From assembly GCF_014904815.1 (NCBI RefSeq), contig NZ_JACZFR010000013.1, positions 1-64,000 on the forward strand: DNA of 64,000 bases. Direction: 5' to 3'. Under the pieces are notes generated by a model that did no database searches, was not told the origin of the DNA, and saw only the letters and a list, made by a program, of their open reading frames with translations. A program made the position numbers and the translations under genes. Numbering within the stretch: the stretch's first letter is position 1; each line of letters opens with the position of its first letter. The stretch comes from Microbulbifer taiwanensis. Lineage in GTDB: Bacteria > Pseudomonadota > Gammaproteobacteria > Pseudomonadales > Cellvibrionaceae. Positions 1-64,000 of the stretch are shown here, in pieces.

Positions 1-29
1 CATTTTGTGGGGGTGCCTCCCCCGCAGGC

Positions 30-60
30 AAAAAAAGACCAGCCCCCTGCGGGCCAGCCT
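30..60 (-). terminator. Rho-independent terminator after the cytochrome oxidase genes
   Basis: Ten-pair stem (36-45 with 51-60, a few G-T pairs) around the loop 46-50. On the minus strand it is followed by seven T residues (36-30). It lies just past the stop codon of the last oxidase gene and would end that transcript. Confidence 0.7.
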
Positions 61-77
61 CCCACAGTGGAGCTCCG

Positions 78-968
78 TCAGGAGCCCAGTACATAGACAA
101 AGATAAACAGCCCCACCCAGACCACATCCACAAAATGCCAATACCAGCTGGCCGCCTCGAAGCCGAAGTGATCGTCCGGCTTGAAGTGGTGTGCTATCAC
201 CGAGCGCAGCAGCATGATCAGCAACATGATGGTGCCGAGGGTCACGTGGGCGCCGTGAAAACCGGTCAGCATAAAGAAGGTGGTGCCGTAGATACCGGAT
301 TCCAGGGTCAGGCCCAGATGTTTGTAGGCCTCGTAGTATTCCTCTGCCTGGAAGAACAGGAACAGTGCCCCCAGAGCTACGGTGACCGCCAGCCAGATAT
401 TGAAGGCCTGGCGCTTGTCCTTTTTGAGGAACACGTGGGCGAAGTGCACCGTCACGCTCGAGGACAGTAGTATGACGGTGTTCATGAGCGGCAAATGCCA
501 GGGGTCAATAATGTCCTTGGGGCCGACAAATTTGGCCGCCTCGCCGTGGGCGGCGGCATCCGGAGTGACATAGAGAGGCCAGGTGTTTTCGAAACCCTGC
601 CACAGCATATTGGAGCTGCCGCGGTCCCCCTCGCCGCCCAACCAGGGCAGTGCGAAGGTGCGGATATAGTAGAGGGCGCCGAAAAAGGCAGCGAAGAACA
701 TCACCTCGGAAAAAATAAACCAGCCCATACCCCAGACATAGGAGCGTTTCAGCTGCTCGCTGTTGAGGCCGGCCATATTTTCCCGGATGACAGCGGCAAA
801 CCAGAACCACAGCACCGTAGCCATGGCTAGGGCGCCGGCGAAGAAAATGTAGGAGCTGCCGCCATTGATCCAGCTGGCGGCGCCAAATGCAGTCAGGAAG
901 AGACCGATGGTGGCAAAAATAGGCAGCCGGGACTGCTCGGGCACATAGTAGCTGCTTTCGGTGGCCAT
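78..968 (-). CDS. ctaE: Cytochrome c oxidase subunit III
   Basis: Subunit III of the aa3-type haem-copper oxidase in the inner membrane. It carries no metal but stabilises subunit I turnover and its proton-uptake path. The 296 residues are almost entirely hydrophobic segments, as expected for the seven-helix form. Family signatures are visible: FIFSEVMFF near residue 85, FHGAHVTLGT near 238, and the C-terminal WYWHFVDVVWVGLF. The loop around residues 110-155 is long and polar. The ATG at 968 has GAGGGA eight bases upstream. It is the last gene of the ctaC-ctaD-ctaG-ctaE run and is followed directly by a terminator. Confidence 0.95.
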   Translation of the reverse strand: MATESSYYVPEQSRLPIFATIGLFLTAFGAASWINGGSSYIFFAGALAMATVLWFWFAAVIRENMAGLNSEQLKRSYVWGMGWFIFSEVMFFAAFFGALYYIRTFALPWLGGEGDRGSSNMLWQGFENTWPLYVTPDAAAHGEAAKFVGPKDIIDPWHLPLMNTVILLSSSVTVHFAHVFLKKDKRQAFNIWLAVTVALGALFLFFQAEEYYEAYKHLGLTLESGIYGTTFFMLTGFHGAHVTLGTIMLLIMLLRSVIAHHFKPDDHFGFEAASWYWHFVDVVWVGLFIFVYVLGS

Positions 969-973
969 AGTAT

Positions 974-1546
974 TTATCCCTCTCGCTCGGAGTCGGTATT
1001 TTTGTTATCCAAATTGGCAGAGACTCTTTCCGTGACATCGAACAGCGTATAGGAAAGGGTGATGGTATTGACGCCGGGAGGCAGATCCGGGTCAACGATA
1101 AAACGCAGTGGCAGCTCCGCACTTTCTCCCGCCTTCAATATCTGCTGGTTAAAGCAGAAGCACTCGGTCTTGTGAAAGTATGCCGCCGCCTTGAAAGGCA
1201 CCAGGCTGGGTATTGCCTGGCCGACCATATCCCGATCCGTGGGATTGGCAGCCATGAATACGGTATCCATTACTTCGCCCGGGTGCACCTTGACTGAGAC
1301 TACGCTGGGCCTGAACTGCCAGGGCATATTTTCGTTGTTGCTGGCGACGAACTGCACCGTGACCAGCCTGTCGCTGTCCACCGCGGCCGGCACCGCTTCA
1401 TACTTGCTGCCGGTCTTGCCGTTCAATCCGGTGATTTCGCAGAAGGCGTCGTAGAGCGGCGGCATCACGAAAATCGCAAACACCAGCATACTGGCGGCGA
1501 GCGCCAGCAGTCTGGTGGCTATTTTTGCGTTTTCACTCAGCCGCAT
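974..1546 (-). CDS. ctaG: Cytochrome c oxidase assembly protein CtaG/Cox11
   Basis: Copper chaperone that delivers copper to the CuB site of subunit I. It has one N-terminal membrane helix (about residues 10-30), and the rest is a periplasmic immunoglobulin-like domain. The copper-binding CFCF motif, a CxC pair, is present within KTECFCFNQQ in the middle of the protein, and a further Cys follows the helix. I start at the ATG at 1546 (MRLSENAKIATRLL, 190 aa). The reading frame is open further upstream, but a longer start would overlap the subunit I gene and add residues not typical of the family. Its position between subunits I and III is the usual one in proteobacteria. Confidence 0.93.
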   Translation of the reverse strand: MRLSENAKIATRLLALAASMLVFAIFVMPPLYDAFCEITGLNGKTGSKYEAVPAAVDSDRLVTVQFVASNNENMPWQFRPSVVSVKVHPGEVMDTVFMAANPTDRDMVGQAIPSLVPFKAAAYFHKTECFCFNQQILKAGESAELPLRFIVDPDLPPGVNTITLSYTLFDVTERVSANLDNKNTDSEREG

Positions 1547-1560
1547 CTGCCAACTCCCCA

Positions 1561-3111
1561 CTAGCGGACTGCGGGCGGCGTGCTGAAAGTGTGATAGGGC
1601 GCTGGCGACGGCACCGTCCACTCCAGGCCTTCCGGGTTATCCCACACCTCGTCGCTGGCCTTACTGCCGCCTTGTACCGTGCGGATCACATTGAACAGGA
1701 AGACGATCTGCGCGGCGCCAAACAGAAAGGCGCCCACGCTGGCGATCTGGTTGAAGTCGGCAAACTGCAGCGCGTAATCCGGAATACGACGCGGCATGCC
1801 GGCCAGGCCGACGAAGTGCATCGGGAAGAAGGTTACATTCAGGCCGATAAACGCCAGCCAGAAGTGCACCTTGCCCATGGATTCGTTGTACATGTTGCCG
1901 GTCCACTTTGGCAGCCAGTAGTAGACGCCGGCGGTGATCGAGAAGATGGCCCCGGGCACCAGTACATAGTGGAAGTGGGCCACTACAAAGTAGGTGTCGT
2001 GATACTGGAAGTCCGCCGGCGCTATTGCCAGCATCAGGCCGGAGAAGCCGCCGATGGTAAACAGGATCACGAAAGCAATCGAGAAGAGCATCGGTGTTTC
2101 AAAGGACATGGCACCGCGGAACATGGTGGTGACCCAGTTGAATACCTTTACCCCGGTGGGTACGGCGATCAGCATGGTGGCGTACATAAAGAAGAGTTCG
2201 CCGGCGATCGGCATGCCCACGGTGAACATATGGTGCGCCCAGACGATAAAACTCAGGAAGGCGATGGAAGCCGTCGCGTATACCATGGAGCTATAGCCGA
2301 ACAGCGGCTTGCGCGCAAAAGTGGGGATGATCGCCGACACTATACCGAAGGCCGGCAGGATCATGATGTACACCTCAGGGTGACCGAAGAACCAGAACAC
2401 ATGCTGGAAGAGTACCGGGTCACCACCGCCGGCGGCGCTGAAGAAGCTGGTACCAAAGTGGATATCCATCAGCATCATGGTCACCACGCCGGCCAGTACC
2501 GGCATTACCGCGATCAGCAGGTAGGCGGTGATCAGCCAGGTCCACACAAAAAGCGGCATCTTCATCAATGTCATGCCCGGTGCGCGCATATTGAGGATGG
2601 TGGCGATGATATTGATCGCCCCCATAATCGAGCTGGCGCCCATGATATGAATGGAGAAGATGAAGAAGGTCACGCTCGGCGGCGCATACTCAGTGGAGAG
2701 CGGGGCGTAGAAGGTCCAACCGAAGTTGGGCGCACCGCCCTCCATAAACAGGGTGGATACCAGCATCGCAAAGGCGAAGGGCAGTATCCAGAAGCTCCAG
2801 TTGTTCATGCGCGGCAGCGCCATATCCGGAGCGCCGATCATCATCGGGATCATCCAGTTGGCGAGGCCGACGAAGGCCGGCATCACCGCTCCGAACACCA
2901 TGATCAGGCCATGCATGGTGGTCATCTGATTAAAGAACTCCGGCTGCACTATCTGCAGGCCGGGCTCGAACAGTTCTGCGCGTATCACCAGCGCCATGCA
3001 GCCGCCGAGCAGAAACATCGCGAAGCTGAACCACAGGTACATGGAGCCGATGTCCTTGTGGTTGGTGGTGTAGAGCCACCGCTTGAATCCGGGTTGCGGA
3101 CCGTGTGCCAT
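1561..3111 (-). CDS. ctaD: Cytochrome c oxidase subunit I (aa3 type)
   Basis: Catalytic subunit that reduces oxygen to water at the haem a3-CuB centre and pumps protons. It has 516 residues and about 12 membrane helices. Metal ligands are visible: H67 for haem a, H244 and Y248 in HPEVY (the cross-linked His-Tyr of CuB), the pair H293-H294 for CuB, and H379/H381 in VAHFHYVL for haem a3 and haem a. The glutamate of HPEVY (E246) marks it as an A1-type enzyme with a D-channel. It lies 11 bases after subunit II and 14 bases before ctaG, so the genes are probably co-transcribed. Confidence 0.97.
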   Translation of the reverse strand: MAHGPQPGFKRWLYTTNHKDIGSMYLWFSFAMFLLGGCMALVIRAELFEPGLQIVQPEFFNQMTTMHGLIMVFGAVMPAFVGLANWMIPMMIGAPDMALPRMNNWSFWILPFAFAMLVSTLFMEGGAPNFGWTFYAPLSTEYAPPSVTFFIFSIHIMGASSIMGAINIIATILNMRAPGMTLMKMPLFVWTWLITAYLLIAVMPVLAGVVTMMLMDIHFGTSFFSAAGGGDPVLFQHVFWFFGHPEVYIMILPAFGIVSAIIPTFARKPLFGYSSMVYATASIAFLSFIVWAHHMFTVGMPIAGELFFMYATMLIAVPTGVKVFNWVTTMFRGAMSFETPMLFSIAFVILFTIGGFSGLMLAIAPADFQYHDTYFVVAHFHYVLVPGAIFSITAGVYYWLPKWTGNMYNESMGKVHFWLAFIGLNVTFFPMHFVGLAGMPRRIPDYALQFADFNQIASVGAFLFGAAQIVFLFNVIRTVQGGSKASDEVWDNPEGLEWTVPSPAPYHTFSTPPAVR

Positions 3112-3122
3112 GACCAGTTCCT

Positions 3123-4268
3123 CTACTGCTTATTCTTGAAATTGAGAATGTCGATGGGCTGCACGGTGTCGCCCATGTCGTTGCCGAAGGCATTGCGCTG
3201 ATAGGTAATCACCGCGGCCAGGTCCACCTCGGACAATTGCGGACCAAAGGCCTGCATTGCCGGATTATTCGGCGAGCCGTGAATCACCATGCTCAGGTGA
3301 GCGTCCAGAGGTCCCATAGCGACCTTGGAGCCGGCGATGGCCGGGAACACACCGGGAACGCCCTGGCCGTTCGGCTGGTGGCAGGCAGCACAGGCGCGGT
3401 TGTAGACCTTTTCGCCCTGGGCGAAGAGCTCGTCGAAGGTGAAGGTCTTCTCGGTGAGCGCCTTCATCTTCGCCGTGGACTCAGCGCGCTCACCCAACCA
3501 GGAATCGTATTCTGCCTGGGGCACAGCCTTGACCACGATCGGCATAAAACCGTGGTCCTTGCCGCACAACTCGGCGCACTGGCCGCGGTAGAGACCCGGC
3601 TCGTCGATACGGGTCCAGGATTCATTGATAAAACCGGGGATAGCGTCCTTCTTTACCGCCAGTTCCGGCACCCACCAGGCGTGGATGACGTCATTGGCAG
3701 TGATCAGGAAGCGGATCTTCTTGCCCACCGGCACCACTAGCGGTTCATCTACCTCGAGCAGGTAATTGGCGCTCTTGGGTTGCTGGTTGTCGATCTGGGT
3801 GCGCGGGGTGGAGAGATTGGAGAAGAAGGAGACTTCGGAACCCAGGTAGTCGTATTTCCACTTCCACTGGTAGCCGGTGATCATGATATCCAGATCGGCT
3901 TCTTGTGTGTCGTAGATATCGTAGAGGGTCTTGGTGGCTGGAATCGCCATCAGGATCAGGATAATGGTGGGGACAATGGTCCACGCCAGCTCCACCGCAG
4001 TGCTCTCGTGGAACTGCGCCGCCTTGTAGCCCTTGCTCTTGCGGTGGCGCCACATGCTGTAGAACATCACCCCGAAAACCACTACACCTATGACCACGCA
4101 GATCCAGAAGATCAGCATATGCAGGTTGTAGGTGGTCTGGGCAACTTCCGTCACCCCCTGGGTCATATTGACCCCCCAGCGCTCGACCCCCTGTTCTTCC
4201 GCCAGCGCGGAGTGGGCGAACACCGTGGTGCCCGGCAAGGCGAACAGCCGATTGAAGCCTCTCAACAT
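3123..4268 (-). CDS. ctaC: Cytochrome c oxidase subunit II with fused cytochrome c domain
   Basis: Subunit II accepts electrons from cytochrome c through the dinuclear CuA centre. CuA ligands are seen: H196, then C231, E233, C235, H239 and M242 in the CAELCGKDHGFM block. Two membrane helices lie at about 50-70 and 93-113. The C-terminus (about 275-365) is an extra class I cytochrome c domain with the haem site C293-A-A-C296-H297 and likely axial M338, so this is a caa3-like arrangement (381 aa). The N-terminal hydrophobic stretch is short; the start at 4268 is the only obvious ATG. It is the first gene of the oxidase cluster, with a 570-base non-coding region in front. Confidence 0.95.
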   Translation of the reverse strand: MLRGFNRLFALPGTTVFAHSALAEEQGVERWGVNMTQGVTEVAQTTYNLHMLIFWICVVIGVVVFGVMFYSMWRHRKSKGYKAAQFHESTAVELAWTIVPTIILILMAIPATKTLYDIYDTQEADLDIMITGYQWKWKYDYLGSEVSFFSNLSTPRTQIDNQQPKSANYLLEVDEPLVVPVGKKIRFLITANDVIHAWWVPELAVKKDAIPGFINESWTRIDEPGLYRGQCAELCGKDHGFMPIVVKAVPQAEYDSWLGERAESTAKMKALTEKTFTFDELFAQGEKVYNRACAACHQPNGQGVPGVFPAIAGSKVAMGPLDAHLSMVIHGSPNNPAMQAFGPQLSEVDLAAVITYQRNAFGNDMGDTVQPIDILNFKNKQ

Positions 4269-4410
4269 CGCCTACAGATCTCCGTGTCTTTGCAGGCCTC
4301 AAGCGAAACCCGCCATTATTTTTCTCGGCCGTCGGCCGCCACGGATAACTGGATTTCCCCACGACCGGAAACCGGCTGCGGGTAATTCCACACAAAAATT
4401 GTGGACATAC

Positions 4411-4430
4411 TGTAGTAACACAAGACTACA
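4411..4430. promoter_or_regulatory. Inverted repeat TGTAGT-N8-ACTACA upstream of ctaC
   Basis: Perfect 6-base arms (4411-4416 and 4425-4430) separated by 8 bases, about 140 bases upstream of the ctaC start. The geometry fits a dimeric regulator site, but no specific regulator is identified. Confidence 0.35.
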
Positions 4431-4487
4431 TACACTGGGCGGAGAGAAGCCTCCGCGATACTGCCGTCAGCGCAACTTGTTATTCTT

Positions 4488-4504
4488 AGTAAAAGATTTT
4501 TACT
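4488..4504. promoter_or_regulatory. A+T-rich perfect inverted repeat
   Basis: AGTAAAA-GAT-TTTTACT, 7-base perfect arms with a 3-base centre, in the middle of the ctaC/MATE intergenic region. Possible operator or small hairpin; function not known. Confidence 0.3.
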
Positions 4505-4841
4505 TCAGATGTCGTCGTCCGGGAGGTACAACCAACAACCTGTGTCTTTTTGTCGCATCTACTGCACGGGTAAAAGGAACATATTGCCGGCGAAAAGTCA
4601 ATTAGCCCGCCAACCATAAACGCCCCCACCGCGAACCCCTCATTTGATTCACCAGATCACTTTGCAAGCATGTGCCAGTCACCGCATTCCGGTTGCGTCG
4701 GGCCGTGCAGGAAAAGCGGATGCGATAGAATTTATTACCGGCGCTTGGCGAGCCGGTCGCAATACCGGCCTTTGCCGAGCGGGATTGTGCATGCGGAGCA
4801 CGGCCCCGGCCCCCGACCAATTCGATGTACCGAGATTTAGA

Positions 4842-6176
4842 ATGCAGACGAAGACGCTCGAATCCCGACCCTACGCCCGCGTCTGGAGCCTGGCCTGGCC
4901 GATGATCCTGAGCAATATCTCGGTGCCCCTGCTCGGCGCCGTGGATACGGCAATTCTCGGCCATCTGCCCTCCCCCGAATACCTGTCCGGTGTCGCCATA
5001 GGCGCGAGCGTGATCTCGATGCTGCTGTGGGCCTTCGGCTTCCTGCGCATGGGCACCACCGGGTTGGTGGCGCGCAGCAACCACGGCGGAGAAGAATGGC
5101 TGTTGCGGGCGCTGCTGCTGGCACTGGTACTGGGACTTTTGCTGTTGCTGCTGGCCTCGCCACTGCTCGACCATATCGTGCGCTGGATGAATGCCAGCGC
5201 CGCCGCCGCACCGCAGGCGCTGGCCTATCTGCAGATTCGACTGCTGAGCGCGCCCCTGGCACTGGCCAATTTCGCGCTGCTGGGATTTTTCATCGGCCGC
5301 CAGGACAGCCGTGCGCCGCTGTTTATCCTGCTCGCCGCCAACCTGCTGAATATCGCCCTCGACTTCCTGTTTATCGTCGGTCTCGGTCTGGGTGCACGGG
5401 GCGCGGCCATGGCGACCGTCTGCGCGGATATCTGCGCTTTCCTGTTCGGCCTGCGCCTGCTCAGCCGCGTGAATGCGGATATCTGGCAGAGTATCGCCCG
5501 ACAACTGCGCCGCGCGGACTTCTTTCCCCACCGCCGACCGGCCCCCTGGCTGGAGCTGCTGCGCATCAACGGCGACCTGTTTGTACGCACCTGCCTGCTG
5601 CTGCTGACCCTGACTTTCTTCACCGCCCAGGGCGCGGCCCAGGGCGATGCGGTTCTCGCGGCCAATGCGATACTGCTGCAGCTGCTGATGATGACCTCCT
5701 ATGCTCTGGACGGTTTCGCCCACGCGACCGAGGCCCTGGTCGGCGAATCGGTGGCCAGGAAATCTCCGCGGCTTTTCCACTCCACAGTGCGCACCGCCAG
5801 CGTCTTGGCCCTGGGTAGCGCCGCGGCTGTAACCCTGCTGCTATTACTGGGGCGCACGCCAATTCTGGAACTGTTCACCGAAATCGAATCGGTACTCGAG
5901 CAGGGTCGGCAGGTTTACTGGTGGCTCTGCGCCCTGCCGCTGCTGGCGGTCTGGAGTTACCAGCTGGACGGGGTCTTTATCGGTGCGGGAAAAAGTCGGC
6001 AGATGCGCGATACCATGTTCGTGGCAACGGTGCTGGTTTTCTTCCCGGCTTGGTCGCTCACCCGCTCCTGGGGCAACCATGGCGTCTGGTTTAGCCTGTT
6101 TTTGTGGATTGGCGCACGCTCTTTGGGCTTGCTGATCTATTATCGCTACTACACTTTAGGCAAATCGTGGATGTAA
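4842..6176 (+). CDS. MATE family efflux transporter, DinF-like
   Basis: Inner-membrane multidrug/organic cation antiporter of the MATE superfamily. The 444 residues form about 12 hydrophobic segments in two homologous halves. The N-terminal half shows the MATE pattern WPMILSNISVPLLGAVDTAILGHL (shown in part) directly after a short cytoplasmic tail. The alternation with Leu-rich helices and the motif GFFIGRQDSRAP at mid-length resemble the DinF branch rather than NorM. I choose the ATG at 4842; the frame is open 66 codons further upstream, but that part has no membrane or MATE character. It stands alone, divergent from the oxidase cluster. Substrate cannot be told from sequence. Confidence 0.85.
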   Translation: MQTKTLESRPYARVWSLAWPMILSNISVPLLGAVDTAILGHLPSPEYLSGVAIGASVISMLLWAFGFLRMGTTGLVARSNHGGEEWLLRALLLALVLGLLLLLLASPLLDHIVRWMNASAAAAPQALAYLQIRLLSAPLALANFALLGFFIGRQDSRAPLFILLAANLLNIALDFLFIVGLGLGARGAAMATVCADICAFLFGLRLLSRVNADIWQSIARQLRRADFFPHRRPAPWLELLRINGDLFVRTCLLLLTLTFFTAQGAAQGDAVLAANAILLQLLMMTSYALDGFAHATEALVGESVARKSPRLFHSTVRTASVLALGSAAAVTLLLLLGRTPILELFTEIESVLEQGRQVYWWLCALPLLAVWSYQLDGVFIGAGKSRQMRDTMFVATVLVFFPAWSLTRSWGNHGVWFSLFLWIGARSLGLLIYYRYYTLGKSWM

Positions 6177-6293
6177 CTGGAGCAACGGTACCAATCATCT
6201 TCTTTTATCGTTAAGCAGTATTGCCTCAGCGCAGGTTAAGAGACAAATCAACGGAAAAGGGGATATCTCCGTTGGCATAATTGAGTGGTGGCG

Positions 6294-6953
6294 ATGTACG
6301 ACGACTATAAGTTGATGCAACAGTGCATCGACCGGGCCGTTACCCTCGAGCGTCACAAGGGACGCTTCCGACAGGCAATCCGGCACTCCCTGCCCAGGCT
6401 GCACCGCAGCATCTTTCTGCCACAGCGGGACCTTCCCCGTCATCTCACCTGTTTTGTCATTCGCTATATCCAGGTGGTCCCCGAGTGGTTGCAACAACTG
6501 GAACACTTGTGCGAAGCCGGGGGCCTGGACTTCGCCCCGGTACGTCAGGTCATTGGCCACAGTTTCAGCGAGCCACCGGAGAGGCACCCCGATCAGGTGG
6601 GACTGGCCGCGCTGTTGGACGACGCCTACCTGGCCCACCGCACGCTGGAAGAAATCAACGATCGGCTGCAGCCGGCCTGCGGCATGCCGCTGTTGCCGAT
6701 GGATCCGCTGGTCGCAAACCTGGTAGTGCGGGAACTGCTCGGCGAGCGCTACGCCGGCGAGCTGGACGAAGTGAGCATCGCGCTGGGGGAGCGTTTCCGC
6801 GGCCAACAATTGTCCCCCAACAGCCTCGTGGACATGATCCTGTGCAGACAGCGCTTTATCGAAACCCCCGGTGTCTGGCCGGACTTCGCGCGCGAACTGG
6901 ATATTAGTCTGCGGCCGCCGGTCGTAGAGTTCGATACCATGACGGTGCATTAA
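6294..6953 (+). CDS. Hypothetical protein, soluble, about 220 residues
   Basis: I do not recognise this protein. It has no signal peptide or membrane segment. It is rich in His, Arg, Leu and Gln, with predicted helices throughout, and includes LPRLHRSIFLPQRDLPRHLTC near residue 40 (shown in part) and ALGERFRGQQLSPNSLVDMIL near 170 (shown in part). The start is uncertain: two GTG codons (6285, 6288) precede the ATG at 6294, and the ribosome binding site is weak. The frame uses the same G+C-rich third positions as its neighbours, so it is probably a real gene. A strong terminator hairpin follows 70 bases after the stop. Confidence 0.7.
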   Translation: MYDDYKLMQQCIDRAVTLERHKGRFRQAIRHSLPRLHRSIFLPQRDLPRHLTCFVIRYIQVVPEWLQQLEHLCEAGGLDFAPVRQVIGHSFSEPPERHPDQVGLAALLDDAYLAHRTLEEINDRLQPACGMPLLPMDPLVANLVVRELLGERYAGELDEVSIALGERFRGQQLSPNSLVDMILCRQRFIETPGVWPDFARELDISLRPPVVEFDTMTVH

Positions 6954-7020
6954 CAGCGGTTTTCAAGTCATTTTCTGCGGGGGACTTTCGAATAATAATA
7001 AAATCAGGATGGGTAGGATT

Positions 7021-7074
7021 GAGCGGGCGCTGTTACGGTCGTTTGGTCAATAACAGTGCCCGCTCACTGTTTTT
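7021..7074 (+). terminator. Strong terminator hairpin
   Basis: A 15-base stem (7021-7035 with 7051-7065, one G-T pair) encloses a 15-base loop and is followed by ACTG and five T at 7070-7074. It would end transcripts from the plus-strand gene upstream. The convergent minus-strand gene ends shortly after it, at 7096. Confidence 0.75.
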
Positions 7075-7095
7075 ACTTGCGAGTACCTAAATAGC

Positions 7096-7908
7096 TCATT
7101 GTTGCCGTTGCACTATTTGCTTCCAGTTGGCAAAAAACTGGTTGTCGCCCTGCAAAATCGCGCTGTTCAGATTTTCAACTTCCCGCCGCAATCTGGCATC
7201 GTAGAAATACAGCCCGCCTCCGCGCAGACTATAGCCGCGGGGGTTGTCCGCCAGTACCTGATAGTACTTCTGAACCCGCCGCAGATGCGCATCCACCTGG
7301 CGTTTGGAAAAATTGCCGCGGCGATAGTAATCCAGAACCTCCGCATTGATTTCCTGCAATGCCCGCTCCCGGCTTTTCAGCGACAGGCCGCCACCGTTCA
7401 ACAGGTTTTTGATATCCGTGCGCAGGTCCTGCATATAGTGATCTGCGGCCTGGGCGGAGACGTCGAGCCGGCCGATAATCCGCTGGCGCCGCCTCAGCGA
7501 CCCGCGATCCTTGAGCGTGCGGGCATCGGTCATGTCCCGCGCGGCAAAGTCAGACAATGGACGGAATATGGTTCCGTGTTGCAGGTTGCTGTGCCGGGTC
7601 AATTTCTCGCAAATTGTAATGGCCTCCTGCCACTCCGCAAAAATTTCACCATCCAGCAGTTGCTGCGGCAACTGCGCCACCGATTCTTCCAGCTTGCGCT
7701 CCTGCTCCCGGTAAAATTCCGGTTGCGCACGCCAGTCATTGGCTTGCAGCCGGAACAGTGACAGCAGCCCCTGATTGACACAACTGGCGAGCAGGTGCGC
7801 CGTCTGTTGCCGCTGATGTTCGCGCAATTCGCGATAATGGTTCAGGCCGTATAGGGCCGCGATGGCAATCACCAGCACAAATGCCAGCAACGGATAGAGT
7901 TTTTTCAC
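7096..7908 (-). CDS. Hypothetical membrane-anchored protein
   Basis: 270 residues, not recognised. The N-terminus MKKLYPLLAFVLVIAIAALYGL is a single membrane anchor or uncleaved signal (residues 4-22). The rest is hydrophilic, strongly helical and rich in Arg, Gln and Leu, presumably lying in the periplasm. A Leu/Arg-rich middle (residues about 130-210) may form a coiled coil. The gene starts 4 bases after the YheV-like gene ends, so the two are probably co-transcribed with prlC further upstream. No enzyme motif could be found. Confidence 0.65.
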   Translation of the reverse strand: MKKLYPLLAFVLVIAIAALYGLNHYRELREHQRQQTAHLLASCVNQGLLSLFRLQANDWRAQPEFYREQERKLEESVAQLPQQLLDGEIFAEWQEAITICEKLTRHSNLQHGTIFRPLSDFAARDMTDARTLKDRGSLRRRQRIIGRLDVSAQAADHYMQDLRTDIKNLLNGGGLSLKSRERALQEINAEVLDYYRRGNFSKRQVDAHLRRVQKYYQVLADNPRGYSLRGGGLYFYDARLRREVENLNSAILQGDNQFFANWKQIVQRQQ

Positions 7909-7912
7909 TGTT

Positions 7913-8173
7913 CTATTTATTTTTTGGTGGCTGAATAATTTTTACCGGTGCTTCCACTGTTTCCTCTTTGCGTGCCTCGCTTACCCGGGTTGCAATTTCC
8001 CGGGGTGACGACTGCAGGCGGATTTCGTCCTTGAATCCACAGGCGACACATTCGCGATAGTTCTTGTCGCCCTCGCGGTAGTTCACGATCCTGTCCATCT
8101 CACCGCACCGCGGGCACACGGCGCCGGCGATAAATCTCTTTTTCTGCGGTTTTTCTCTGTCGTCATTGATCAT
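7913..8173 (-). CDS. yheV: YheV-like zinc ribbon protein
   Basis: 86 residues with a compact zinc ribbon: C20-P-R-C23 and C42-V-A-C45 on either side of a short basic hairpin. The spacing and the opening KKRFIAGAVCPRCGEMD match the YheV family, whose cellular role is not established. The C-terminal half is charged and probably disordered. It sits 12 bases downstream of prlC; prlC-yheV adjacency is known in other gammaproteobacteria, which supports the call. Confidence 0.82.
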   Translation of the reverse strand: MINDDREKPQKKRFIAGAVCPRCGEMDRIVNYREGDKNYRECVACGFKDEIRLQSSPREIATRVSEARKEETVEAPVKIIQPPKNK

Positions 8174-8185
8174 CTTGAGTACTGC

Positions 8186-10234
8186 TCAGCCGGGGTTGGT
8201 GTTCAGTTCGAGTTGCTCGATACCGGAGTGACGCAGCAGCGCATCTATTTTAGGTGTGCGGCCGCGAAATTCTGTGAACAGGTCCAGTGCGTCGCGACTG
8301 CCACCCTGCTCGAGAATGCTGCTCAGGAATCTCCCGCCGGTGGCGGAATCGAAGATGCCGTTTTCCTCGAACAGGGAAAAGGCATCCGAAGACAGTACTT
8401 CGGCCCACTTGTAGCTGTAGTAACCCGCCGCGTAGCCACCGGCGAAGATATGGCTGAAGCCGTGCTGGAAGCGGTTCTCCTCTGCCACTGGCACCACCGC
8501 CAGCTGCGCGCGCACCTCGTCGAGCAGCTGTTGAATTGCCGCGGCGCTGGCGCCGCGCGCAAGACAATGCAGCTTGAAGTCGAATAGCGCGAACTCCAAC
8601 TGGCGCACAGTGAACATGGCCGACTGGAAATTCCTCGCCGCCAGCATCTTGTCCAGCAGTGCCTGCGGCAGCGGCTCACCGGTTTCAAAATGCCCCGAGA
8701 TCATCGCTATCGCCTCGGGCTGCCAGCACCAGTTCTCCAGGAACTGGCTCGGCAGTTCCACCGCATCCCAGGCCACGCCATTGATACCGGAAACCGCGGC
8801 CACGTCTACCCGGGTCAGCATATGGTGCAGGCCGTGGCCGAACTCGTGGAACAGAGTGGTGACTTCGTAGTGGGTCAGCAGGGATGGCTTGCCAGCGACG
8901 GGAGATGAAAAGTTACACACCAGATAGGCTATCGGCAGTTGCAGTCCGTCCGCTGTCTGGCGACGGGTGCTGACGCTGTCCATCCAGGCGCCGCCGCGTT
9001 TTTTCTCCCGCGCAAATGCATCCAGATAGAAACCGGCGATACGCTCGCCGCCGCGAGTCACCCAGAAGAACTGCACATCACCGTGCCAGCCGGGCACGCC
9101 GATGTCCGCCTCAACACGGATGCCAAAGAGTTTTTCCACCACGGCAAACAGCCCCGTCTGGACCTTCTCGTAGGGGAAATAGGGGCGCAGCGCCTCCTGG
9201 CTGAGCGCGTAGCGTTCCTGCTTGAGCTTTTCCGCCGCCCAGGCGATGTCCCAGGGCCGTAGCCGATCCAATCCGAGTTTTTCCGCAGCGAATTCCTGCA
9301 ACTGGTCAAATTCCTGTTGCGCGGCCGGCCTCGACCGCGCCGCCAGGTCGTTGAGGAATTCCAGCACCCTGTCATTATCCTGCGCCATTTTGCTGGCCAG
9401 GGACAGTTCGGCGTAGTTCGCCATACCCAACAGCATCGCCTGCTCGGCGCGCAGATGCAGTATCTCCTCCATCACCGCAGAGTTGTCGAACTCGCAACCG
9501 TTGGGGCCGGTTTCCGACGCGCGACTGACGAAGGCCTTGTGCACCTCCTCGCGCAACTCCCGGTTGTCGGCGTGGGTCATTACCGCCAGGTAGCTGGGCC
9601 CCTCCAGGGTGAGCAGCCAGCCGTCGAGCGCCTTCGTCTCGGCGGCGGCCTTTGCTGCGGCCAGGGCGGTCTGCGGCAGGCCGGACAGCTCTGCCTCATC
9701 CTCTGTATGCCAGGTCCAGGCGCTGGTGGCATCGAGTACATTGTTGGCGAAGCGGCTCGACAGCTCCGCCAGGCGACGGCTGTTGGCGGCAAACCTGTCG
9801 CGATCCTCGCCCTCGAGGGCGACGCCACTCAATATGAAATCCCGCAGACCCAGCTCCACTGCTTTTCGCCGCGCCTGTGGCCAGCTGGCAAACTCGGGGG
9901 CCTCGGCCAGCTGCTGGTAGAGTTTATAGAGATCGCGATTCTGCCCCAGCTCTGTCCAGTAAGCGGTCACCCGGGCCAGGGCCGCCTCGTAGGGGGCGCG
10001 CCAGGGGCCACTGAGCACGCTGTTCAGGTGGCTGACCGGGGAAAAGGCGCGGTTGAGCCTGTCCTGCGCTTCTTCGAGCGGTGCCAGGGTACTGTCCCAG
10101 CCCGGCTCTTGCAGCCCTTCCTTTAGCTGCGCCCGGCATTGATCGATCAGTTCGGCGATGGCCGGCTCTACATGCTCCGGCTGCAGCCGGTCGAAGGGGG
10201 GCAGCAGCGGCAGATCTAACAGCGGATTGGACAT
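8186..10234 (-). CDS. prlC: Oligopeptidase A (M3 metallopeptidase)
   Basis: Cytoplasmic zinc metallopeptidase that degrades short peptides, including cleaved signal peptides. It has 682 residues, the normal length of the family. The zinc site is H463-E-F-G-H467 (in FHEFGHGLHH), with the third ligand expected in the following WDAVELPSQ segment. The long helical N-terminal region that forms the substrate channel is present. It is the first gene of the prlC-yheV-membrane protein group. The divergent carbonic anhydrase gene starts 66 bases away, so their promoters share that short gap. Confidence 0.95.
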   Translation of the reverse strand: MSNPLLDLPLLPPFDRLQPEHVEPAIAELIDQCRAQLKEGLQEPGWDSTLAPLEEAQDRLNRAFSPVSHLNSVLSGPWRAPYEAALARVTAYWTELGQNRDLYKLYQQLAEAPEFASWPQARRKAVELGLRDFILSGVALEGEDRDRFAANSRRLAELSSRFANNVLDATSAWTWHTEDEAELSGLPQTALAAAKAAAETKALDGWLLTLEGPSYLAVMTHADNRELREEVHKAFVSRASETGPNGCEFDNSAVMEEILHLRAEQAMLLGMANYAELSLASKMAQDNDRVLEFLNDLAARSRPAAQQEFDQLQEFAAEKLGLDRLRPWDIAWAAEKLKQERYALSQEALRPYFPYEKVQTGLFAVVEKLFGIRVEADIGVPGWHGDVQFFWVTRGGERIAGFYLDAFAREKKRGGAWMDSVSTRRQTADGLQLPIAYLVCNFSSPVAGKPSLLTHYEVTTLFHEFGHGLHHMLTRVDVAAVSGINGVAWDAVELPSQFLENWCWQPEAIAMISGHFETGEPLPQALLDKMLAARNFQSAMFTVRQLEFALFDFKLHCLARGASAAAIQQLLDEVRAQLAVVPVAEENRFQHGFSHIFAGGYAAGYYSYKWAEVLSSDAFSLFEENGIFDSATGGRFLSSILEQGGSRDALDLFTEFRGRTPKIDALLRHSGIEQLELNTNPG

Positions 10235-10299
10235 ACAACACCCTGTGCTCAGAATTGGTTAAGGCTATGATAGGAGACCGATTGTACAGGAGGTTGACC

Positions 10300-10857
10300 A
10301 TGTCCCCACTTCGCACCCACGGCAATGGCGATAGCGAAAAATCCCCCCGGCTCGGCAATGGCGTCTTTATCGATCCGCAGTCCGCGGTGATCGGCGATGT
10401 GACCCTGGGCGACGACAGTTCCGTTTGGCCCATGGCGGTGGTGCGCGGCGACATGCACCGGATTGAGATAGGCGCGCGCACCAGCGTGCAGGATGGCGCC
10501 GTGCTGCATATCACCCACGCCGGCCCTTTCAACGAACACGGCTGGCCGCTGGTCATCGGCGACGACGTCACCATCGGCCACAAGGCCTGTCTGCACGGCT
10601 GCACCGTCGGCAACCGGGTGCTGATCGGCATAGGCTCCATAGTGCTGGACGGCGCGGAGATCGAGGACGAGGTGGTGCTGGCCGCCGGCGCCCTGGTGCC
10701 GCCCGGAAAGAAACTGGAGAGCGGCTACCTCTATGTGGGCGCTCCCTGCAGACAGGCGCGCCCCCTTTCGGACAGGGAGAGGGCCTTCTTCCGCTACTCC
10801 GCCGACAATTACGTGAAACTGAAGAACCAGTATCTGACCGAGCACGAGCAGCCCTGA
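10300..10857 (+). CDS. Gamma-class carbonic anhydrase-like protein (YrdA family)
   Basis: Left-handed beta-helix protein built from hexapeptide repeats, trimeric in the family, with zinc between subunits. 185 residues. Hexapeptide-type turns run from about residue 25 to 155 (for example IGDVTLGDDS, IGARTSVQDG, VGNRVLIGIGS). Likely zinc ligands are H70 or H73, H94 and H99, in the HITH and GHKACLHGC segments. I start at the ATG at 10300, because AGGAGG lies six bases upstream; an earlier ATG at 10267 is possible but lacks such a site. Carbonic anhydrase activity is not proven for all YrdA proteins. Confidence 0.88.
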   Translation: MSPLRTHGNGDSEKSPRLGNGVFIDPQSAVIGDVTLGDDSSVWPMAVVRGDMHRIEIGARTSVQDGAVLHITHAGPFNEHGWPLVIGDDVTIGHKACLHGCTVGNRVLIGIGSIVLDGAEIEDEVVLAAGALVPPGKKLESGYLYVGAPCRQARPLSDRERAFFRYSADNYVKLKNQYLTEHEQP

Positions 10858-10880
10858 TTTTCCCCGCCCGAGAACCCTCG

Positions 10881-11795
10881 ATGATCAATCTCAACCTGGA
10901 CCAGCTGCGCACCTTCGTCGCCGCCTGCGAGAAGGGCTCCTTCTCTGCGGTGGCGCGGGACATGGGGCGTGCCCAGTCGGCGGTCAGCACACAGATCCAG
11001 AACCTGGAGCTGGACCTGGGGCTGACGTTATTCGACCGCAGCGGCAAATACCCGCAGCCGACAGCGGAGGCCCAGGCACTGCTGCCACTGGCGCGACAGG
11101 CCATCGGCCAGTTGCGCCGCTTCCTGCAGGCGGCGGACTCCTACCAGAGCGGCGAGGAGCCGCTGCTGCGTATCGTTTTCGAAGAGCTGGTGATGCCGGA
11201 CAAACTCAACGATATGCTGGCCGCCTTCGCCGAATGCTTTCCCCACACCCAGATCCGCGCCAGTACTGCCAGTGACGAGTGCGCCATAGGCCGCATCGCC
11301 GAGGGCGATGCGGATTTTGCCTTTGTCACCAACCGCGACCACTACCCGGATGAGGTGGATTTCAACAACCTGGGCCAGCAGCGCGTACTGACCCTGGCCT
11401 GCCCGGAGCATCCGCTGGCGCAGAAACCCGGCAGCTCCCTCAATGAGGCCGCCCAGTACCGCCAGCTGGTCGCGGCCTCGCCATCCTCCAGACGCCGCTG
11501 GCAACTGTCCCCGCAGACCTGGAGCAGCGACTCGCTGCTGCAGGCGCTGGACCTGGCCTGCAAGGGCGTCGGCTGGGTCAACGCCCCCTATGAGCTGGCG
11601 CGCCCCTTCCTGAAAAGCGGCAAGCTGGTAGAGCTGAACCTGAGCAATGCGCTCAGCGCCTGGAGTCTCGGTGTCGACCTGCTGTGGTCGGCGAAGACCC
11701 CCCAGGGTACCGCCGCGCGCTGGTTTGCGCGGGAGGCGCGACGCCTCTACGGCAACTATTACAGCCCACCTATCGAAACTACCGATAGAATCTAA
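10881..11795 (+). CDS. LysR family transcriptional regulator
   Basis: 304 residues. The N-terminal winged helix-turn-helix (about 1-60) has the family pattern LRTFVAACEKGSFSAVARDM followed by AQSAVSTQIQNLE. The rest is the two-lobed ligand-binding domain (about 90-295). It begins 23 bases after the carbonic anhydrase stop and lies in the same direction as the two following genes. Unlike most LysR genes it is not divergent from its neighbours, so its targets are uncertain; the DUF2938 and AhpD-fold genes just downstream are the obvious candidates. Confidence 0.88.
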   Translation: MINLNLDQLRTFVAACEKGSFSAVARDMGRAQSAVSTQIQNLELDLGLTLFDRSGKYPQPTAEAQALLPLARQAIGQLRRFLQAADSYQSGEEPLLRIVFEELVMPDKLNDMLAAFAECFPHTQIRASTASDECAIGRIAEGDADFAFVTNRDHYPDEVDFNNLGQQRVLTLACPEHPLAQKPGSSLNEAAQYRQLVAASPSSRRRWQLSPQTWSSDSLLQALDLACKGVGWVNAPYELARPFLKSGKLVELNLSNALSAWSLGVDLLWSAKTPQGTAARWFAREARRLYGNYYSPPIETTDRI

Positions 11796-11858
11796 CTTTC
11801 TCCTATCGCTAACGTCACAGAAACTGTCCTCTCCATCGACTCGGGGAGGTATTGGCAG

Positions 11859-12356
11859 ATGGGCGACCCACTGCAGTTTTTTGTCTATTCCGTAGCTATC
11901 GGCACAGGCGCCACGGCGGTCATGGACCTCTGGGCGCTGCTGCGCCTGCGCCTCTTTGGCGTGCCATCGCTGGACTGGGCCATGGTCGGGCGCTGGCTCG
12001 GCCATATACCCCACGGCCGTTTTGTGCACGCGGGCATCGGCGCCGCCGCGGACGTGCCCGGCGAGCGCGCCATCGGCTGGATCGCCCACTACGCCATCGG
12101 CATTCTTTTCGCGGCACTGTTGCTGTCGATCTGTGGTCCCGACTGGGTCCGGCAGCCGACCCCGTTGCCGGCCCTGGTTTTCGGGCTGGTCACCGTGGCT
12201 GCGCCCTTTTTCATCATGCAGCCGGCCCTGGGTGCCGGCGTAGCCGCCGCCAGAACGCCGAATCCCCAGCGGGCCCGCATCAACAGCCTGCTCACCCACG
12301 GGGTTTTCGGCCTGGGTCTCTACCTGTCGGCGCTGCTGCTGCAGAAACTGATTTAA
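11859..12356 (+). CDS. DUF2938 family membrane protein
   Basis: 165 residues with about four membrane helices (roughly 8-28, 75-95, 108-130, 142-162). The opening IGTGATAVMDLWALLRLRLFG, the GRWLGHIPHGRF loop (about 45-56) and the repeated GH/His-Ala loops are typical of DUF2938, a family of unknown function. GGGGAGG lies about ten bases before the ATG. It sits between a LysR regulator and an AhpD-fold protein, on the same strand and with short gaps, so the three may be one transcription unit. Confidence 0.78.
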   Translation: MGDPLQFFVYSVAIGTGATAVMDLWALLRLRLFGVPSLDWAMVGRWLGHIPHGRFVHAGIGAAADVPGERAIGWIAHYAIGILFAALLLSICGPDWVRQPTPLPALVFGLVTVAAPFFIMQPALGAGVAAARTPNPQRARINSLLTHGVFGLGLYLSALLLQKLI

Positions 12357-12380
12357 TCCAAACTGAGAGGAGTCATAGCC

Positions 12381-12899
12381 ATGACCAAAGAACAGCACCT
12401 GCAGGAACTGGACACCTTCTCCCGGCGCTATCGCTACGATATGGACTACCTTAAGGAATTTCTGCTGAGCTCGCCGGAGGGCTTCGAGAAGTTTGCCAAC
12501 TTCCGTCCACTCTCCTACCACCGGGAGTTTCTGCCGCTGGACATCTACTGGGTGAGCAAACTGGCGGCGATGCAGGTGGCCGACTGCGGCGAGTGCCTGC
12601 AGCTCAACGTGCGCATGGCGCTGGAGGCGGATATCGACAAGTCCGTCGTGCAGGCCTGCCTTCAGGGCGGCAGCCGCCTGCCGGAAAACCTCAAGGATAT
12701 CTTCGATTTCGCTACGGCGGTGGCCTGCTATCGCAATGTCGACCCGCTGCTGGAAGAGCGTATCGACGCGCAATTGAATAAACGCCAGCGTATCGAGCTG
12801 GGTGTCTGTGTCGCCACCGCTTCCGTCTACCCGACCATCAAGCGGGCCATGGGATTCACACAGCGTTGCAGCCTGGTGGAAATCGAGTTCGCGGCCTGA
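12381..12899 (+). CDS. AhpD-fold / carboxymuconolactone decarboxylase-like protein
   Basis: 172 residues, all helical and soluble. The segment KLAAMQVADCGECLQLNVRMA places a C69-G-E-C72 pair at the start of a helix, as in AhpD-type redox proteins. The His usually found four residues after the second Cys is Asn here (N76), so the usual CxxCxxxH proton relay is incomplete. GAGGAG lies before the ATG. It is 24 bases after the DUF2938 gene. Membership is judged from this motif and the helical layout only; the substrate is not known. Confidence 0.6.
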   Translation: MTKEQHLQELDTFSRRYRYDMDYLKEFLLSSPEGFEKFANFRPLSYHREFLPLDIYWVSKLAAMQVADCGECLQLNVRMALEADIDKSVVQACLQGGSRLPENLKDIFDFATAVACYRNVDPLLEERIDAQLNKRQRIELGVCVATASVYPTIKRAMGFTQRCSLVEIEFAA

Positions 12900-12926
12900 C
12901 ACAAAGCCATTGGCACGGCCGCCGGC

Positions 12927-13814
12927 TCAGGGTACCAACAGTTTTGCGGCGGTCGCGACAAGCTGGCCGGTCAACTCGGCCAGCAGTTCGCCGCCGTTGC
13001 GCCAGTGGTGCCAGTAGAGCGGCACATCCAGCGAGCGGCCCGGCAGCAGCTCCACCAGTTCACCGCTGGCCAGCTCGTCGACCACCTGCAACTCCGGCAC
13101 CAGTCCCCAGCCGAGGCCCCTCGATGTGAGTTGGACAAAACCTTCGGAGGAGGGGCACAGGTGATGGGAGAATGTCCCCTCGATACCCTGTGATTCCAGG
13201 TAGCGATGCTGGAGATAGTCATCCGGCCCGAAGACGATGGCGGGACTGCGGGCCAGTGCCTCGGGAGTCACCCCGGCGGGAAAATGCCGGGCAATAAACC
13301 CGGGGCTGGCCAGCGCCCGGTAGCGCATGGCTCCCAGCGCAATGCTGCGCGCGCCGGCTACCGGTCTCTCCACTGCGCAGACGCAGGCCGCCACTTCGCC
13401 GGCGCGCATGCGTTTGAGTCCCACTGCCTGGTCCTCCACCACCAGGTCCAACAGCACCTGGCGTTCGGTGCAGAAACCGGCCACCGCCTGCGCCCACCAG
13501 GTGGCGAGGCTGTCGGCATTGATCGCGATACGCAGGCGCTCCGGCTGATCGCCCTCGTCGAGGGCCGGAACCTGCCCTCTCAGGTCGCGCTCCAGCAGGC
13601 GTACCTGCTGTACGTGATTGAGCAGGCGCCGGCCCAGATCAGTGGGCTGCGGCGGTGTGGCCCGCACCAGCACCGGCTGGCCTACGCGCGCCTCCAACAG
13701 CTTGATGCGCTGCGATACCGCCGACTGCGACAGGCCCAGCGCCAGCGCAGCGCGCTCGAAACCCGCCTGCTCCACCACCGCCGCGAGCGCGGAGAGTAGC
13801 TTGTAGTCGAACAT
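12927..13814 (-). CDS. argP: LysR family regulator ArgP (IciA)
   Basis: Regulator of basic amino acid export, responding to arginine and lysine in known members. 295 residues: an N-terminal HTH with ALAAVVEQAGFERAALALGL and SQSAVSQRIKLLE, characteristic of the ArgP branch, then a ligand-binding domain. It is divergent from a LysE/ArgO-type exporter whose start is 104 bases away. This is the classic argP-argO arrangement and strongly supports both names. The shared gap should contain the ArgP site. Confidence 0.88.
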   Translation of the reverse strand: MFDYKLLSALAAVVEQAGFERAALALGLSQSAVSQRIKLLEARVGQPVLVRATPPQPTDLGRRLLNHVQQVRLLERDLRGQVPALDEGDQPERLRIAINADSLATWWAQAVAGFCTERQVLLDLVVEDQAVGLKRMRAGEVAACVCAVERPVAGARSIALGAMRYRALASPGFIARHFPAGVTPEALARSPAIVFGPDDYLQHRYLESQGIEGTFSHHLCPSSEGFVQLTSRGLGWGLVPELQVVDELASGELVELLPGRSLDVPLYWHHWRNGGELLAELTGQLVATAAKLLVP

Positions 13815-13917
13815 ATCGATTTCTCTAATATCTGATCAGCAGAATTTGTTTATCTTATATCAGCTCGCCGGGCAGACTCGCCAGCATTTCCGATATCCGA
13901 GAGGGAGAGACAAGGAG

Positions 13918-14526
13918 ATGTGGCAGAGTTACTTCAACGGCATGCTGGTCGGCGGCGGACTGATCATCGCCATCGGCGCGCAGAATGCCTTCGTCCTGGC
14001 CCAGAGCCTGCGCCGTGAACACCACCTGCTGGTGGCCACCCTGTGCGTGGCCTGTGATGCGATGCTGATCGCCGCCGGTGTCTTCGGCCTGGCCGCCCTG
14101 TTGCTGCAAAGCCCGCTACTGCTGGCCATTGCGCGCTGGGGCGGCGCGGCTTTCCTGCTCTGCTACGGACTGGGTGCACTGCGCCGGGCCGTGCACCCGG
14201 GGGGGCTGCAGCAGGCCGAGTCGACTGCGCCGCGGCCGCGCCATGCGGTACTGCTCACCGCGCTGGCGGTGACCCTGCTCAACCCCCATGTCTACCTGGA
14301 TACAGTACTGCTGATCGGGTCCCTCGGTGCCCAGCAGGTCGATCCGGGCGCCTACGCGCTGGGCGCCGCCAGCGCCTCCCTGACCTGGTTCTTTGCGCTC
14401 GCCATCGGTGCAGCCTGGCTCTCCCCCTGGCTGGCGCGCCCGGCCACCTGGCGCCTGCTCGATCTGGCTGTGGCCGCCATGATGTTCGGTGTGGCCGCGC
14501 AGTTGCTCTTCGATAGCGGAGCATAA
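13918..14526 (+). CDS. LysE/ArgO family amino acid exporter
   Basis: Inner-membrane exporter of basic amino acids. 202 residues with six hydrophobic segments. The N-terminus shows GGGLIIAIGAQNAFVLAQSL, the LysE-type signature, and a second conserved block LTALAVTLLNPHVYLDTV lies near residue 110. I start at the ATG at 13918 (MWQSYFNGML), preceded by a purine-rich AAGGAG; the frame is open for 24 more codons upstream, but those would not fit the membrane topology. Expected to be activated by the divergent ArgP. Confidence 0.9.
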   Translation: MWQSYFNGMLVGGGLIIAIGAQNAFVLAQSLRREHHLLVATLCVACDAMLIAAGVFGLAALLLQSPLLLAIARWGGAAFLLCYGLGALRRAVHPGGLQQAESTAPRPRHAVLLTALAVTLLNPHVYLDTVLLIGSLGAQQVDPGAYALGAASASLTWFFALAIGAAWLSPWLARPATWRLLDLAVAAMMFGVAAQLLFDSGA

Positions 14527-14708
14527 TCGCGAATGAAAACCGGCGGACCCGGTAGGGGGACTTGACCCCGGACACAAAGACGGCTTAAGTCTCCCGACCT
14601 GGAGCTGTCGATAGCCACGTTTCAGATTCGACCAGTCCTTATCCCCTCGGGATTCCGCCCGGAGGTATTTCACCAGTTTTACCCGGACAACCCGGTGGAT
14701 TCCCGACC

Positions 14709-16139
14709 ATGACCGAACCCAGCGCCCTCCCCACCAATGCAGCCCCCGCAGCCGCACGCTCCCTGTGGCGCGAACTAGTGGACGCTATTCGCGGCACCGA
14801 GGCGGACTACACCCGTATCGGCATGCGCCGCGCCGTATTCCTGCTGGCAGTGCCCATGGTGCTGGAACTGGTCATGGAGGCCACCTTCGCGGTGGTGGAC
14901 ATCTACTTCGTAGGCAAGCTCGGTGCCTCGGCAGTGGCCACCGTGGGCCTGACCGAGACCTACCTGTTCCTGCTCTACGCCATCGGTATAGGTCTCGCCA
15001 CAGCCGTCACCGCCCTGGTCGCGCGGCGCGTCGGCGAGAAAAAGAGCGCCGACGCAGGTCTCGCCGCAGTCCAGGCGATTTTTATTGCGCTGCTGGTTTC
15101 GGTGCCGTTTGCGCTCGCCGGCATCTTTTACGCCAGGGAATTGCTGGCACTGATGGGCGCGGATGCCTGGGCGCTTGAGGAGGGATACCGGTACACCCAG
15201 TGGATGCTGGGCGGCAACGCCGTGATCATGCTGCTGTTCGTGATCAATGCCGTCTACCGCGGTGCCGGGGATGCAGCCATCGCCATGCGCGTATTGTGGA
15301 TCGCCAACGGCATCAATATGCTGCTCGACCCCATTTTGATTTTCGGTCTGGGGCCGATTCCGGCCATGGGTATAGAGGGCGCCGCCATTGCCACCAATAT
15401 CGGCCGCAGTGTGGGCGTCGCCATGCAATTGTGGATTCTCTTCCGCGGCGGCAAGCATATCCGCGCTTTCGGCTCACAGCTGGTGTGGGATGCCAAAGTG
15501 GCACTGGAAATTGTGCGCACGTCACTCGGCGGCATCGGCCAGATGATCGTGGCCATGACTTCGTGGATATTCCTGATGCGGATCCTCGCCGAAGTGGGCA
15601 ACGATGCCGTCGCCGGGGCCACCATCGCCGTGCGTATCATGATGTTTACGCTGATGCCGGCCTGGGGCCTGTCGAACGCCGCCGCCACCCTGGTTGGCCA
15701 GAACCTGGGTGCCGGGCAGCCGGCCCGCGCCGAGTCCTCCGTGTGGCTGATCGGCCTCTATAACATGGTCTTCCTGCTCGGCGTCTCGGTGGCCTATTTC
15801 CTCTACTACGAGCAGCTGATGGGCATTTTCACCGCGGACGCGGCGGTGATCACCATCGGCGGCGAGTGGCTGCGGATTCTCTCCTACTCCTATTTCGTCT
15901 ACGGCTGGTGGATGGTGTCGGTGCAGGCATTCAACGGCGCCGGCGACACCGCCACCCCCACCAAGATCAACCTGGTGTTCTTCTGGCTGATCCAGATACC
16001 GCTGTGCTGGTACCTTGCGGTGCCGCTGGACTGGCAGCACTCCGGCGTCTTCTGGGGCGTATTCGTCACCGAGACTTGTGTGGGGCTGTTTACCCTGTGG
16101 CTCTTCTCCCGCGGCAGCTGGAAAAGCCGCGAGCTGTAA
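14709..16139 (+). CDS. MATE family efflux transporter, NorM-like
   Basis: 476 residues, about 12 membrane helices in two repeats. The first repeat opens with VFLLAVPMVLELVMEATFAV and carries the VDIYFVGKLGASAVATVGLTE stretch (shown in part), the second begins near residue 260 with the parallel LGGIGQMIVAMTSWIF. A hydrophilic 35-residue tail precedes the first helix. This is a second MATE protein in the window, only distantly similar to the one at 4842. The 180 bases before it hold no gene or clear promoter that I can see. Its stop is one base from that of the convergent small membrane protein. Confidence 0.88.
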   Translation: MTEPSALPTNAAPAAARSLWRELVDAIRGTEADYTRIGMRRAVFLLAVPMVLELVMEATFAVVDIYFVGKLGASAVATVGLTETYLFLLYAIGIGLATAVTALVARRVGEKKSADAGLAAVQAIFIALLVSVPFALAGIFYARELLALMGADAWALEEGYRYTQWMLGGNAVIMLLFVINAVYRGAGDAAIAMRVLWIANGINMLLDPILIFGLGPIPAMGIEGAAIATNIGRSVGVAMQLWILFRGGKHIRAFGSQLVWDAKVALEIVRTSLGGIGQMIVAMTSWIFLMRILAEVGNDAVAGATIAVRIMMFTLMPAWGLSNAAATLVGQNLGAGQPARAESSVWLIGLYNMVFLLGVSVAYFLYYEQLMGIFTADAAVITIGGEWLRILSYSYFVYGWWMVSVQAFNGAGDTATPTKINLVFFWLIQIPLCWYLAVPLDWQHSGVFWGVFVTETCVGLFTLWLFSRGSWKSREL

Positions 16140-16140
16140 C

Positions 16141-16542
16141 TTATCTGCCCTGGGCGCGCAACAGGCCGGAGGCGGCTATGCCGCCGAGGCCACAGGCGAG
16201 AATGATCACCAGCGGCGTCAGCATGCCCAGGGCCACGGCGCCGGGACCCAGACCGCGCATCGGCAGCAGCAGCAACAGTAGAATGCCGGCGGGAATCAGC
16301 GACAGGAAAAAACCGCGCGCCAGCCAGGACCTGCGCCAGGGCAGCAGGAAAATCAGACCGCAGATGCCGCCCCAGACGATGCGCTGGTAGAGGTAGGCGT
16401 TGGAGAGATAGGGGGCAATATCGACCCCGAGCCAGCGGGTAAAACCGTAGTGGCCCATGGCCCAGAGGCCCAGCGCATAGGCCAGTCCGGCAAGGCAGCC
16501 AGCGGCAAAACAGACAGAAAGGTTTTTAACAAATTCTCGCAC
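16141..16542 (-). CDS. Small hypothetical membrane protein
   Basis: 133 residues, not recognised. Four hydrophobic segments (roughly 9-29, 55-70, 76-96, 100-125) with a short Arg-rich turn WRRSWLARG between the second and third. AGGAGG lies eight bases before the ATG on the minus strand, so translation start is well supported. It lies downstream of purK in the same direction, but a GC hairpin stands between them. Confidence 0.65.
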   Translation of the reverse strand: MREFVKNLSVCFAAGCLAGLAYALGLWAMGHYGFTRWLGVDIAPYLSNAYLYQRIVWGGICGLIFLLPWRRSWLARGFFLSLIPAGILLLLLLPMRGLGPGAVALGMLTPLVIILACGLGGIAASGLLRAQGR

Positions 16543-16562
16543 CGATACCTCCTTTTATTGTC

Positions 16563-16588
16563 CCCCACCGGGCAATAACCCGGCGGGG
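16563..16588 (-). other. GC-rich hairpin between purK and a small membrane protein gene
   Basis: CCCCACCGGG and CCCGGCGGGG arms (16563-16572, 16579-16588, one mismatch) around a 6-base loop. No T-run follows, so it may be a weak terminator or an mRNA-stability element rather than a full stop. Confidence 0.4.
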
Positions 16589-16644
16589 CAAACGGGCATC
16601 AGTATGCCAGATCTCGCGGTAAGGACCGCGAACGAGATTCAAAC

Positions 16645-17757
16645 TCAGGCGGGTCTTTTGGACGGACCGTAGAGTTCTTCCAGCATGCTGTCGATACGCG
16701 TGGCCAGCGCTTCCTGGGAGTCGTCCAGCAGAATCACATGTCCCATCTTGCGCCCGGGGCGCAGGGCCTTGCCGTAGGACCAGACACCCTCGTTGGGCAG
16801 TGCCGGCTTCTTGTCGACGCCGAGCATATTGATCATCACCGCCGGGCGCTCGCAGTGGGTCTCCCCCAGGGGCATACCGAGAATCGCGCGCACATGATTG
16901 GCAAACTGGCTGGTTTCCGCACCGGCGAGAGTCCAGTGACCGCTGTTGTGCACTCGCGGTGCCAGCTCGTTGATCAGCAGACCATCTTCGGTGACGAAGC
17001 ACTCCATGGCCAGCACGCCCACATAGTCCCAGGCGTTCATCAGTTTCGCCAGGTATTCCTCGGCGGTGTGCTGCAGTTCTTCGCTGACATGCGGCGCCGG
17101 CGCCGTGGAAACCAGCAGTGTGCCTCGGTAGTGATCGTTTTCCGCCAGTGGATAGGTCGCCACTTTTCCGTCTGCGGTGCGGGCGCCGATCAGGGAGACT
17201 TCGCGGGAGAAGTTTACCCCCTGCTCTACCACGTATTCCTGTTCGGGCACGCCGGCGATGGCAGCCAGGTCTTCATCACTATCGACCCGCCACTGGTTCT
17301 TGCCGTCATAGCCGTGTTCACAGCTTTTGATAAACGACGGATAACCGAGTTGCTGAACTGCCGCGCAGATCTCGTCGTAGTTATTGGCGGGCAGGAAAGG
17401 GGCCACCGGCAGGCCGACCGCGGTGATCGCAGTTTTTTCCCGCACGCGGTGCTGGGTTGTCTCGAACGCATCCGGGCGCGGGTAGACGGGACAGAACTTT
17501 TCCAGCGCCCGCAGCAGCGCCACCGACACCTGTTCGCGCTCGGCGGTGATGACTTCGGGGCTGCCCATGGCGCGGTAGAGCGATTCGATATCATCGCCTT
17601 CCCGTGCGTGCACGACGCTACCCAGCCCGTCCACACAGCCGGTGTTCTCGTCGCCCTCGGCAAGGAAACTGAACTCGATACCCAGCGGGCGCGCCTCCTG
17701 GGCCATCATCTGCGCCAACTGGCCGCATCCCACAATGCCAACTCGCCTGACTGTCAT
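16645..17757 (-). CDS. purK: 5-(carboxyamino)imidazole ribonucleotide synthase
   Basis: Carboxylates AIR with bicarbonate and ATP to N5-CAIR in purine synthesis. 370 residues. The N-terminal Rossmann-like opening VGIVGCGQLAQMMAQEARPLG and the central ATP-grasp domain (about 100-300) are present, with FVTEDGLLINELAPRVHNSGHW as the family signature near the metal site (shown in part). It follows purE in the same direction after 46 bases, the usual purE-purK pair. Confidence 0.95.
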   Translation of the reverse strand: MTVRRVGIVGCGQLAQMMAQEARPLGIEFSFLAEGDENTGCVDGLGSVVHAREGDDIESLYRAMGSPEVITAEREQVSVALLRALEKFCPVYPRPDAFETTQHRVREKTAITAVGLPVAPFLPANNYDEICAAVQQLGYPSFIKSCEHGYDGKNQWRVDSDEDLAAIAGVPEQEYVVEQGVNFSREVSLIGARTADGKVATYPLAENDHYRGTLLVSTAPAPHVSEELQHTAEEYLAKLMNAWDYVGVLAMECFVTEDGLLINELAPRVHNSGHWTLAGAETSQFANHVRAILGMPLGETHCERPAVMINMLGVDKKPALPNEGVWSYGKALRPGRKMGHVILLDDSQEALATRIDSMLEELYGPSKRPA

Positions 17758-17803
17758 CTCTGCTAAACCTCAATACTTGCCAACGGCGTTATTCCGGCAG
17801 ACA

Positions 17804-18295
17804 TCATTCAACGTCGAACGGGACACTTGCACTCTGGTTCTCGCGCCACGCGATCAGGCGCTGCTGCAGTTCCGCATCGGACACAGACAGCATCTGCGCC
17901 GCCAGCAGACCCGCGTTATAGGCTCCGGATGCACCCACCGCCTGGGTGGCAACGGCCACGCCCTTGGGCATCTGCACAATCGACAGCAGGCTGTCCATAC
18001 CGGTCATAAACTTGCTCGCCACCGGTACGCCGATCACCGGCAGCGGGGTCAGCGCCGCGATCATGCCCGGCAGGTGGGCGGAGCCACCGGCCCCGGCAAT
18101 AATGACCTTGGTGCCGCGCTCGTGTGCCTGGGTGGCGAACTCCACCATGCGCTGGGGCGTGCGGTGGGCCGAGACGACCGCGGTGGCAAAGGGAACCCCC
18201 AGTTCGGTGAGGGGTTTGGTCGCCATCTCCATGGTCGGCCAGTCGGACCGGGACCCCATCACTATGGTGACTTTTTCGAAGGGAAGCTCATTCAC
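17804..18295 (-). CDS. purE: N5-CAIR mutase
   Basis: Moves the carboxyl group of N5-CAIR to give CAIR, the step after PurK. 163 residues, class I PurE length. The active-site loops are clear: [13 protein letters not shown] near residue 13, [10 protein letters not shown] near 40, and [20 protein letters not shown] near 68. Translation appears to begin at a GTG at 18295; the sequence before it has only a weak ribosome binding site. It lies upstream of purK and is probably co-transcribed. Confidence 0.95.
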
Positions 18296-18556
18296 TTGCG
18301 GTTAACTCCAGTGTTTCACGCGCGCCGCAGCGGGGAAGAAATGGGTCTTGCCACAGGAAATGCCCGACCCGGCCCAAATTAAGGGGCGAGAGGATACCAA
18401 AACTCCGGGGAAAAGTACGCCGTACGGCACTTTGCGGTGTTTTCCACCGGTGGTTTCGACGGACCCGCAGCTCCAGGCAGGGGCCTGTTCACGCTAGGAA
18501 CAATAGTCTGGCGAGACGGTCGCGGCACCTGCCGGTGACCGTTCGGTGGTGATGCG

Positions 18557-19399
18557 TCATCTGGCGCCAGCCTGGTGCTTGTCGCGCAGTTCCGCCCGCA
18601 GCATTTCCAGTACCGGCGCCACTGCCGGGCGCAGGCCCCGCCACAGGTAAAAGGCCTCCGCCGCCTGCCCTACCAGCATGCCCAGCCCATCGGCGGTCTC
18701 GGCGCCCAACTGCTCCGCCCAACGCATAAACGGCGTTGGCTCGGCGCCGTAGACCATATCGTAGGCCCAAGCCCCCGTCGCCAGCACAAGGGGCGACAGC
18801 GGCGGCAGTTCACCGGCAAGGCTGGCGGCGCTGGCATTGACCACCAGGTCAAAACCCGCCGGCACCGCGTCCAGTCCACTGGCGCTAATGGGGCCATAGC
18901 CGGAAAAATCCTGCACCAGCTGCTGTGCTTTTTGCGCTGTGCGATTGGCGATATGGATCTGCGCCGGCTTTTCCGCCAGCAGTGGCAGCAGGGCGCCGCG
19001 GGTGGCACCGCCGGCGCCCAACAACAGCAGCTTTCGATCCTCGATCGCCCAGCCCAGGTAATCTTTTATATCTGCGACCAGGCCGGCACCGTCGGTGTTG
19101 TCCCCGAGAAGGGTGCCATTCTGCTGTAACGCCAGGGTGTTGACTGCACCTGCGGCTCTGGCGCGCTCGGTGAGCGTGTCGGCAAACTCGCAGGCGTCCA
19201 GTTTGAACGGCAGGGTGACATTGAGGCCGCAACCACCGGCGGCGAAGAAATCCCGCGCGAAATCCGCGAAGCCGCCCTTTTCCACCAGCCGTTTTTCGTA
19301 GCGGATATCCTCACCTGTCTGCGCGGCGAAGGCGCCGTGAATACGCGGCGACAGCGAGTGGGCGATGGGGTTGCCGACTACCGCGTAACAGTCCGTCAC
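18557..19399 (-). CDS. aroE: Shikimate dehydrogenase
   Basis: NADPH-dependent reduction of 3-dehydroshikimate in aromatic amino acid synthesis. 280 residues. Shikimate-binding residues are visible in NPIAHSLSPRIHGAF (10-24), catalytic K66 in NVTLPFK and D103 in GDNTDG. The NADP-binding loop is GAGGATRG at 128-135. Its ATG overlaps the stop of the upstream gene by four bases (ATGA), so the two are translationally coupled. About 260 bases without a gene separate its stop from purE. Confidence 0.95.
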   Translation of the reverse strand: MTDCYAVVGNPIAHSLSPRIHGAFAAQTGEDIRYEKRLVEKGGFADFARDFFAAGGCGLNVTLPFKLDACEFADTLTERARAAGAVNTLALQQNGTLLGDNTDGAGLVADIKDYLGWAIEDRKLLLLGAGGATRGALLPLLAEKPAQIHIANRTAQKAQQLVQDFSGYGPISASGLDAVPAGFDLVVNASAASLAGELPPLSPLVLATGAWAYDMVYGAEPTPFMRWAEQLGAETADGLGMLVGQAAEAFYLWRGLRPAVAPVLEMLRAELRDKHQAGAR

Positions 19400-19839
19400 T
19401 TCGCCACCCCCTGCGCGCGCACCGCGCCGCGAATTTTCGTGGTCTCGTCCACCAGGATAAGCCCGTCTATCTTCAACCCCTCCGCCAAGTCTGTGACCAG
19501 GTAGCGGGTGGTGGAGCTGTAGAGTTCCGCGCTCTTGGCACCCCGGGGCGTCAGCAGTGTCCAGTTCAGCGTTGCCATGCTGCTGTTGTCATTCAGCTCG
19601 ATTACGTCGGTGACAGTGCCGACTATCTGGCTGACCTGGAGGCGGCGGTAGGCATTCAACAGCTTGGCCACCTGTCCCACGAACTCGTCCCTGGCCACTG
19701 CCTGCTTGCTGCCATCTTCGCGATAATAGTGCAGCGGGAAGCGGTAGAAGCCCGCAACCTGTTGCGCATCGCCAATCTCGAACTGGCGACGGTACTCGAG
19801 AAACAGCTTGTTGATATCTTCCAGTCGCGCCTTGTGCAC
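19396..19839 (-). CDS. Hypothetical protein, NTF2/SnoaL-like
   Basis: 147 residues, soluble. The pattern of an N-terminal helix (DINKLFLEYRRQFEIGD), a loop FYRFPLHYYREDG and a series of beta strands (for example MATLNWTLLTPRG, TTRYLVTDLAEGL) suggests the cone-shaped NTF2/SnoaL fold; this is my reading of the pattern, not a proven match. The start is a GTG at 19839, 14 bases after hemF, and the end overlaps the aroE start. In Pseudomonas hemF and aroE are direct neighbours, so this gene is an insertion into a conserved pair. Function unknown. Confidence 0.65.
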   Translation of the reverse strand: MHKARLEDINKLFLEYRRQFEIGDAQQVAGFYRFPLHYYREDGSKQAVARDEFVGQVAKLLNAYRRLQVSQIVGTVTDVIELNDNSSMATLNWTLLTPRGAKSAELYSSTTRYLVTDLAEGLKIDGLILVDETTKIRGAVRAQGVAK

Positions 19840-19853
19840 AGCAGTCTCCCTGA

Positions 19854-20831
<978 letters not shown>

Positions 20832-21419
20832 TCAGCCGGCGCGAACGACGCGACCGCTGACGAGATCGCGGATCTCGCTGGGCGCCCTGCGGCCGCCGGT
20901 ATTGCCGCCGCCGACAAAATCGAGGCTGTCGCCGAAGTAGCGCAGCACCTGGAACTTGTGCCGCGCGGCTTGGCAGCCGGCCGGATTGGCGGAGGTGGAT
21001 ACGATAGCACCGCCAAAGGCGCGCGTTAATGCGGCGGTGAAGCGGTGGTCGGTGTGGCGCAGGGCAACACTGTGGTGGATACCGGAGACCCAGGGTGCCA
21101 CCTGGTCAAAATGCGGAACCAGCCAGGTCACCGGGCCGGGCCAGGTCTCATCGATACGCGCGCGCTGGTCGCCGGTGAGATTGTGCAACAGTGCATCGAA
21201 GTGATGCTGGTCGCCGGAAACCAGGATCAGTCCCTTTTCCAGGGGCCGCCCTTTCAGCCGGCACAGGCGGGCAACCGCCTCGGGATTGTTGGGATCGCAG
21301 GCGAGCCCCCACACCGATTCCGTGGGGTGGGCGATGACCCCACCGGCAGCCAGTGCGCGCACGGCGCCGGCCAGGGAGAAACCCGTGCTATACAGGCTGT
21401 GACGGTTATTTTCTGCCAA
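20832..21419 (-). CDS. tsaC: L-threonylcarbamoyladenylate synthase (TsaC/YrdC)
   Basis: Makes threonylcarbamoyl-AMP for the universal t6A37 tRNA modification. 195 residues, the short TsaC type without the Sua5 extension. The family signature GGVIAHPTESVWGLACDP lies near residue 26, with KGRPLEKGLILV near 55 and STSANPAG near 147. It belongs to the conserved dprA-tsaC-hemF-aroE order. About 190 bases with no gene precede it. Confidence 0.94.
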   Translation of the reverse strand: MAENNRHSLYSTGFSLAGAVRALAAGGVIAHPTESVWGLACDPNNPEAVARLCRLKGRPLEKGLILVSGDQHHFDALLHNLTGDQRARIDETWPGPVTWLVPHFDQVAPWVSGIHHSVALRHTDHRFTAALTRAFGGAIVSTSANPAGCQAARHKFQVLRYFGDSLDFVGGGNTGGRRAPSEIRDLVSGRVVRAG

Positions 21420-21612
21420 GGATCGGGACTCTTCGGGTCTTGCGGTAGCGCAGTTATTGCGACAATTGCGCTTCTCGGGGAGCGCCGCAATTTAGCGGAT
21501 AGTACCAGCCTAGACAAGGCTGGGCCGGCCTGCCGCGGTCAGGGTGCGGTGCAGGAACCACGGCAGCCAGTATCGGGACCACCGCCTTGTATCTATGGCT
21601 GGTAAATTTTGT

Positions 21613-22746
21613 CTATTCCGCGAATTGCAACTGGGCGGCGCCCCGCGGGGTCAGCTGGTAGCCACCGGGCAGCTGTTCCACATATCCCGCCAGTTCCAGC
21701 TGCAGCAGCATCGCCATCAGTTCGCCGACGCTCTCGCCCGTATCCCGTGCCAGTTGCTCCATACTGCGGGGATCCCCACCCAGGGCCTCGACCAGGCGCC
21801 GCTGGCGCGGCTCCAGTTGCGGCGCCGGTTCACTCAGAGCTGTCTTAGGCTCTGCCAACAGGCCGCCCAGCTGCTGGACTATATCGGTGCTGGTTTCCAC
21901 CAGCGCGGCGCCATCCCGGATCATCCGGTGGCAGCCGCGCGCCAGCGGGCTGTGGATGGAACCGGGGATCGCGAACACCTCGCGGTTTTGCTCCAGCGCC
22001 TGTCTCGCGGTAATCAGTGAGCCGGAGCGCAGTGCCGCCTCCACCAGCAGTACCCCCATCGACAGGCCGCTGATAATGCGGTTTCGCCTGGGGAAGTTGG
22101 CCGCCTCGGGGGCGCTGCCGAGGGGCAGCTCACCGATAACGGCGCCGCCGCTTGCGACTATCTCTTCCGCCAGTGCTGCATTGCGCCGCGGATAGAGCCG
22201 GTCGACGCCGGTGCCCAGTACCGCCAGGGTGATACCGCCGGACTTGAGGGCGCCGCGGTGGGCGGCGGCATCCACCCCGAGCGCCAGGCCGGAGGTGATC
22301 GCGAAACCGGCGCCGGCCAGCTCCGCCGCGAAGGCGTGGGCATTGTCCAGCCCGCCGGCGCTGGCGCGGCGCGCGCCGACCACCGCTATCTGCGGCAGGT
22401 GCAGCGCCTCGACGGCCCCCCTTATATAAAGGACCGGCGGCGGGCGGGATATTTCGGCCAGCAGCCGCGGGTATTCATCCTCGCCGTATGCCAGCAGTCT
22501 TATCCCGGCGTCTTTGCAGTGCTGTTGTTCCGCCTGTGCCCAGGCGGCCAGTTCGCTCTGCTCGCCGCGCCTGGCAAAATCGCGCCACTGGCTCTGGGCG
22601 CGCTCGGGGAGTTTGATCAATAGAGTATCGGGGAGGGACTGCAGCGCCCGCAGGGGGCTGCCGAAGTGTTCGATCAGCTGCCAGTAGCGGCCGGGGCCCA
22701 TGCCTTCGAGTCGCAGCAGGGCCAGTGTGGCGGTCAGCGCATCCAT
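21613..22746 (-). CDS. dprA: DNA processing protein DprA
   Basis: Loads RecA on incoming single-stranded DNA during natural transformation. 377 residues from the ATG at 22746 (MDALTATLAL); a TTG 15 codons earlier is less likely. An N-terminal SAM-like helical part (to about 100), the Rossmann-fold DprA core with VVGARRASAGG and GGAVIGELPLGSAPEAANFP (shown in part), and a C-terminal winged-helix region (about 310-377) can be followed. It lies downstream of the LysM gene and upstream of tsaC. Confidence 0.94.
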   Translation of the reverse strand: MDALTATLALLRLEGMGPGRYWQLIEHFGSPLRALQSLPDTLLIKLPERAQSQWRDFARRGEQSELAAWAQAEQQHCKDAGIRLLAYGEDEYPRLLAEISRPPPVLYIRGAVEALHLPQIAVVGARRASAGGLDNAHAFAAELAGAGFAITSGLALGVDAAAHRGALKSGGITLAVLGTGVDRLYPRRNAALAEEIVASGGAVIGELPLGSAPEAANFPRRNRIISGLSMGVLLVEAALRSGSLITARQALEQNREVFAIPGSIHSPLARGCHRMIRDGAALVETSTDIVQQLGGLLAEPKTALSEPAPQLEPRQRRLVEALGGDPRSMEQLARDTGESVGELMAMLLQLELAGYVEQLPGGYQLTPRGAAQLQFAE

Positions 22747-22818
22747 GCGATCTACCGTTCGATTCTGTTCTTGCAGGGCAAGGCGGGCCAAACAGAAAAG
22801 CCCGCCGGTGAAACATTC

Positions 22819-23889
22819 TCAGGGGTTGCGCACCAGATCCATCACCGCGAGCGGGCGCTCCGCCTCCAGCACCAGTGCCAGGCTCATCTTCTCGAAGGTG
22901 CGGAACACCATCAGTACTCCGGCGTACTCGTCCGGCAGCTTGACGCTCTCGCGCTCGATGCGATCGCGCACCGTGGCGCCGCGCTTGTAGATCGCCAGCA
23001 CATGGCCCGGCTGCAGAGCCTCGCGCTCGCCGCGGTTGACCACCACCACGTCGTACTTGCCGATCTGGGTCACGCCCTCATCGACGCCGAGGATAACGCC
23101 TTCCACCGGTACCGCCGGCGCCCCGGGCTGGAACATCGCGGCGATGGAACGCTCCTCCACCGGCAGCAGCCGGTCTTCCAGGCGAATCTCGCGAGCGGTG
23201 CGGGTGACCTCCAGGGTGGCAATGGCAAATTCCTCGCGGCGGTCCGGATCCAACTGGAACAGGTCGACCGAACCCACATCCAGGGCCTGCCGACCCAGAG
23301 TTTCTCCAGTCAGCGGATCCGCGTAGATAGGGCCGGGGCGGTAGACGCCGTAGGCGGCCAGGGGCACACGGAAGTCGCCGCGGGCGTAAATCTTGTCTCC
23401 GGCCCCCATCAGGATGTGGTTGTCGGAACCGGAAATCACATAGGGTGTACCTTCGAAGGCATCCGGCGCCACTATGCGGGTGCGCGACAGGAAAGCGTTG
23501 ATCGCGTCCAGCGGAATCGCCGGTATCGCCTCGCCCACCGCCTCGCGGCGCACCTGCGGGTGCAGGCTGCTGCTGCCGGAGGCCGGCGTCAACCTGTAGG
23601 CGCGCGGTCCGCGCTCCAGGTGCAGCTGCGGCTGCCCCTCCACATACACCAGGCGCAAACGGTCGCCCGGGTAGATCAGGTGGGGGTTTTCTACCTGCGG
23701 ATTGACCTGCCAGATCTCCGGCCACTGCCAGGGCTGGGCGAGGAACTGGCCCGAGATATCCCACAGGGTGTCGCCCCTCTGCACCACGTAGACATCCGGG
23801 TGGTCGGGGTTGAGGGGCACCTGATCCTGGGCCTGAATGCCAAAGGTCACCGCCAGCAACGCGGCAGCGGCCAGAATAATTTTTTTCAT
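22819..23889 (-). CDS. tsaP: LysM-domain periplasmic protein, TsaP-like
   Basis: 356 residues. Signal peptide 1-20 (MKKIILAAAALLAVTFGIQA), then one LysM peptidoglycan-binding domain at about 33-82 (VYVVQRGDTLWDISGQFL). The remainder (about 120-350) is an extracytoplasmic beta-rich domain. In Pseudomonas the gene between def and dprA encodes TsaP, which anchors the type IV pilus secretin to peptidoglycan; the same position and domain order suggest this identity. I start at the ATG at 23889, which has AGGA eight bases upstream. No pilus genes are in the window, so the role is inferred from synteny. Confidence 0.8.
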   Translation of the reverse strand: MKKIILAAAALLAVTFGIQAQDQVPLNPDHPDVYVVQRGDTLWDISGQFLAQPWQWPEIWQVNPQVENPHLIYPGDRLRLVYVEGQPQLHLERGPRAYRLTPASGSSSLHPQVRREAVGEAIPAIPLDAINAFLSRTRIVAPDAFEGTPYVISGSDNHILMGAGDKIYARGDFRVPLAAYGVYRPGPIYADPLTGETLGRQALDVGSVDLFQLDPDRREEFAIATLEVTRTAREIRLEDRLLPVEERSIAAMFQPGAPAVPVEGVILGVDEGVTQIGKYDVVVVNRGEREALQPGHVLAIYKRGATVRDRIERESVKLPDEYAGVLMVFRTFEKMSLALVLEAERPLAVMDLVRNP

Positions 23890-24052
23890 GGAAGCATTCC
23901 TATGCTCTTTATCGCTATAATTCACAGCGCCGGGCCTGTCTGAGGCAGGCCGGAGTCGATTGGAAAATTAGACTCCAAACGGCAAAATTTGAGCGCGATC
24001 ATTATGTTATCAGCGCAAGTTCCACGAATACTAGAAGTTTGTCACAGGTGTT

Positions 24053-24559
24053 ATGGCCAAACTCGAGATCCTTGAATTTCCCGATCCGCGCCTGCGCCAG
24101 GTCGCAAAACCCGTAGTCGAGGTTACCGACGAACTGCGCCAGCTGGTCGACGACATGTTCGAAACCATGTATGACGCCCCCGGCGTCGGCCTCGCAGCGA
24201 CCCAGGTGAATGTGCACCAGCGCATTGTCGTGATTGACGCGAGTGAAGACCAGAGCGAGCCACTGGCGTTCATCAACCCGGAGATCGAGGTGCTGGACGA
24301 GGAGATCCACCAGTACGACGAGGGCTGCCTGTCGGTACCCGGTTTCTACGAGACGGTGGAGCGTCCCCGCAAGGTGCGTATCAAGGCACTGGACCGGGAT
24401 GGCGAGACCTTCGCGATCGAGGCCGAGGGCCTGCTGGCGGTGATTATCCAGCATGAGGTGGATCACCTGAACGGCAAGCTGTTCGTGGATTACATCTCTC
24501 CGCTGAAGCGCAACCGCATCCGTTCCAAGCTGGAAAAGGCCCATCGCCAGCGCGCCTAG
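24053..24559 (+). CDS. def: Peptide deformylase
   Basis: Removes the N-formyl group from new proteins; iron or zinc enzyme. 168 residues. All three family motifs are intact: GVGLAATQV (44-52), EGCLSVPG (90-97, metal ligand C92) and HEVDH (134-138, ligands H134 and H138, catalytic E135). First gene of the def-fmt-rsmB group and divergent from the LysM gene, with 163 bases between them. Confidence 0.97.
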
Positions 24560-24624
24560 GCGCACAGTTTCCAAACCAGGTTTCCCGCCACCGGTCGCCC
24601 CGGTGGCCCTTCCACACCGAGTCT

Positions 24625-25587
24625 ATGACCCAGCCACTGAACATCATCTTCGCCGGCACGCCGGACTTTGCCGCCGTGCACCTGCAGGCACTGCTCGACA
24701 GCCCACACAATGTCATCGCCGTCTACACCCAGCCGGACAGGCCCGCCGGGCGCGGCAAGAAACTGCTCGCCAGCCCGGTCAAGGCGCTGGCGGAAAAACA
24801 CGCCCTTCCGGTCTACCAGCCATCGAGCCTGCGCGATGAGAGTGCCCAGGCGGAACTGGCGGCCCTGGCTTCGGACATTATGGTAGTGGTCGCCTACGGT
24901 TTGATTCTGCCCCAGGTGGTGCTGGATACGCCGCGCCTCGGTTGCGTGAATGTACACGCATCCCTGCTGCCGCGCTGGCGCGGCGCCGCGCCGATTCAGC
25001 GCGCCGTCGAGGCCGGCGACGCCAAGAGCGGCGTGGCCATCATGCAGATGGAGGCCGGGCTGGATACAGGCCCGGTGCTGGTGGAGAGCCGCTGCGCCAT
25101 TTCCCCGCGGGACACAGGCGGCAGCTTGCACAACAAGCTGGCAGAACTGGGTGGCCCGGCGCTGCTGGAGGCGCTGCAGCAACTGGCGTCCGGTACGGCC
25201 GTGCCGCGGATGCAGGACGACGCCCTGGCCAACTACGCCGGCAAGATCAGCAAGGAGGAAGCCAGGCTCGACTGGACCCGCCCGGCCGAGGAGCTGGAGC
25301 GCCGGATCCGCGCTTTCAATCCCTTCCCCGTTTGCTGGACCACCTTCTCGGACAACAAGGGCGAGCGGCGACTGCGCATCTACAGCGCACAACTGGAGCA
25401 CGGCTGCCACGGCGATGCAGCGGGCACCATTCTCACCGCCGACAGCGAGGGCCTGCTGGTCGCCTGCGGCCGCGGGGCACTGCGCCTGCAGCTGCTGCAA
25501 CTGCCGGGCAAGAAGGCCCTGCCGGTGGCGGAAATACTCAAGGGCTACCGGGAGCTGTTTGCCCCCGGCAACCGGCTGGGGCAATAG
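24625..25587 (+). CDS. fmt: Methionyl-tRNA formyltransferase
   Basis: Formylates initiator methionyl-tRNA with 10-formyl-THF. 320 residues: N-terminal formyltransferase domain (1-190) with [19 protein letters not shown] near residue 109, which holds the catalytic Asn and His, and a C-terminal tRNA-binding beta-barrel (about 205-315). Follows def after 65 bases and touches rsmB without a gap. This pairing of the enzymes that add and remove formyl groups is universal in the group. Confidence 0.97.
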
Positions 25588-26895
25588 ATGACTAACGACG
25601 TCCGCGCAGAGGCCGCCAGGGTTCTCGCCGCCCTGCTCCAGAGCCAGGGCTCGCTGTCGCGACTGCTGCCGCGCGCAGAGGAAAAAGTCGCTGAACGCGA
25701 TCGCGCGCTGCTGCGGGAACTCTGCTACGGCGGCGCGCGCACGGCACCGCGGCTGCAACTGCAGGCCAACAAGCTGCTGCGCAAGCCGCCGGCGGATATC
25801 GAGGTGGAGGCACTGATACTGCTCGGCCTCTATCAGTTGGAATACACTCGCATCCCCGATCACGCGGCGATATCGGCAACGGTGAATGCGGCCCGCGCAC
25901 TGAAGCTGGACCGCGCCACCGGCGTCATCAACGGCGTGCTGCGCAATGCCCAGCGCAGTCGCGAACAGCTGCAGCGCAAACTGTCCGGCAACCCGCAGTT
26001 CAGCTCCATGCACCCGAGCTGGCTGCAGCGCCGTATCAAGGCCGCCTGGCCCGAGCGCGCCGCCGATATCTTCCGCGCCAACAATACCAATCCGCCGATG
26101 ACCCTGCGCGTCAACAACGCCAGGGTTTCCCGCGAAGACTATCTGCAACAGCTGGATGCGGCGGATATCGCCGCCCGCCCCAGCGCCATTTCCCCGGTCG
26201 GCCTTGTGCTGGACGAGGCCCGCGCGGTCAATGAGCTGCCGGGCTTTGCCGATGGCCTGGTCAGTGTGCAGGACGAGTCGGCGCAGCTGGCGGCACTGTT
26301 GCTGGCACCGCGCAACGGAGAAAGAGTGCTGGACGCCTGCGCCGCCCCCGGCGGCAAGAGCTGCCACCTGCTGGAACAGCAGCCCTCGATCCGCCTGAGT
26401 GCCCTGGATATAGAAGAGGTGCGCCTGGACCGGGTGGCGGAAAACCTGGAGCGTATCGGCGCCGAGGCGGAGCTGATCTGCGCCGATGCGGCAGAAGCCG
26501 ATGCCTGGTGGGACGGCCAGCCCTTCGACCGCATACTGCTGGACGCACCCTGCTCCGCCACCGGGGTGATCCGCCGCAATCCGGATATCAAGCTGTTGCG
26601 CCGCGAGGCGGACATCGCCGAGTTGGCCGAACTGCAGGCCAGAATTTTGCGCGCCCTGTGGAAGCTGCTCCGCCCGGGAGGCTCCCTGCTCTACGCCACC
26701 TGCTCGATACTGCCAGCGGAAAACGCCGAGGTAGTGGCGCGCTTCGTTGCGGAGACTGGGGATGCGAGCGACAATACGCCGCAATTGCTGAATGATGCGC
26801 CCTGGGGAGAGCCGCAGGCGGCGGGCGTACAGCTGTTTCCGCAGCCCGACGGTGGCGACGGTTTCTACTACGCTCTGCTGGGCAAAGCCGAATAA
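25588..26895 (+). CDS. rsmB: 16S rRNA (cytosine-967-C5) methyltransferase
   Basis: Methylates C967 of 16S rRNA. 435 residues. The N-terminal NusB-like RNA-binding domain (about 1-135) is followed by a SAM-dependent methyltransferase core. SAM site: DACAAPGGKSCHLLE near residue 248. The two active-site cysteines are in LLDAPCSATGVIRRNP and LYATCSILPAEN. Starts directly after the fmt stop codon. Confidence 0.95.
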   Translation: MTNDVRAEAARVLAALLQSQGSLSRLLPRAEEKVAERDRALLRELCYGGARTAPRLQLQANKLLRKPPADIEVEALILLGLYQLEYTRIPDHAAISATVNAARALKLDRATGVINGVLRNAQRSREQLQRKLSGNPQFSSMHPSWLQRRIKAAWPERAADIFRANNTNPPMTLRVNNARVSREDYLQQLDAADIAARPSAISPVGLVLDEARAVNELPGFADGLVSVQDESAQLAALLLAPRNGERVLDACAAPGGKSCHLLEQQPSIRLSALDIEEVRLDRVAENLERIGAEAELICADAAEADAWWDGQPFDRILLDAPCSATGVIRRNPDIKLLRREADIAELAELQARILRALWKLLRPGGSLLYATCSILPAENAEVVARFVAETGDASDNTPQLLNDAPWGEPQAAGVQLFPQPDGGDGFYYALLGKAE

Positions 26896-26925
26896 AAGCG
26901 ACCAGAGTCGCGAGCCATATCTGAT

Positions 26926-28311
26926 ATGAAAATTGTCATTCTCGGCGCCGGCCAGGTGGGCGGCTCACTGGCGGAAAGCCTCGCCTCCGAGCGCAACGAT
27001 ATTGTGCTGGTGGACAGTGACGAGAAAACCCTGCGTGAACTGCGCGATCGCCTGGATATCGGCGTGGTCATCGGCCACGCCGCCCACCCGGATATACTGC
27101 TGGAAGCCGGCATCGAGGATGCCGACATACTGGTAGCGGTGACCAACAACGACGAAACCAATATGGTCGCCTGCCAGATAGCTCACTCCCTGTACCGCGT
27201 GCCCACCAAGATAGCCCGCGTGCGCGCAGGCGCCTATTTACAGCATCCGCAGCTGTTCGATACCCCGGCCATTCCCATCGACGTGCTGATCAGCCCCGAG
27301 CAGCTGGTATCGGAGTATATCGCGCGCCTGATGGAGTATCCCGGCGCCCTGCAGGTGCTGGATTTCGCCGACGGCCGCGTGCAGCTGGTGGCGGTGCGCG
27401 CCGTGCAGGGCGGCCCCCTGGTCGGCCACCAGCTGCGCTACCTGCGCGAACATATGCCCAAGGTGGACACCCGCGTGGCCGCCATCTACCGCCGCAACAG
27501 CCCGATCATTCCCCAGGGGGACACGGTGATCGAGGCCGGCGACGAGGTCTTCTTTATCGCCGCGCGCGCCGATATTCGCGCGGTGATGAGTGAACTGCGC
27601 CGGCTGGAACACGGTTATAAGCGTATCGTGATCGCCGGCGGCGGCAATATCGGCCTGCGCCTCGCGCACAAGCTGGAAAACCGCTACTCGGTCAAGCTCA
27701 TCGAGCAGAGTCACGAGCGCTGCGTCTTCCTGTCGGAGGCGCTGTCCCACAGTATCGTGCTGCACGGCAGCGCCTCGGACCAGGATCTGCTGTTGGAGGA
27801 AAACATCGAGGACACCGATGTATTCCTGGCGCTGACCAACGACGACGAGGCCAATATCATGTCGTCGCTACTGGCCAAGCGCCTGGGCGCGCGCAAGGTG
27901 ATGACCCTGATCAACAACCGCGCCTATGTCGACCTGGTGCAGGGCGGCGAAATTGATATCGCCATATCTCCGCAGCAGAACACCATCGGCAGCCTGCTGA
28001 CCCACGTGCGCCGCGGCGATATGGTCAATGTGCACTCGTTGCGCCGCGGCGCCGCCGAGGCCATCGAGGTGATCGCCCATGGCGACAACCGCACCTCCAA
28101 GGTGGTGGGTAGGAAAATCGAGGATATAGACCTGCCCGAAGGTGCCGCCATAGGCGCCATAGTGCGCGAGACGGAGCAGGGCAGCGAAGTGCTGATCGCC
28201 CACGACAACGTGGTGGTGGAGACGAACGACCATGTGATCGTCTTCCTGGTGGATCGCCGCCAGACCCGCCATGTGGAGCAGTTGTTCCAGGTGGGCTTCA
28301 GCTTCTTTTAA
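26926..28311 (+). CDS. trkA: Trk potassium uptake system NAD-binding regulator
   Basis: Cytoplasmic peripheral subunit that gates TrkH in response to nucleotides. 461 residues with two RCK halves. The dinucleotide-binding loops are G7-A-G-Q-V-G12 and, in the second half, GGGNIG at 238-243; each is followed by an RCK-C domain. It begins 30 bases after rsmB and is followed by trkH after a palindromic repeat, so the two Trk subunits lie together. Confidence 0.96.
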
Positions 28312-28333
28312 GGGCGGGACTCGGGACTCCCGC

Positions 28334-28382
28334 AGGATGTGCCGCGCGCACCACAGGTTCAATGGTGCGCACGGCGCACCCT
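28334..28382. repeat. REP-like palindrome between trkA and trkH
   Basis: Two 20-base arms (28334-28353 and 28363-28382) match as an inverted repeat at 17 of 20 positions around a 9-base loop. The GGTGCGC/GGCGCACC core resembles dispersed intergenic palindromes seen in several gammaproteobacteria. No second copy was noticed in this window. Confidence 0.6.
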
Positions 28383-28418
28383 ACCGACCAACATTCGATA
28401 ATAGGCTGAAATGCGCCG

Positions 28419-29870
28419 ATGCGAATTGCTGTAATAGCGCGAGTTTTCGGAATACTCCTGACGGTGTTCAGCCTGACTCTGCTGCCGCCGATCGGTGTGT
28501 CGCTGTTGTATCACGACGGCACTCACACCGCCTTCAGCGCCGCCTTTGTCATCACGCTGGTTACCGGCCTGTTTATGTGGCTGCCGGTGCACGACCTCAA
28601 GCAGGAGCTGCGCACCCGCGACGGCTTCGTGGTGACCTCGCTTTTCTGGCTGCTACTGGGCAGTTTTGGCGCCCTGCCGCTGATTATCAGCCCCCAGCCC
28701 GACCTGAGCATCACAGACTCCATCTTCGAATCCATCTCCGGTCTGACCACCACCGGTGCCACCACCATCACCGGCCTCGACAGCCTGCCGCCGGCGATCC
28801 TCTACTATCGCCAGCAGCTGCAGTGGTTCGGCGGTATCGGCGTGATCGTGATTGCGCTGGCGATTCTGCCGATGCTGGGTATCGGCGGTATGCAGCTGTA
28901 CAAGGCGGAAATCCCGGGACCGGTCAAGGACACCAAACTGACCCCGCGTATCGCCGAGACGGCGCGCGCGCTGTTTGTTATCTACATCACCCTGACACTG
29001 CTGTGTGGCCTGGGGTACTGGTGGGCCGGCATGACGGTATTCGACGCGGTGGGGCACGCCTTCTCCACCGTGGCCAATGGGGGCTTCTCCACCCATGATG
29101 CCAGTATGGGCTTTTACGCCAATAACCACGCGATCATGCTGGTCTGTATCTTTTTCATGTTCACTGCGGCGATCAACTTCGGCCTGCATTTTTTTGCCTT
29201 CCGCAACCGCCGCCTGCGCCACTACTGGCGCGATTCCGAGTTCCGTTTCTACGTGATAGTGACCTTTTCCGCCGCCATCCTGATCAGCTGCTACCTCTGG
29301 TACCTGGGCATATTTACACCCAGTGGCAGTTTCCTGCACGGCTTCTTCCAGGTGGTGTCCATCGGCACCACCGCCGGTTTTGCCTCGGAAAACTTCTCCG
29401 CCTGGCCCGCCTTCCTGCCCTATGTGCTGTTGCTGCTGGGGATTCTCGGCGCCTGTGCCGGCTCCACCTCCGGCGGAATCAAGGCGGTGCGCGGTATGCT
29501 GATCATGAAATCCGGCCTGCGCGAGCTGAACCGACTGGTGCACGCCAACGCGGTGGTGCCGATCAAGGTGAACCGCAAGATAGTGCCGGAGCGGGTCACC
29601 GATGCGGTGTGGGGCTTCTTTGCCGTTTATATCCTGTCTTTTTTCGTGCTCACCGTCATCGTCATGGCTACCGGGGAGAATTTCGTCACCTCCTTTTCCA
29701 CCGTCGCCTCCTGCCTCAGCAATATAGGTCCGGCCCTCGGTGACGCGGCCGCCCACTACGGCTCGGTCAACGAGGTGGCCAAGTGGTTCCTGATACTGGC
29801 GATGCTGATGGGGCGTCTGGAGATCTTTACCCTGCTGGTACTGCTGACCCCGGCCTTCTGGCGACACTAG
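28419..29870 (+). CDS. trkH: Trk potassium transporter membrane subunit
   Basis: Potassium channel-like subunit in the inner membrane, partner of TrkA. 483 residues, the standard length. Four pore-loop repeats of the SKT family can be followed, including SGLTTTGATTITGLDSLPPA near residue 107, the loop with TVANGGFSTHD near 220, IGTTAGFASENFSAWPAFLP near 313 and the C-terminal SNIGPALGD near 435. These G-containing loops form the selectivity filter. Directly downstream of trkA. Confidence 0.96.
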   Translation: MRIAVIARVFGILLTVFSLTLLPPIGVSLLYHDGTHTAFSAAFVITLVTGLFMWLPVHDLKQELRTRDGFVVTSLFWLLLGSFGALPLIISPQPDLSITDSIFESISGLTTTGATTITGLDSLPPAILYYRQQLQWFGGIGVIVIALAILPMLGIGGMQLYKAEIPGPVKDTKLTPRIAETARALFVIYITLTLLCGLGYWWAGMTVFDAVGHAFSTVANGGFSTHDASMGFYANNHAIMLVCIFFMFTAAINFGLHFFAFRNRRLRHYWRDSEFRFYVIVTFSAAILISCYLWYLGIFTPSGSFLHGFFQVVSIGTTAGFASENFSAWPAFLPYVLLLLGILGACAGSTSGGIKAVRGMLIMKSGLRELNRLVHANAVVPIKVNRKIVPERVTDAVWGFFAVYILSFFVLTVIVMATGENFVTSFSTVASCLSNIGPALGDAAAHYGSVNEVAKWFLILAMLMGRLEIFTLLVLLTPAFWRH

Positions 29871-29975
29871 CTGTCACCAGTCGCCGCAAACGGTACTCTT
29901 GTGCGATAGTCAAATTCGTAAGTTTCTGCCACAGTAGCGGGCTACAGGAAGTAGCCAACAATAAATAAAGGCAGT

Positions 29976-31034
29976 ATGAGCAGAAACACCAGCGAGTTGC
30001 TCGGTCAGTTGAAGATCGATCGCGACGCAGTGCCCGCATCCGATCCCCCCTCCCGGCGCACCCTGATTGCCGCATCGCTCGGCGTCACTGCCGGCCTGCT
30101 GCTGGGCGCCCTCGCCGTGTCGCTTTTCGGCGGCGAGGAAGCGGCACCGCAGCCGCTTGCCAGCGCCATGACGCAAACCCCGACCGCCCCCAAAATCCAG
30201 CCGGCCGCTTTAACCCGGCGCGAGACGGTGCTCAACGCCTCCGGCTATATCACCGCGCGGCGCATGGCCACGGTTTCCGCCGAGGTGATGGGCCTGATCG
30301 CCGAGGTGGATGTCGAAGAGGGCATGAGCGTGGGCGAAGGTCAGGTACTGGCGCGACTGGACGACGCCAAGGCGAAGGTCAACCTCGATTTTGCCCTGGC
30401 GCAGGTTCGGGTTCTGCAGGCACGGCAGGCCAGCATCATCGCCAACCTGGAGGAGGCCCGGCGCCAGCGTGTCCGCTACGCAGGGTTGAGTGACAAACAC
30501 TATTCCAGTCGCGCCCAGCTGACCCAGAGTGAGGCTGCGGTGGAGAGCCTGCAGGCAGAACTCGCCAGCGCGCGCGCGGATATAGAAGTGGCGAAGCTAG
30601 AAGTGCAGCGCCAGCGCGAGCGGCTCGAGGATCACACGATACGCGCCCCCTTCTCCGGTGTGGTCACACAGAAAAACGCCCAGCCCGGGGAAATAGTCGC
30701 GCCCAGCTCCGCCGGTGGCGGCTTCACCCGCACCGGTATCTGCACCATCGTCGATATGGATTCACTGGAAATCGAAGTGGACGTCAACGAGGCCTTTATC
30801 GGTCGCGTGTCGCCGGGGCAGAAGGTCAACGCCAACCTGGACGCTTACCCGGACTGGGATATTCCGGCAACGGTGGTCGCCATCATCCCCACTGCCGACC
30901 GCGCCAAGGCGACGGTACGGGTGCGCATCGGTATCGATGCAAGGGACGCGCGCATACTGCCGGATATGGGTGTCAAGGTGGGCTTTATGGCCACAGAGCA
31001 TAGCGGCGCGGGAGAAGTCTCCCCGCAACAATAA
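29976..31034 (+). CDS. MacA-like periplasmic adaptor protein (HlyD family)
   Basis: 352 residues. A short cytoplasmic tail and one membrane helix (about 29-51) precede a periplasmic region with a lipoyl/barrel-sandwich half (ATVSAEVMGLIAEVDVEEG, about 92-110), a coiled-coil hairpin (about 130-205) and the second lipoyl half (TIRAPFSGVVTQKNAQPG). This is the membrane fusion protein layout of ABC exporters. It is first in a five-gene run with the ATPase and two permeases. No outer-membrane channel gene is nearby, so a TolC-type partner would come from elsewhere. Confidence 0.88.
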   Translation: MSRNTSELLGQLKIDRDAVPASDPPSRRTLIAASLGVTAGLLLGALAVSLFGGEEAAPQPLASAMTQTPTAPKIQPAALTRRETVLNASGYITARRMATVSAEVMGLIAEVDVEEGMSVGEGQVLARLDDAKAKVNLDFALAQVRVLQARQASIIANLEEARRQRVRYAGLSDKHYSSRAQLTQSEAAVESLQAELASARADIEVAKLEVQRQRERLEDHTIRAPFSGVVTQKNAQPGEIVAPSSAGGGFTRTGICTIVDMDSLEIEVDVNEAFIGRVSPGQKVNANLDAYPDWDIPATVVAIIPTADRAKATVRVRIGIDARDARILPDMGVKVGFMATEHSGAGEVSPQQ

Positions 31035-31069
31035 AAAATTCACTAATTTGCCAATTGAGGGAATTGACG

Positions 31070-31765
31070 ATGTCGCAGGACCTTTTATTTCAGTTAAACG
31101 GTGTCAGCAAGAGTTTCGTCAAGGGAAAGGAAGAAATTTCTATCTTTAGCGACCTGAACCTGACCATCGAGCGCGGCGACTTCGTCGCCATCATGGGCCC
31201 GTCCGGTTCCGGCAAGACGACGCTGTTGAATATGTTGGGCGGCGTTGACCAACCGAGCGGTGGCGAGGTCTCGTTCGACGGTGCTCGGGTGGACAACCTG
31301 AGCGAGAGCGCACTGACCCGCTGGCGCGCACACAATATCGGCTTTATCTTCCAGTTCTATAATCTGATGCCGATGCTGAACGCAGCACGCAACGTGGAAT
31401 TGCCGCTGCTGCTGACAAAACTCTCCAAGGCGCAGCGCAGGAAAAACGTCGAGACAGCACTGGCGCTGGTGGGTCTATCCGACCGCGCCAAGCACATGCC
31501 CAGCGAAATGTCCGGCGGCCAGCAGCAGCGGGTGGCCATAGCCCGCGCCATCGTCTCGGACCCGAAACTGCTGCTGTGTGACGAACCCACCGGCGACCTG
31601 GACCGCACTACCGCTGATGAAATCCTCGAAATGCTGCAGCTGCTGAACCGCGACCACGGCAAGACCATCGTCATGGTCACCCACGACCCGGCCGCGGCCA
31701 AGTATGCGAACCGCACGCTGCATCTGGACAAGGGCAAATTCGTGCAGAGGGAACTGGTGGCATGA
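31070..31765 (+). CDS. ABC transporter ATP-binding protein, MacB/LolD type
   Basis: 231 residues. Walker A GPSGSGKTT at 43-51, Q-loop near FIFQFYNLMP, signature MSGGQQQRVAIARA starting at 147, and Walker B LLLCDEPTGDLD with the catalytic Glu at 172. This sub-branch energises mechanotransmission-type exporters and lipoprotein extractors. I start at the ATG at 31070, preceded by GAGGGA; a few codons more are open upstream. Its TGA overlaps the ATG of the next gene (ATGA). Confidence 0.93.
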   Translation: MSQDLLFQLNGVSKSFVKGKEEISIFSDLNLTIERGDFVAIMGPSGSGKTTLLNMLGGVDQPSGGEVSFDGARVDNLSESALTRWRAHNIGFIFQFYNLMPMLNAARNVELPLLLTKLSKAQRRKNVETALALVGLSDRAKHMPSEMSGGQQQRVAIARAIVSDPKLLLCDEPTGDLDRTTADEILEMLQLLNRDHGKTIVMVTHDPAAAKYANRTLHLDKGKFVQRELVA

Positions 31766-32922
31766 GTGATCTCTATTTAATTTACAAAAACATGACGAGG
31801 AAGCCGCTACGGCTCTTCCTCACCTGTTTTGCGATCTTTATCGCCTTCCTGATCTACGGCGCGGTCACCACCCTCAAGAGCGCGCTGGACGCCGGTATCG
31901 ACCTGGCGGCGGACAACCGGCTGGTGGTGGTCAACAAGATCAACTTCACCCAGCCACTGCCGATTGCCTACGCGCAGAAGGTGGCGGCGGTGGAAGGCGT
32001 GGAGCACGTCACCTACGCCAACTGGTTCGGCGGCTACTACCAGGAGGCGCGCAACCAGATAGTGGCCATGGCCGTGGAGCCGGAGAGCCTGTTGCAGGTG
32101 TACGAGCGGGAAATCGTGTTGCCACTGGAGCAGCGTGCCGCCTGGCTCGGCAACCGCCAGGGCCTGATCGCCGGCAAGAACCTGGCGCAGCGCCTGGGCT
32201 GGAAGGTCGGCGACCGGGTGCCGGTCTCCTCCAATATTTTTTCCCACAAGGAGGGCGGCCACACCTGGGACTTCGTAGTGGAGGGGATTTTTACCGGCAG
32301 CGATCCGCAGCACGATACCAACAGCATGTACTTTCACTACAAGTACTTTATGGAGACCCAGAGCTTCGGCGGCGACTGGATCGGCTGGATCACCCTCACC
32401 ACTGTGGACCCGGCGCAGAACCAGCGCATCGCCGACGAAATCGACAACGGCTTCGCCAATTCCCAGGCGGAAACGGATACCAGCACCGAAGCGGCCTTCA
32501 GCAAGGCGTTTATCGAACAGATCGGCAATATTGGCCTGATCATCTTTGGCGTGGTGTTTATGGCCTTCTTTACCATATTGATCCTGGTCGGCAACACCAT
32601 GGCACTGGCGGTGCGCGAGCGCACCGGCGAAATCGCGGTGCTGAAAACCCTGGGCTTCGCCGCCCCGCGCATTTTCAAAATGGTACTGACGGAATCCCTG
32701 CTGATCGCCCTGATCGGCGGCCTCGCCGGCCTGGGCGCCGCCTGGCTGATCGTCGAGGGTGCCAAGGCCACCATGGCCCAGTTCCTGCCCAACCTGGTGC
32801 TGGATTCCGGCATAGCCCTGCAGGCGCTGGCATTCATGCTGCTGCTGGGGCTGGTTACCGGCCTGCTGCCGGCGCTCAACGCGCTGCGCCTCAATATCGT
32901 CACAGCTTTCAACCGGGGGTGA
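31762..32922 (+). CDS. ABC transporter permease, FtsX/MacB type (first)
   Basis: 386 residues. One N-terminal helix (about 17-37), a large periplasmic MacB-type core (about 40-255), then three helices (about 257-282, 310-332, 352-375). The FtsX signature VRERTGEIAVLKTLGFA lies in the loop after the second helix. It overlaps the ATPase gene by four bases and pairs with the next permease, so the transporter is probably a heterodimer in the membrane. Confidence 0.9.
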   Translation: MSDLYLIYKNMTRKPLRLFLTCFAIFIAFLIYGAVTTLKSALDAGIDLAADNRLVVVNKINFTQPLPIAYAQKVAAVEGVEHVTYANWFGGYYQEARNQIVAMAVEPESLLQVYEREIVLPLEQRAAWLGNRQGLIAGKNLAQRLGWKVGDRVPVSSNIFSHKEGGHTWDFVVEGIFTGSDPQHDTNSMYFHYKYFMETQSFGGDWIGWITLTTVDPAQNQRIADEIDNGFANSQAETDTSTEAAFSKAFIEQIGNIGLIIFGVVFMAFFTILILVGNTMALAVRERTGEIAVLKTLGFAAPRIFKMVLTESLLIALIGGLAGLGAAWLIVEGAKATMAQFLPNLVLDSGIALQALAFMLLLGLVTGLLPALNALRLNIVTAFNRG

Positions 32923-32926
32923 GCCA

Positions 32927-34114
32927 ATGGGATCTCTAATGTCACAAATTGCCGCGGTTGCGGTGATGAATATCCGCAGCCTGCCCCGGCGCCTGTGGAT
33001 GTCCCTGGCCATGGTGCTGGCCAGCGCCGTGGTGGTCGCCATACTGCTCGCCTTCCTGGCCATGGCCAGGGGGTTCGAGGCCACCATGAGCGGCGCCGGT
33101 TCGGACGCCGTGGCGCTGATGATGCGCGAGGGTTCCCAGGCGGAGCTGAACAGTGTGATCGGCCGCGACCAGGTCAACCTGATCGAGGAAGCGCCCGGTA
33201 TTGCGCGCGACGCCGACGGCCCGCTGGTATCCCCCGAACTCTACGTGATCGTCGACGGCATCAAGAAAGGCACCGGCGGCAAGGCCAATATCCCCCTGCG
33301 CGGCCTGGATGCGCGCGGCATGGCCATGCGCGGCAATATGCAGCTGCTGGAGGGCCGCATGTTCACCCCCGGCACCAACGAGATGATTGTCGGCGCCGGA
33401 ATCCTGCGCGAGTTCGACGGCTTCCAGCTCGGCAACGAGATACGCTTCGGCAAAAACGTGTGGACGGTGGTGGGCGTTTTCTCCACCGGCGGCAATGTGT
33501 TCGAAAGTGAACTCTGGGCGGATGCCAAGATGATCCAGAGCCACTACAACCGCGGCAGCAGCTACCAGACCATCCGCGCGCAACTGGAAAACCCCGGCAA
33601 CCTGGAGCCGCTCAAGGCATATATCGACGCCGAGCCGCAGCTCAACCTGGAACTCAAGACCGAGTCGGCCTACTTCGCCGAACAGGGCAAACAGCTGCAG
33701 TACATGGCCATCTTCGGCAGGGTGATCAGCTTTATCATGGCCCTGGGCGCCTTGGCCGGCGCGCTCAACACCATGTATACCTCGGTGGCGGACAGGGCGA
33801 AGGAAATCGCCACCCTGCGCGCCCTCGGCTTCGGCAACTTCTCCGCCTTCTGCGGCACCATCGCCGAAGCGCTGGTGCTCGCCGCCGCCGGCGGCCTGCT
33901 GGGTTCCCTGGCCGCCTTTGTGTTCTTCGACGGCCTCAACGCCTCGACCCTGGGCGGCAGTTTTACCCAGGTGGTGTTCAGTTTTGACATGTCGCCGGAC
34001 CTGTTCGTGCAGGGCGCGGTGCTGGCGCTGCTGATCGGTTTCCTCAGCGGTTTCTTCCCCGCCTGGCGCGCGGCGCGCATGCCGGTCATCGTCGCCTTCC
34101 GCAACGGGGCCTGA
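32927..34114 (+). CDS. ABC transporter permease, FtsX/MacB type (second)
   Basis: 395 residues, same topology as the preceding gene: one helix near the N-terminus (about 22-45), periplasmic core, three C-terminal helices. The conserved cytoplasmic loop reads SVADRAKEIATLRALGFGNF near residue 283. It is four bases from the first permease; GGGGGTGAG precedes its ATG. The low similarity between the two permeases suggests separate roles within one complex. Confidence 0.9.
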   Translation: MGSLMSQIAAVAVMNIRSLPRRLWMSLAMVLASAVVVAILLAFLAMARGFEATMSGAGSDAVALMMREGSQAELNSVIGRDQVNLIEEAPGIARDADGPLVSPELYVIVDGIKKGTGGKANIPLRGLDARGMAMRGNMQLLEGRMFTPGTNEMIVGAGILREFDGFQLGNEIRFGKNVWTVVGVFSTGGNVFESELWADAKMIQSHYNRGSSYQTIRAQLENPGNLEPLKAYIDAEPQLNLELKTESAYFAEQGKQLQYMAIFGRVISFIMALGALAGALNTMYTSVADRAKEIATLRALGFGNFSAFCGTIAEALVLAAAGGLLGSLAAFVFFDGLNASTLGGSFTQVVFSFDMSPDLFVQGAVLALLIGFLSGFFPAWRAARMPVIVAFRNGA

Positions 34115-34115
34115 C

Positions 34116-34742
34116 GTGGCCATCACCCTCTACGCCGCGCGGGGCGGCGGCTCCGCCATAGTGGAGGCGCTGCTGACCCTGACCGGGCAGGAGTACCGGG
34201 TCGAGTATTTTTCCTGGGAGGACCTGCCCAACGAGGAGCTGCTGGCAGTAAATCCGCTCGGCGAAATCCCCGCCCTGCGTCTCGATAATGGCGACTTACT
34301 CACCGAGACAGCGGCGATCACACTGTGGTTGGGGGATCGCTTTCCCGCAAGCAAGCTGGTACCGCCGGCAGACGATCCGGTGCGGGTGCAGTTTCTGCGC
34401 CGGCTGGTCTGGCTGGTGGCCGCCGTCTATCCGACCTTTACCTACGGCGACCACCCGGAGCGCTTTGTCCCAGACAAAACGGATGCCGTGCAGCTGCGCG
34501 AAACCACTGACCTGCGTCGCCAGGCGTTGTGGCGGCAACTGGAAAAGGAAACGGGTGGCCCCTGGATCTGCGGCGGGCGGAGGACGGCGCTGGACATATT
34601 TATTGCGGTAATGAGCTGCTGGCGTCCGCGGCGGCAGTGGTTTGCCGCCGAGTGCCCGCAACTGTTCGCAATTGCGCAGCGGGTGGATCAACTGGATACG
34701 CTGAAGAAAGTATGGAGCCGCAACCGTTTGCCGCAGACCTGA
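34116..34742 (+). CDS. Glutathione S-transferase family protein
   Basis: 208 residues starting at a GTG two bases after the permease stop. N-terminal thioredoxin-like domain with AVNPLGEIPALRLDNGDLLTE, in which the cis-Pro and the Glu-Thr/Ser glutathione contacts (ET in LLTETAA) are recognisable; helical C-terminal domain from about 85. It appears to be the last gene of the adaptor-ABC operon, suggesting a conjugate or lipid substrate is possible, but this is inference. Its stop directly abuts that of the convergent acyltransferase gene. Confidence 0.8.
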   Translation: MAITLYAARGGGSAIVEALLTLTGQEYRVEYFSWEDLPNEELLAVNPLGEIPALRLDNGDLLTETAAITLWLGDRFPASKLVPPADDPVRVQFLRRLVWLVAAVYPTFTYGDHPERFVPDKTDAVQLRETTDLRRQALWRQLEKETGGPWICGGRRTALDIFIAVMSCWRPRRQWFAAECPQLFAIAQRVDQLDTLKKVWSRNRLPQT

Positions 34743-35633
34743 TCAGTTGCGCTTTTTCTGGTAGATACGGCTCTTGCCTTCCGGCTGTTTCCTGAAGCGC
34801 TTGTACTCCCACTGGTACTGTTCCGGCGCCTCGGCGATACAGGCCTCGACGCCGCGATTCATGGCCGCCAATGACACCTTCTGTTCTTCGCTGTAGATGG
34901 CCTGCTCTGCAGGCAGGAACACCAGCTCGAAGCCGCCCTCCACCCGCTTGCCGAATCCGAATACACAGCGGCAGCCGGTGCGCTGCAGCAGGTTGTGGGC
35001 CAGGGTCATGGTCAGCGCCGGCTTGCCGAAAAAGGGCGCGAAGTCGCCGCCCATATCCGGCTCCTGGTCCGGCAGCACCATGACCATGTTGCCGGCCTTC
35101 AGCGATTTCAACAGCGAGCGCACCCCGTGCACATTGGTGGGCACCATATGCACGCCGGTGGCCTCGCGGCCGTTGCGGATAATCGGATCCAGTGCGGGGA
35201 TTTTCGGCGGTGCATAGAGACCGGTGGACGGGCCCAGTGTGGCCAGGTACATGCCGAAGATCTCCCAGTTGCCGGTGTGGGGCATCAACACCAGCACGCC
35301 GCGGTTTTCCTCGACACCCTCGCACAGCAACTGCTGGTTGCGCACCCGCACTATCTGGTCCTCGCTGCGGCTCCAGGGCTGGTGCCAGATGGTGGCCACC
35401 TCGCAGCCGGTCATGGTGGTGTGGACGACGCTGTCCCGTGCCAGTCTCTCCCGCTGTACCGGGTCCATGGCCGGATAGCAGAGTGCCAGGTTGATACGAC
35501 TGATACGCAGGCTGTCGCCGCGGGTCAGCACCGCGATCTTGCCGAACAGCCACCCCAGCCGGCGCGACCAGCGCAGCGGCAGTTTACCGACGAGTTTCAG
35601 AGCGGTGGCCGCCAGCCAGCCTTTGATATCCAA
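34743..35633 (-). CDS. Lysophospholipid/lipid A acyltransferase, LpxL-HtrB type
   Basis: 296 residues. Adds a secondary acyl chain to lipid A in well-studied relatives. The acyltransferase motif appears as HTGNWE near residue 120 (H-x4-E form), with [20 protein letters not shown] near 180 forming the substrate block. A short N-terminal amphipathic segment replaces a clear membrane helix. Translation probably starts at a TTG at 35633, with GGGAAG upstream. A comparable gene lies close to glyQS in Pseudomonas, where it encodes an HtrB-type enzyme. Which acyl position it serves is unknown. Confidence 0.85.
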
Positions 35634-35693
35634 TGCGACTACTTCCCAATCCAGATTCGATCAAGTATGGCCATTCATTCGGGCCACGGCGCC

Positions 35694-35722
35694 TTTAGTG
35701 CGCCACCCGCTGCCGCTATAAT
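35694..35722 (+). promoter_or_regulatory. Likely promoter of glyQS
   Basis: A perfect TATAAT (35717-35722) preceded at 17 bases by TTTAGT (35694-35699), 59 bases before the glyQ start. The -10 box is strong, the -35 box weak. Confidence 0.6.
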
Positions 35723-35780
35723 TGCGTCCCTTTGCCCCCAGTCAGCAAATACACAAGCAAATAGCCACGCGGAGATAGCG

Positions 35781-36737
35781 GTGTCCAAGCAATACGACCA
35801 CAGCACCTTCCAGGGATTGATTTTCGCCCTGCAGGACTACTGGGCGCGCCAGGGGTGCGTCATTCTACAGCCTCTGGATATGGAAGTGGGCGCCGGCACC
35901 TTTCACCCGGCCACCTTCCTGCGCGCCGTGGGTCCCGAGACCTGGAACGCCGCCTATGTGCAGCCCTGCCGCCGCCCCACCGACGGCCGCTACGGCGAGA
36001 ATCCCAACCGCCTGCAGCACTACTACCAATACCAGGTGGTGATGAAACCGTCCCCGGACAATATCCAGGAGCTGTACCTGGACAGCCTGCGCGCCATGGG
36101 CGTGGACCCGGCCGTGCACGATATCCGCTTCGTCGAGGACAACTGGGAATCCCCCACCCTGGGCGCCTGGGGCCTGGGCTGGGAGGTGTGGCTGAACGGT
36201 ATGGAAGTCACCCAGTTCACCTATTTCCAGCAGGTGGGCGGCCTCGAGTGCTACCCGGTCACCGGTGAGATCACCTACGGCCTGGAGCGCATTGCCATGT
36301 ACCTGCAGGGCGTCGAGTCCATCTACGACCTGGTGTGGACCCGCAACCCGGACGGCAGCCCGGTCACCTACGGCGACGTCTTCCACCAGAACGAGGTGGA
36401 GATGTCCCACTACAACTTCGAACACGCGGACGTGGAGTTCCTGTTCGCCACTTTCGATCACTGCGAGCGCGAGAGCGGGCGACTGATCGAGCTGGGCCTG
36501 CCACTGCCCGCCTACGAGCAGGTGATGAAGGCCTCCCACGCCTTCAACTTGCTGGACGCGCGCCACGCCATCTCGGTCACCGAGCGCCAGCGCTACATCC
36601 TGCGTGTGCGCACCCTGGCGCGTTCCGTCGCCCAGGCCTACTACGATGCGCGTCGCGCCCTCGGCTTCCCGCTGGCGGCGGAGGAATTGCGTGCAGATAT
36701 TCTCGCGGAAGACGTCGAGCAAGAGGAGAAGCAGTAA
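35781..36737 (+). CDS. glyQ: Glycyl-tRNA synthetase alpha subunit
   Basis: Catalytic class II subunit of the tetrameric bacterial glycyl-tRNA synthetase. 318 residues from a GTG at 35781 with GGAG seven bases upstream ([21 protein letters not shown]). Core motifs are intact: [20 protein letters not shown] near residue 33 and [20 protein letters not shown] near 65. Its TAA overlaps the glyS start (TAATG), coupling the two subunits. Confidence 0.97.
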
Positions 36738-38818
36738 TGGCGCAGGATTTTCTGGTAGAGCTGGGCACCGAGGAGCTGCCGCCGAAAGCGCTGCACAAGT
36801 TGATGGACGCCTTTGCCGAGGGTATCGCCCAGGGCCTGAAGGGCGCCGAGCTGGAATTCGGCGAGATGAAATCCTATGCCGCCCCGCGCCGCCTGGCGGT
36901 GGCGGTTTCCGGACTGGCCGAAAGACAGCAGGACAAACAGATCGAAAAGCTGGGGCCAGCCGTGGCCGCCGCCTTCGACAAGGAGGGCAAACCGAGCAAG
37001 GCCGCAGAGGGCTTCGCGCGCAGCAACGGCGTCTCCGTCGGGCAGCTGAGCCGAGTCGAGACCGATAAGGGCGAGCGCCTCGCCTTTGTCAGCGAACAGA
37101 AGGGCGCCGCCACCGAGACGCTGCTGCCCGCCATCGTGGAAAAGTCCCTCGCCCAGTTGCCGATCCCGAAACGCATGCGCTGGGGGGCCCGCCGCGAGGA
37201 GTTCGTGCGCCCGGTGCACTGGCTGTTGATGCTGTTCGGCAACACCGTCGTCGACGGCGAAGTGCTGGGCCTCAGGGCCGGCAACAGCAGCCGCGGTCAC
37301 CGCTTCCACTGCGACCGCGAACTGGAGATCCATTCCGCCAGCGACTATGTGCAGCAGCTGCGCGACCCGGGCTATGTGATCGCCGACTTCGCCGAGCGCC
37401 GCGAGATGATCCGCGAGCAGGTGATGGCCGAGGCGAACAACGTCAACGGCGAGGCGGTGATCGACGAGGATCTGCTCGACGAAGTCACCGCGCTGGTGGA
37501 GTGGCCGGTGGCCCTGACCGGCCGCTTCGAGGAGCGCTTCCTGGAAGTACCCGCCGAGGCACTGGTCTCGTCGATGAAGGAGCACCAGAAGTATTTCCAC
37601 GTGGTGGACCAGGACGGCCAGCTGCTGCCCTTCTTTATTACCGTATCCAATATCGAGAGCCGGGACGCGGCCCAGGTGATCCACGGCAACGAGCGGGTGA
37701 TTCGCCCGCGCCTGGCCGACGCCGCCTTCTTCTTCGAGACCGACAAGAAGACCAGCCTCGAGGCCAGGCGCGAGAAACTGCGCCAGATCGTCTTCCAGCA
37801 GCATCTGGGCAGTGTCTACGACAAGACCGAGCGGGTGGCAGTACTGGCGGCAAAGATCGCCGACCGCATTGATGCCAATCCGGAATGGGCCGCCCGCGCC
37901 GCGCGCCTGTGCAAATCCGACCTGGTCACCGAAATGGTGTTCGAGTTTCCGGACCTGCAGGGTATCGCCGGCTACTACTATGCCGAGAATGACGGCGAGC
38001 CGCTGGACGTGGCCAAGGCCATGTACGAGCAGTACATGCCCAAGTTCGCCGGCGACGAGCTGCCCCGGAGCGAGACAGGCACTGTCATCGCCCTGGCGGA
38101 CCGCCTCGACACCCTGGTCGGCATCTTCGGCATAGGCCAGCCCCCCAGCGGCTCCCGCGATCCCTTCGCGCTGCGCCGCGCCAGCCTCGGCGTCATCCGC
38201 ATTCTGGTGGAGAAAAAACTCGACCTGGACCTGCGCGAACTGCTGGAACAGGCCCGCGACCAGTACCCGCGCACCGCGCTGGGCGAGTACAACACCGTGG
38301 TCGAGCAGACCCTGACCTATATCCTCGAGCGCTTCCGCGCCCGCTACGAGGATCGGGGGATCGCCACCGAGGTCTTTATGTCGGTGGCCACGCGCAAGCT
38401 GTCGCGCCCGCTGGACATCGACAACCGGGTGCACGCGGTACATGCCTTCAGCCAGCTGCCTGAGGCGGAGTCACTGGCCGCGGCCAACAAGCGGGTTTCG
38501 AATATCCTCGCCAAATTCGAGGGCTCGGTGCCGCACAAAGTGGACGAGGCGCTGCTGCAGGAGGACGCGGAGAAGGCCCTCTACGCGGCGGTCCAGGTGG
38601 CGCGCACCGAGGTGGAACCGCTGTATCAAGAGGCCATGTTTGCCGAGGGCCTGGCCGGCCTCGCCGGATTGCGCGAAACCGTGGACAACTTCTTCGACCA
38701 CGTGATGGTGATGGCCGACGACGAGACGCTGCGCGACAACCGCCTGGCTCTGCTGGCGCAATTGCGTTCGCTCTTCCTCGAGGTGGCGGATATTTCGCTG
38801 CTGGTTCCCGCCAAATAA
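36737..38818 (+). CDS. glyS: Glycyl-tRNA synthetase beta subunit
   Basis: 693 residues, tRNA-recognising subunit with a HD-like core. Start at the ATG at 36737 ([20 protein letters not shown]), the family's usual N-terminus; the frame runs upstream into glyQ, but that is not translated. Conserved blocks include MRWGARREEFVRPVHWL near residue 146 and the C-terminal anticodon-binding helical domain. Followed by a GC-rich hairpin. Confidence 0.97.
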   Translation: MAQDFLVELGTEELPPKALHKLMDAFAEGIAQGLKGAELEFGEMKSYAAPRRLAVAVSGLAERQQDKQIEKLGPAVAAAFDKEGKPSKAAEGFARSNGVSVGQLSRVETDKGERLAFVSEQKGAATETLLPAIVEKSLAQLPIPKRMRWGARREEFVRPVHWLLMLFGNTVVDGEVLGLRAGNSSRGHRFHCDRELEIHSASDYVQQLRDPGYVIADFAERREMIREQVMAEANNVNGEAVIDEDLLDEVTALVEWPVALTGRFEERFLEVPAEALVSSMKEHQKYFHVVDQDGQLLPFFITVSNIESRDAAQVIHGNERVIRPRLADAAFFFETDKKTSLEARREKLRQIVFQQHLGSVYDKTERVAVLAAKIADRIDANPEWAARAARLCKSDLVTEMVFEFPDLQGIAGYYYAENDGEPLDVAKAMYEQYMPKFAGDELPRSETGTVIALADRLDTLVGIFGIGQPPSGSRDPFALRRASLGVIRILVEKKLDLDLRELLEQARDQYPRTALGEYNTVVEQTLTYILERFRARYEDRGIATEVFMSVATRKLSRPLDIDNRVHAVHAFSQLPEAESLAAANKRVSNILAKFEGSVPHKVDEALLQEDAEKALYAAVQVARTEVEPLYQEAMFAEGLAGLAGLRETVDNFFDHVMVMADDETLRDNRLALLAQLRSLFLEVADISLLVPAK

Positions 38819-38835
38819 ATCGGACGGTCAGATTT

Positions 38836-38862
38836 GCGGGAAGCTGTCAGACGGCTTCCCGC
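38836..38862 (+). terminator. Hairpin after glyS
   Basis: Perfect 9-base arms (GCGGGAAGC 38836-38844, GCTTCCCGC 38854-38862) with a 9-base loop, 17 bases past the glyS stop. The T-rich tail is weak, so termination may be partial and gmhB may be read through. Confidence 0.45.
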
Positions 38863-38888
38863 ATTCATCGCAACCCGGAAACAGTTTC

Positions 38889-39443
38889 ATGGCAATCATC
38901 GTGCTGGACAGGGACGGGGTCATCAATGCCGACTCCGACGCCTACGTCAAATCCGCTGAGGAGTGGATACCCCTGCCCGGCAGTATCGAGGCCATGGCCG
39001 AACTGAGCCGCGCCGGATACCAGCTGGTGATCGCCACCAACCAGAGCGGCCTGGCTCTCGGACTCTTCGACCTGGACGACCTGGAGGCCATGCACGCAAA
39101 GATGCGCGCGCTGGTGGAGGACGCCGGTGGCGAAATCGCGGCCATCTTTTACTGCCCCCACGGTCCCGATGACAACTGCCGCTGCCGCAAGCCCAATACC
39201 GGAATGCTCGACGCCATCGAGGCGGAGTTCGATACCAGCCTGCACGACTGCTATATGGTCGGCGACAAGCGCAAGGATCTGCAGGCGGCACTGGGAAAAG
39301 GCTGCAAACCGGTGCTGGTAAAGACCGGCGTGGGCGAACAGACGCTGCAGCAGTTGATCAGCGAACCGGACGCGCGCCTGGCCGATACAGCCGTATTCGA
39401 CGACCTGGCCCAGTTTGCGGATTTTCTGCTGCGTTCTTCCTAG
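38889..39443 (+). CDS. gmhB: D-glycero-beta-D-manno-heptose 1,7-bisphosphate 7-phosphatase
   Basis: HAD-family phosphatase of the ADP-heptose pathway for LPS inner core. 184 residues. Nucleophile motif DRDGVIN at residues 7-13, a zinc knuckle CPHGPDDNCRCRKP near 96 and the HAD lysine/aspartate pair in MVGDKRKDL near 121. Located after glyS as in Pseudomonas. Ends four bases inside the convergent HxlR gene. Confidence 0.94.
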   Translation: MAIIVLDRDGVINADSDAYVKSAEEWIPLPGSIEAMAELSRAGYQLVIATNQSGLALGLFDLDDLEAMHAKMRALVEDAGGEIAAIFYCPHGPDDNCRCRKPNTGMLDAIEAEFDTSLHDCYMVGDKRKDLQAALGKGCKPVLVKTGVGEQTLQQLISEPDARLADTAVFDDLAQFADFLLRSS

Positions 39444-39811
39444 CCCACTTCCCCACGCGACTTTGCACGCGACTTTAACCGGTGGCCGACGCTGACTATC
39501 GCCTCAATTGCCGGCTTCAATTCCGCACCCAATTCGGTCAGGCGGTATTCCACGCTCGGCGGCGAAGTGGGCATCACTTCCCTGATCACCACGCCGCGGG
39601 ATTCCAGCTGCTTGAGGCGGGTGGTCAGCACCTTGGCGGAGATACCGTGAACATCGTCCTTCAGTTCGCTGAAACGCCGCGGGCGCTGGCTCAGGTACCA
39701 GATGATATTTGGCGTCCAGGCGCCGCCGATCACTTTCATACACTCACCGATCGGGCAGGTCGGCAGCGGCGGCTCTACGGGATTTTTTCTTCTCGGCAGC
39801 ATGGTTTTCAT
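39440..39811 (-). CDS. HxlR family transcriptional regulator
   Basis: 123 residues. Winged-helix domain with the HxlR signature: a leading Cys in CPIGECMKVIGGAWTPNIIW (residues about 19-38), FSELKDDVHGISAKVLTTRL as the recognition part, then the wing. The N-terminal Cys pair may sense thiol-reactive compounds, as in other family members. It is divergent from nitronate monooxygenase and a GST. The gap between carries two clear operator-like repeats (see 39857 and 39881). Confidence 0.9.
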   Translation of the reverse strand: MKTMLPRRKNPVEPPLPTCPIGECMKVIGGAWTPNIIWYLSQRPRRFSELKDDVHGISAKVLTTRLKQLESRGVVIREVMPTSPPSVEYRLTELGAELKPAIEAIVSVGHRLKSRAKSRGEVG

Positions 39812-39856
39812 CCTGTTCGCTTATTTTGCAGGCCCCGGTTCGACTCGCACTCACCA

Positions 39857-39874
39857 GGTTACCTTTTGGTAACC
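39857..39874. promoter_or_regulatory. Perfect operator-like palindrome, HxlR side
   Basis: GGTTACC-TTTT-GGTAACC, 7-base perfect arms, in the gap between the divergent HxlR and monooxygenase genes. It fits a dimeric HxlR site. Confidence 0.65.
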
Positions 39875-39880
39875 GCTTAT

Positions 39881-39917
39881 TTTAGTTACCAAGCCTCCGC
39901 AAGTATACTTAGGTAAC
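39881..39917 (+). promoter_or_regulatory. Promoter of the monooxygenase operon with second operator
   Basis: TTTAGT (39881-39886), 17 bases, TATACT (39904-39909). Half-sites GTTACC (39885-39890) and GGTAAC (39912-39917) repeat the sequence of the first operator, one over the -35 box and the other just past the -10 box. Binding there should block transcription. Confidence 0.65.
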
Positions 39918-39966
39918 TCGCATGGCTAGACTCATCCGCGAATTCAATCGCTAAGGAGTCGGCAGT

Positions 39967-41070
39967 ATGTGGGAGAACAATCCCGTCACAAGCGCACTGG
40001 GTATTCAGCACCCGATTCTTCAGGGACCTTTCGGCAGCGGCCACTCCAGCGCCGGGCTGGCGGCGGCGGTCTCCAACGCCGGCGGCCTGGGTGCCTATGG
40101 TGCCCACCACCTGTCCGGCGAGCAGATACTGGCGCTGGCAAAGGATATCCGCGCCAAAACCTCCCACCCCTTCAATCTCAACCTGTGGATTCCGCGACAG
40201 GCTGAGTGGGGCCTGCCGATGGGCGAGGCGCGGGAGGCCGCCTACCTGCAGCAGATAAAACCCTTCTTCGAGGAGCTGGACCTGCCACCGCCGGCGCGCG
40301 CCGAGAACCCACTGCACGACTTCGACGAGCAGGTGGAGGCATTGCTGGAGGCGCGCCCGGCGGTGTTCAGTTTCGTGTTCGGCATTCCCGACAGGAACAT
40401 CCTCGAGTGCTGCGCCGAACGCGGTATCGCCACCCTGGGTGCGGCCACCAGTGTCGAAGAGGCGCTGGCACTGGAGCGCGCCGGCGTGGATATGCTGGTG
40501 GCCTCGGGACTGGAGGCCGGCGGTCACCGCCCGGCGTTTCTCGAGGAACCGCAACCGCGCTCACTGATGAGCACCTTTTCCCTGCTACCGAAAATCCGCG
40601 ATGCGGTTTCGATACCTGTGATCGCCGCCGGCGGCATCGCCGATCGCCGCGGTGTGGATGCCGCCTTCGCCCTGGGGGCGGACGCAGTGCAGATAGGCAC
40701 CGCCTTCCTGGCCTGTGACGAGTCCGGGGCCAGCCCGCTGCACAGATCCCTGTTGCGCCAACCAGAGGGCTGCGACACCGTGCTGACACGCGCCGTATCG
40801 GGCCGCATGGCGCGCTATATCCGCAACCGCCTGACCGAGGCCACCGCCGCCTGGCCGGACCCGGCCCTGCCCTATCCACTGCAGATGTCGCTGACGCGAC
40901 CGCTGGCCAGGGCTTCCGCCGAGCGCGGCAGCGCCGATTTCGCCACCATGGCCGCGGGCCAGATCGCCGGCCTTTCCCAGCACCGCCGCGCGGCGGAACT
41001 GATGGCGTCACTGGTCGCCGATTATGCGCCTGAAACCGCTTCACCCGAAGGAAGAACCGTTAAGGAGTAA
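39967..41070 (+). CDS. Nitronate monooxygenase family flavoprotein
   Basis: FMN-dependent TIM-barrel oxygenase that oxidises nitronates (2-nitropropane dioxygenase family). 367 residues. Starts with ITxPI-like LGIQHPILQGPFGSG, and has SGLEAGGHRP near residue 178 (catalytic His in AGGH), VIAAGGIADRRGVDAAFALGA near 219 and the FMN phosphate site VQIGTAFLA. AAGGAG lies eight bases before the ATG. With the next gene it forms an operon under the HxlR-type operators. Confidence 0.9.
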   Translation: MWENNPVTSALGIQHPILQGPFGSGHSSAGLAAAVSNAGGLGAYGAHHLSGEQILALAKDIRAKTSHPFNLNLWIPRQAEWGLPMGEAREAAYLQQIKPFFEELDLPPPARAENPLHDFDEQVEALLEARPAVFSFVFGIPDRNILECCAERGIATLGAATSVEEALALERAGVDMLVASGLEAGGHRPAFLEEPQPRSLMSTFSLLPKIRDAVSIPVIAAGGIADRRGVDAAFALGADAVQIGTAFLACDESGASPLHRSLLRQPEGCDTVLTRAVSGRMARYIRNRLTEATAAWPDPALPYPLQMSLTRPLARASAERGSADFATMAAGQIAGLSQHRRAAELMASLVADYAPETASPEGRTVKE

Positions 41071-41075
41071 ATAGC

Positions 41076-41681
41076 ATGTACAAGCTCTACTTTATGCCCG
41101 GCGCCTGTTCCCGCGCCATTCACGCCCTGCTCAACGAACTGGAGCAGCCGGTGGAACTCATCGCGCGGGATTCCGTTGCCGATTTCAAACAGGTCAACCC
41201 GACCAACCAGGTGCCGGTGCTGGTGGATGGCGACCTGGTACTGCGCGAGGGCGCCGCCATAGTGCTTTACCTGCTGGAAAAGCACGCCAGCCCCACCCTG
41301 CCGAGGGAGCCGGAGCTGCGGGCCGAATTTCACCAGTGGCTGATGTTTGCCAATGCGACACTGCACCCGGCCTACAGCCTGCTGTTTTTTGGCGCCCGGG
41401 CGCTGGAAAGCGACGCGGCAAAGCAGGAGGTGCTGACCAGGGGCGCGGCGCGGTTGTCAGCGCTCTGGGCCATCGTCGAGGAGCGGCTGCAGGACAGGCC
41501 GTTTATCTGCGGCGAACAAGTTACCGCAGTGGACATGATGCTGGCAGTCTACGCCAACTGGGGCCAGTACTTCCCGCTGGAGATTGAGCTGGGCGCCAGG
41601 ACCAGGCGCATGCTTGCGCGCGTCGCCGAGCACCCCGCCCTTGTCCGCGCCATCGAGAGCGAGGCGACTGTGGCCGCCTGA
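41076..41681 (+). CDS. Glutathione S-transferase family protein
   Basis: 201 residues, 5 bases after the monooxygenase. Thioredoxin-like part YKLYFMPGACSRAIHALLNE (beta-class-like, with Cys in the active-site loop), then VNPTNQVPVLVDGDLVLREG with cis-Pro and the RE(G) glutathione contact. Helical C-terminal domain from about 85. Pairing with an oxygenase and an HxlR regulator suggests a detoxification unit. Confidence 0.88.
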   Translation: MYKLYFMPGACSRAIHALLNELEQPVELIARDSVADFKQVNPTNQVPVLVDGDLVLREGAAIVLYLLEKHASPTLPREPELRAEFHQWLMFANATLHPAYSLLFFGARALESDAAKQEVLTRGAARLSALWAIVEERLQDRPFICGEQVTAVDMMLAVYANWGQYFPLEIELGARTRRMLARVAEHPALVRAIESEATVAA

Positions 41682-42002
41682 GTGCGGCCAAGATATCCGG
41701 GGAGACCGGTCCCGGTCTCCCCCTTTTTCCCCACTGGATCCCATAATCTCGCCTACTCAATCAATTGCGCGCCAATGCATTGATTTGAACGCCCCATTAC
41801 TTTAAAAGCGAATTACAGGATAAATAAATCCGTCATTTTGCTATTCATTAGTACCAGATAGCCGGCGGAGGATGGGTTGAAGGACCAGACCCGCAGTACC
41901 GTTTGCCGCCGGCCGCGCAGAGCCCAGCTGTTTAGCGGATAGTCCCGCCTTTCAATCGCTTCCACTCCTGCCTGAAAAAATAATTACTTGGGGCAATCCA
42001 AT
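41682..42002. other. Intergenic region before the subtilase gene
   Basis: 320 bases without a gene. It has a terminator at its left end and an A+T-rich part at 41780-41860 that probably carries the protease promoter; no -35/-10 pair stands out enough to name. Confidence 0.5.
41699..41728 (+). terminator. Rho-independent terminator after the monooxygenase-GST pair
   Basis: Perfect 10-base stem GGGGAGACCG / CGGTCTCCCC (41699-41708, 41713-41722), 4-base loop, then TTTTT at 41724-41728. Confidence 0.85.
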
Positions 42003-44984
42003 ATGAAAAAAACGGTAGTTACCGCATTGATTGCGGGCCTGCTGCTGTCGTTCGGCAGTCTTGCAGAACCCGACAAGGGCAAACTCAAGCCCGACTTCAA
42101 CAAGAAGAGAAAAATCTACATTGTGCAACTGGCCGAGGAGCCTCTGGCCGCCTATGAGGGCCATATTCCCGGTCTCGCGGCCACCAAGCCGCGCGCCAGT
42201 CGCAAAATGAATCCGCAGAGCAGCCAGTTCCAGCACTACGCCGATTTCCTCAAGTCGCGCCGCGAGCAGGTGCTGTCCGCGGTGCCCGGCGCGCGCAAGG
42301 TGCACGAATACAAGGTGGCCTTCAACGGCTTCGCCGCACTGATGAGCAGCAAAGAGGCGGAGACGCTGCGCGCACGCAAGGATGTACTCGGCGTCTGGGA
42401 GGACAAGCTGCTGAAGCCGCAGACAGACTCCACCCGGGATTTTCTCGGCCTGACCGGCATCCGCGGTCCCTGGCTCTGGGGTATCACCGGCGAGGATGTG
42501 GTGATCGGCGTGATCGACAGCGGCATACACCCGGAACACCCCAGTGTGGCCGACGTGCCCACGCCGAAACGCGGTGATCGCGGGCGCGAAATTTCTTTCG
42601 GGCCCGCGCCGGAGCACTTCGTCGGCGAGGGCTGTGATTTCGGCAACAGCGACTTCAACCCGGCGGACGCGCCTTTCGAGTGCAACAACAAGCTGATCAA
42701 GGCGCAGTCCTTCTCCGAATCCTTCCTGACGGTGAATACACTGGCGGACTACGAGTTCCTGTCCGCGCGGGATGCGGACGGTCACGGCACTCACACAGCC
42801 ACCACTGCAGGCGGCAACTACGGTGTCGAGGGACCGGCCGGCGGCACTCTCAGCGGCATGGCGCCGCGGGCGCGGGTGGCCGTGTACAAGGTGTGCTGGG
42901 ACGCACCCAACCCGGATGACAGCGGCTGCTTCTCGTCCGACTCCATGGCCGCCATCGACCAGGCAGTGGCCGACGGTGTCGACGTAATCAACTTCTCCGT
43001 TGGCGGCAGCAGCACTACGTTCAACGGCCCGGACGATATCGCCTTCCTGTTTGCTGCCGATGCCGGTGTCTTCGTATCCGTCTCCGCCGGCAACAGCGGT
43101 CCGGGCGCCGAAACCATCGGCACCCCCTCCGGTGTTCCCTGGGTCACCTCGGTGGCCGCCGCCGAAGACAACCAGAATTTCGGTACCGGGCTGCAGCTGG
43201 ACGCGCCGGCGGATATCGCCGCCACCTTCGAGGGCCTCGAGGGCGGCGGCCCGGTGCGGCTGGCAGATGTCGGCGCCATATCCGCCTCGGTAATCGCCGC
43301 AGAACCGCTGGACGCCTGCGGGCCCCTGGCCAACGCCGCAGAGATGGAAGGGCAGATTGCGCTGGTGATTCGCGGCGCCTGTGCCTTTAGCGACAAATAC
43401 AACAATGCCGCCGCCGCCGGCGCCCGCGCCATCGTCGTCTACAACGACGGTACCGCTGCCGACCGGATGGACCCCATCGTGATGTCTGCGCCGGATACCA
43501 CCATTCCGGGTATTATGATCCGCCACCCGGACGGCGACCTGATCGCATCCAGTGCCGACAGCGCCGGTACCCTGAGCCCGGAAATCCAGGTGGCGCGCGA
43601 GGATCGCATCACCGGCTTCTCCTCCCGCGGCGCCAACGCCGGTGCGCCGGATATCATCAAGCCGGATGTGGCGGCGCCCGGCGTCGGTATCATCGCCGGC
43701 ACCACGCCAGTCTCCAGCGGCGGCAGCCTCTTCGCATCCCTGAGCGGTACCTCCATGGCCAGCCCCCATGTGGCCGGCGTCATGGCCCTGCTCAAGCAGG
43801 TGCACCCGGAGTGGACCCCGGCGATGGCCAAGTCCGCACTGATGACCACCGCGCGCACCGGACTGCGCAAGTCCTTCGGCCCGCAGGCGGCGGACCCCTT
43901 CGATATGGGTGCCGGCGCCATAGACCCGGGTGCCGCCTTCAGTCCGGGCCTGGTGTACGACGCCGGTCTGGCGGACTACTTCGCCTTCCTTTGCGGCGCG
44001 GAGAATCAGCCGCAACTGATCGATCCCGGCACCTGCACTGAGCTGGAATCCGGCGGTTATTCCCTCGACTCCAGCGACCTGAACCTGGCCTCCATCGGTA
44101 TCGCCGAGCTGGCCGGCAGCCAGACCATCACCCGCCGCGTCACCAATGTAACGCGCGGCAGCAAATGGTTCTGGGCTTCCGTGGACGCGCCCGCGGGCGT
44201 GGATGTGCAAGTCAATCCGCTGATTCTGCGCCTGCGGGAGGGTGAGAGCGCCAACTTCGAAGTCACCTTTACCGCCACCGATCAGGCACAGCTCGGCGAC
44301 TGGGCTTTCGGCGCCCTGACCTGGCGCTCGCTGGGTAATCGCTTCGAGGTGCGCAGCCCCATCGCCGTGCGCCCGGTGCCCATTGCTGCGCCGGCGCAAC
44401 TGAGCGCCAGCGGCAGCGACGGCTCCCTGAGCGTTGATGTGCAGTTCGGCTACAGCGGTGCCTACCAGGCGCAGATGAACGGCCTGGCCGAGGGGATTCC
44501 GTTCCCGGGTGCAGTGGAGGACGGTGGCGACAACTTGATCTTCTTCGACGTACCCGAGGGCACTGACCTGGCCCGCGTGGCACTGTTCGACGCGGATGTG
44601 GGTACCGGCGACGGCTCCGACGACCTGGACCTGCAGGTCTACGGCCCGGCTCCGGACTTCCCGCTGGTGGGCAGCAGCGGCTCCCCGACCTCTGCGGAGG
44701 CGGTAACCATGCGCGATCCACAGGCCGGCCAATACGCGGTCTTCGTGATCGACTACGCCTCTGCGGCCGGACCGACGCCCTACACACTGTTCAACTTCAA
44801 CCTGACTGGCGACGCCGGCAATTCGGTAGTTGGCGCGCCGACTGTGGCAGCGGTGGGACAGAGTGGAGAAATCTCCATCGAGTGGATGGGGCTGGCGCCG
44901 GGCATCCGCGCCCTGGGCCTGCTCGGTCATGGCGACGGGACACAGACGTTTGCCGAAACCGAAGTGATGGTTAACACCCAGTAA
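42003..44984 (+). CDS. Secreted S8 family serine protease (subtilase) with PA domain
   Basis: 993 residues from the ATG at 42003 (GGGG upstream). Signal peptide of about 22 residues (MKKTVVTALIAGLLLSFGSL), an inhibitor I9-like propeptide (about 35-130), and the catalytic domain with D172 in GVIDSGIHP, H261 in DADGHGTHT and S584 in SGTSMASPHVAG. A PA-type insert sits between His and Ser (about 390-500). After the catalytic domain follow a fibronectin-like subtilase C-terminal region and a last PPC-like beta domain (about 805-960). Single gene with its own terminators on both sides, so a stand-alone exoenzyme. Secretion path beyond the inner membrane is not shown. Confidence 0.92.
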   Translation: MKKTVVTALIAGLLLSFGSLAEPDKGKLKPDFNKKRKIYIVQLAEEPLAAYEGHIPGLAATKPRASRKMNPQSSQFQHYADFLKSRREQVLSAVPGARKVHEYKVAFNGFAALMSSKEAETLRARKDVLGVWEDKLLKPQTDSTRDFLGLTGIRGPWLWGITGEDVVIGVIDSGIHPEHPSVADVPTPKRGDRGREISFGPAPEHFVGEGCDFGNSDFNPADAPFECNNKLIKAQSFSESFLTVNTLADYEFLSARDADGHGTHTATTAGGNYGVEGPAGGTLSGMAPRARVAVYKVCWDAPNPDDSGCFSSDSMAAIDQAVADGVDVINFSVGGSSTTFNGPDDIAFLFAADAGVFVSVSAGNSGPGAETIGTPSGVPWVTSVAAAEDNQNFGTGLQLDAPADIAATFEGLEGGGPVRLADVGAISASVIAAEPLDACGPLANAAEMEGQIALVIRGACAFSDKYNNAAAAGARAIVVYNDGTAADRMDPIVMSAPDTTIPGIMIRHPDGDLIASSADSAGTLSPEIQVAREDRITGFSSRGANAGAPDIIKPDVAAPGVGIIAGTTPVSSGGSLFASLSGTSMASPHVAGVMALLKQVHPEWTPAMAKSALMTTARTGLRKSFGPQAADPFDMGAGAIDPGAAFSPGLVYDAGLADYFAFLCGAENQPQLIDPGTCTELESGGYSLDSSDLNLASIGIAELAGSQTITRRVTNVTRGSKWFWASVDAPAGVDVQVNPLILRLREGESANFEVTFTATDQAQLGDWAFGALTWRSLGNRFEVRSPIAVRPVPIAAPAQLSASGSDGSLSVDVQFGYSGAYQAQMNGLAEGIPFPGAVEDGGDNLIFFDVPEGTDLARVALFDADVGTGDGSDDLDLQVYGPAPDFPLVGSSGSPTSAEAVTMRDPQAGQYAVFVIDYASAAGPTPYTLFNFNLTGDAGNSVVGAPTVAAVGQSGEISIEWMGLAPGIRALGLLGHGDGTQTFAETEVMVNTQ

Positions 44985-44995
44985 TCGATCGATGG

Positions 44996-45026
44996 CAGAT
45001 CCCCCCGCCACGGGGGGATCTGTTTT
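44996..45026. terminator. Terminator between the subtilase and TetR genes
   Basis: Perfect 11-base stem CAGATCCCCCC / GGGGGGATCTG (44996-45006, 45012-45022), 5-base loop, four T after it. It lies 12 bases after the protease stop, between convergent genes. Confidence 0.85.
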
Positions 45027-45100
45027 CGCCTCTTCCCACCCCCTGGCGCCATTTGAATAAGTGGTCGCGACTCCCGCCCTATCCGGTATCTCTGTTCCGA

Positions 45101-45727
45101 TTACCTTTTGAAGGCCGCGAGAAAGATTCTCACGCTCTCTTTCGCGTGCTCGTGCAGCCGGCGTTTCGAGGGAATACCCCTGTCCCCGAGCAACATGGCA
45201 CTGCTGACGGGTTCTCCCATCAATATCCAGTTGAAGTAGGTCGCGGCGGCGGTGGGATTCGGGCAGTTCAGTTCGCCTTGCGATTGATAGTGGCGCAAGA
45301 TTTCGGTGAGCCGTTCGATGGAGCGCAGTGGGCCCTGTTGATACAGGGTGCGGCCGAGGTCGGGGAAGCGCTCCACCTCACCGATGACCAGGCGACGGAG
45401 TTGCATCAGCCGGGGGGTCAGCACTACTGCCAGCTGTTCCTGCGCGAAATCCAGTAGGAACGCCTCGGCAGGCCTGTCCTGGACCGACTCGCCAACATGC
45501 TGCTCCAGGGTGCTGGATGCACCGCCGGTAATGCTTTCGACCACCTGGATGAACAGCGTCTCTTTCGAACCGAAATGCGCGTAGACCGTCTGCTTCGAGA
45601 TTCCGGCGGTGGCGGCCACCTCGTCCATGGTGGCACCGGGGAAGCCACTGCGCAGGAACACCTGCTCCGCAGCCGCCAGAATTTTCTGGCGACTCCTCAT
45701 CAGTCTTTTTTCAACGCCACTCGCCAT
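45101..45727 (-). CDS. TetR/AcrR family transcriptional regulator
   Basis: 208 residues from the ATG at 45727 (AGGA eight bases upstream; a GTG six codons earlier is also open). N-terminal HTH with KILAAAEQVFLRSGFPGATM and ISKQTVYAHFGSKETLF is the TetR signature; the rest is the helical ligand-binding and dimer domain. It is divergent from a GFA-like gene across 109 bases that contain a clear promoter for that gene, so it probably represses it. Confidence 0.9.
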   Translation of the reverse strand: MASGVEKRLMRSRQKILAAAEQVFLRSGFPGATMDEVAATAGISKQTVYAHFGSKETLFIQVVESITGGASSTLEQHVGESVQDRPAEAFLLDFAQEQLAVVLTPRLMQLRRLVIGEVERFPDLGRTLYQQGPLRSIERLTEILRHYQSQGELNCPNPTAAATYFNWILMGEPVSSAMLLGDRGIPSKRRLHEHAKESVRIFLAAFKR

Positions 45728-45773
45728 ATTCCGATTCCTGCCCACAGTCGCGGCGGATGATAGCCGCCGCGGC

Positions 45774-45802
45774 TTGACGCATCAAACTGGACCGTCTAGT
45801 CT
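45774..45802 (+). promoter_or_regulatory. Promoter of the GFA-like operon
   Basis: TTGACG (45774-45779), 17-base spacer, TAGTCT (45797-45802). The CTAGTCTAG stretch over the -10 box (45796-45804) is partly symmetric and may be the TetR-type operator. Confidence 0.6.
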
Positions 45803-45836
45803 AGTTAGCAGTACATACCAGGCTATGGAGTTTCCA

Positions 45837-46379
45837 ATGCGCCCAGAAACGGAGGTCACCTGCGACTGCGGGCGGGTTGCCCTGCAGCTCGAAGGTCAGC
45901 CCATTATCAGCACCGAGTGTCATTGCACGAGTTGCAGGGAGGCCGGCGAGTATCTGCAGTCGCTTTCCGCTACGGCAGCGCCACTATTGAACGATCAGGG
46001 CGCAACGCAACTGGTGCTCTATCGCAAAGACCGGGTTCGCTGCGAGCGGGGCGCAGATGCCCTGCGGGAATATCGCCTGTCCGCGGATGCCAAGACCCGC
46101 CGCGTGGTCGCGACCTGTTGTAACAGTGCAATGTTCCTGGACTTCACTCCGGGCCACTGGCTGAGTCTCTACGGGCAAAGGTGGCCGCTGGCGACCCTGC
46201 CACCAGTGGAGATGCGGACCATGACACGCGACAGGTGCGAGGGTGTGGCCCTCCCCGGCGATGTGCCCAATGCCGAGACTCACTCCTTCCGTTTTTTTGT
46301 GAAACTGATCGGCGCCTGGGCTGCCATGGGTTTTCGCACCCCGGAAATTACCTTCGTGAACGGAGCTCTGGATGCCTGA
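45837..46379 (+). CDS. GFA-like zinc-binding protein (DUF6151-like)
   Basis: 180 residues from the ATG at 45837 (GGAG seven bases upstream; another in-frame ATG lies at 45825). Cysteines are arranged as in glutathione-dependent formaldehyde-activating/CENP-V proteins: C9-x-C11, C28-x-C30-x2-C33 and C94-C95 in the ATCCNSAM segment. Expected beta-rich zinc fold. Whether it acts as an enzyme is unknown. It overlaps the next gene by eight bases, and a TetR-type gene is divergent. Confidence 0.72.
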   Translation: MRPETEVTCDCGRVALQLEGQPIISTECHCTSCREAGEYLQSLSATAAPLLNDQGATQLVLYRKDRVRCERGADALREYRLSADAKTRRVVATCCNSAMFLDFTPGHWLSLYGQRWPLATLPPVEMRTMTRDRCEGVALPGDVPNAETHSFRFFVKLIGAWAAMGFRTPEITFVNGALDA

Positions 46380-46674
46380 CAATGCCGACAAAATAGAGAT
46401 CGAGAACATCATGTCGCCGGGCCGAACCATTCGGGTGAACCGGGAGAAATTCGAAGCCATGCGGGAGGCGCTTCTATTCTCCCTGCCACAGGAAGCCCCC
46501 GGGTTGACGGTGGCGGAAGCGAAGGAAAAACTGTTACCGCAGCTGCCGCAATCGCTATTCCCCGGCGGTGAAAAGGCGGGCTGGTGGCTCAAAGCCGCGC
46601 AGCTCGACCTGGAAGCGAAAGGGTTTGTACAACGTGTGAAAACGAAGCCGCTGCGACTGTATCGGGTGAAATAG
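46372..46674 (+). CDS. DUF6958-like small protein
   Basis: 100 residues, soluble and basic at the end. The opening IEIENIMSPGRTIRVNREKFEAM and the closing KAAQLDLEAKGFVQRVKTKP suggest a small winged-helix-like unit that I tentatively place in DUF6958; function is unknown. Its start lies inside the end of the GFA-like gene, so translation is coupled. Its stop is five bases from that of the convergent serine hydrolase gene. Confidence 0.65.
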   Translation: MPDNADKIEIENIMSPGRTIRVNREKFEAMREALLFSLPQEAPGLTVAEAKEKLLPQLPQSLFPGGEKAGWWLKAAQLDLEAKGFVQRVKTKPLRLYRVK

Positions 46675-46679
46675 ACCCC

Positions 46680-47966
46680 TCACAAATCCCGGGCGCAGTC
46701 ACCGCGGGAACGGCCCTGTACAAACGCTTGGACAATTTCCAGTGCCACGCTGCCGAAATCCCAGAAGACTTCTGTCTTGCGGTTGATGTTTACGGCCACC
46801 GACATTTCATAGTCCGGCAGTACCATCAACCAGCTCTGGCTGCCGCGTGACACGCCGCCGTGATTGGCGTGGCGCAGCACTCCCAGCTGCGGAATTTCCA
46901 TTTCGCGGTAGCGCCAGCCGAGGGCATAGTGCTGCGGGTTGGCTTCCCCGTTGGCGAGTTTCTGCGGTGTCCAGAAAATTTCGCGGGTTTCCGCAGAAAT
47001 AAAATCCGTATCCAAATAGCGGCTGCCGAGTTTCACCAGATCTGACGGCGTGGAGACAAATCCGCCTCCGGGCAGACGGTGGCTCAGGTCCACAGGCCGC
47101 CACTCACGCAGGCGGTGTTTCGCCCCGAACAAACCGTTACTTTTGTAGAAAGTAGCGATACCTTTTTCGTGATCGCCATTAAGCGGAGATGGTATGGTCG
47201 CCGTCATTCCCGCCGGATCGAAGACTTGCTCCTGCATCAGTTGCAGATAATTTTTTTGCGCCGCGCTGGCCATGGTTGCGCCGAGCAGCACCGTGTGAAA
47301 ACTGGTGTAGTGGAACCGACTACCCGGCCGGTACAGGAGCGGGTTGTCGTCGAAGACGTCGAGCGCCTCAACCATGCTGTCGAAGTGATTCCGCAAAGCC
47401 AGTGTGTGATACAGCCCGAGCCAGTCTCTGTTTTCCTTGTAGTCCGGCAGTCCCGCCATATGGGAGGCGAGCTGGCGCGGTGTTATCTGCGCCCATTCCC
47501 CGTTGGGGAGCGGATCAAGGTAATTAGCGATGGGCGTATCCAGATCCATGCGCCCACTCTGCACCAGGCGCGCCAACGCGGTTCCCGTCAGCGCCTTGGC
47601 GGTGCTGCCGATGCGAAAGCGGGTTGCCGTGCTGACCGGTGTCCTGGACTCGATATCCGACCAACCGCTGGCGCCCGCCCATACCAAGCGGCCACAGGCG
47701 GAAACGGCTGCGGAGATTGCCGGCGCTGCAACTTTTTTTCGATGCTTTTCCAACACCGTCAATGAAAGTTTCGCTGCCTCAGAATAATCCGGATCGTAAA
47801 TTTCCTGCACCGATGGGCCATCGTCCGGAAGCTTCAACCACCCAAATGGAGGCAGTGGCATGGAGCCCTTGTTATAGGCAAAAAACTGGTAGGCGGGCCA
47901 CAGCAGCCAGCCGATTAATATCGCCAGTGACAATGCCGCCAGCAGCTTTCGGTTTATCTTTTTCAT
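46680..47966 (-). CDS. Serine hydrolase, class C beta-lactamase / PBP4* family
   Basis: 428 residues. N-terminal membrane anchor or signal (residues 8-30), then the beta-lactamase-like fold. The active-site S121-T-A-K124 tetrad is in FRIGSTAKALTGT; the second motif reads YTS within FHYTSFHTVLLG instead of the usual YxN. The C-terminal part has HANHGGVSRGSQSW, which takes the place of the KTG/HxG box. Such proteins include esterases, D-aminopeptidases and true beta-lactamases, and the motifs do not decide. It follows the M56-ankyrin protease by 52 bases in the same direction, which suggests that it is regulated by the BlaI-type repressor upstream. Confidence 0.88.
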   Translation of the reverse strand: MKKINRKLLAALSLAILIGWLLWPAYQFFAYNKGSMPLPPFGWLKLPDDGPSVQEIYDPDYSEAAKLSLTVLEKHRKKVAAPAISAAVSACGRLVWAGASGWSDIESRTPVSTATRFRIGSTAKALTGTALARLVQSGRMDLDTPIANYLDPLPNGEWAQITPRQLASHMAGLPDYKENRDWLGLYHTLALRNHFDSMVEALDVFDDNPLLYRPGSRFHYTSFHTVLLGATMASAAQKNYLQLMQEQVFDPAGMTATIPSPLNGDHEKGIATFYKSNGLFGAKHRLREWRPVDLSHRLPGGGFVSTPSDLVKLGSRYLDTDFISAETREIFWTPQKLANGEANPQHYALGWRYREMEIPQLGVLRHANHGGVSRGSQSWLMVLPDYEMSVAVNINRKTEVFWDFGSVALEIVQAFVQGRSRGDCARDL

Positions 47967-48018
47967 CCCGATTCCTTTTTGATTGGCTAACCGGTGCGTG
48001 AATTTAATCTGGAGTTTT

Positions 48019-49764
48019 TTATTCTGTCGCGCCCGCGTGGATTAAATAATCGCGTACCGCATTGTTGCGCGCCCGGTTGAGCGGCGTTCTGAGTTCATTG
48101 CCGTTGGCCATGACACCGAGATTGACGTCGGCTCCCTGCTCTACCAGGAAACTGACCATTTCCAGATGGCCGTGGTATGCAGCATTGATCAGCGGTGTCT
48201 CATCGGTTGAAACCACGCCATTTACATCGGCCCCCTGTTGGTGAAGCCGTTTGGCAATTTCAAGATTGCCGTTCATGGCTGCGGCAATCAGCGGGCTTCC
48301 GTCCCACTCGGCGGCCTTATTGACATCGGCTCCCCACTCGATCAGCTGTTCCGCCATGTCGTCGTGACCTGCACGGATGGCAACAATCAGCGGCGTGCCC
48401 TCCCTGGGCACTACGGTGTCGAGGTCCGCGCCCCGCTGGTAAAGCAACTCGGCCAGCTCCATGCGGTTGTGTTGCGCGGCTGTGATCATCGGGTTGCCGT
48501 CACCCGGCGACGACAGATTCACGTCCGCGCCTGCACCGATCAACAGCTCCGCAATTTCGTGCCTGTTGTGGCGGACCGCCTCTATCAGGGCTGTGCCTTC
48601 ACCCAATACCGGCGTATTGATCTCGAGGCCGCTGTTCAGCATTTCCGTCAGCGCCGGCAGATCGTTTGCGCGAATGACTCCCATCAGCCGCTCTCCCTCG
48701 ACGCGTGACAGTGCATTACTTTTCATTATCGCCAGATCTATTCGCGGCGCGTATTCCTGGGCAGCGCCGAGGCTGGCGATGGCGAAGACGGTACAGGCGG
48801 TCGCGGTGGTCAGAAGTTTTGGTTTTTTTGCACTTTTGAGTTTCAGGACGGCATTGATCCTCGCTGCCAGATCCTTCTTTTTACTGAAAAGCCCCATAGC
48901 CATCAGGTTCTGTCGCCGGGTGATCATCAGCTCGGCACAGTCGAGTAGGGATTGCGCATATTGCTTGCCGCTCTCCAACACATGGGCCGCGCGCATATCG
49001 CAGGCCAACTCCCTGGAGACATGGATTTTTCGCTCAATCAGTCGCATCACCGGGCTCCACCAGAAGACGATGGCGACCAGCTCCTGCAGGGTGCCCACCC
49101 AGAGATCCCGGCGCTGGATATGGGCCCACTCGTGCAGGATGATCGGTGCCAGCCGATCGCTGTCGAAACGCTCGACAAAAGATTGCGGCAGCAGGATTAC
49201 CGGCTTCAGTAGACCCGCGGCCATCGGCGCCCTGGCACTCGCGGATACGAGCAGCGGACATGGGACCCGTTTTTTGTCGCAGTCTTCATAGGGCACTGCG
49301 GCTCGAACAAGCCGGCGCGTGCGACGGATCGATAGCACCACCCCGACCGAACGCCAGGTGCTACCCAGCAGCCAGACCAATAGGAGAATATGCAAGCCTG
49401 CACTCGCCTCACTGATCCACAGCGGGGAGAGTTGCCACTGGAATTTGTCACCGCCTTCAGGGGCGGGCGGCGCAGTTTGCGCAGACGCGGCGCTGCCGGT
49501 GGTCACCGGCGGCGCCTCCATCACAGGTTCAGCAATCTGCGCGACCTTTGTGGCGGGCGCTGCCGCCGGCGACTCCGCGCTCGATATCAGCGACGCAAAG
49601 GGAAGCAGCAGGCAGATGGCGAAGGCGGTGGTCCAGATCCAGCTCTGCAGTTCCGCGCTCGGTCGCCAAAGCCGGGTAGCAGCCGTCAACAGCAGTATCA
49701 GGCAACTCCCGATCAGCAGGTGGTGCAGGGTAAAGGTCGTGAACAGTGTCAGTTCAAAAAGCAT
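48019..49764 (-). CDS. M56 (BlaR1-type) membrane metalloprotease with C-terminal ankyrin repeats
   Basis: 581 residues. N-terminal membrane helices at about 11-30 and 43-62, a further one near 121-141, then a cytoplasmic zinc protease part with H211-E-W-A-H215 and the third-ligand segment SRELACD near 250. A fourth helix at about 317-336 is followed by about seven ankyrin repeats (356-580), with recurring A...G..ADVN units. In BlaR1 and MecR1 this last helix leads to an extracytoplasmic penicillin-binding sensor; here ankyrin repeats take its place and should face the periplasm. It starts 14 bases after a BlaI-type repressor and precedes a serine hydrolase. Likely role: signal-activated cleavage of the repressor (inferred). 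Confidence 0.9.
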   Translation of the reverse strand: MLFELTLFTTFTLHHLLIGSCLILLLTAATRLWRPSAELQSWIWTTAFAICLLLPFASLISSAESPAAAPATKVAQIAEPVMEAPPVTTGSAASAQTAPPAPEGGDKFQWQLSPLWISEASAGLHILLLVWLLGSTWRSVGVVLSIRRTRRLVRAAVPYEDCDKKRVPCPLLVSASARAPMAAGLLKPVILLPQSFVERFDSDRLAPIILHEWAHIQRRDLWVGTLQELVAIVFWWSPVMRLIERKIHVSRELACDMRAAHVLESGKQYAQSLLDCAELMITRRQNLMAMGLFSKKKDLAARINAVLKLKSAKKPKLLTTATACTVFAIASLGAAQEYAPRIDLAIMKSNALSRVEGERLMGVIRANDLPALTEMLNSGLEINTPVLGEGTALIEAVRHNRHEIAELLIGAGADVNLSSPGDGNPMITAAQHNRMELAELLYQRGADLDTVVPREGTPLIVAIRAGHDDMAEQLIEWGADVNKAAEWDGSPLIAAAMNGNLEIAKRLHQQGADVNGVVSTDETPLINAAYHGHLEMVSFLVEQGADVNLGVMANGNELRTPLNRARNNAVRDYLIHAGATE

Positions 49765-49778
49765 GGGGGGTCCGCCGA

Positions 49779-50156
49779 TCAGTCCGTTTCGTCGATTTTC
49801 TTCTGCAGTGACTCGAGATCCTTCAGGTCGATTTCCGTCTCGCGGATCAGGTGCTGCGCCAGCAGTTCGGGTGAACTGCCGAAGAAACGATTGAGCAGGC
49901 TTTTGAGCGCGCTCTGGCGGGCCTCGGTGCGGCTGATGCAGGCGCGATAGACAAAGGCGCGCCCCTCCTTGCGATAGTCGGCGTAGCCTTTATCCGCCAG
50001 GATTTTGCACATGGTCTGGACCGTGGTGTAGGCGGCGGGCTTGTCCGCCGAAAGCGCACCGGCAATCTCCTTGACCGAACACTCGCCCCGCTCCCACAGA
50101 ATTTCCAGAATACTCTGCTCGCCATCGGTGAGCTGATCGGATTTTCTTCTGGCCAT
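49779..50156 (-). CDS. BlaI/MecI/CopY family repressor
   Basis: 125 residues. Winged helix with LTDGEQSILEILWERGECSV and AAYTTVQTMCKILADKGY, the recognition helix of BlaI. The C-terminal dimerisation helices contain LLNRFFGSSPE (N89-R-F-F92), close to where Staphylococcus BlaI is cut between Asn and Phe. It is the first gene of the operon with the M56-ankyrin protease, and two operator-like palindromes lie just upstream. Confidence 0.92.
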   Translation of the reverse strand: MARRKSDQLTDGEQSILEILWERGECSVKEIAGALSADKPAAYTTVQTMCKILADKGYADYRKEGRAFVYRACISRTEARQSALKSLLNRFFGSSPELLAQHLIRETEIDLKDLESLQKKIDETD

Positions 50157-50466
50157 GATTCAACCTACTAATTGTTTAGTTTTTAACTCTAAGAACACGA
50201 GCTTGAGCTGTCAACTAATTAATTAGTTTTTACTCTTGAACGGAACGATCAGTTTGAGCAAGGAAGAACAGAGAACTATTGATGGCGACGGGAAACCTAT
50301 GTGACCCAGATGAAAGAGTACCGGGCGCCCTATCCGGAGGTCAGCAGTACTATGTACGAGGCGCTGACCAATCTGATCGCGGCGTTGCCGGAAGCCCAAC
50401 TCTCCACTGGGGAGTCGTTAGATTGAAACGCATCCTTTTTCCCTACGATGTTTTTCCCTGATACCG
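50157..50466. other. Intergenic region between blaI-type and GlxA-type genes
   Basis: 310 bases. The left part holds the blaI promoter and operators. The right part, 50283-50426, is a short open stretch of 47 codons that reads like the end of a protein (ending LPEAQLSTGESLD) but has no start or upstream part; it may be a gene remnant or chance. Confidence 0.45.
50167..50227 (-). promoter_or_regulatory. Promoter and two operators of the BlaI-type operon
   Basis: On the minus strand TTGACA (50214-50209), 17 bases, TAGAGT (50191-50186). A perfect palindrome ACTAATTAATTAGT (50214-50227) touches the -35 box and an imperfect copy ACTAATTGTTTAGT (50167-50180) lies just past the -10 box. Two sites flanking a promoter are typical for BlaI autoregulation. 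Confidence 0.7.
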
Positions 50467-51465
50467 CTAGCGTTTGAAGTGTTTCCTGTAATCGCTGGGC
50501 AACACACCCAACTGGCGGCGAAAGGCCCGGCGCAGTTGTTCCCGGGACTGGAATCCACACAGGGCCGCCACCTTCTCCGCGGATAGATTCTGTTCCATTA
50601 ACAGCTGCCGGGATTTTTCCACACGCGCGCGCTCGACAAACTTTGCCGGCGTCACACCCATTGTCTGTAGAAAACGGCGGGCAAAATTGCGCGGGCTCAT
50701 GGCGGCGACCTGTGCCAGCGTATCGACGGTAAGCGGCGCTTCCAGGTTGCTGTAGATCCACTCGACCAGCTGACCGAATTGGTCGCACTCCACCTGGCCC
50801 GACAGGTGTTCGCTGTACTGTTTCTGGCCGCCGTCGCGCTTCAGGTAGAGCACCAGCCGTCGCGCTATCTTCAGCGCCAGGGGGCGGCCGAAATCCTCTT
50901 CAACCAGGGCCAGCGCCAGATCGATACCCGAAGTGATACCGGCGGAGGTGTAGATATGGCCGTCGCGCACGTAGATGGCATCCGGATCCACTGCCACTTC
51001 GGGAAAGCCCTGCAGTTCTTCCACATCCAGCCAGTGGGTGGTGGCGCGCCTGCCATTCAACAGGCCGGCGCTGGCGAGAATCAGTGCACCGCTGCAGATG
51101 GAACCCAGACGGCGGACGATCGCGACTCTGTGGTTTAGCCAGGAGATAAATTCCTGATTATCCTGTAGTTGCGCAGCACTCTCTCCCATGCCGCCGCTCA
51201 CCAGCAGCGTGTCCATCTGCCCGGCGTCGCGATACGACCTATCCGCTATCAGCGTCATTCCGGATGACATGCGCACGGGGCCCGCCTCTTCCGCGAGCAG
51301 TTCTATCCGATAGACATCTTCAGTGCAACGGCCCTCCTCCCACAGCTGGCGGTTGGCCAGGGCGAAGACCTCCAGCGGTCCGGTGATATCCAGACACTGG
51401 GCGTCGGGGTAGATCACCATGGCGATCTTCATTGGACTGTTGGGGATTGAATCTGCTGTTTTCAT
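50467..51465 (-). CDS. GlxA family transcriptional regulator (DJ-1/PfpI + AraC HTH)
   Basis: 332 residues. N-terminal DJ-1/PfpI-like domain (about 12-185) with the nucleophile-elbow-like GSICSGALILASAGLLNGRR near residue 118, followed by a C-terminal AraC-type double HTH (about 230-330, with MSPRNFARRFLQTMGVTPAKF). Family members sense small metabolites, in known cases quaternary amines. Start could be 51465 or an in-frame ATG at 51432. It is divergent from rlmI; no obvious target gene is adjacent. Confidence 0.88.
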   Translation of the reverse strand: MKTADSIPNSPMKIAMVIYPDAQCLDITGPLEVFALANRQLWEEGRCTEDVYRIELLAEEAGPVRMSSGMTLIADRSYRDAGQMDTLLVSGGMGESAAQLQDNQEFISWLNHRVAIVRRLGSICSGALILASAGLLNGRRATTHWLDVEELQGFPEVAVDPDAIYVRDGHIYTSAGITSGIDLALALVEEDFGRPLALKIARRLVLYLKRDGGQKQYSEHLSGQVECDQFGQLVEWIYSNLEAPLTVDTLAQVAAMSPRNFARRFLQTMGVTPAKFVERARVEKSRQLLMEQNLSAEKVAALCGFQSREQLRRAFRRQLGVLPSDYRKHFKR

Positions 51466-51641
51466 ACGGCCAGTCTTACACAGAGATCTTCTGGCAGGAA
51501 TGACAAGCTGACTGCAAAAACTGCCATACCCTTTCCGGGGCTATCCTACCCTTGTGTGCCGCCCCACCCCCTTGCAAAGCCACCGGCATCGACCAACAAT
51601 TGCGCCCCCGCCGACCGGCACTTTTTTTTGGAGCCCCTATC

Positions 51642-52823
51642 GTGGAACACCAGTTGATCCTGAACCCCAAAGCCGAGCGGCGCCTCAAGCGCGGTCACCT
51701 ATGGATCTACAGCAATGAAGTGGACACCAGGCGCTCGCCGCTGAAAGGCCTGGAGGCCGGCAGCCAGTGCGAGATACTCGACAGTCGCGGCAAGTCACTG
51801 GGCACCGCCTTCGTGAACCCGAGCCAGCTGATCTGCGGGCGCCTGGTTTCCCGCCAGGGCGCACTGGATGGTGAGCTGCTGCACCGGCGTCTGCAAACCG
51901 CGCTGTCGATACGCCAGCGCTATTTCGAACACCCGAGCTACCGCCTGGTATACGGCGACTCCGACTGGTTGCCGGGGCTGGTGGTGGACAGGTTCGGCGA
52001 CTACCTGGTGGTACAGGTCAGCAACTGGGGAATGGAAAGGCTGCTGCCACAGGTAGTAGACGCACTGACCGAGCTGGTAGCACCAAAAGGCATACTGCTG
52101 CGCAACGACCACCAGGGACGCGCGGTGGAGGAGATGCCCCGGGTCAATGAAGTGGTGTTCGGAGAGGTGCCGGAGTTGGCACCCTTCGAGGAAAACGGCG
52201 TGCCGCTGCTGGCACCGGTGCACGCGGGGCAGAAGACCGGCTGGTTCTACGATCACCGCGACAATCGCGAGCGGCTGAACCGCTGGGTCGAGGGCAGGAA
52301 GGTACTGGACCTCTTCTCCTACGCCGGCGGCTGGGGCGTGCAGGCACTGGCCTGCGGTGCCGAAAGTGCCACCTGTGTCGATGCATCCGAACAGGCCCTG
52401 GATTGGTGTCGCGCCAATGCCGAGCACAACCAGGTGGCGGACCGGCTGCGCACCGAGCGCGGCAAGGCGGTGGATGTGCTGAAGGCCATGGTCGCCGAAG
52501 GCGAGAAGTTCGACGTGGTGGTGCTGGATCCTCCGGCATTTATCAAGCGGCGCAAGGATCACAAGGCGGGGCTGTCCGCCTATCGCCATATCAACGAACT
52601 GGCAATGCGCCTGCTGGCGGCGGATGGCCTGTTAGTAAGCGCTTCCTGCTCTATGCACCTGGCGGCAGATGAATTGCTGGATTGTGTGCGCGGCGCCGCG
52701 CATAGACTGGACCGGCCGGCGACCCTGCTGACCAGCGGCGGCCAGGGGGCGGATCACCCAGTGCACCCGGCAATTCCGGAGACGCGCTATCTGAAAGCGC
52801 ACTTTGTGCACCTGGGCAAATAG
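51642..52823 (+). CDS. rlmI: 23S rRNA (cytosine-1962-C5) methyltransferase
   Basis: Methylates C1962 of 23S rRNA. 393 residues from a GTG at 51642 with GGAG nine bases upstream; the frame is open 30 codons further, but that portion is Pro/Arg-rich and not of the family. N-terminal PUA RNA-binding domain (about 1-80, LKRGHLWIYSNEVDT), EEHD-like middle and a Rossmann methyltransferase with DLFSYAGGWGVQALACGA near residue 220 and VVLDPPAFIKRRKD near 296. Confidence 0.92.
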   Translation: MEHQLILNPKAERRLKRGHLWIYSNEVDTRRSPLKGLEAGSQCEILDSRGKSLGTAFVNPSQLICGRLVSRQGALDGELLHRRLQTALSIRQRYFEHPSYRLVYGDSDWLPGLVVDRFGDYLVVQVSNWGMERLLPQVVDALTELVAPKGILLRNDHQGRAVEEMPRVNEVVFGEVPELAPFEENGVPLLAPVHAGQKTGWFYDHRDNRERLNRWVEGRKVLDLFSYAGGWGVQALACGAESATCVDASEQALDWCRANAEHNQVADRLRTERGKAVDVLKAMVAEGEKFDVVVLDPPAFIKRRKDHKAGLSAYRHINELAMRLLAADGLLVSASCSMHLAADELLDCVRGAAHRLDRPATLLTSGGQGADHPVHPAIPETRYLKAHFVHLGK

Positions 52824-52882
52824 ACGCTTATATATAGAAGGAAGATTTGCAGGGCCTGAGGCGCCGCTATTTCAGGACAAAG

Positions 52883-52913
52883 AAAGGCCGCGGGTTCTGC
52901 CCGCGGCCTTTTT
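52883..52913. terminator. Bidirectional terminator between rlmI and the TonB receptor gene
   Basis: Perfect 12-base stem AAAGGCCGCGGG / CCCGCGGCCTTT (52883-52894, 52900-52911) with a 5-base loop and T-run on the plus strand; the A-run on the left serves the minus strand. Confidence 0.9.
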
Positions 52914-52935
52914 CGTTTGCCTATGGCGACAGGGA

Positions 52936-55098
52936 TCAGAAGACGAACTTCATACCCAGAGTCGCGGTGCGCGGGCGGTTGGCGCGGGCGCCGTCCGGAC
53001 CGCGGTTGACGATCACCTGCTCGTCGAACAGGTTGTCCACCTTCAGGTAGGCACTCAGATCCTGGCTGAAGTCATAGTGGGCGGCCGCGTCCCAAACCCA
53101 CAGGGACTCGGTGTAGTCGAAGCGATCGGTGCCGCCGCGGTTACACTCGGTGTTAACACACATCTCGTCCTGGTAGGCGGCGGTCAGGTTGACGCGCCAG
53201 GCGGCACCGCTGTCCAGGCTCGCGGACAGGGCGAAGACGTTTTCCGGCAGGTAGGCGAAGTTGTCGCCAGCCAGTTTATCGCCGTCGTCGCTGTCCTCGG
53301 TGGTCTCGGCGTCCGTATAGGTGTAACTGGCGCGCAGCGGCATATTCCAGCCATTTGTGAGCGCCCACTCAGTACCGAAGGACGCCTCCAGCCCCTTGAT
53401 TTCCGCCTCACCCAACTGGAAGGTGCCGCTGTCTGCGCCATTGTCGCAGGGCACGGCCACGGAGCAGTTCTGCACCGCATTCTCATAATCGCTGAAGAAG
53501 GCGATCACTTCGCCGAACAGGTTGCCGCCATTGAAGCGCGCGCCCCACTCGTAGTTGGTGGATAGTTCCGGGCCGAAACCGTCCTGGGAGCCGGCGCCGG
53601 GAGGGGCGAAGCCGCGGTGCACACCGGCCAGCAGACTCCACGTTTCGCTGACGTCATAGACCAGGCCCAGACCCGGCAGCCACTCATCCACCTGGTTTTC
53701 CGCTTTTGCGCCCTTGATGGTGCGCTCTGGGTCGTCGTAGCGCTGTTCGCTGAGTTCCACGTCCTCGTAGCGCAGCGTGGCGGTCAGCGTCAGCTGTTCC
53801 GACAGCTGGATATCGTCGTAGATAAAGAAGGAGGTCGCGTTCGCCTCGCCGACTCGGTTGTTGCTGGCATTGGGCAGTGACTTGTCGACAAACGACAGCT
53901 GGCCGTCGATCTGCTGGTAGTTCTCCGTCGGCTGGTAGCGGTCCACCTCGTCCCAGTGGCTGCGCAGGCCCACGGTCAGTTCGTGGGAAACACCGCCGGT
54001 GGCCAGCTGCCAGTCACCGCTGACCTGCAGGCCACGCGCCTCATACTGGCGGTTATTGTGCTTGATGCCGAAGTCGTAGTCCGCCTCGCCATCCAGTACC
54101 GCCTGGGCGAAGGTGTCGCCACCGTTGGCAGCGGCGATCAGGTCGCCTTCGCTGGCCTTGAACCAGTCGCGCTTGAACTTGTTGTAGTAGGCCTGGGTGT
54201 TCAGGGTGAAGCTGTCGCTCAGCTGGATGCTGTGGTTCAGCTGCACAGTGCTGTGGCGGTTCTGCATCTCGTCTTCGGCGGAGATGCCGTAGCGGCGATT
54301 CGGGTCGCGGTCGAAGTCGGCGTCGGTCAGGCCCAGGTAGCTCATGCCGGACTCCTCTTCGGAGTACTGCAATTTGATATCCAGCTGCTGGCGATAGGTG
54401 GCGTCAGCAGCCGAGTTGATGCGCCCCTTGAGCAGGTAGTCTTCCTTGGCAATATCGGCGCTGTCGGCGCGGTCGATATCGCGGAAACCGTCGGCCCGCT
54501 GCTGGTGGGTTTCCAGCAACCAGCCGGTGTTTTCGGTGCTGGCGCCGTAGTAGCTGTGCAGGCGGTTCTCGCCGAACTGGCCGGCCTCCAGCTGCACCAT
54601 GCCCTCAGCGGCTTGCGGGATCGGTGTGCTCAGCATATTGACCGCGCCGCCGACGGTGAAGGGACCGTACTTCAAGGTGCCCGGACCCTTCAGTACTTCG
54701 ATACCTTCGAGACGGCCCGCGGTGGGGGAGTAGTAGGCCTCGGGTGCAGAGTAAGGCGCCGGGGCTATCAGCACACCGTCTTCCATCAGCGAGATCTTGC
54801 CGGAGCGGCCGCCGCTGGCACCGCGTATACCGATATTCGGGCGCAGGCCGTAGCCGTCCTCCTCAGTGATGTAGACACCCGGTACCGAGCGCACCATGCG
54901 GTTGATATCGACGAACTCGAACCTGGCCAGTTGATCCGCGTCGATCAGGTGCGCCGAACCGGGCAACTCGGCAATGGTCTCGGCGTCGCCGATCACGGAG
55001 ATTGTTTCCAGTTGCGTTTCGCTTTCCTGGGCAATAACCGGTGCAGCCGCCGCGGCAGCCAGGGCCAGGGCGAGAGGCGACAGGGAGAAAGATTTCAT
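52936..55098 (-). CDS. TonB-dependent outer-membrane receptor, FecA-like
   Basis: 720 residues from the ATG at 55098 (AAGGAG six bases upstream). Signal peptide to about residue 23 (APVIAQ), plug domain (about 35-150) and a 22-strand barrel ending in F (GMKFVF). The plug reads like FecA receptors for iron-citrate type chelates, with IGIRGASGGRSGKISLMEDG and LIAPAPYSAPEAYYSPTAGR. It has no N-terminal signalling domain, and no FecI/FecR genes are adjacent. Two Cys pairs lie in extracellular loops of the C-terminal half (CSVAVPC and CVNTEC). A Fur-like site lies upstream. The substrate is inferred. Confidence 0.88.
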   Translation of the reverse strand: MKSFSLSPLALALAAAAAAPVIAQESETQLETISVIGDAETIAELPGSAHLIDADQLARFEFVDINRMVRSVPGVYITEEDGYGLRPNIGIRGASGGRSGKISLMEDGVLIAPAPYSAPEAYYSPTAGRLEGIEVLKGPGTLKYGPFTVGGAVNMLSTPIPQAAEGMVQLEAGQFGENRLHSYYGASTENTGWLLETHQQRADGFRDIDRADSADIAKEDYLLKGRINSAADATYRQQLDIKLQYSEEESGMSYLGLTDADFDRDPNRRYGISAEDEMQNRHSTVQLNHSIQLSDSFTLNTQAYYNKFKRDWFKASEGDLIAAANGGDTFAQAVLDGEADYDFGIKHNNRQYEARGLQVSGDWQLATGGVSHELTVGLRSHWDEVDRYQPTENYQQIDGQLSFVDKSLPNASNNRVGEANATSFFIYDDIQLSEQLTLTATLRYEDVELSEQRYDDPERTIKGAKAENQVDEWLPGLGLVYDVSETWSLLAGVHRGFAPPGAGSQDGFGPELSTNYEWGARFNGGNLFGEVIAFFSDYENAVQNCSVAVPCDNGADSGTFQLGEAEIKGLEASFGTEWALTNGWNMPLRASYTYTDAETTEDSDDGDKLAGDNFAYLPENVFALSASLDSGAAWRVNLTAAYQDEMCVNTECNRGGTDRFDYTESLWVWDAAAHYDFSQDLSAYLKVDNLFDEQVIVNRGPDGARANRPRTATLGMKFVF

Positions 55099-55147
55099 GG
55101 ATGCTCCTTGCATTATTAGATTGGGGTTACTTGATTGAATTTATTAA

Positions 55148-55162
55148 TGAGAATGATTGTAT
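55148..55162. promoter_or_regulatory. Fur-like box upstream of the TonB receptor
   Basis: TGAGAATGATTGTAT matches the Fur 7-1-7 core TGATAATGATTATCA at 11 of 15 positions. It overlaps a -10-like TAAAAT on the minus strand, 50 bases before the receptor start. Iron repression is expected. Confidence 0.6.
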
Positions 55163-55337
55163 TTTATCATTAATGAAAGTTTCTGCATTACAAATCTTTA
55201 CGCTGATGGCGCGTCCGAACCTGGTCAGCCTCACCCTCTTATGAGCTCGGAAGGCACCCACCCTGATCTGGTACAGATTAGGAGTGGTGTGTTGTGCGGA
55301 CTAGCATTGTGCGCAAGTGCTCACTAACGGTGCAGAT

Positions 55338-55781
55338 ATGATTCGAACAACAGAGCATGCGGACCTGGAGAGACTGGAGCAGTTGTGGCTCTATGCGATG
55401 AGCAGCGCCCACCCGGCGGTGCCGCGGCACTACTGGCGCGGTCGCGCGGCACAGGCGATCCTGCGCTGGCGCCGGGCGGACTGCAGTCTGGTTTACGTGG
55501 ATGCCGGGGAGGAGATGGCCAAGGGCTTTGCCGTAGTGAGCCATGGTGACTGGCTGCAGTGTCTCTGTGTCAGCCCCGTGGTTACCGGGCGCGGTGTCGG
55601 CAGTGCGCTGATGGAGGCGGTCAAGCGCGACAGAGCGCAGTTGCAGACCTCTGTGTTGCAGGAGAACCTGGGTGCGCGCTACTTCCTGCAGCAGCACGGG
55701 TTTGTCGAGGTGGAGCGGCGGCCGTGCCGCGGGGCGGGGCAGAATCGCCTGTTGATGCGCTATGGCGGCAGTGCACTCTGA
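55338..55781 (+). CDS. GNAT family N-acetyltransferase
   Basis: 147 residues from the ATG at 55338 (a few codons more are open upstream; ribosome site weak). GNAT fold with the acetyl-CoA loop CVSPVVTGRGVGSALMEAVKR near residue 76 and the closing RYFLQQHGFVEVERRP. Substrate cannot be inferred; the short form resembles RimI/PhnO-like acetyltransferases. It stands alone between a divergent receptor gene and the CysH-like gene. Confidence 0.85.
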   Translation: MIRTTEHADLERLEQLWLYAMSSAHPAVPRHYWRGRAAQAILRWRRADCSLVYVDAGEEMAKGFAVVSHGDWLQCLCVSPVVTGRGVGSALMEAVKRDRAQLQTSVLQENLGARYFLQQHGFVEVERRPCRGAGQNRLLMRYGGSAL

Positions 55782-55925
55782 GCACGGCACAGCCGCCATC
55801 CGGCCGTGATGTGCCGGTCGACTTATAACCTTAGCTTATGGAATCACTTCTTTTTATTGTTTCTCTGTTGCGGCGACAGGGGTTAGCATGCTTTTCACCC
55901 TACTGATCCAACGCCTTGAGTTTTT

Positions 55926-56606
55926 ATGGGACTTAACGCCAGCAACACCGCCATCCGCTCCTACCCGGCGCGCACCTTTCATCACGGTGCAGACCTGGAG
56001 GCGCTGAACCAGCGTTTCCGCGATGCCAAGCCGAGCGAGATAATGCAGTTCACCATCGAGCAGGCGGAGAATCCGGTGGTCTTCACCAATTTTCGCCCCC
56101 TGGCGGTGGCCTTCCTGCACCTGGTGACCCGCGCCAAGCCGGATATTCCGGTGATCTGGGTGGACCACGGCTACAACACCCCGGAAACCTATCGCCATAT
56201 CGAGCGGGTGATCCGGGAGCTGGAGCTGAACCTCTTCACCTACTCGCCAAAGATGTCCGCGGCCCACTACAACGCCGTCTACGGCGGTATTCCGCCCCTG
56301 GATACGCCGGAGCACGATTTCTTCTCGCGCACTGTCAAGCTGGAGCCCTTCAACCGCGCAATGCAGGACCTTAAGCCGGACGTGTGGCTGAACGGTATCC
56401 GCCACGACCAGAACGCCCACCGCAAGAACCTGAATGTCTTCACCAAGGGCAATCACGGCACCATTCGCGTCGCGCCCATGTTCCACCTCAGCGAGCTGGA
56501 TGTGGAGGAGTATGTGTACGAGAACGAGTTGCCGGACAACGACGTCTACTTCGACCCGACCAAGGGCGAAGAGCACCGCGAGTGCGGTCTGCTGCTGGAG
56601 AAGTAG
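55926..56606 (+). CDS. PAPS reductase family (CysH-like) protein
   Basis: 226 residues. The family pattern is kept: PVIWVDHGYNTPETYR near residue 76, the central EPFNRAMQDL, and the C-terminal REC(GLLLEK), in which the single Cys of the protein corresponds to the catalytic Cys of PAPS reductases. Two departures: the ECGLH motif reads ECGLL, and the phosphate loop that is SSSFG in Escherichia coli CysH reads FTNFR here (about residues 52-56). There is no iron-sulfur CC pair, so it is not of the APS type. It may be a true but divergent PAPS reductase or a related adenylyl-binding enzyme. An upstream ATAACCTTAGCTTATGG stretch could be a CysB-type site (low confidence). Confidence 0.78.
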   Translation: MGLNASNTAIRSYPARTFHHGADLEALNQRFRDAKPSEIMQFTIEQAENPVVFTNFRPLAVAFLHLVTRAKPDIPVIWVDHGYNTPETYRHIERVIRELELNLFTYSPKMSAAHYNAVYGGIPPLDTPEHDFFSRTVKLEPFNRAMQDLKPDVWLNGIRHDQNAHRKNLNVFTKGNHGTIRVAPMFHLSELDVEEYVYENELPDNDVYFDPTKGEEHRECGLLLEK

Positions 56607-56631
56607 CTCACCCGCCCAGCCACTGAATGAC

Positions 56632-56657
56632 AAAACGGCCGCAGATGCGGCCGTTTT
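56632..56657. terminator. Terminator between cysH-like gene and gyrB
   Basis: Perfect 11-base stem AAAACGGCCGC / GCGGCCGTTTT (56632-56642, 56647-56657) with a 4-base loop. T-rich on the plus side, A-run opposite, so it can serve both convergent genes. Confidence 0.9.
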
Positions 56658-56683
56658 TTTGGGGATCTGGCAGACAAGCGGAT

Positions 56684-59107
<2,424 letters not shown>

Positions 59108-59125
59108 TTACTCGCTCCATTCTAC

Positions 59126-60253
59126 TTATTGCGCGGCCGACGATGGCTCGACGCTGATACACCCATGTTCCACGTGGAACATTCGCGGGCAATTCCAGGG
59201 AGACGGCAGCCGCAGCCAGGGTCGACTGGTGGTCTCCGCCTCGATTCCGGTCACCAGCACCTGGCTGGCACAGCGGCTCACCCAGTGGGCGAACAGCTCC
59301 TGATTGTTTGCATCCAGTTCTGACGGCAGGTCGTCCACCAGAAAAACCGGTTTGTCGCCATGCCGGCACACCAGCACCGCCATGGCGGTGCGCAGCGCGC
59401 AGACCAGCATCTTCTGCTGTCCGCGGGATAGGATACTTTGCGCCCCTTCACCACCGACGGAAAAACGCAGGTCCGCCCTGTGCGGCCCGATCCTTGTATG
59501 GCCCTGGGCCAGGTCGCCCTCACGGGACTCCTCCAGCGCCGCCTGCAGGTCCTGCTCCCGACGCCAGCCGCGGCGGTAGGATACCTCTACTCCGGCCAGC
59601 GGAGACTGCCGCAAGGCCTGGGGCAGCTCATCGAGCAGCAGTGTCATCACGGCTCGCAGCTGCTCAAACAGGGCAAAACGCAAACGGTCTACGCTATTAC
59701 CACTCTCAGCGAGCCTCTGCTCCCAGACAGAGAGCAAATCGGGGGTAATTTTACCACGGCGCAGCAGCGCATTTCGCTGCCGCAGTGCCGATTGATAGTT
59801 TTTCCACGCCTGCGCGAAGGAATGTTCCACGTGGAACACTGTCCAGTCCAACAGGCGACGACGCACGCCGGGTCCCCCATCCAGGGCCGAGAAACTGTCA
59901 CTATTGATCACCTGCAACGGCAGGCAGCTGGCCAGCTGAGAACTGGACTCTGCCGGCGCTCGATTGATACGGATGCGTCCGCTGCCGTCGCTGAGCCGCT
60001 CCACGCCGAGGCTATAACCACTGTCCAGCTGGGCAAACACGGTCAATCCGCCAGCCCCCTGCTGAATTACCGATTTGTGCTGGCGGGAACGGAAGGAGCG
60101 ACCGGTGGCGAGCATATGGACCGCCTCCAGCAGGGAGGTTTTACCGCTGCCGTTGGAACCACAGAAAACGTTCACCCCGGTAGTCAAATCCAGTTCGGCG
60201 GAGGCGATATTGCGAAAATGACTCAGGGAGAGGTGGGTCAGGGCCAAGATCAA
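59126..60253 (-). CDS. recF: DNA replication and repair protein RecF
   Basis: SMC-like ATPase that loads RecA at gaps. 375 residues. Walker A GSNGSGKTSLLEA near residue 34, signature ILSRGQQKMLVCAL near 279 and Walker B VFLVDDLPSELD near 305. The first codon appears to be TTG (60253; MILALTHLSLSHF), with no suitable ATG near by. Lies between dnaN and gyrB in the classical order. Confidence 0.95.
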   Translation of the reverse strand: MILALTHLSLSHFRNIASAELDLTTGVNVFCGSNGSGKTSLLEAVHMLATGRSFRSRQHKSVIQQGAGGLTVFAQLDSGYSLGVERLSDGSGRIRINRAPAESSSQLASCLPLQVINSDSFSALDGGPGVRRRLLDWTVFHVEHSFAQAWKNYQSALRQRNALLRRGKITPDLLSVWEQRLAESGNSVDRLRFALFEQLRAVMTLLLDELPQALRQSPLAGVEVSYRRGWRREQDLQAALEESREGDLAQGHTRIGPHRADLRFSVGGEGAQSILSRGQQKMLVCALRTAMAVLVCRHGDKPVFLVDDLPSELDANNQELFAHWVSRCASQVLVTGIEAETTSRPWLRLPSPWNCPRMFHVEHGCISVEPSSAAQ

Positions 60254-60269
60254 AGCCCCGCGGAAAGCG

Positions 60270-60323
60270 ATCGGGCCGCAGAGGCCCGATATATACAGAC
60301 TGCCGCCCCCCTCGGGGCGGCAG
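60270..60323 (-). other. Two tandem GC hairpins between dnaN and recF
   Basis: Perfect inverted repeats ATCGGGCC/GGCCCGAT (60270-60290, 5-base loop) and CTGCCGCCCC/GGGGCGGCAG (60300-60323, 4-base loop). No T-run follows either, so they may attenuate or stabilise the dnaN-recF transcript rather than end it. Confidence 0.55.
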
Positions 60324-60372
60324 CTGGGCTACGGGTGTGGCTATAGCGCTGGGGGACGGGCACTGACGGTGG

Positions 60373-61479
60373 TCACAGGCGCATCGGCATAATCACATAG
60401 ACAGCATCGCCCTCTTCCGGCTGCTGCAGCAGCGCGCTGCTGTTAGCGTCTGCCAGCCCGATACGGATCTGGTCGCTGTGAATGGCACCGGTCACATCCA
60501 GCAGATAGGAGACGTTGAAACCTATCTCCAGGGGCTCACCGACATAGTCGACCACCAGCTGTTCTTCCGCCTCCTCCTGCTCGGGGTTATTGGCGACAAT
60601 CTGCAACAGCCCCTCGGAAACCTGCAGGCGCACACCGCGATACTTCTCGTTGGAAAGGATGGCGGCGCGGGAGAAAGCCTGGCGCAGAGCCTGGCGGTCG
60701 GCAAAGATCTCATTGCCGGTGGCGCGCGGCAGCACCCGCTCATAATCCGGAAACTTGCCGTCCACCAGCTTGGAAGTGAAGGTAAACTGGCCGCTGATCA
60801 CACGGATATGGTTGTTGCCGAGCACCACCTCTGCCTGGGCATCGGTGTCATCCAGCAGGCGCCCCAACTCCAGCACACCCTTGCGCGGCACTATCGCCTG
60901 AATCGGCGACTCCACATTCAGGCCCGGCGCGTCGCGGTCGCACAGCGCCAGACGGTGGCCGTCGGTGGCCACGGCGCGCAGCTGTTGCGGGCGGCACTCC
61001 AGCAGCAGGCCGTTCAGGTAGTAGCGCACGTCCTGCTGGGCCATGGCGAAACCGGTGGCCTCTATCAGGCGGCGTATCTCGCGCTGGGAAATGGCAAAGC
61101 GGGTCTGCGCACTGGTCTCCTCCTGATTGGGGAAATCCGCTGCCGGCAGGGTGGAAAGCTGGAAACGGCTGCGGCCGCTGCGCAACACCAGGCGTTCGCC
61201 GTCGCGCTCAAACTTCAGCTCAGCACCATCCGGCAGGGAGCGGCAGATATCCAGCAGCTTGCGCGCCGGTACCGTTACCTCGCCCTCCATCTCCACTCCG
61301 TCCACCGGCAGGCGGCCGACTATCTCGACTTCCAGATCGGTGCCGGTGAGGGACAACTCCTGCCCCTGCAGCTGCATCAGCACATTGGCCAGCACCGGTA
61401 GTGTCTGGCGCTTCTCAACCACACCGGCGACCAGTTGCAGCGGCTTCAAAAGGGCGTCCCGGCTCACATTGAATTTCAT
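60373..61479 (-). CDS. dnaN: DNA polymerase III beta subunit (sliding clamp)
   Basis: Processivity clamp of the replicase. 368 residues in three similar domains of about 120. N-terminus MKFNVSRDALLKPLQLVAGVVEKRQ is typical, as are LPVLANVLMQLQG near residue 28 and the closing YVIMPMRL, which lines the partner-binding pocket. Located between dnaA and recF. Confidence 0.98.
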   Translation of the reverse strand: MKFNVSRDALLKPLQLVAGVVEKRQTLPVLANVLMQLQGQELSLTGTDLEVEIVGRLPVDGVEMEGEVTVPARKLLDICRSLPDGAELKFERDGERLVLRSGRSRFQLSTLPAADFPNQEETSAQTRFAISQREIRRLIEATGFAMAQQDVRYYLNGLLLECRPQQLRAVATDGHRLALCDRDAPGLNVESPIQAIVPRKGVLELGRLLDDTDAQAEVVLGNNHIRVISGQFTFTSKLVDGKFPDYERVLPRATGNEIFADRQALRQAFSRAAILSNEKYRGVRLQVSEGLLQIVANNPEQEEAEEQLVVDYVGEPLEIGFNVSYLLDVTGAIHSDQIRIGLADANSSALLQQPEEGDAVYVIMPMRL

Positions 61480-61553
61480 CGGTAGTTTCGCCTTACTTTT
61501 CTATCGGTTAATCGTCGGTTGTCCGAATCTCTATTCTTCAGTTGCGGCAACCA

Positions 61554-63065
61554 TCAGGTTGTGAGCGAGCGGGTCAGCAACTTCACGTCCTCGCGGATAT
61601 CCGCGTCCGACTCCTGTAACTCGCGAATCTTACGGCAGGCGTGCAGCACCGTGGTGTGATCGCGCCCGCCAAATGCGTCGCCGATTTCCGGCAGACTGTG
61701 ATTGGTCAGCTCCTTGGCCAGGGACATGGCCACCTGGCGCGGCCTCGCCACGGAGCGGCTGCGGCGCTTGGAGAGCAGGTCCGCCACCTTGATCTTGTAA
61801 TACTCGGCCACCACACGCTGGATATTGTCCACACTGACCAGTCGATCCTGCAGTGCCAACAGGTCTTTCAGCGCCTCGCGCACCAGCAGATCGTCGATAG
61901 GTCGCCCGGTGAACTGGGCATTGGCGATGACCCGGCGCAGGGCGCCCTCCAGCTCGCGCACATTGGAGCGGATACGCTGGGCTATAAAGAAAGCGGAATC
62001 GTGGGGCAGGTCCACGCCCACCTGCTCCGCCTTTTTCATCAATATGGCCACCCGCGTCTCCAGCTCCGGCGGCTCCACCGCCACCGTCAGGCCCCAACCG
62101 AAGCGGGACTTTAGGCGCTCCTCGAGGCCGTCGATCTCCTTCGGGTAGCGATCGCAGGTGAGGATTATCTGCTGACCGCCCTCGAGCAATGCGTTGAAGG
62201 TGTGGAAGAACTCCTCCTGGGAGCGCTCCTTGCCGGCGAAAAACTGGATATCGTCAATCAGCAACGCGTCAACCGAGCGGTAGTAGCGCTTGAAATCGCT
62301 GATCGCATTCAGCTGCAGCGCCTTGACCATATCGGCGACAAAGCGCTCCGAGTGCAGGTAGACCACCTTGGCATTGGGGTTGCGCTCCAGAAGCGCATTG
62401 CCCACCGCGTGCATCAGGTGGGTCTTGCCCAGGCCGACACCACCGTAAATAAAGAGGGGGTTGTAAGCCCCCCCGGGGTTGTCGGCAATCTGCTGCGCGG
62501 CAGCCAGGCCCAGCTGGTTGGACTTGCCCTCGACGAAGGACTTAAAGGTAAAATTGCGATTCAGGGAGCTGCCGTGTTTGATGGCGCCCTCCACCTCGAC
62601 ATTGCGCGCCGGCTCGGGTGCCGGTCGCTGCGCGGGCGGTGCACGCAGGTCGGTCAGGGCCAGCTCACCGCTGGTTATCTGGTCGGCAGTCGCCTCTTCC
62701 GCGGCAGCCGGATGGGGCGTCCGCTGGGAGCCGCCAAAGCTGTTGCGGGAAACTGGCTGGGGGGGCGGCTGTACCGCCGCCGTGGCGGCGCGACTGCGCT
62801 GGAAGCGCGCCGGGCGCCGCTCGGTGATATCGAGCACCACCTGCAGCGGCTGCTCGCCGGAGCACTGGTGTACCAACTCGTGAATACGGTTGAGAAACTT
62901 GTCCCCGACCCAGTCCAGCACAAAGCGGTTGGGAGCCAACAGGCGCAACTCCCCCGCGGCACACGCAGGACTGACACGCAGCGGCCTGATCCAGGTATTG
63001 AACTGCTGTGCCGGCAGCTCATCCTGCAAACAGGTGGCACACTGCTTCCAAACGGATTCAGACAA
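61554..63065 (-). CDS. dnaA: Chromosomal replication initiator DnaA
   Basis: 503 residues. I start at a TTG at 63065 ([20 protein letters not shown]), preceded by GGGGG. The frame is open upstream to 63362, but that part is hydrophobic and lacks family character. Domain I (1-80), a linker of about 80 residues rich in Ala, Pro and Gln, the AAA+ domain with Walker A GGVGLGKT (208-215) and [20 protein letters not shown], and the C-terminal DNA-binding domain with the signature [15 protein letters not shown] DnaA box lies over its promoter region, so autoregulation is likely. Confidence 0.96.
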
Positions 63066-63158
63066 GAAACCCCCTAAACCCCAAAAAAAGACCCGGAATA
63101 TAAGGACGGCGAAACCGGCGCTCCACCTGGTGCCCGGGGCCATCGACAAGATCGGGGG

Positions 63159-63189
63159 AGTATACCTTTGCGCCGCCGGGTTATCCACA
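63159..63189 (-). promoter_or_regulatory. Putative dnaA promoter overlapping a DnaA box
   Basis: TATACT on the minus strand (63164-63159) with no good -35 box; where the -35 would be lies the DnaA box TTATCCACA (63181-63189). Occupancy by DnaA would interfere with transcription, as in known autoregulation. Confidence 0.5.
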
Positions 63190-63430
63190 AGGAGCGCGGC
63201 TATTGTTGAAAAAAAACCGCAGAAAAGTGCCCAACAATCAAAGACTTGCACATAAAATAACCAGGAAGGGCGCTCCGGGGATGGCGGGTTATCCACAGCT
63301 TCTTGTGGGTATCTTGGGATCAATCGGTGGGCAGAAAGAAATACTGCCGTCCCCTCAACCACTTGGCGCGGCGGCGGCCAAAGTTAGTGCAGCGGGCGCC
63401 ACTTAATCGCCAATTTCCCGGCGCCGCGCG

Positions 63431-63459
63431 TTGATTTCGCTGGTGCCTTTCTATACAAT
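63431..63459 (+). promoter_or_regulatory. Promoter of rpmH-rnpA
   Basis: TTGATT (63431-63436), 17 bases, TACAAT (63454-63459), leaving an rpmH leader of roughly 125 bases. Confidence 0.65.
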
Positions 63460-63591
63460 CCGCCGCCTTCGCAGCGCATTGCTCCGTCTGCACCGGGCCA
63501 GTACCGGCATCGGAGTCCAGGCCGCGGCCGGGCCCAACCCCGCAGGGGAAGCCCAAGATTTTCCGAATCCAAAGTCTCAGGTAGCAAGACA

Positions 63592-63726
63592 ATGAAACGC
63601 ACTTTTCAACCCAGCAACTTGAAGCGCAAGCGCACCCACGGTTTCCGCGCCCGCATGGCCACCAAGAACGGTCGCAAGATCCTCGCCCGTCGCCGCGCCA
63701 AAGGTCGCAAAGTACTGTCCGCATAA
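63592..63726 (+). CDS. rpmH: 50S ribosomal protein L34
   Basis: 44 residues, very basic: [20 protein letters not shown] followed by the [20 protein letters not shown] block, the invariant L34 sequence. It binds 23S rRNA. Its own promoter lies upstream, and rnpA follows 28 bases downstream, the universal rpmH-rnpA pair. It points away from dnaA across the oriC region. Confidence 0.98.
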
Positions 63727-63754
63727 GATTCCCGCCTCTATCGGCAGCATCTCT

Positions 63755-64000
63755 ATGCAACAGGCGCGCAGCGACTTCGGATTTGCCAAGCCGCTGCGCC
63801 TGTTGAGCGCGGCGCAGTACCGTGCGGTCTTCACCGCCAAACAACAGGTACGCGCCGCGCACCCCAATCTCCTGATTCTCGCCTGCCGCAACGATCTCGA
63901 CCACCCGCGCCTGGGTCTGGTTATCGCCAAGAAGCACGTCCGCAACGCCAGCGACCGCAATCGTATCAAGCGCATTGCCCGCGAGACCTTCCGCCTGCGC
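63755..64000 (+). CDS. rnpA: Ribonuclease P protein component (partial, runs off the window)
   Basis: 82 codons present; the 3' end is beyond the window. Protein cofactor of the tRNA 5'-processing ribozyme. The N-terminal FGFAKPLRLLSAAQYRAVF and LGLVIAKKHVRNASDRNRIK, the RNR motif that contacts RNase P RNA, confirm the family. Follows rpmH directly. Confidence 0.96.
   Translation, partial: MQQARSDFGFAKPLRLLSAAQYRAVFTAKQQVRAAHPNLLILACRNDLDHPRLGLVIAKKHVRNASDRNRIKRIARETFRLR

Follow-up and report, generated by a model that had tools for sequence, protein, structure and literature searches.

BlaR1 is the textbook example of transmembrane signalling by a receptor protease, and the operators of BlaI and MecI are of the TACA/TGTA type. 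Most ankyrin domains that are known act in the cytoplasm; P. aeruginosa AnkB is an exported bacterial ankyrin protein with its repeats in the periplasm, where, unlike in the protein described here, the ankyrin domain is not fused to a signalling protease. In staphylococci, BlaI and M56 relatives govern beta-lactamase and PBP2a, according to the available text of PMC9834060 and PMC7593790. How BlaR1 converts sensing outside the cell into cleavage inside it is presented, in the available text of PMC9834060, as an outstanding question that structures answer in part, and M56 peptidase domains in M23 proteins are mentioned in that of PMC9662197 without a shown role.

In the window, the whole 64,000-nucleotide stretch of Microbulbifer taiwanensis DNA that was analysed, a blaI-like gene is followed after 14 nt by a gene for an M56 protease fused to ankyrin repeats and, after a further 52 nt, by a serine hydrolase gene, all on the minus strand (Table 1). 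This row of repressor, M56 protein with HEWAH motif and STAK hydrolase agrees in coordinates and gaps with the original prediction. We consider it reasonably probable that the locus encodes a BlaR1-type one-component relay with a periplasmic ankyrin sensor. As in S. aureus BlaR1/BlaI and MecR1/MecI, the repressor adjoins an M56 gluzincin with a C-terminus predicted to lie outside, the protease carries the HExxH...ExxxD residues and an autocleavage-type loop, and palindromic operators are located at the promoter. Unlike in BlaR1 and MecR1, however, the last membrane helix is followed by ankyrin repeats rather than by an SxxK penicillin-binding sensor, and, in contrast to the staphylococcal relays, neither a beta-lactamase nor a PBP2a gene adjoins. 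Within the same genome, an M56-M23 fusion (L002) likewise combines a BlaI-like gene with an M56 protein whose last helix leads into a different C-terminal domain, but this domain is M23 peptidase-like (motifs read by eye) and the M56 part is distant in the tree. While the kind of relay is known, the variant with an ankyrin sensor is new: no such fusion is apparent in the titles and abstract beginnings of the open-access literature searched (BlaR1 with ankyrin, 0 descriptions), and within that literature the earlier suggestion of an undescribed circuit holds.

Table 1. Positions in the window of the relay genes, their domains and motifs, and the putative control region
Feature	Position	Strand	Basis
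Operator 1, palindrome ACTAATTAATTAGT, 0 mismatches to ACTAATNNATTAGT, overlaps the -35 box	50214..50227	.	Consensus likeness; pair search
Promoter-like TTGACA-17-TAGAGT between the operators	50186..50214	-	10/12 matches
Operator 2, palindrome ACTAAACAATTAGT, 1 mismatch, between the -10 box and blaI	50167..50180	.	Same pair search
BlaI/MecI-family repressor, 125 aa	49779..50156	-	Penicillinase_R 1.2e-30; matches BlaI and MecI structures
Repressor residues 99-103, LAQHL	49848..49862	-	Aligned (via MecI) to the cleavage site Asn101-Phe102 of S. aureus BlaI
M56 protease-ankyrin fusion, 581 aa	48019..49764	-	ORF, Pfam, model
Peptidase_M56 (BlaR1-type gluzincin) domain, residues 18-305	48850..49713	-	Pfam, BlaR1 match, fold
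Zinc site HEWAH, residues 211-215	49120..49134	-	Alignment
Residues 288-292, MAMGL (LAMGL in the family), aligned with the autocleavage site of BlaR1	48889..48903	-	Alignment
Last membrane helix, residues 317-338, with signal-peptidase-like end LGAAQ (by eye)	48751..48816	-	Prediction, model
Ankyrin-repeat domain, residues 354-580, predicted periplasmic	48025..48705	-	Pfam, model
PF00144 serine hydrolase, 428 aa, LACTB-like, hydrophobic N-terminus	46680..47966	-	Pfam, structure-sequence match
Hydrolase STAK (SxxK) motif, residues 121-124; YTS at 220, HGG at 369	47595..47606	-	Sequence

The protease and its ankyrin domain

The M56 part of the fusion matches Pfam PF05569 (Peptidase_M56) with 116.8 bits (1.4e-33; gathering score 31) and S. 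aureus BlaR1 at 4.6e-10, but stays below the cut-off of the NCBIfam BlaR1 model (76.2 versus 400 bits). The HEWAH motif is intact, as originally read, and His211, Glu212, His215, Asp220, Glu252 and Asp256, which supply the HExxH...ExxxD pattern, are invariant in all 33 rows of the M56 alignment, from which the near copies L043 and L117 are omitted. The alignments also show conservation of the M56 residues that the available text of PMC9834060 names as catalytic or stabilising. Because a fold search with the model of the whole fusion was filled by ankyrin chains, a separate model of the M56 part was made and used for the search; the top five entries among 413 aligned chains are all S. aureus BlaR1 (Z 15.0–16.5), and the model superimposes on 8exr with 2.9 Å over 220 residues. 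In the model of the whole fusion, extracellular loop 1, a candidate for contact with the ankyrin groove, is disordered, with pLDDT <50 at residues 63–108; the loop has a WxLP-like end, and in BlaR1 loop 1 lies within the sensor. The loop that corresponds in position to the autocleavage site of BlaR1 resembles the LAQHL of the repressor at P4, P3 and P1' in 32 of the 33 M56 rows, the motif being absent from L050, such that the protease loop resembles the stretch where the repressor would be cut.

The last membrane helix, originally placed at residues 317–336, is predicted to extend to residue 338, and the region that follows matches Ank_2 at 9.4e-51. Predicted ankyrin helices run from residue 354 to 576 and form six helix pairs and a cap, a number near the "about seven" repeats first suggested. 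From residue 361 onwards, ten-residue blocks have mean pLDDT values of 79–98, and the predicted ankyrin fold reaches Z values of up to 27.8 over 220 residues.

To judge from sequence and model, the repeats probably lie in the periplasm, outside the inner membrane, since the charge bias and a paralogue both point in this direction. Lys and Arg are more numerous before the last helix than after it in 31 of 33 homologues (means of 4.15 and 1.76), and a stand-alone ankyrin gene in G834, with 51% identity to the sensor of its neighbour, has a perfect operator pair of its own, and its product begins like a signal peptide. Indeed, a signal-like hydrophobic N-terminus is present in seven of the eight related stand-alone ankyrin ORFs examined (seven regions chosen among the search matches, together with L126; L169 and L170 are near copies). 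In addition, the predicted helices match those of BlaR1, for which the available text of PMC9834060 places both the N- and C-terminus outside. The charge bias, the BlaR1 fold and the N-terminus of the paralogue thus bear out the proposal that the ankyrin domain replaces the penicillin sensor on the periplasmic side. Cytoplasmic repeats that control the protease or the repressor from within the cell would be in keeping with most known ankyrin domains and with the stand-alone ORF L173, which lacks a signal-like start, but the charge bias, the BlaR1-like arrangement of helices and termini and the signal-like starts of the other relatives argue against this placement, which we regard as very improbable and have rejected.

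A periplasmic ankyrin domain need not itself sense a ligand. It could dimerise, act as a scaffold or tether a partner, with the state of the membrane or wall being felt by the helices or by loop 1. Such a role would tolerate the variation in repeat number (homologues of 581 and 514 aa differ by about two 33-residue repeats) and would fit L051, where the same repressor family and operators occur without the ankyrin domain. However, the domain sits where BlaR1 has its sensor, it recurs in a divergent M56 lineage, which is what a sensor module would be expected to do, and in G834 its paralogue stands without a protease behind the same operators; we therefore consider a purely structural role unlikely and favour a sensor.

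Repressor and operator pair

The repressor scores 106.7 bits against Pfam Penicillinase_R (cut-off 22.6), but lies below the NCBIfam cut-offs for the BlaI/MecI models (39.5 versus 180 and 28.5 versus 250) and for CopY/TcrY (TIGR02698, 69.8 versus 121.95 bits), the last being nonetheless its best NCBIfam score. The motif L[AT]QHL is found in 40 of 40 aligned repressor rows of the canonical lineage, a set that includes second copies, L045 and L051 and omits the divergent L050. The residues at the putative cleavage site, LAQH/L, are distinct from the Asn/Phe of S. aureus. With the sites in both proteins placed by alignment, the repressor would be a candidate substrate of the M56 protein.

Two ACTAATNNATTAGT-like palindromes, to which the repressor may bind, flank the promoter in 33 of the 34 canonical loci with a spacing of 45–49 nt, L042 having one palindrome only. 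This putative operator differs from the TACA/TGTA type of BlaI and MecI. Between the paired sites, TTGA is conserved at 94% and a TA located 17 nt further on at 97% across the canonical loci, and a single promoter is predicted to serve all three genes; by count, promoter-like motifs do not exceed shuffles (2 found, 1.5 expected). Because resemblance to the consensus, with up to two mismatches allowed, was the basis for choosing the sites, the conservation of the operators is partly by construction, and the independent test is a count over the 246 genomes of the P. neustonica family (Pseudoalteromonas). There, the operator pair occurs in 21 genomes and the fusion in at least 21 (the best 4–6 first-look candidates per genome were scored), with 20 shared, and the reversed control pattern yields 0 pairs. 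An extra pair match in G846 of this family lies between two CoA lyase-like genes (by eye) and was judged unrelated. A wider regulon was not apparent in the own genome, where two further single sites with one mismatch lie beyond the locus, no more than the three per strand of the reversed control.

Neighbouring enzymes

The hydrolase matches PF00144 with 189 bits (1.7e-55; gathering score 27), and its hydrophobic N-terminus is a probable membrane anchor. Among solved structures, LACTB, also of the SxxK family, is nearest to it in sequence (7.2e-40), the next unrelated entries being at 6.5e-19 or weaker; unlike LACTB, the hydrolase is bacterial and adjoins a repressor-protease relay. With 51.1 bits it remains far from the NCBIfam bla_class_C cut-off of 415, and where class C beta-lactamases have KTG it has HGG, so the hydrolase resembles LACTB more than a beta-lactamase. 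Terminator-like sites number 7, against 4.0 ± 1.8 in shuffles. A five-pair terminator-like stem lies just 3' of the hydrolase gene (46658–46646), with a folding z of 0.16 that is no better than shuffles.

Searching for other M56-ankyrin fusions, as the original prediction proposed, yields 35 non-redundant complete loci, 34 of them canonical, with neighbours that vary. Second copies from one genome (L091, L047, L118, L119), L045 (cut by the contig end) and L051 were dropped before counting. A PF00144 hydrolase lies downstream in 15 loci and an MBOAT acyltransferase with a DUF1574-like partner in 12, with neither present in 8. The relay often adjoins enzymes that may act on the cell envelope. 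Of the circuit as first interpreted, the relay and the exchange of the sensor for ankyrin repeats stand, whereas the hydrolase, although it recurs, is not the defining output, given the loci with the MBOAT pair or with neither. A cell-wall or envelope protein as the ligand, envelope stress as the stimulus and an action of the hydrolase on the wall are conjectural parts of that interpretation. The same distribution disfavours the hydrolase itself as the ligand.

We also considered whether the relay is an alarm for beta-lactams or cell-wall damage, with the hydrolase as beta-lactamase or DD-peptidase. This would parallel the control of beta-lactamase and PBP2a by BlaI/M56 relatives in staphylococci (available text of PMC9834060 and PMC7593790) and would suit an SxxK enzyme of PF00144 with weak matches to AmpH and DD-carboxypeptidases. 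An alarm of this kind is nevertheless quite unlikely, as the sensor has no penicillin-binding domain, the class C score and HGG motif speak against a beta-lactamase, LACTB is the nearest structure and the MBOAT pair takes its place behind the relay in 12 of the 35 loci.

The link between the neighbours and the relay may be a loose one, because 8 of the 35 loci have neither enzyme. Taken further, the repressor would control its own relay only, and the hydrolase and MBOAT genes would be bystanders under separate control. Consistent with this, the gap between the M56 and MBOAT genes is some 90–240 nt, mostly near 200, so that the MBOAT genes may have a promoter of their own, and within 330 nt downstream of the M56 gene no operator occurs in the MBOAT loci, save a two-mismatch site in L038. 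By contrast, in L041 and L125 the hydrolase gene begins before the M56 gene has ended, the two genes here are 52 nt apart, and behind the divergent L050 relay there is likewise a PF00144 gene, leaving full independence of the neighbours an improbable arrangement.

Proposed mechanism and distribution

In the mechanism that we favour, a dimer of the BlaI-family repressor would occupy both palindromes around the promoter in the absence of a signal and silence its own operon. The ligand, periplasmic and most likely a protein or peptide, would bind in the ankyrin groove and, as proposed for BlaR1, displace the sensor with respect to extracellular loop 1 and the following helix, so that the M56 site, which faces the cytoplasm, would become competent. 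The protease would then cut the repressor within LAQH/L, equivalent to Asn101-Phe102 of S. aureus BlaI, much as it may cut its own loop at LAMG/L. Derepression would lead to production of the relay and the membrane-anchored LACTB-like hydrolase, which would face the periplasm, or, in relatives, of the MBOAT acyltransferase and its DUF1574-like partner, a pair whose substrates for O-acylation may be envelope polymers. More tentatively, we suggest that in marine gammaproteobacteria a periplasmic ankyrin receptor protease reads an envelope protein or peptide and directs envelope acyl chemistry through the LACTB-like hydrolase or the MBOAT O-acylation pair, that a secreted sensor copy, encoded with the same kind of operator pair in one genome or more, acts as a ligand-binding decoy or co-receptor and so tunes the response, and that the module was attached to BlaR1-type relays at least twice.

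The same engine with a quite different sensor implies that engine and sensor are separable, and the operator and cleavage motif are defined well enough to be offered for testing. This suggests that BlaR1-type relays in Gram-negative bacteria are perhaps periplasmic receptors of a general kind rather than antibiotic alarms alone. As ankyrin domains lend themselves to re-targeting by laboratory methods, the system could become a model for such signalling.

At E ≤ 1e-30 the fusion is found in at least 2 of 293 genomes sampled across the order and at least 1 of 369 across the class, the own genome being in both samples and the best 4–6 first-look candidates per genome being scored; with so few matches, families known to carry the fusion were sampled. 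A tblastn search of the fusion against the plasmids of PLSDB returned nothing at 1e-15. A search of the whole own family (144 genomes) with the L050 fusion as query returned, apart from G003 itself, only the six canonical fusions. As this divergent relay, found in one relative, bears repeats related to the canonical sensor, the ankyrin module appears to have been fused to a BlaR1-type relay a second time. We note that the L050 relay has sites of the TTACA..TGTAA type, as read by eye.

Arrangement and occurrence of the M56-ankyrin relay

The pairing of a BlaI-family repressor with an M56 (BlaR1-type) protease that carries C-terminal ankyrin repeats is a real, conserved variant of the BlaR1 relay, and apparently one undescribed so far, since open-access full text in PMC yielded no report of BlaR1 with ankyrin or of M56 or MecR1 with ankyrin-repeat proteins. 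In the window, the gene coordinates of the original prediction proved correct, with gaps of 14 nt between the repressor and fusion genes and of 52 nt between the fusion and hydrolase genes. The nearest named relative of the fusion is from Microbulbifer rhizosphaerae (79% identity across residues 1-581). Convergent to the operon lies a large subtilisin-like serine protease-like ORF, opposite which a 1019-aa antisense ORF is probably spurious; L033 and L046 each have a similar protease-like ORF behind their hydrolase gene.

Positions of the relay genes and of other features discussed
Feature	Sequence	Position	Strand	Basis
BlaI/MecI-family repressor	window	49779-50156	minus	Pfam
M56 protease-ankyrin repeat fusion	window	48019-49764	minus	Pfam
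PF00144 serine hydrolase	window	46680-47966	minus	Pfam
Subtilisin-like serine protease-like ORF	window	41988-44984	plus	
Stand-alone ankyrin gene	L126 (G834)	3456-4100	minus	
Relay without ankyrin domain	L051 (G028)	5683-7637	minus	
M56-M23 fusion locus L002	G000:C78	170645-171283		

The fusion is found in 6 of the 48 genomes of the genus (including the source genome and the divergent G003), in 21/246 genomes of the Pseudoalteromonas neustonica family and in three genomes from two other genera of the source family (G022, G044 and G047), while broad sampling recovered it in 2/293 genomes of the order and 1/369 of the class (source genome in both), the P. neustonica-family, order and class counts being lower bounds because few candidates were scored per genome. 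No plasmid copies were found by tblastn against PLSDB (1e-15). The set analysed comprises 35 non-redundant complete fusions, namely 34 canonical members of the main lineage and the divergent L050 of G003. One fusion, L035, stems from a MAG labelled Opitutales, and L045, with an M56 gene cut by the contig end, from a MAG labelled Alphaproteobacteria; their operators are near-identical, and these occurrences may reflect transfer or misbinning.

Protease, predicted cleavage sites and proposed sensor

The M56 part matches the S. aureus BlaR1 sequence (4.6e-10). When it is modelled alone, the best structural hits in a Foldseek preselection of 413 chains are five entries for BlaR1 (Z 15.0-16.5). Residues H211, E212, H215, D220, E252, D256 and R302 are invariant in 33/33 M56 rows and Y269 is near-invariant; they align with His201, Glu202, His205, Asp210, Glu242, Asp246, Arg294 and Tyr261, respectively, all named as BlaR1 residues in PMC9834060. 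The same paper places BlaR1 self-cleavage at Ser283/Phe284, with Leu280 as P4, and cleavage of BlaI by BlaR1 at Asn101/Phe102. By alignment, the equivalent sites are M288-A-M-G/L292 of the protease (LAMGL in the family) and L99-A-Q-H/L103 of the repressor, where L[AT]QHL is found in 40/40 rows. The protease loop is of the LAMGL type in 25 of the 33 M56 rows and of the xA[QM]x(W/F) type in 7, L050 alone differing. Loop and repressor site are alike at P4, P3 and P1', a likeness that would be expected if both are cut by a single active site. We note that the loops of the divergent proteases L132 and L134, FAQHF and LAQRW, have almost the repressor-site letters LAQHL.

The protein has four predicted membrane helices, the last of which ends in a signal-peptidase-like LGAAQ that is less clear in other rows; BlaR1 is reported to be cleaved by signal peptidase at Gly331, a site that LGAAQ would only resemble. 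Mean Lys+Arg is 4.15 before this helix and 1.76 after, the former being larger in 31/33 rows. In G834, a second, stand-alone ankyrin gene adjoins the fusion gene. It lies behind a perfect operator pair of its own and encodes a signal-peptide-like N-terminus and repeats 51% identical to those of the fusion over 202 residues. Among nine ankyrin ORFs inspected for their N-termini (the G834 fusion and eight stand-alone ORFs), a signal-like hydrophobic N-terminus is present in 7/8 of the stand-alone ORFs by hydropathy and by eye; the stand-alone ORF of L173, rhodanese-like by eye, is without one. The charge bias, the signal-like start in G834 and the stand-alone N-termini argue that the repeats are very probably periplasmic.

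In L050 the repressor has 21% identity, the upstream sites are TTACA..TGTAA-like by eye, and the M56 part lies far off in the M56 tree on a long branch; the repeats nevertheless share 42% identity with the window's, and there is a PF00144 gene downstream. The ankyrin label requires two changes on the 72-row M56 tree, and a topology that unites all ankyrin-bearing proteins is rejected (p-AU 4.3e-5, or 0.0027 with L009, the L051 protein, added), which suggests a separate second fusion in L050, although the long branch weakens the test. The L051 relay, whose operators and type of repressor match those of the main lineage, has an M56 protein that adjoins the main ankyrin clade and bears, in the ankyrin's place, a C-terminal part of ~200 aa of no recognised kind. 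Judged from the sequences of L050 and L051, the sensor thus seems exchangeable. Besides the ankyrin fusion, the source genome has a single M56 match (L002 and L054), in which M56 is fused to a C-terminal M23 domain (LytM-like by eye) beside a BlaI-like ORF; it has a close relative in L080 of G793.

Downstream genes

Assigned by blastp to reference neighbours, the genes downstream of the 35 fusions are a PF00144-type hydrolase in 15, an MBOAT gene with a DUF1574-like partner in 12 (L036-L040, L043, L044, L049, L117 and L120-L122) and neither in 8 (L034, L035, L042, L123, L134, L048, L124 and L126). Within the last group, the L048 contig ends ~1 kb downstream of the fusion, L124 keeps a remnant of the DUF1574-like partner, and in L126 the stand-alone ankyrin gene comes after the fusion. 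The hydrolase gene directly adjoins the fusion in 12 of its 15 loci, overlapping the M56 stop codon in L041 and L125, and in 3 stands behind an alpha/beta-hydrolase gene, which is whole in L046, a split frame in L033 and L092, and missing in both L093 and the window. The Pfam searches covered three hydrolases (window, L041 and L050), two MBOAT proteins and one DUF1574-like partner, which scores under the DUF1574 cut-off. STAK, YTS and HGG motifs are present in the window hydrolase, along with a hydrophobic N-terminus; its closest solved structure by sequence is human LACTB (7.2e-40), and it falls short of the family cut-off for class C beta-lactamases. The most distant canonical hydrolase is that of L127. 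We suggest that the hydrolase and MBOAT outputs both point to envelope acyl chemistry.

Predicted operators and promoter

Two palindromes, of consensus AAAACTAATTAATTAGTTGA and AAAACTAATTAATTAGTAGA, lie upstream of the repressor gene, 45-49 nt apart start to start, in 33/34 canonical loci, the exception, L042, having a single one. In each palindrome, conservation is 94-100% at the half-sites ACTAA and TTAGT and 73-97% at the middle positions, partly by construction, as sites were chosen with <=2 mismatches to the consensus. Between the palindromes most positions are 27-67% conserved, except for a TTGA that extends from the first palindrome and, 17 nt on, a TA (94 and 97%), both consistent with -35 and -10 elements; a promoter scan of the window predicts TTGACA-17-TAGAGT. 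Because this predicted promoter sits between the palindromes, repressor bound there would block it.

Two further one-mismatch sites in the source genome are not above the control pattern. Across the 246 P. neustonica-family genomes, the operator-pair pattern has 21 matches and a reversed control pattern 0. The sole match without a fusion, in G846, sits between two lyase-like genes, and G961 has the fusion and was missed by one base. The other 20 matches are among the 21 genomes with the fusion, and thus two independent searches mark nearly the same genomes.
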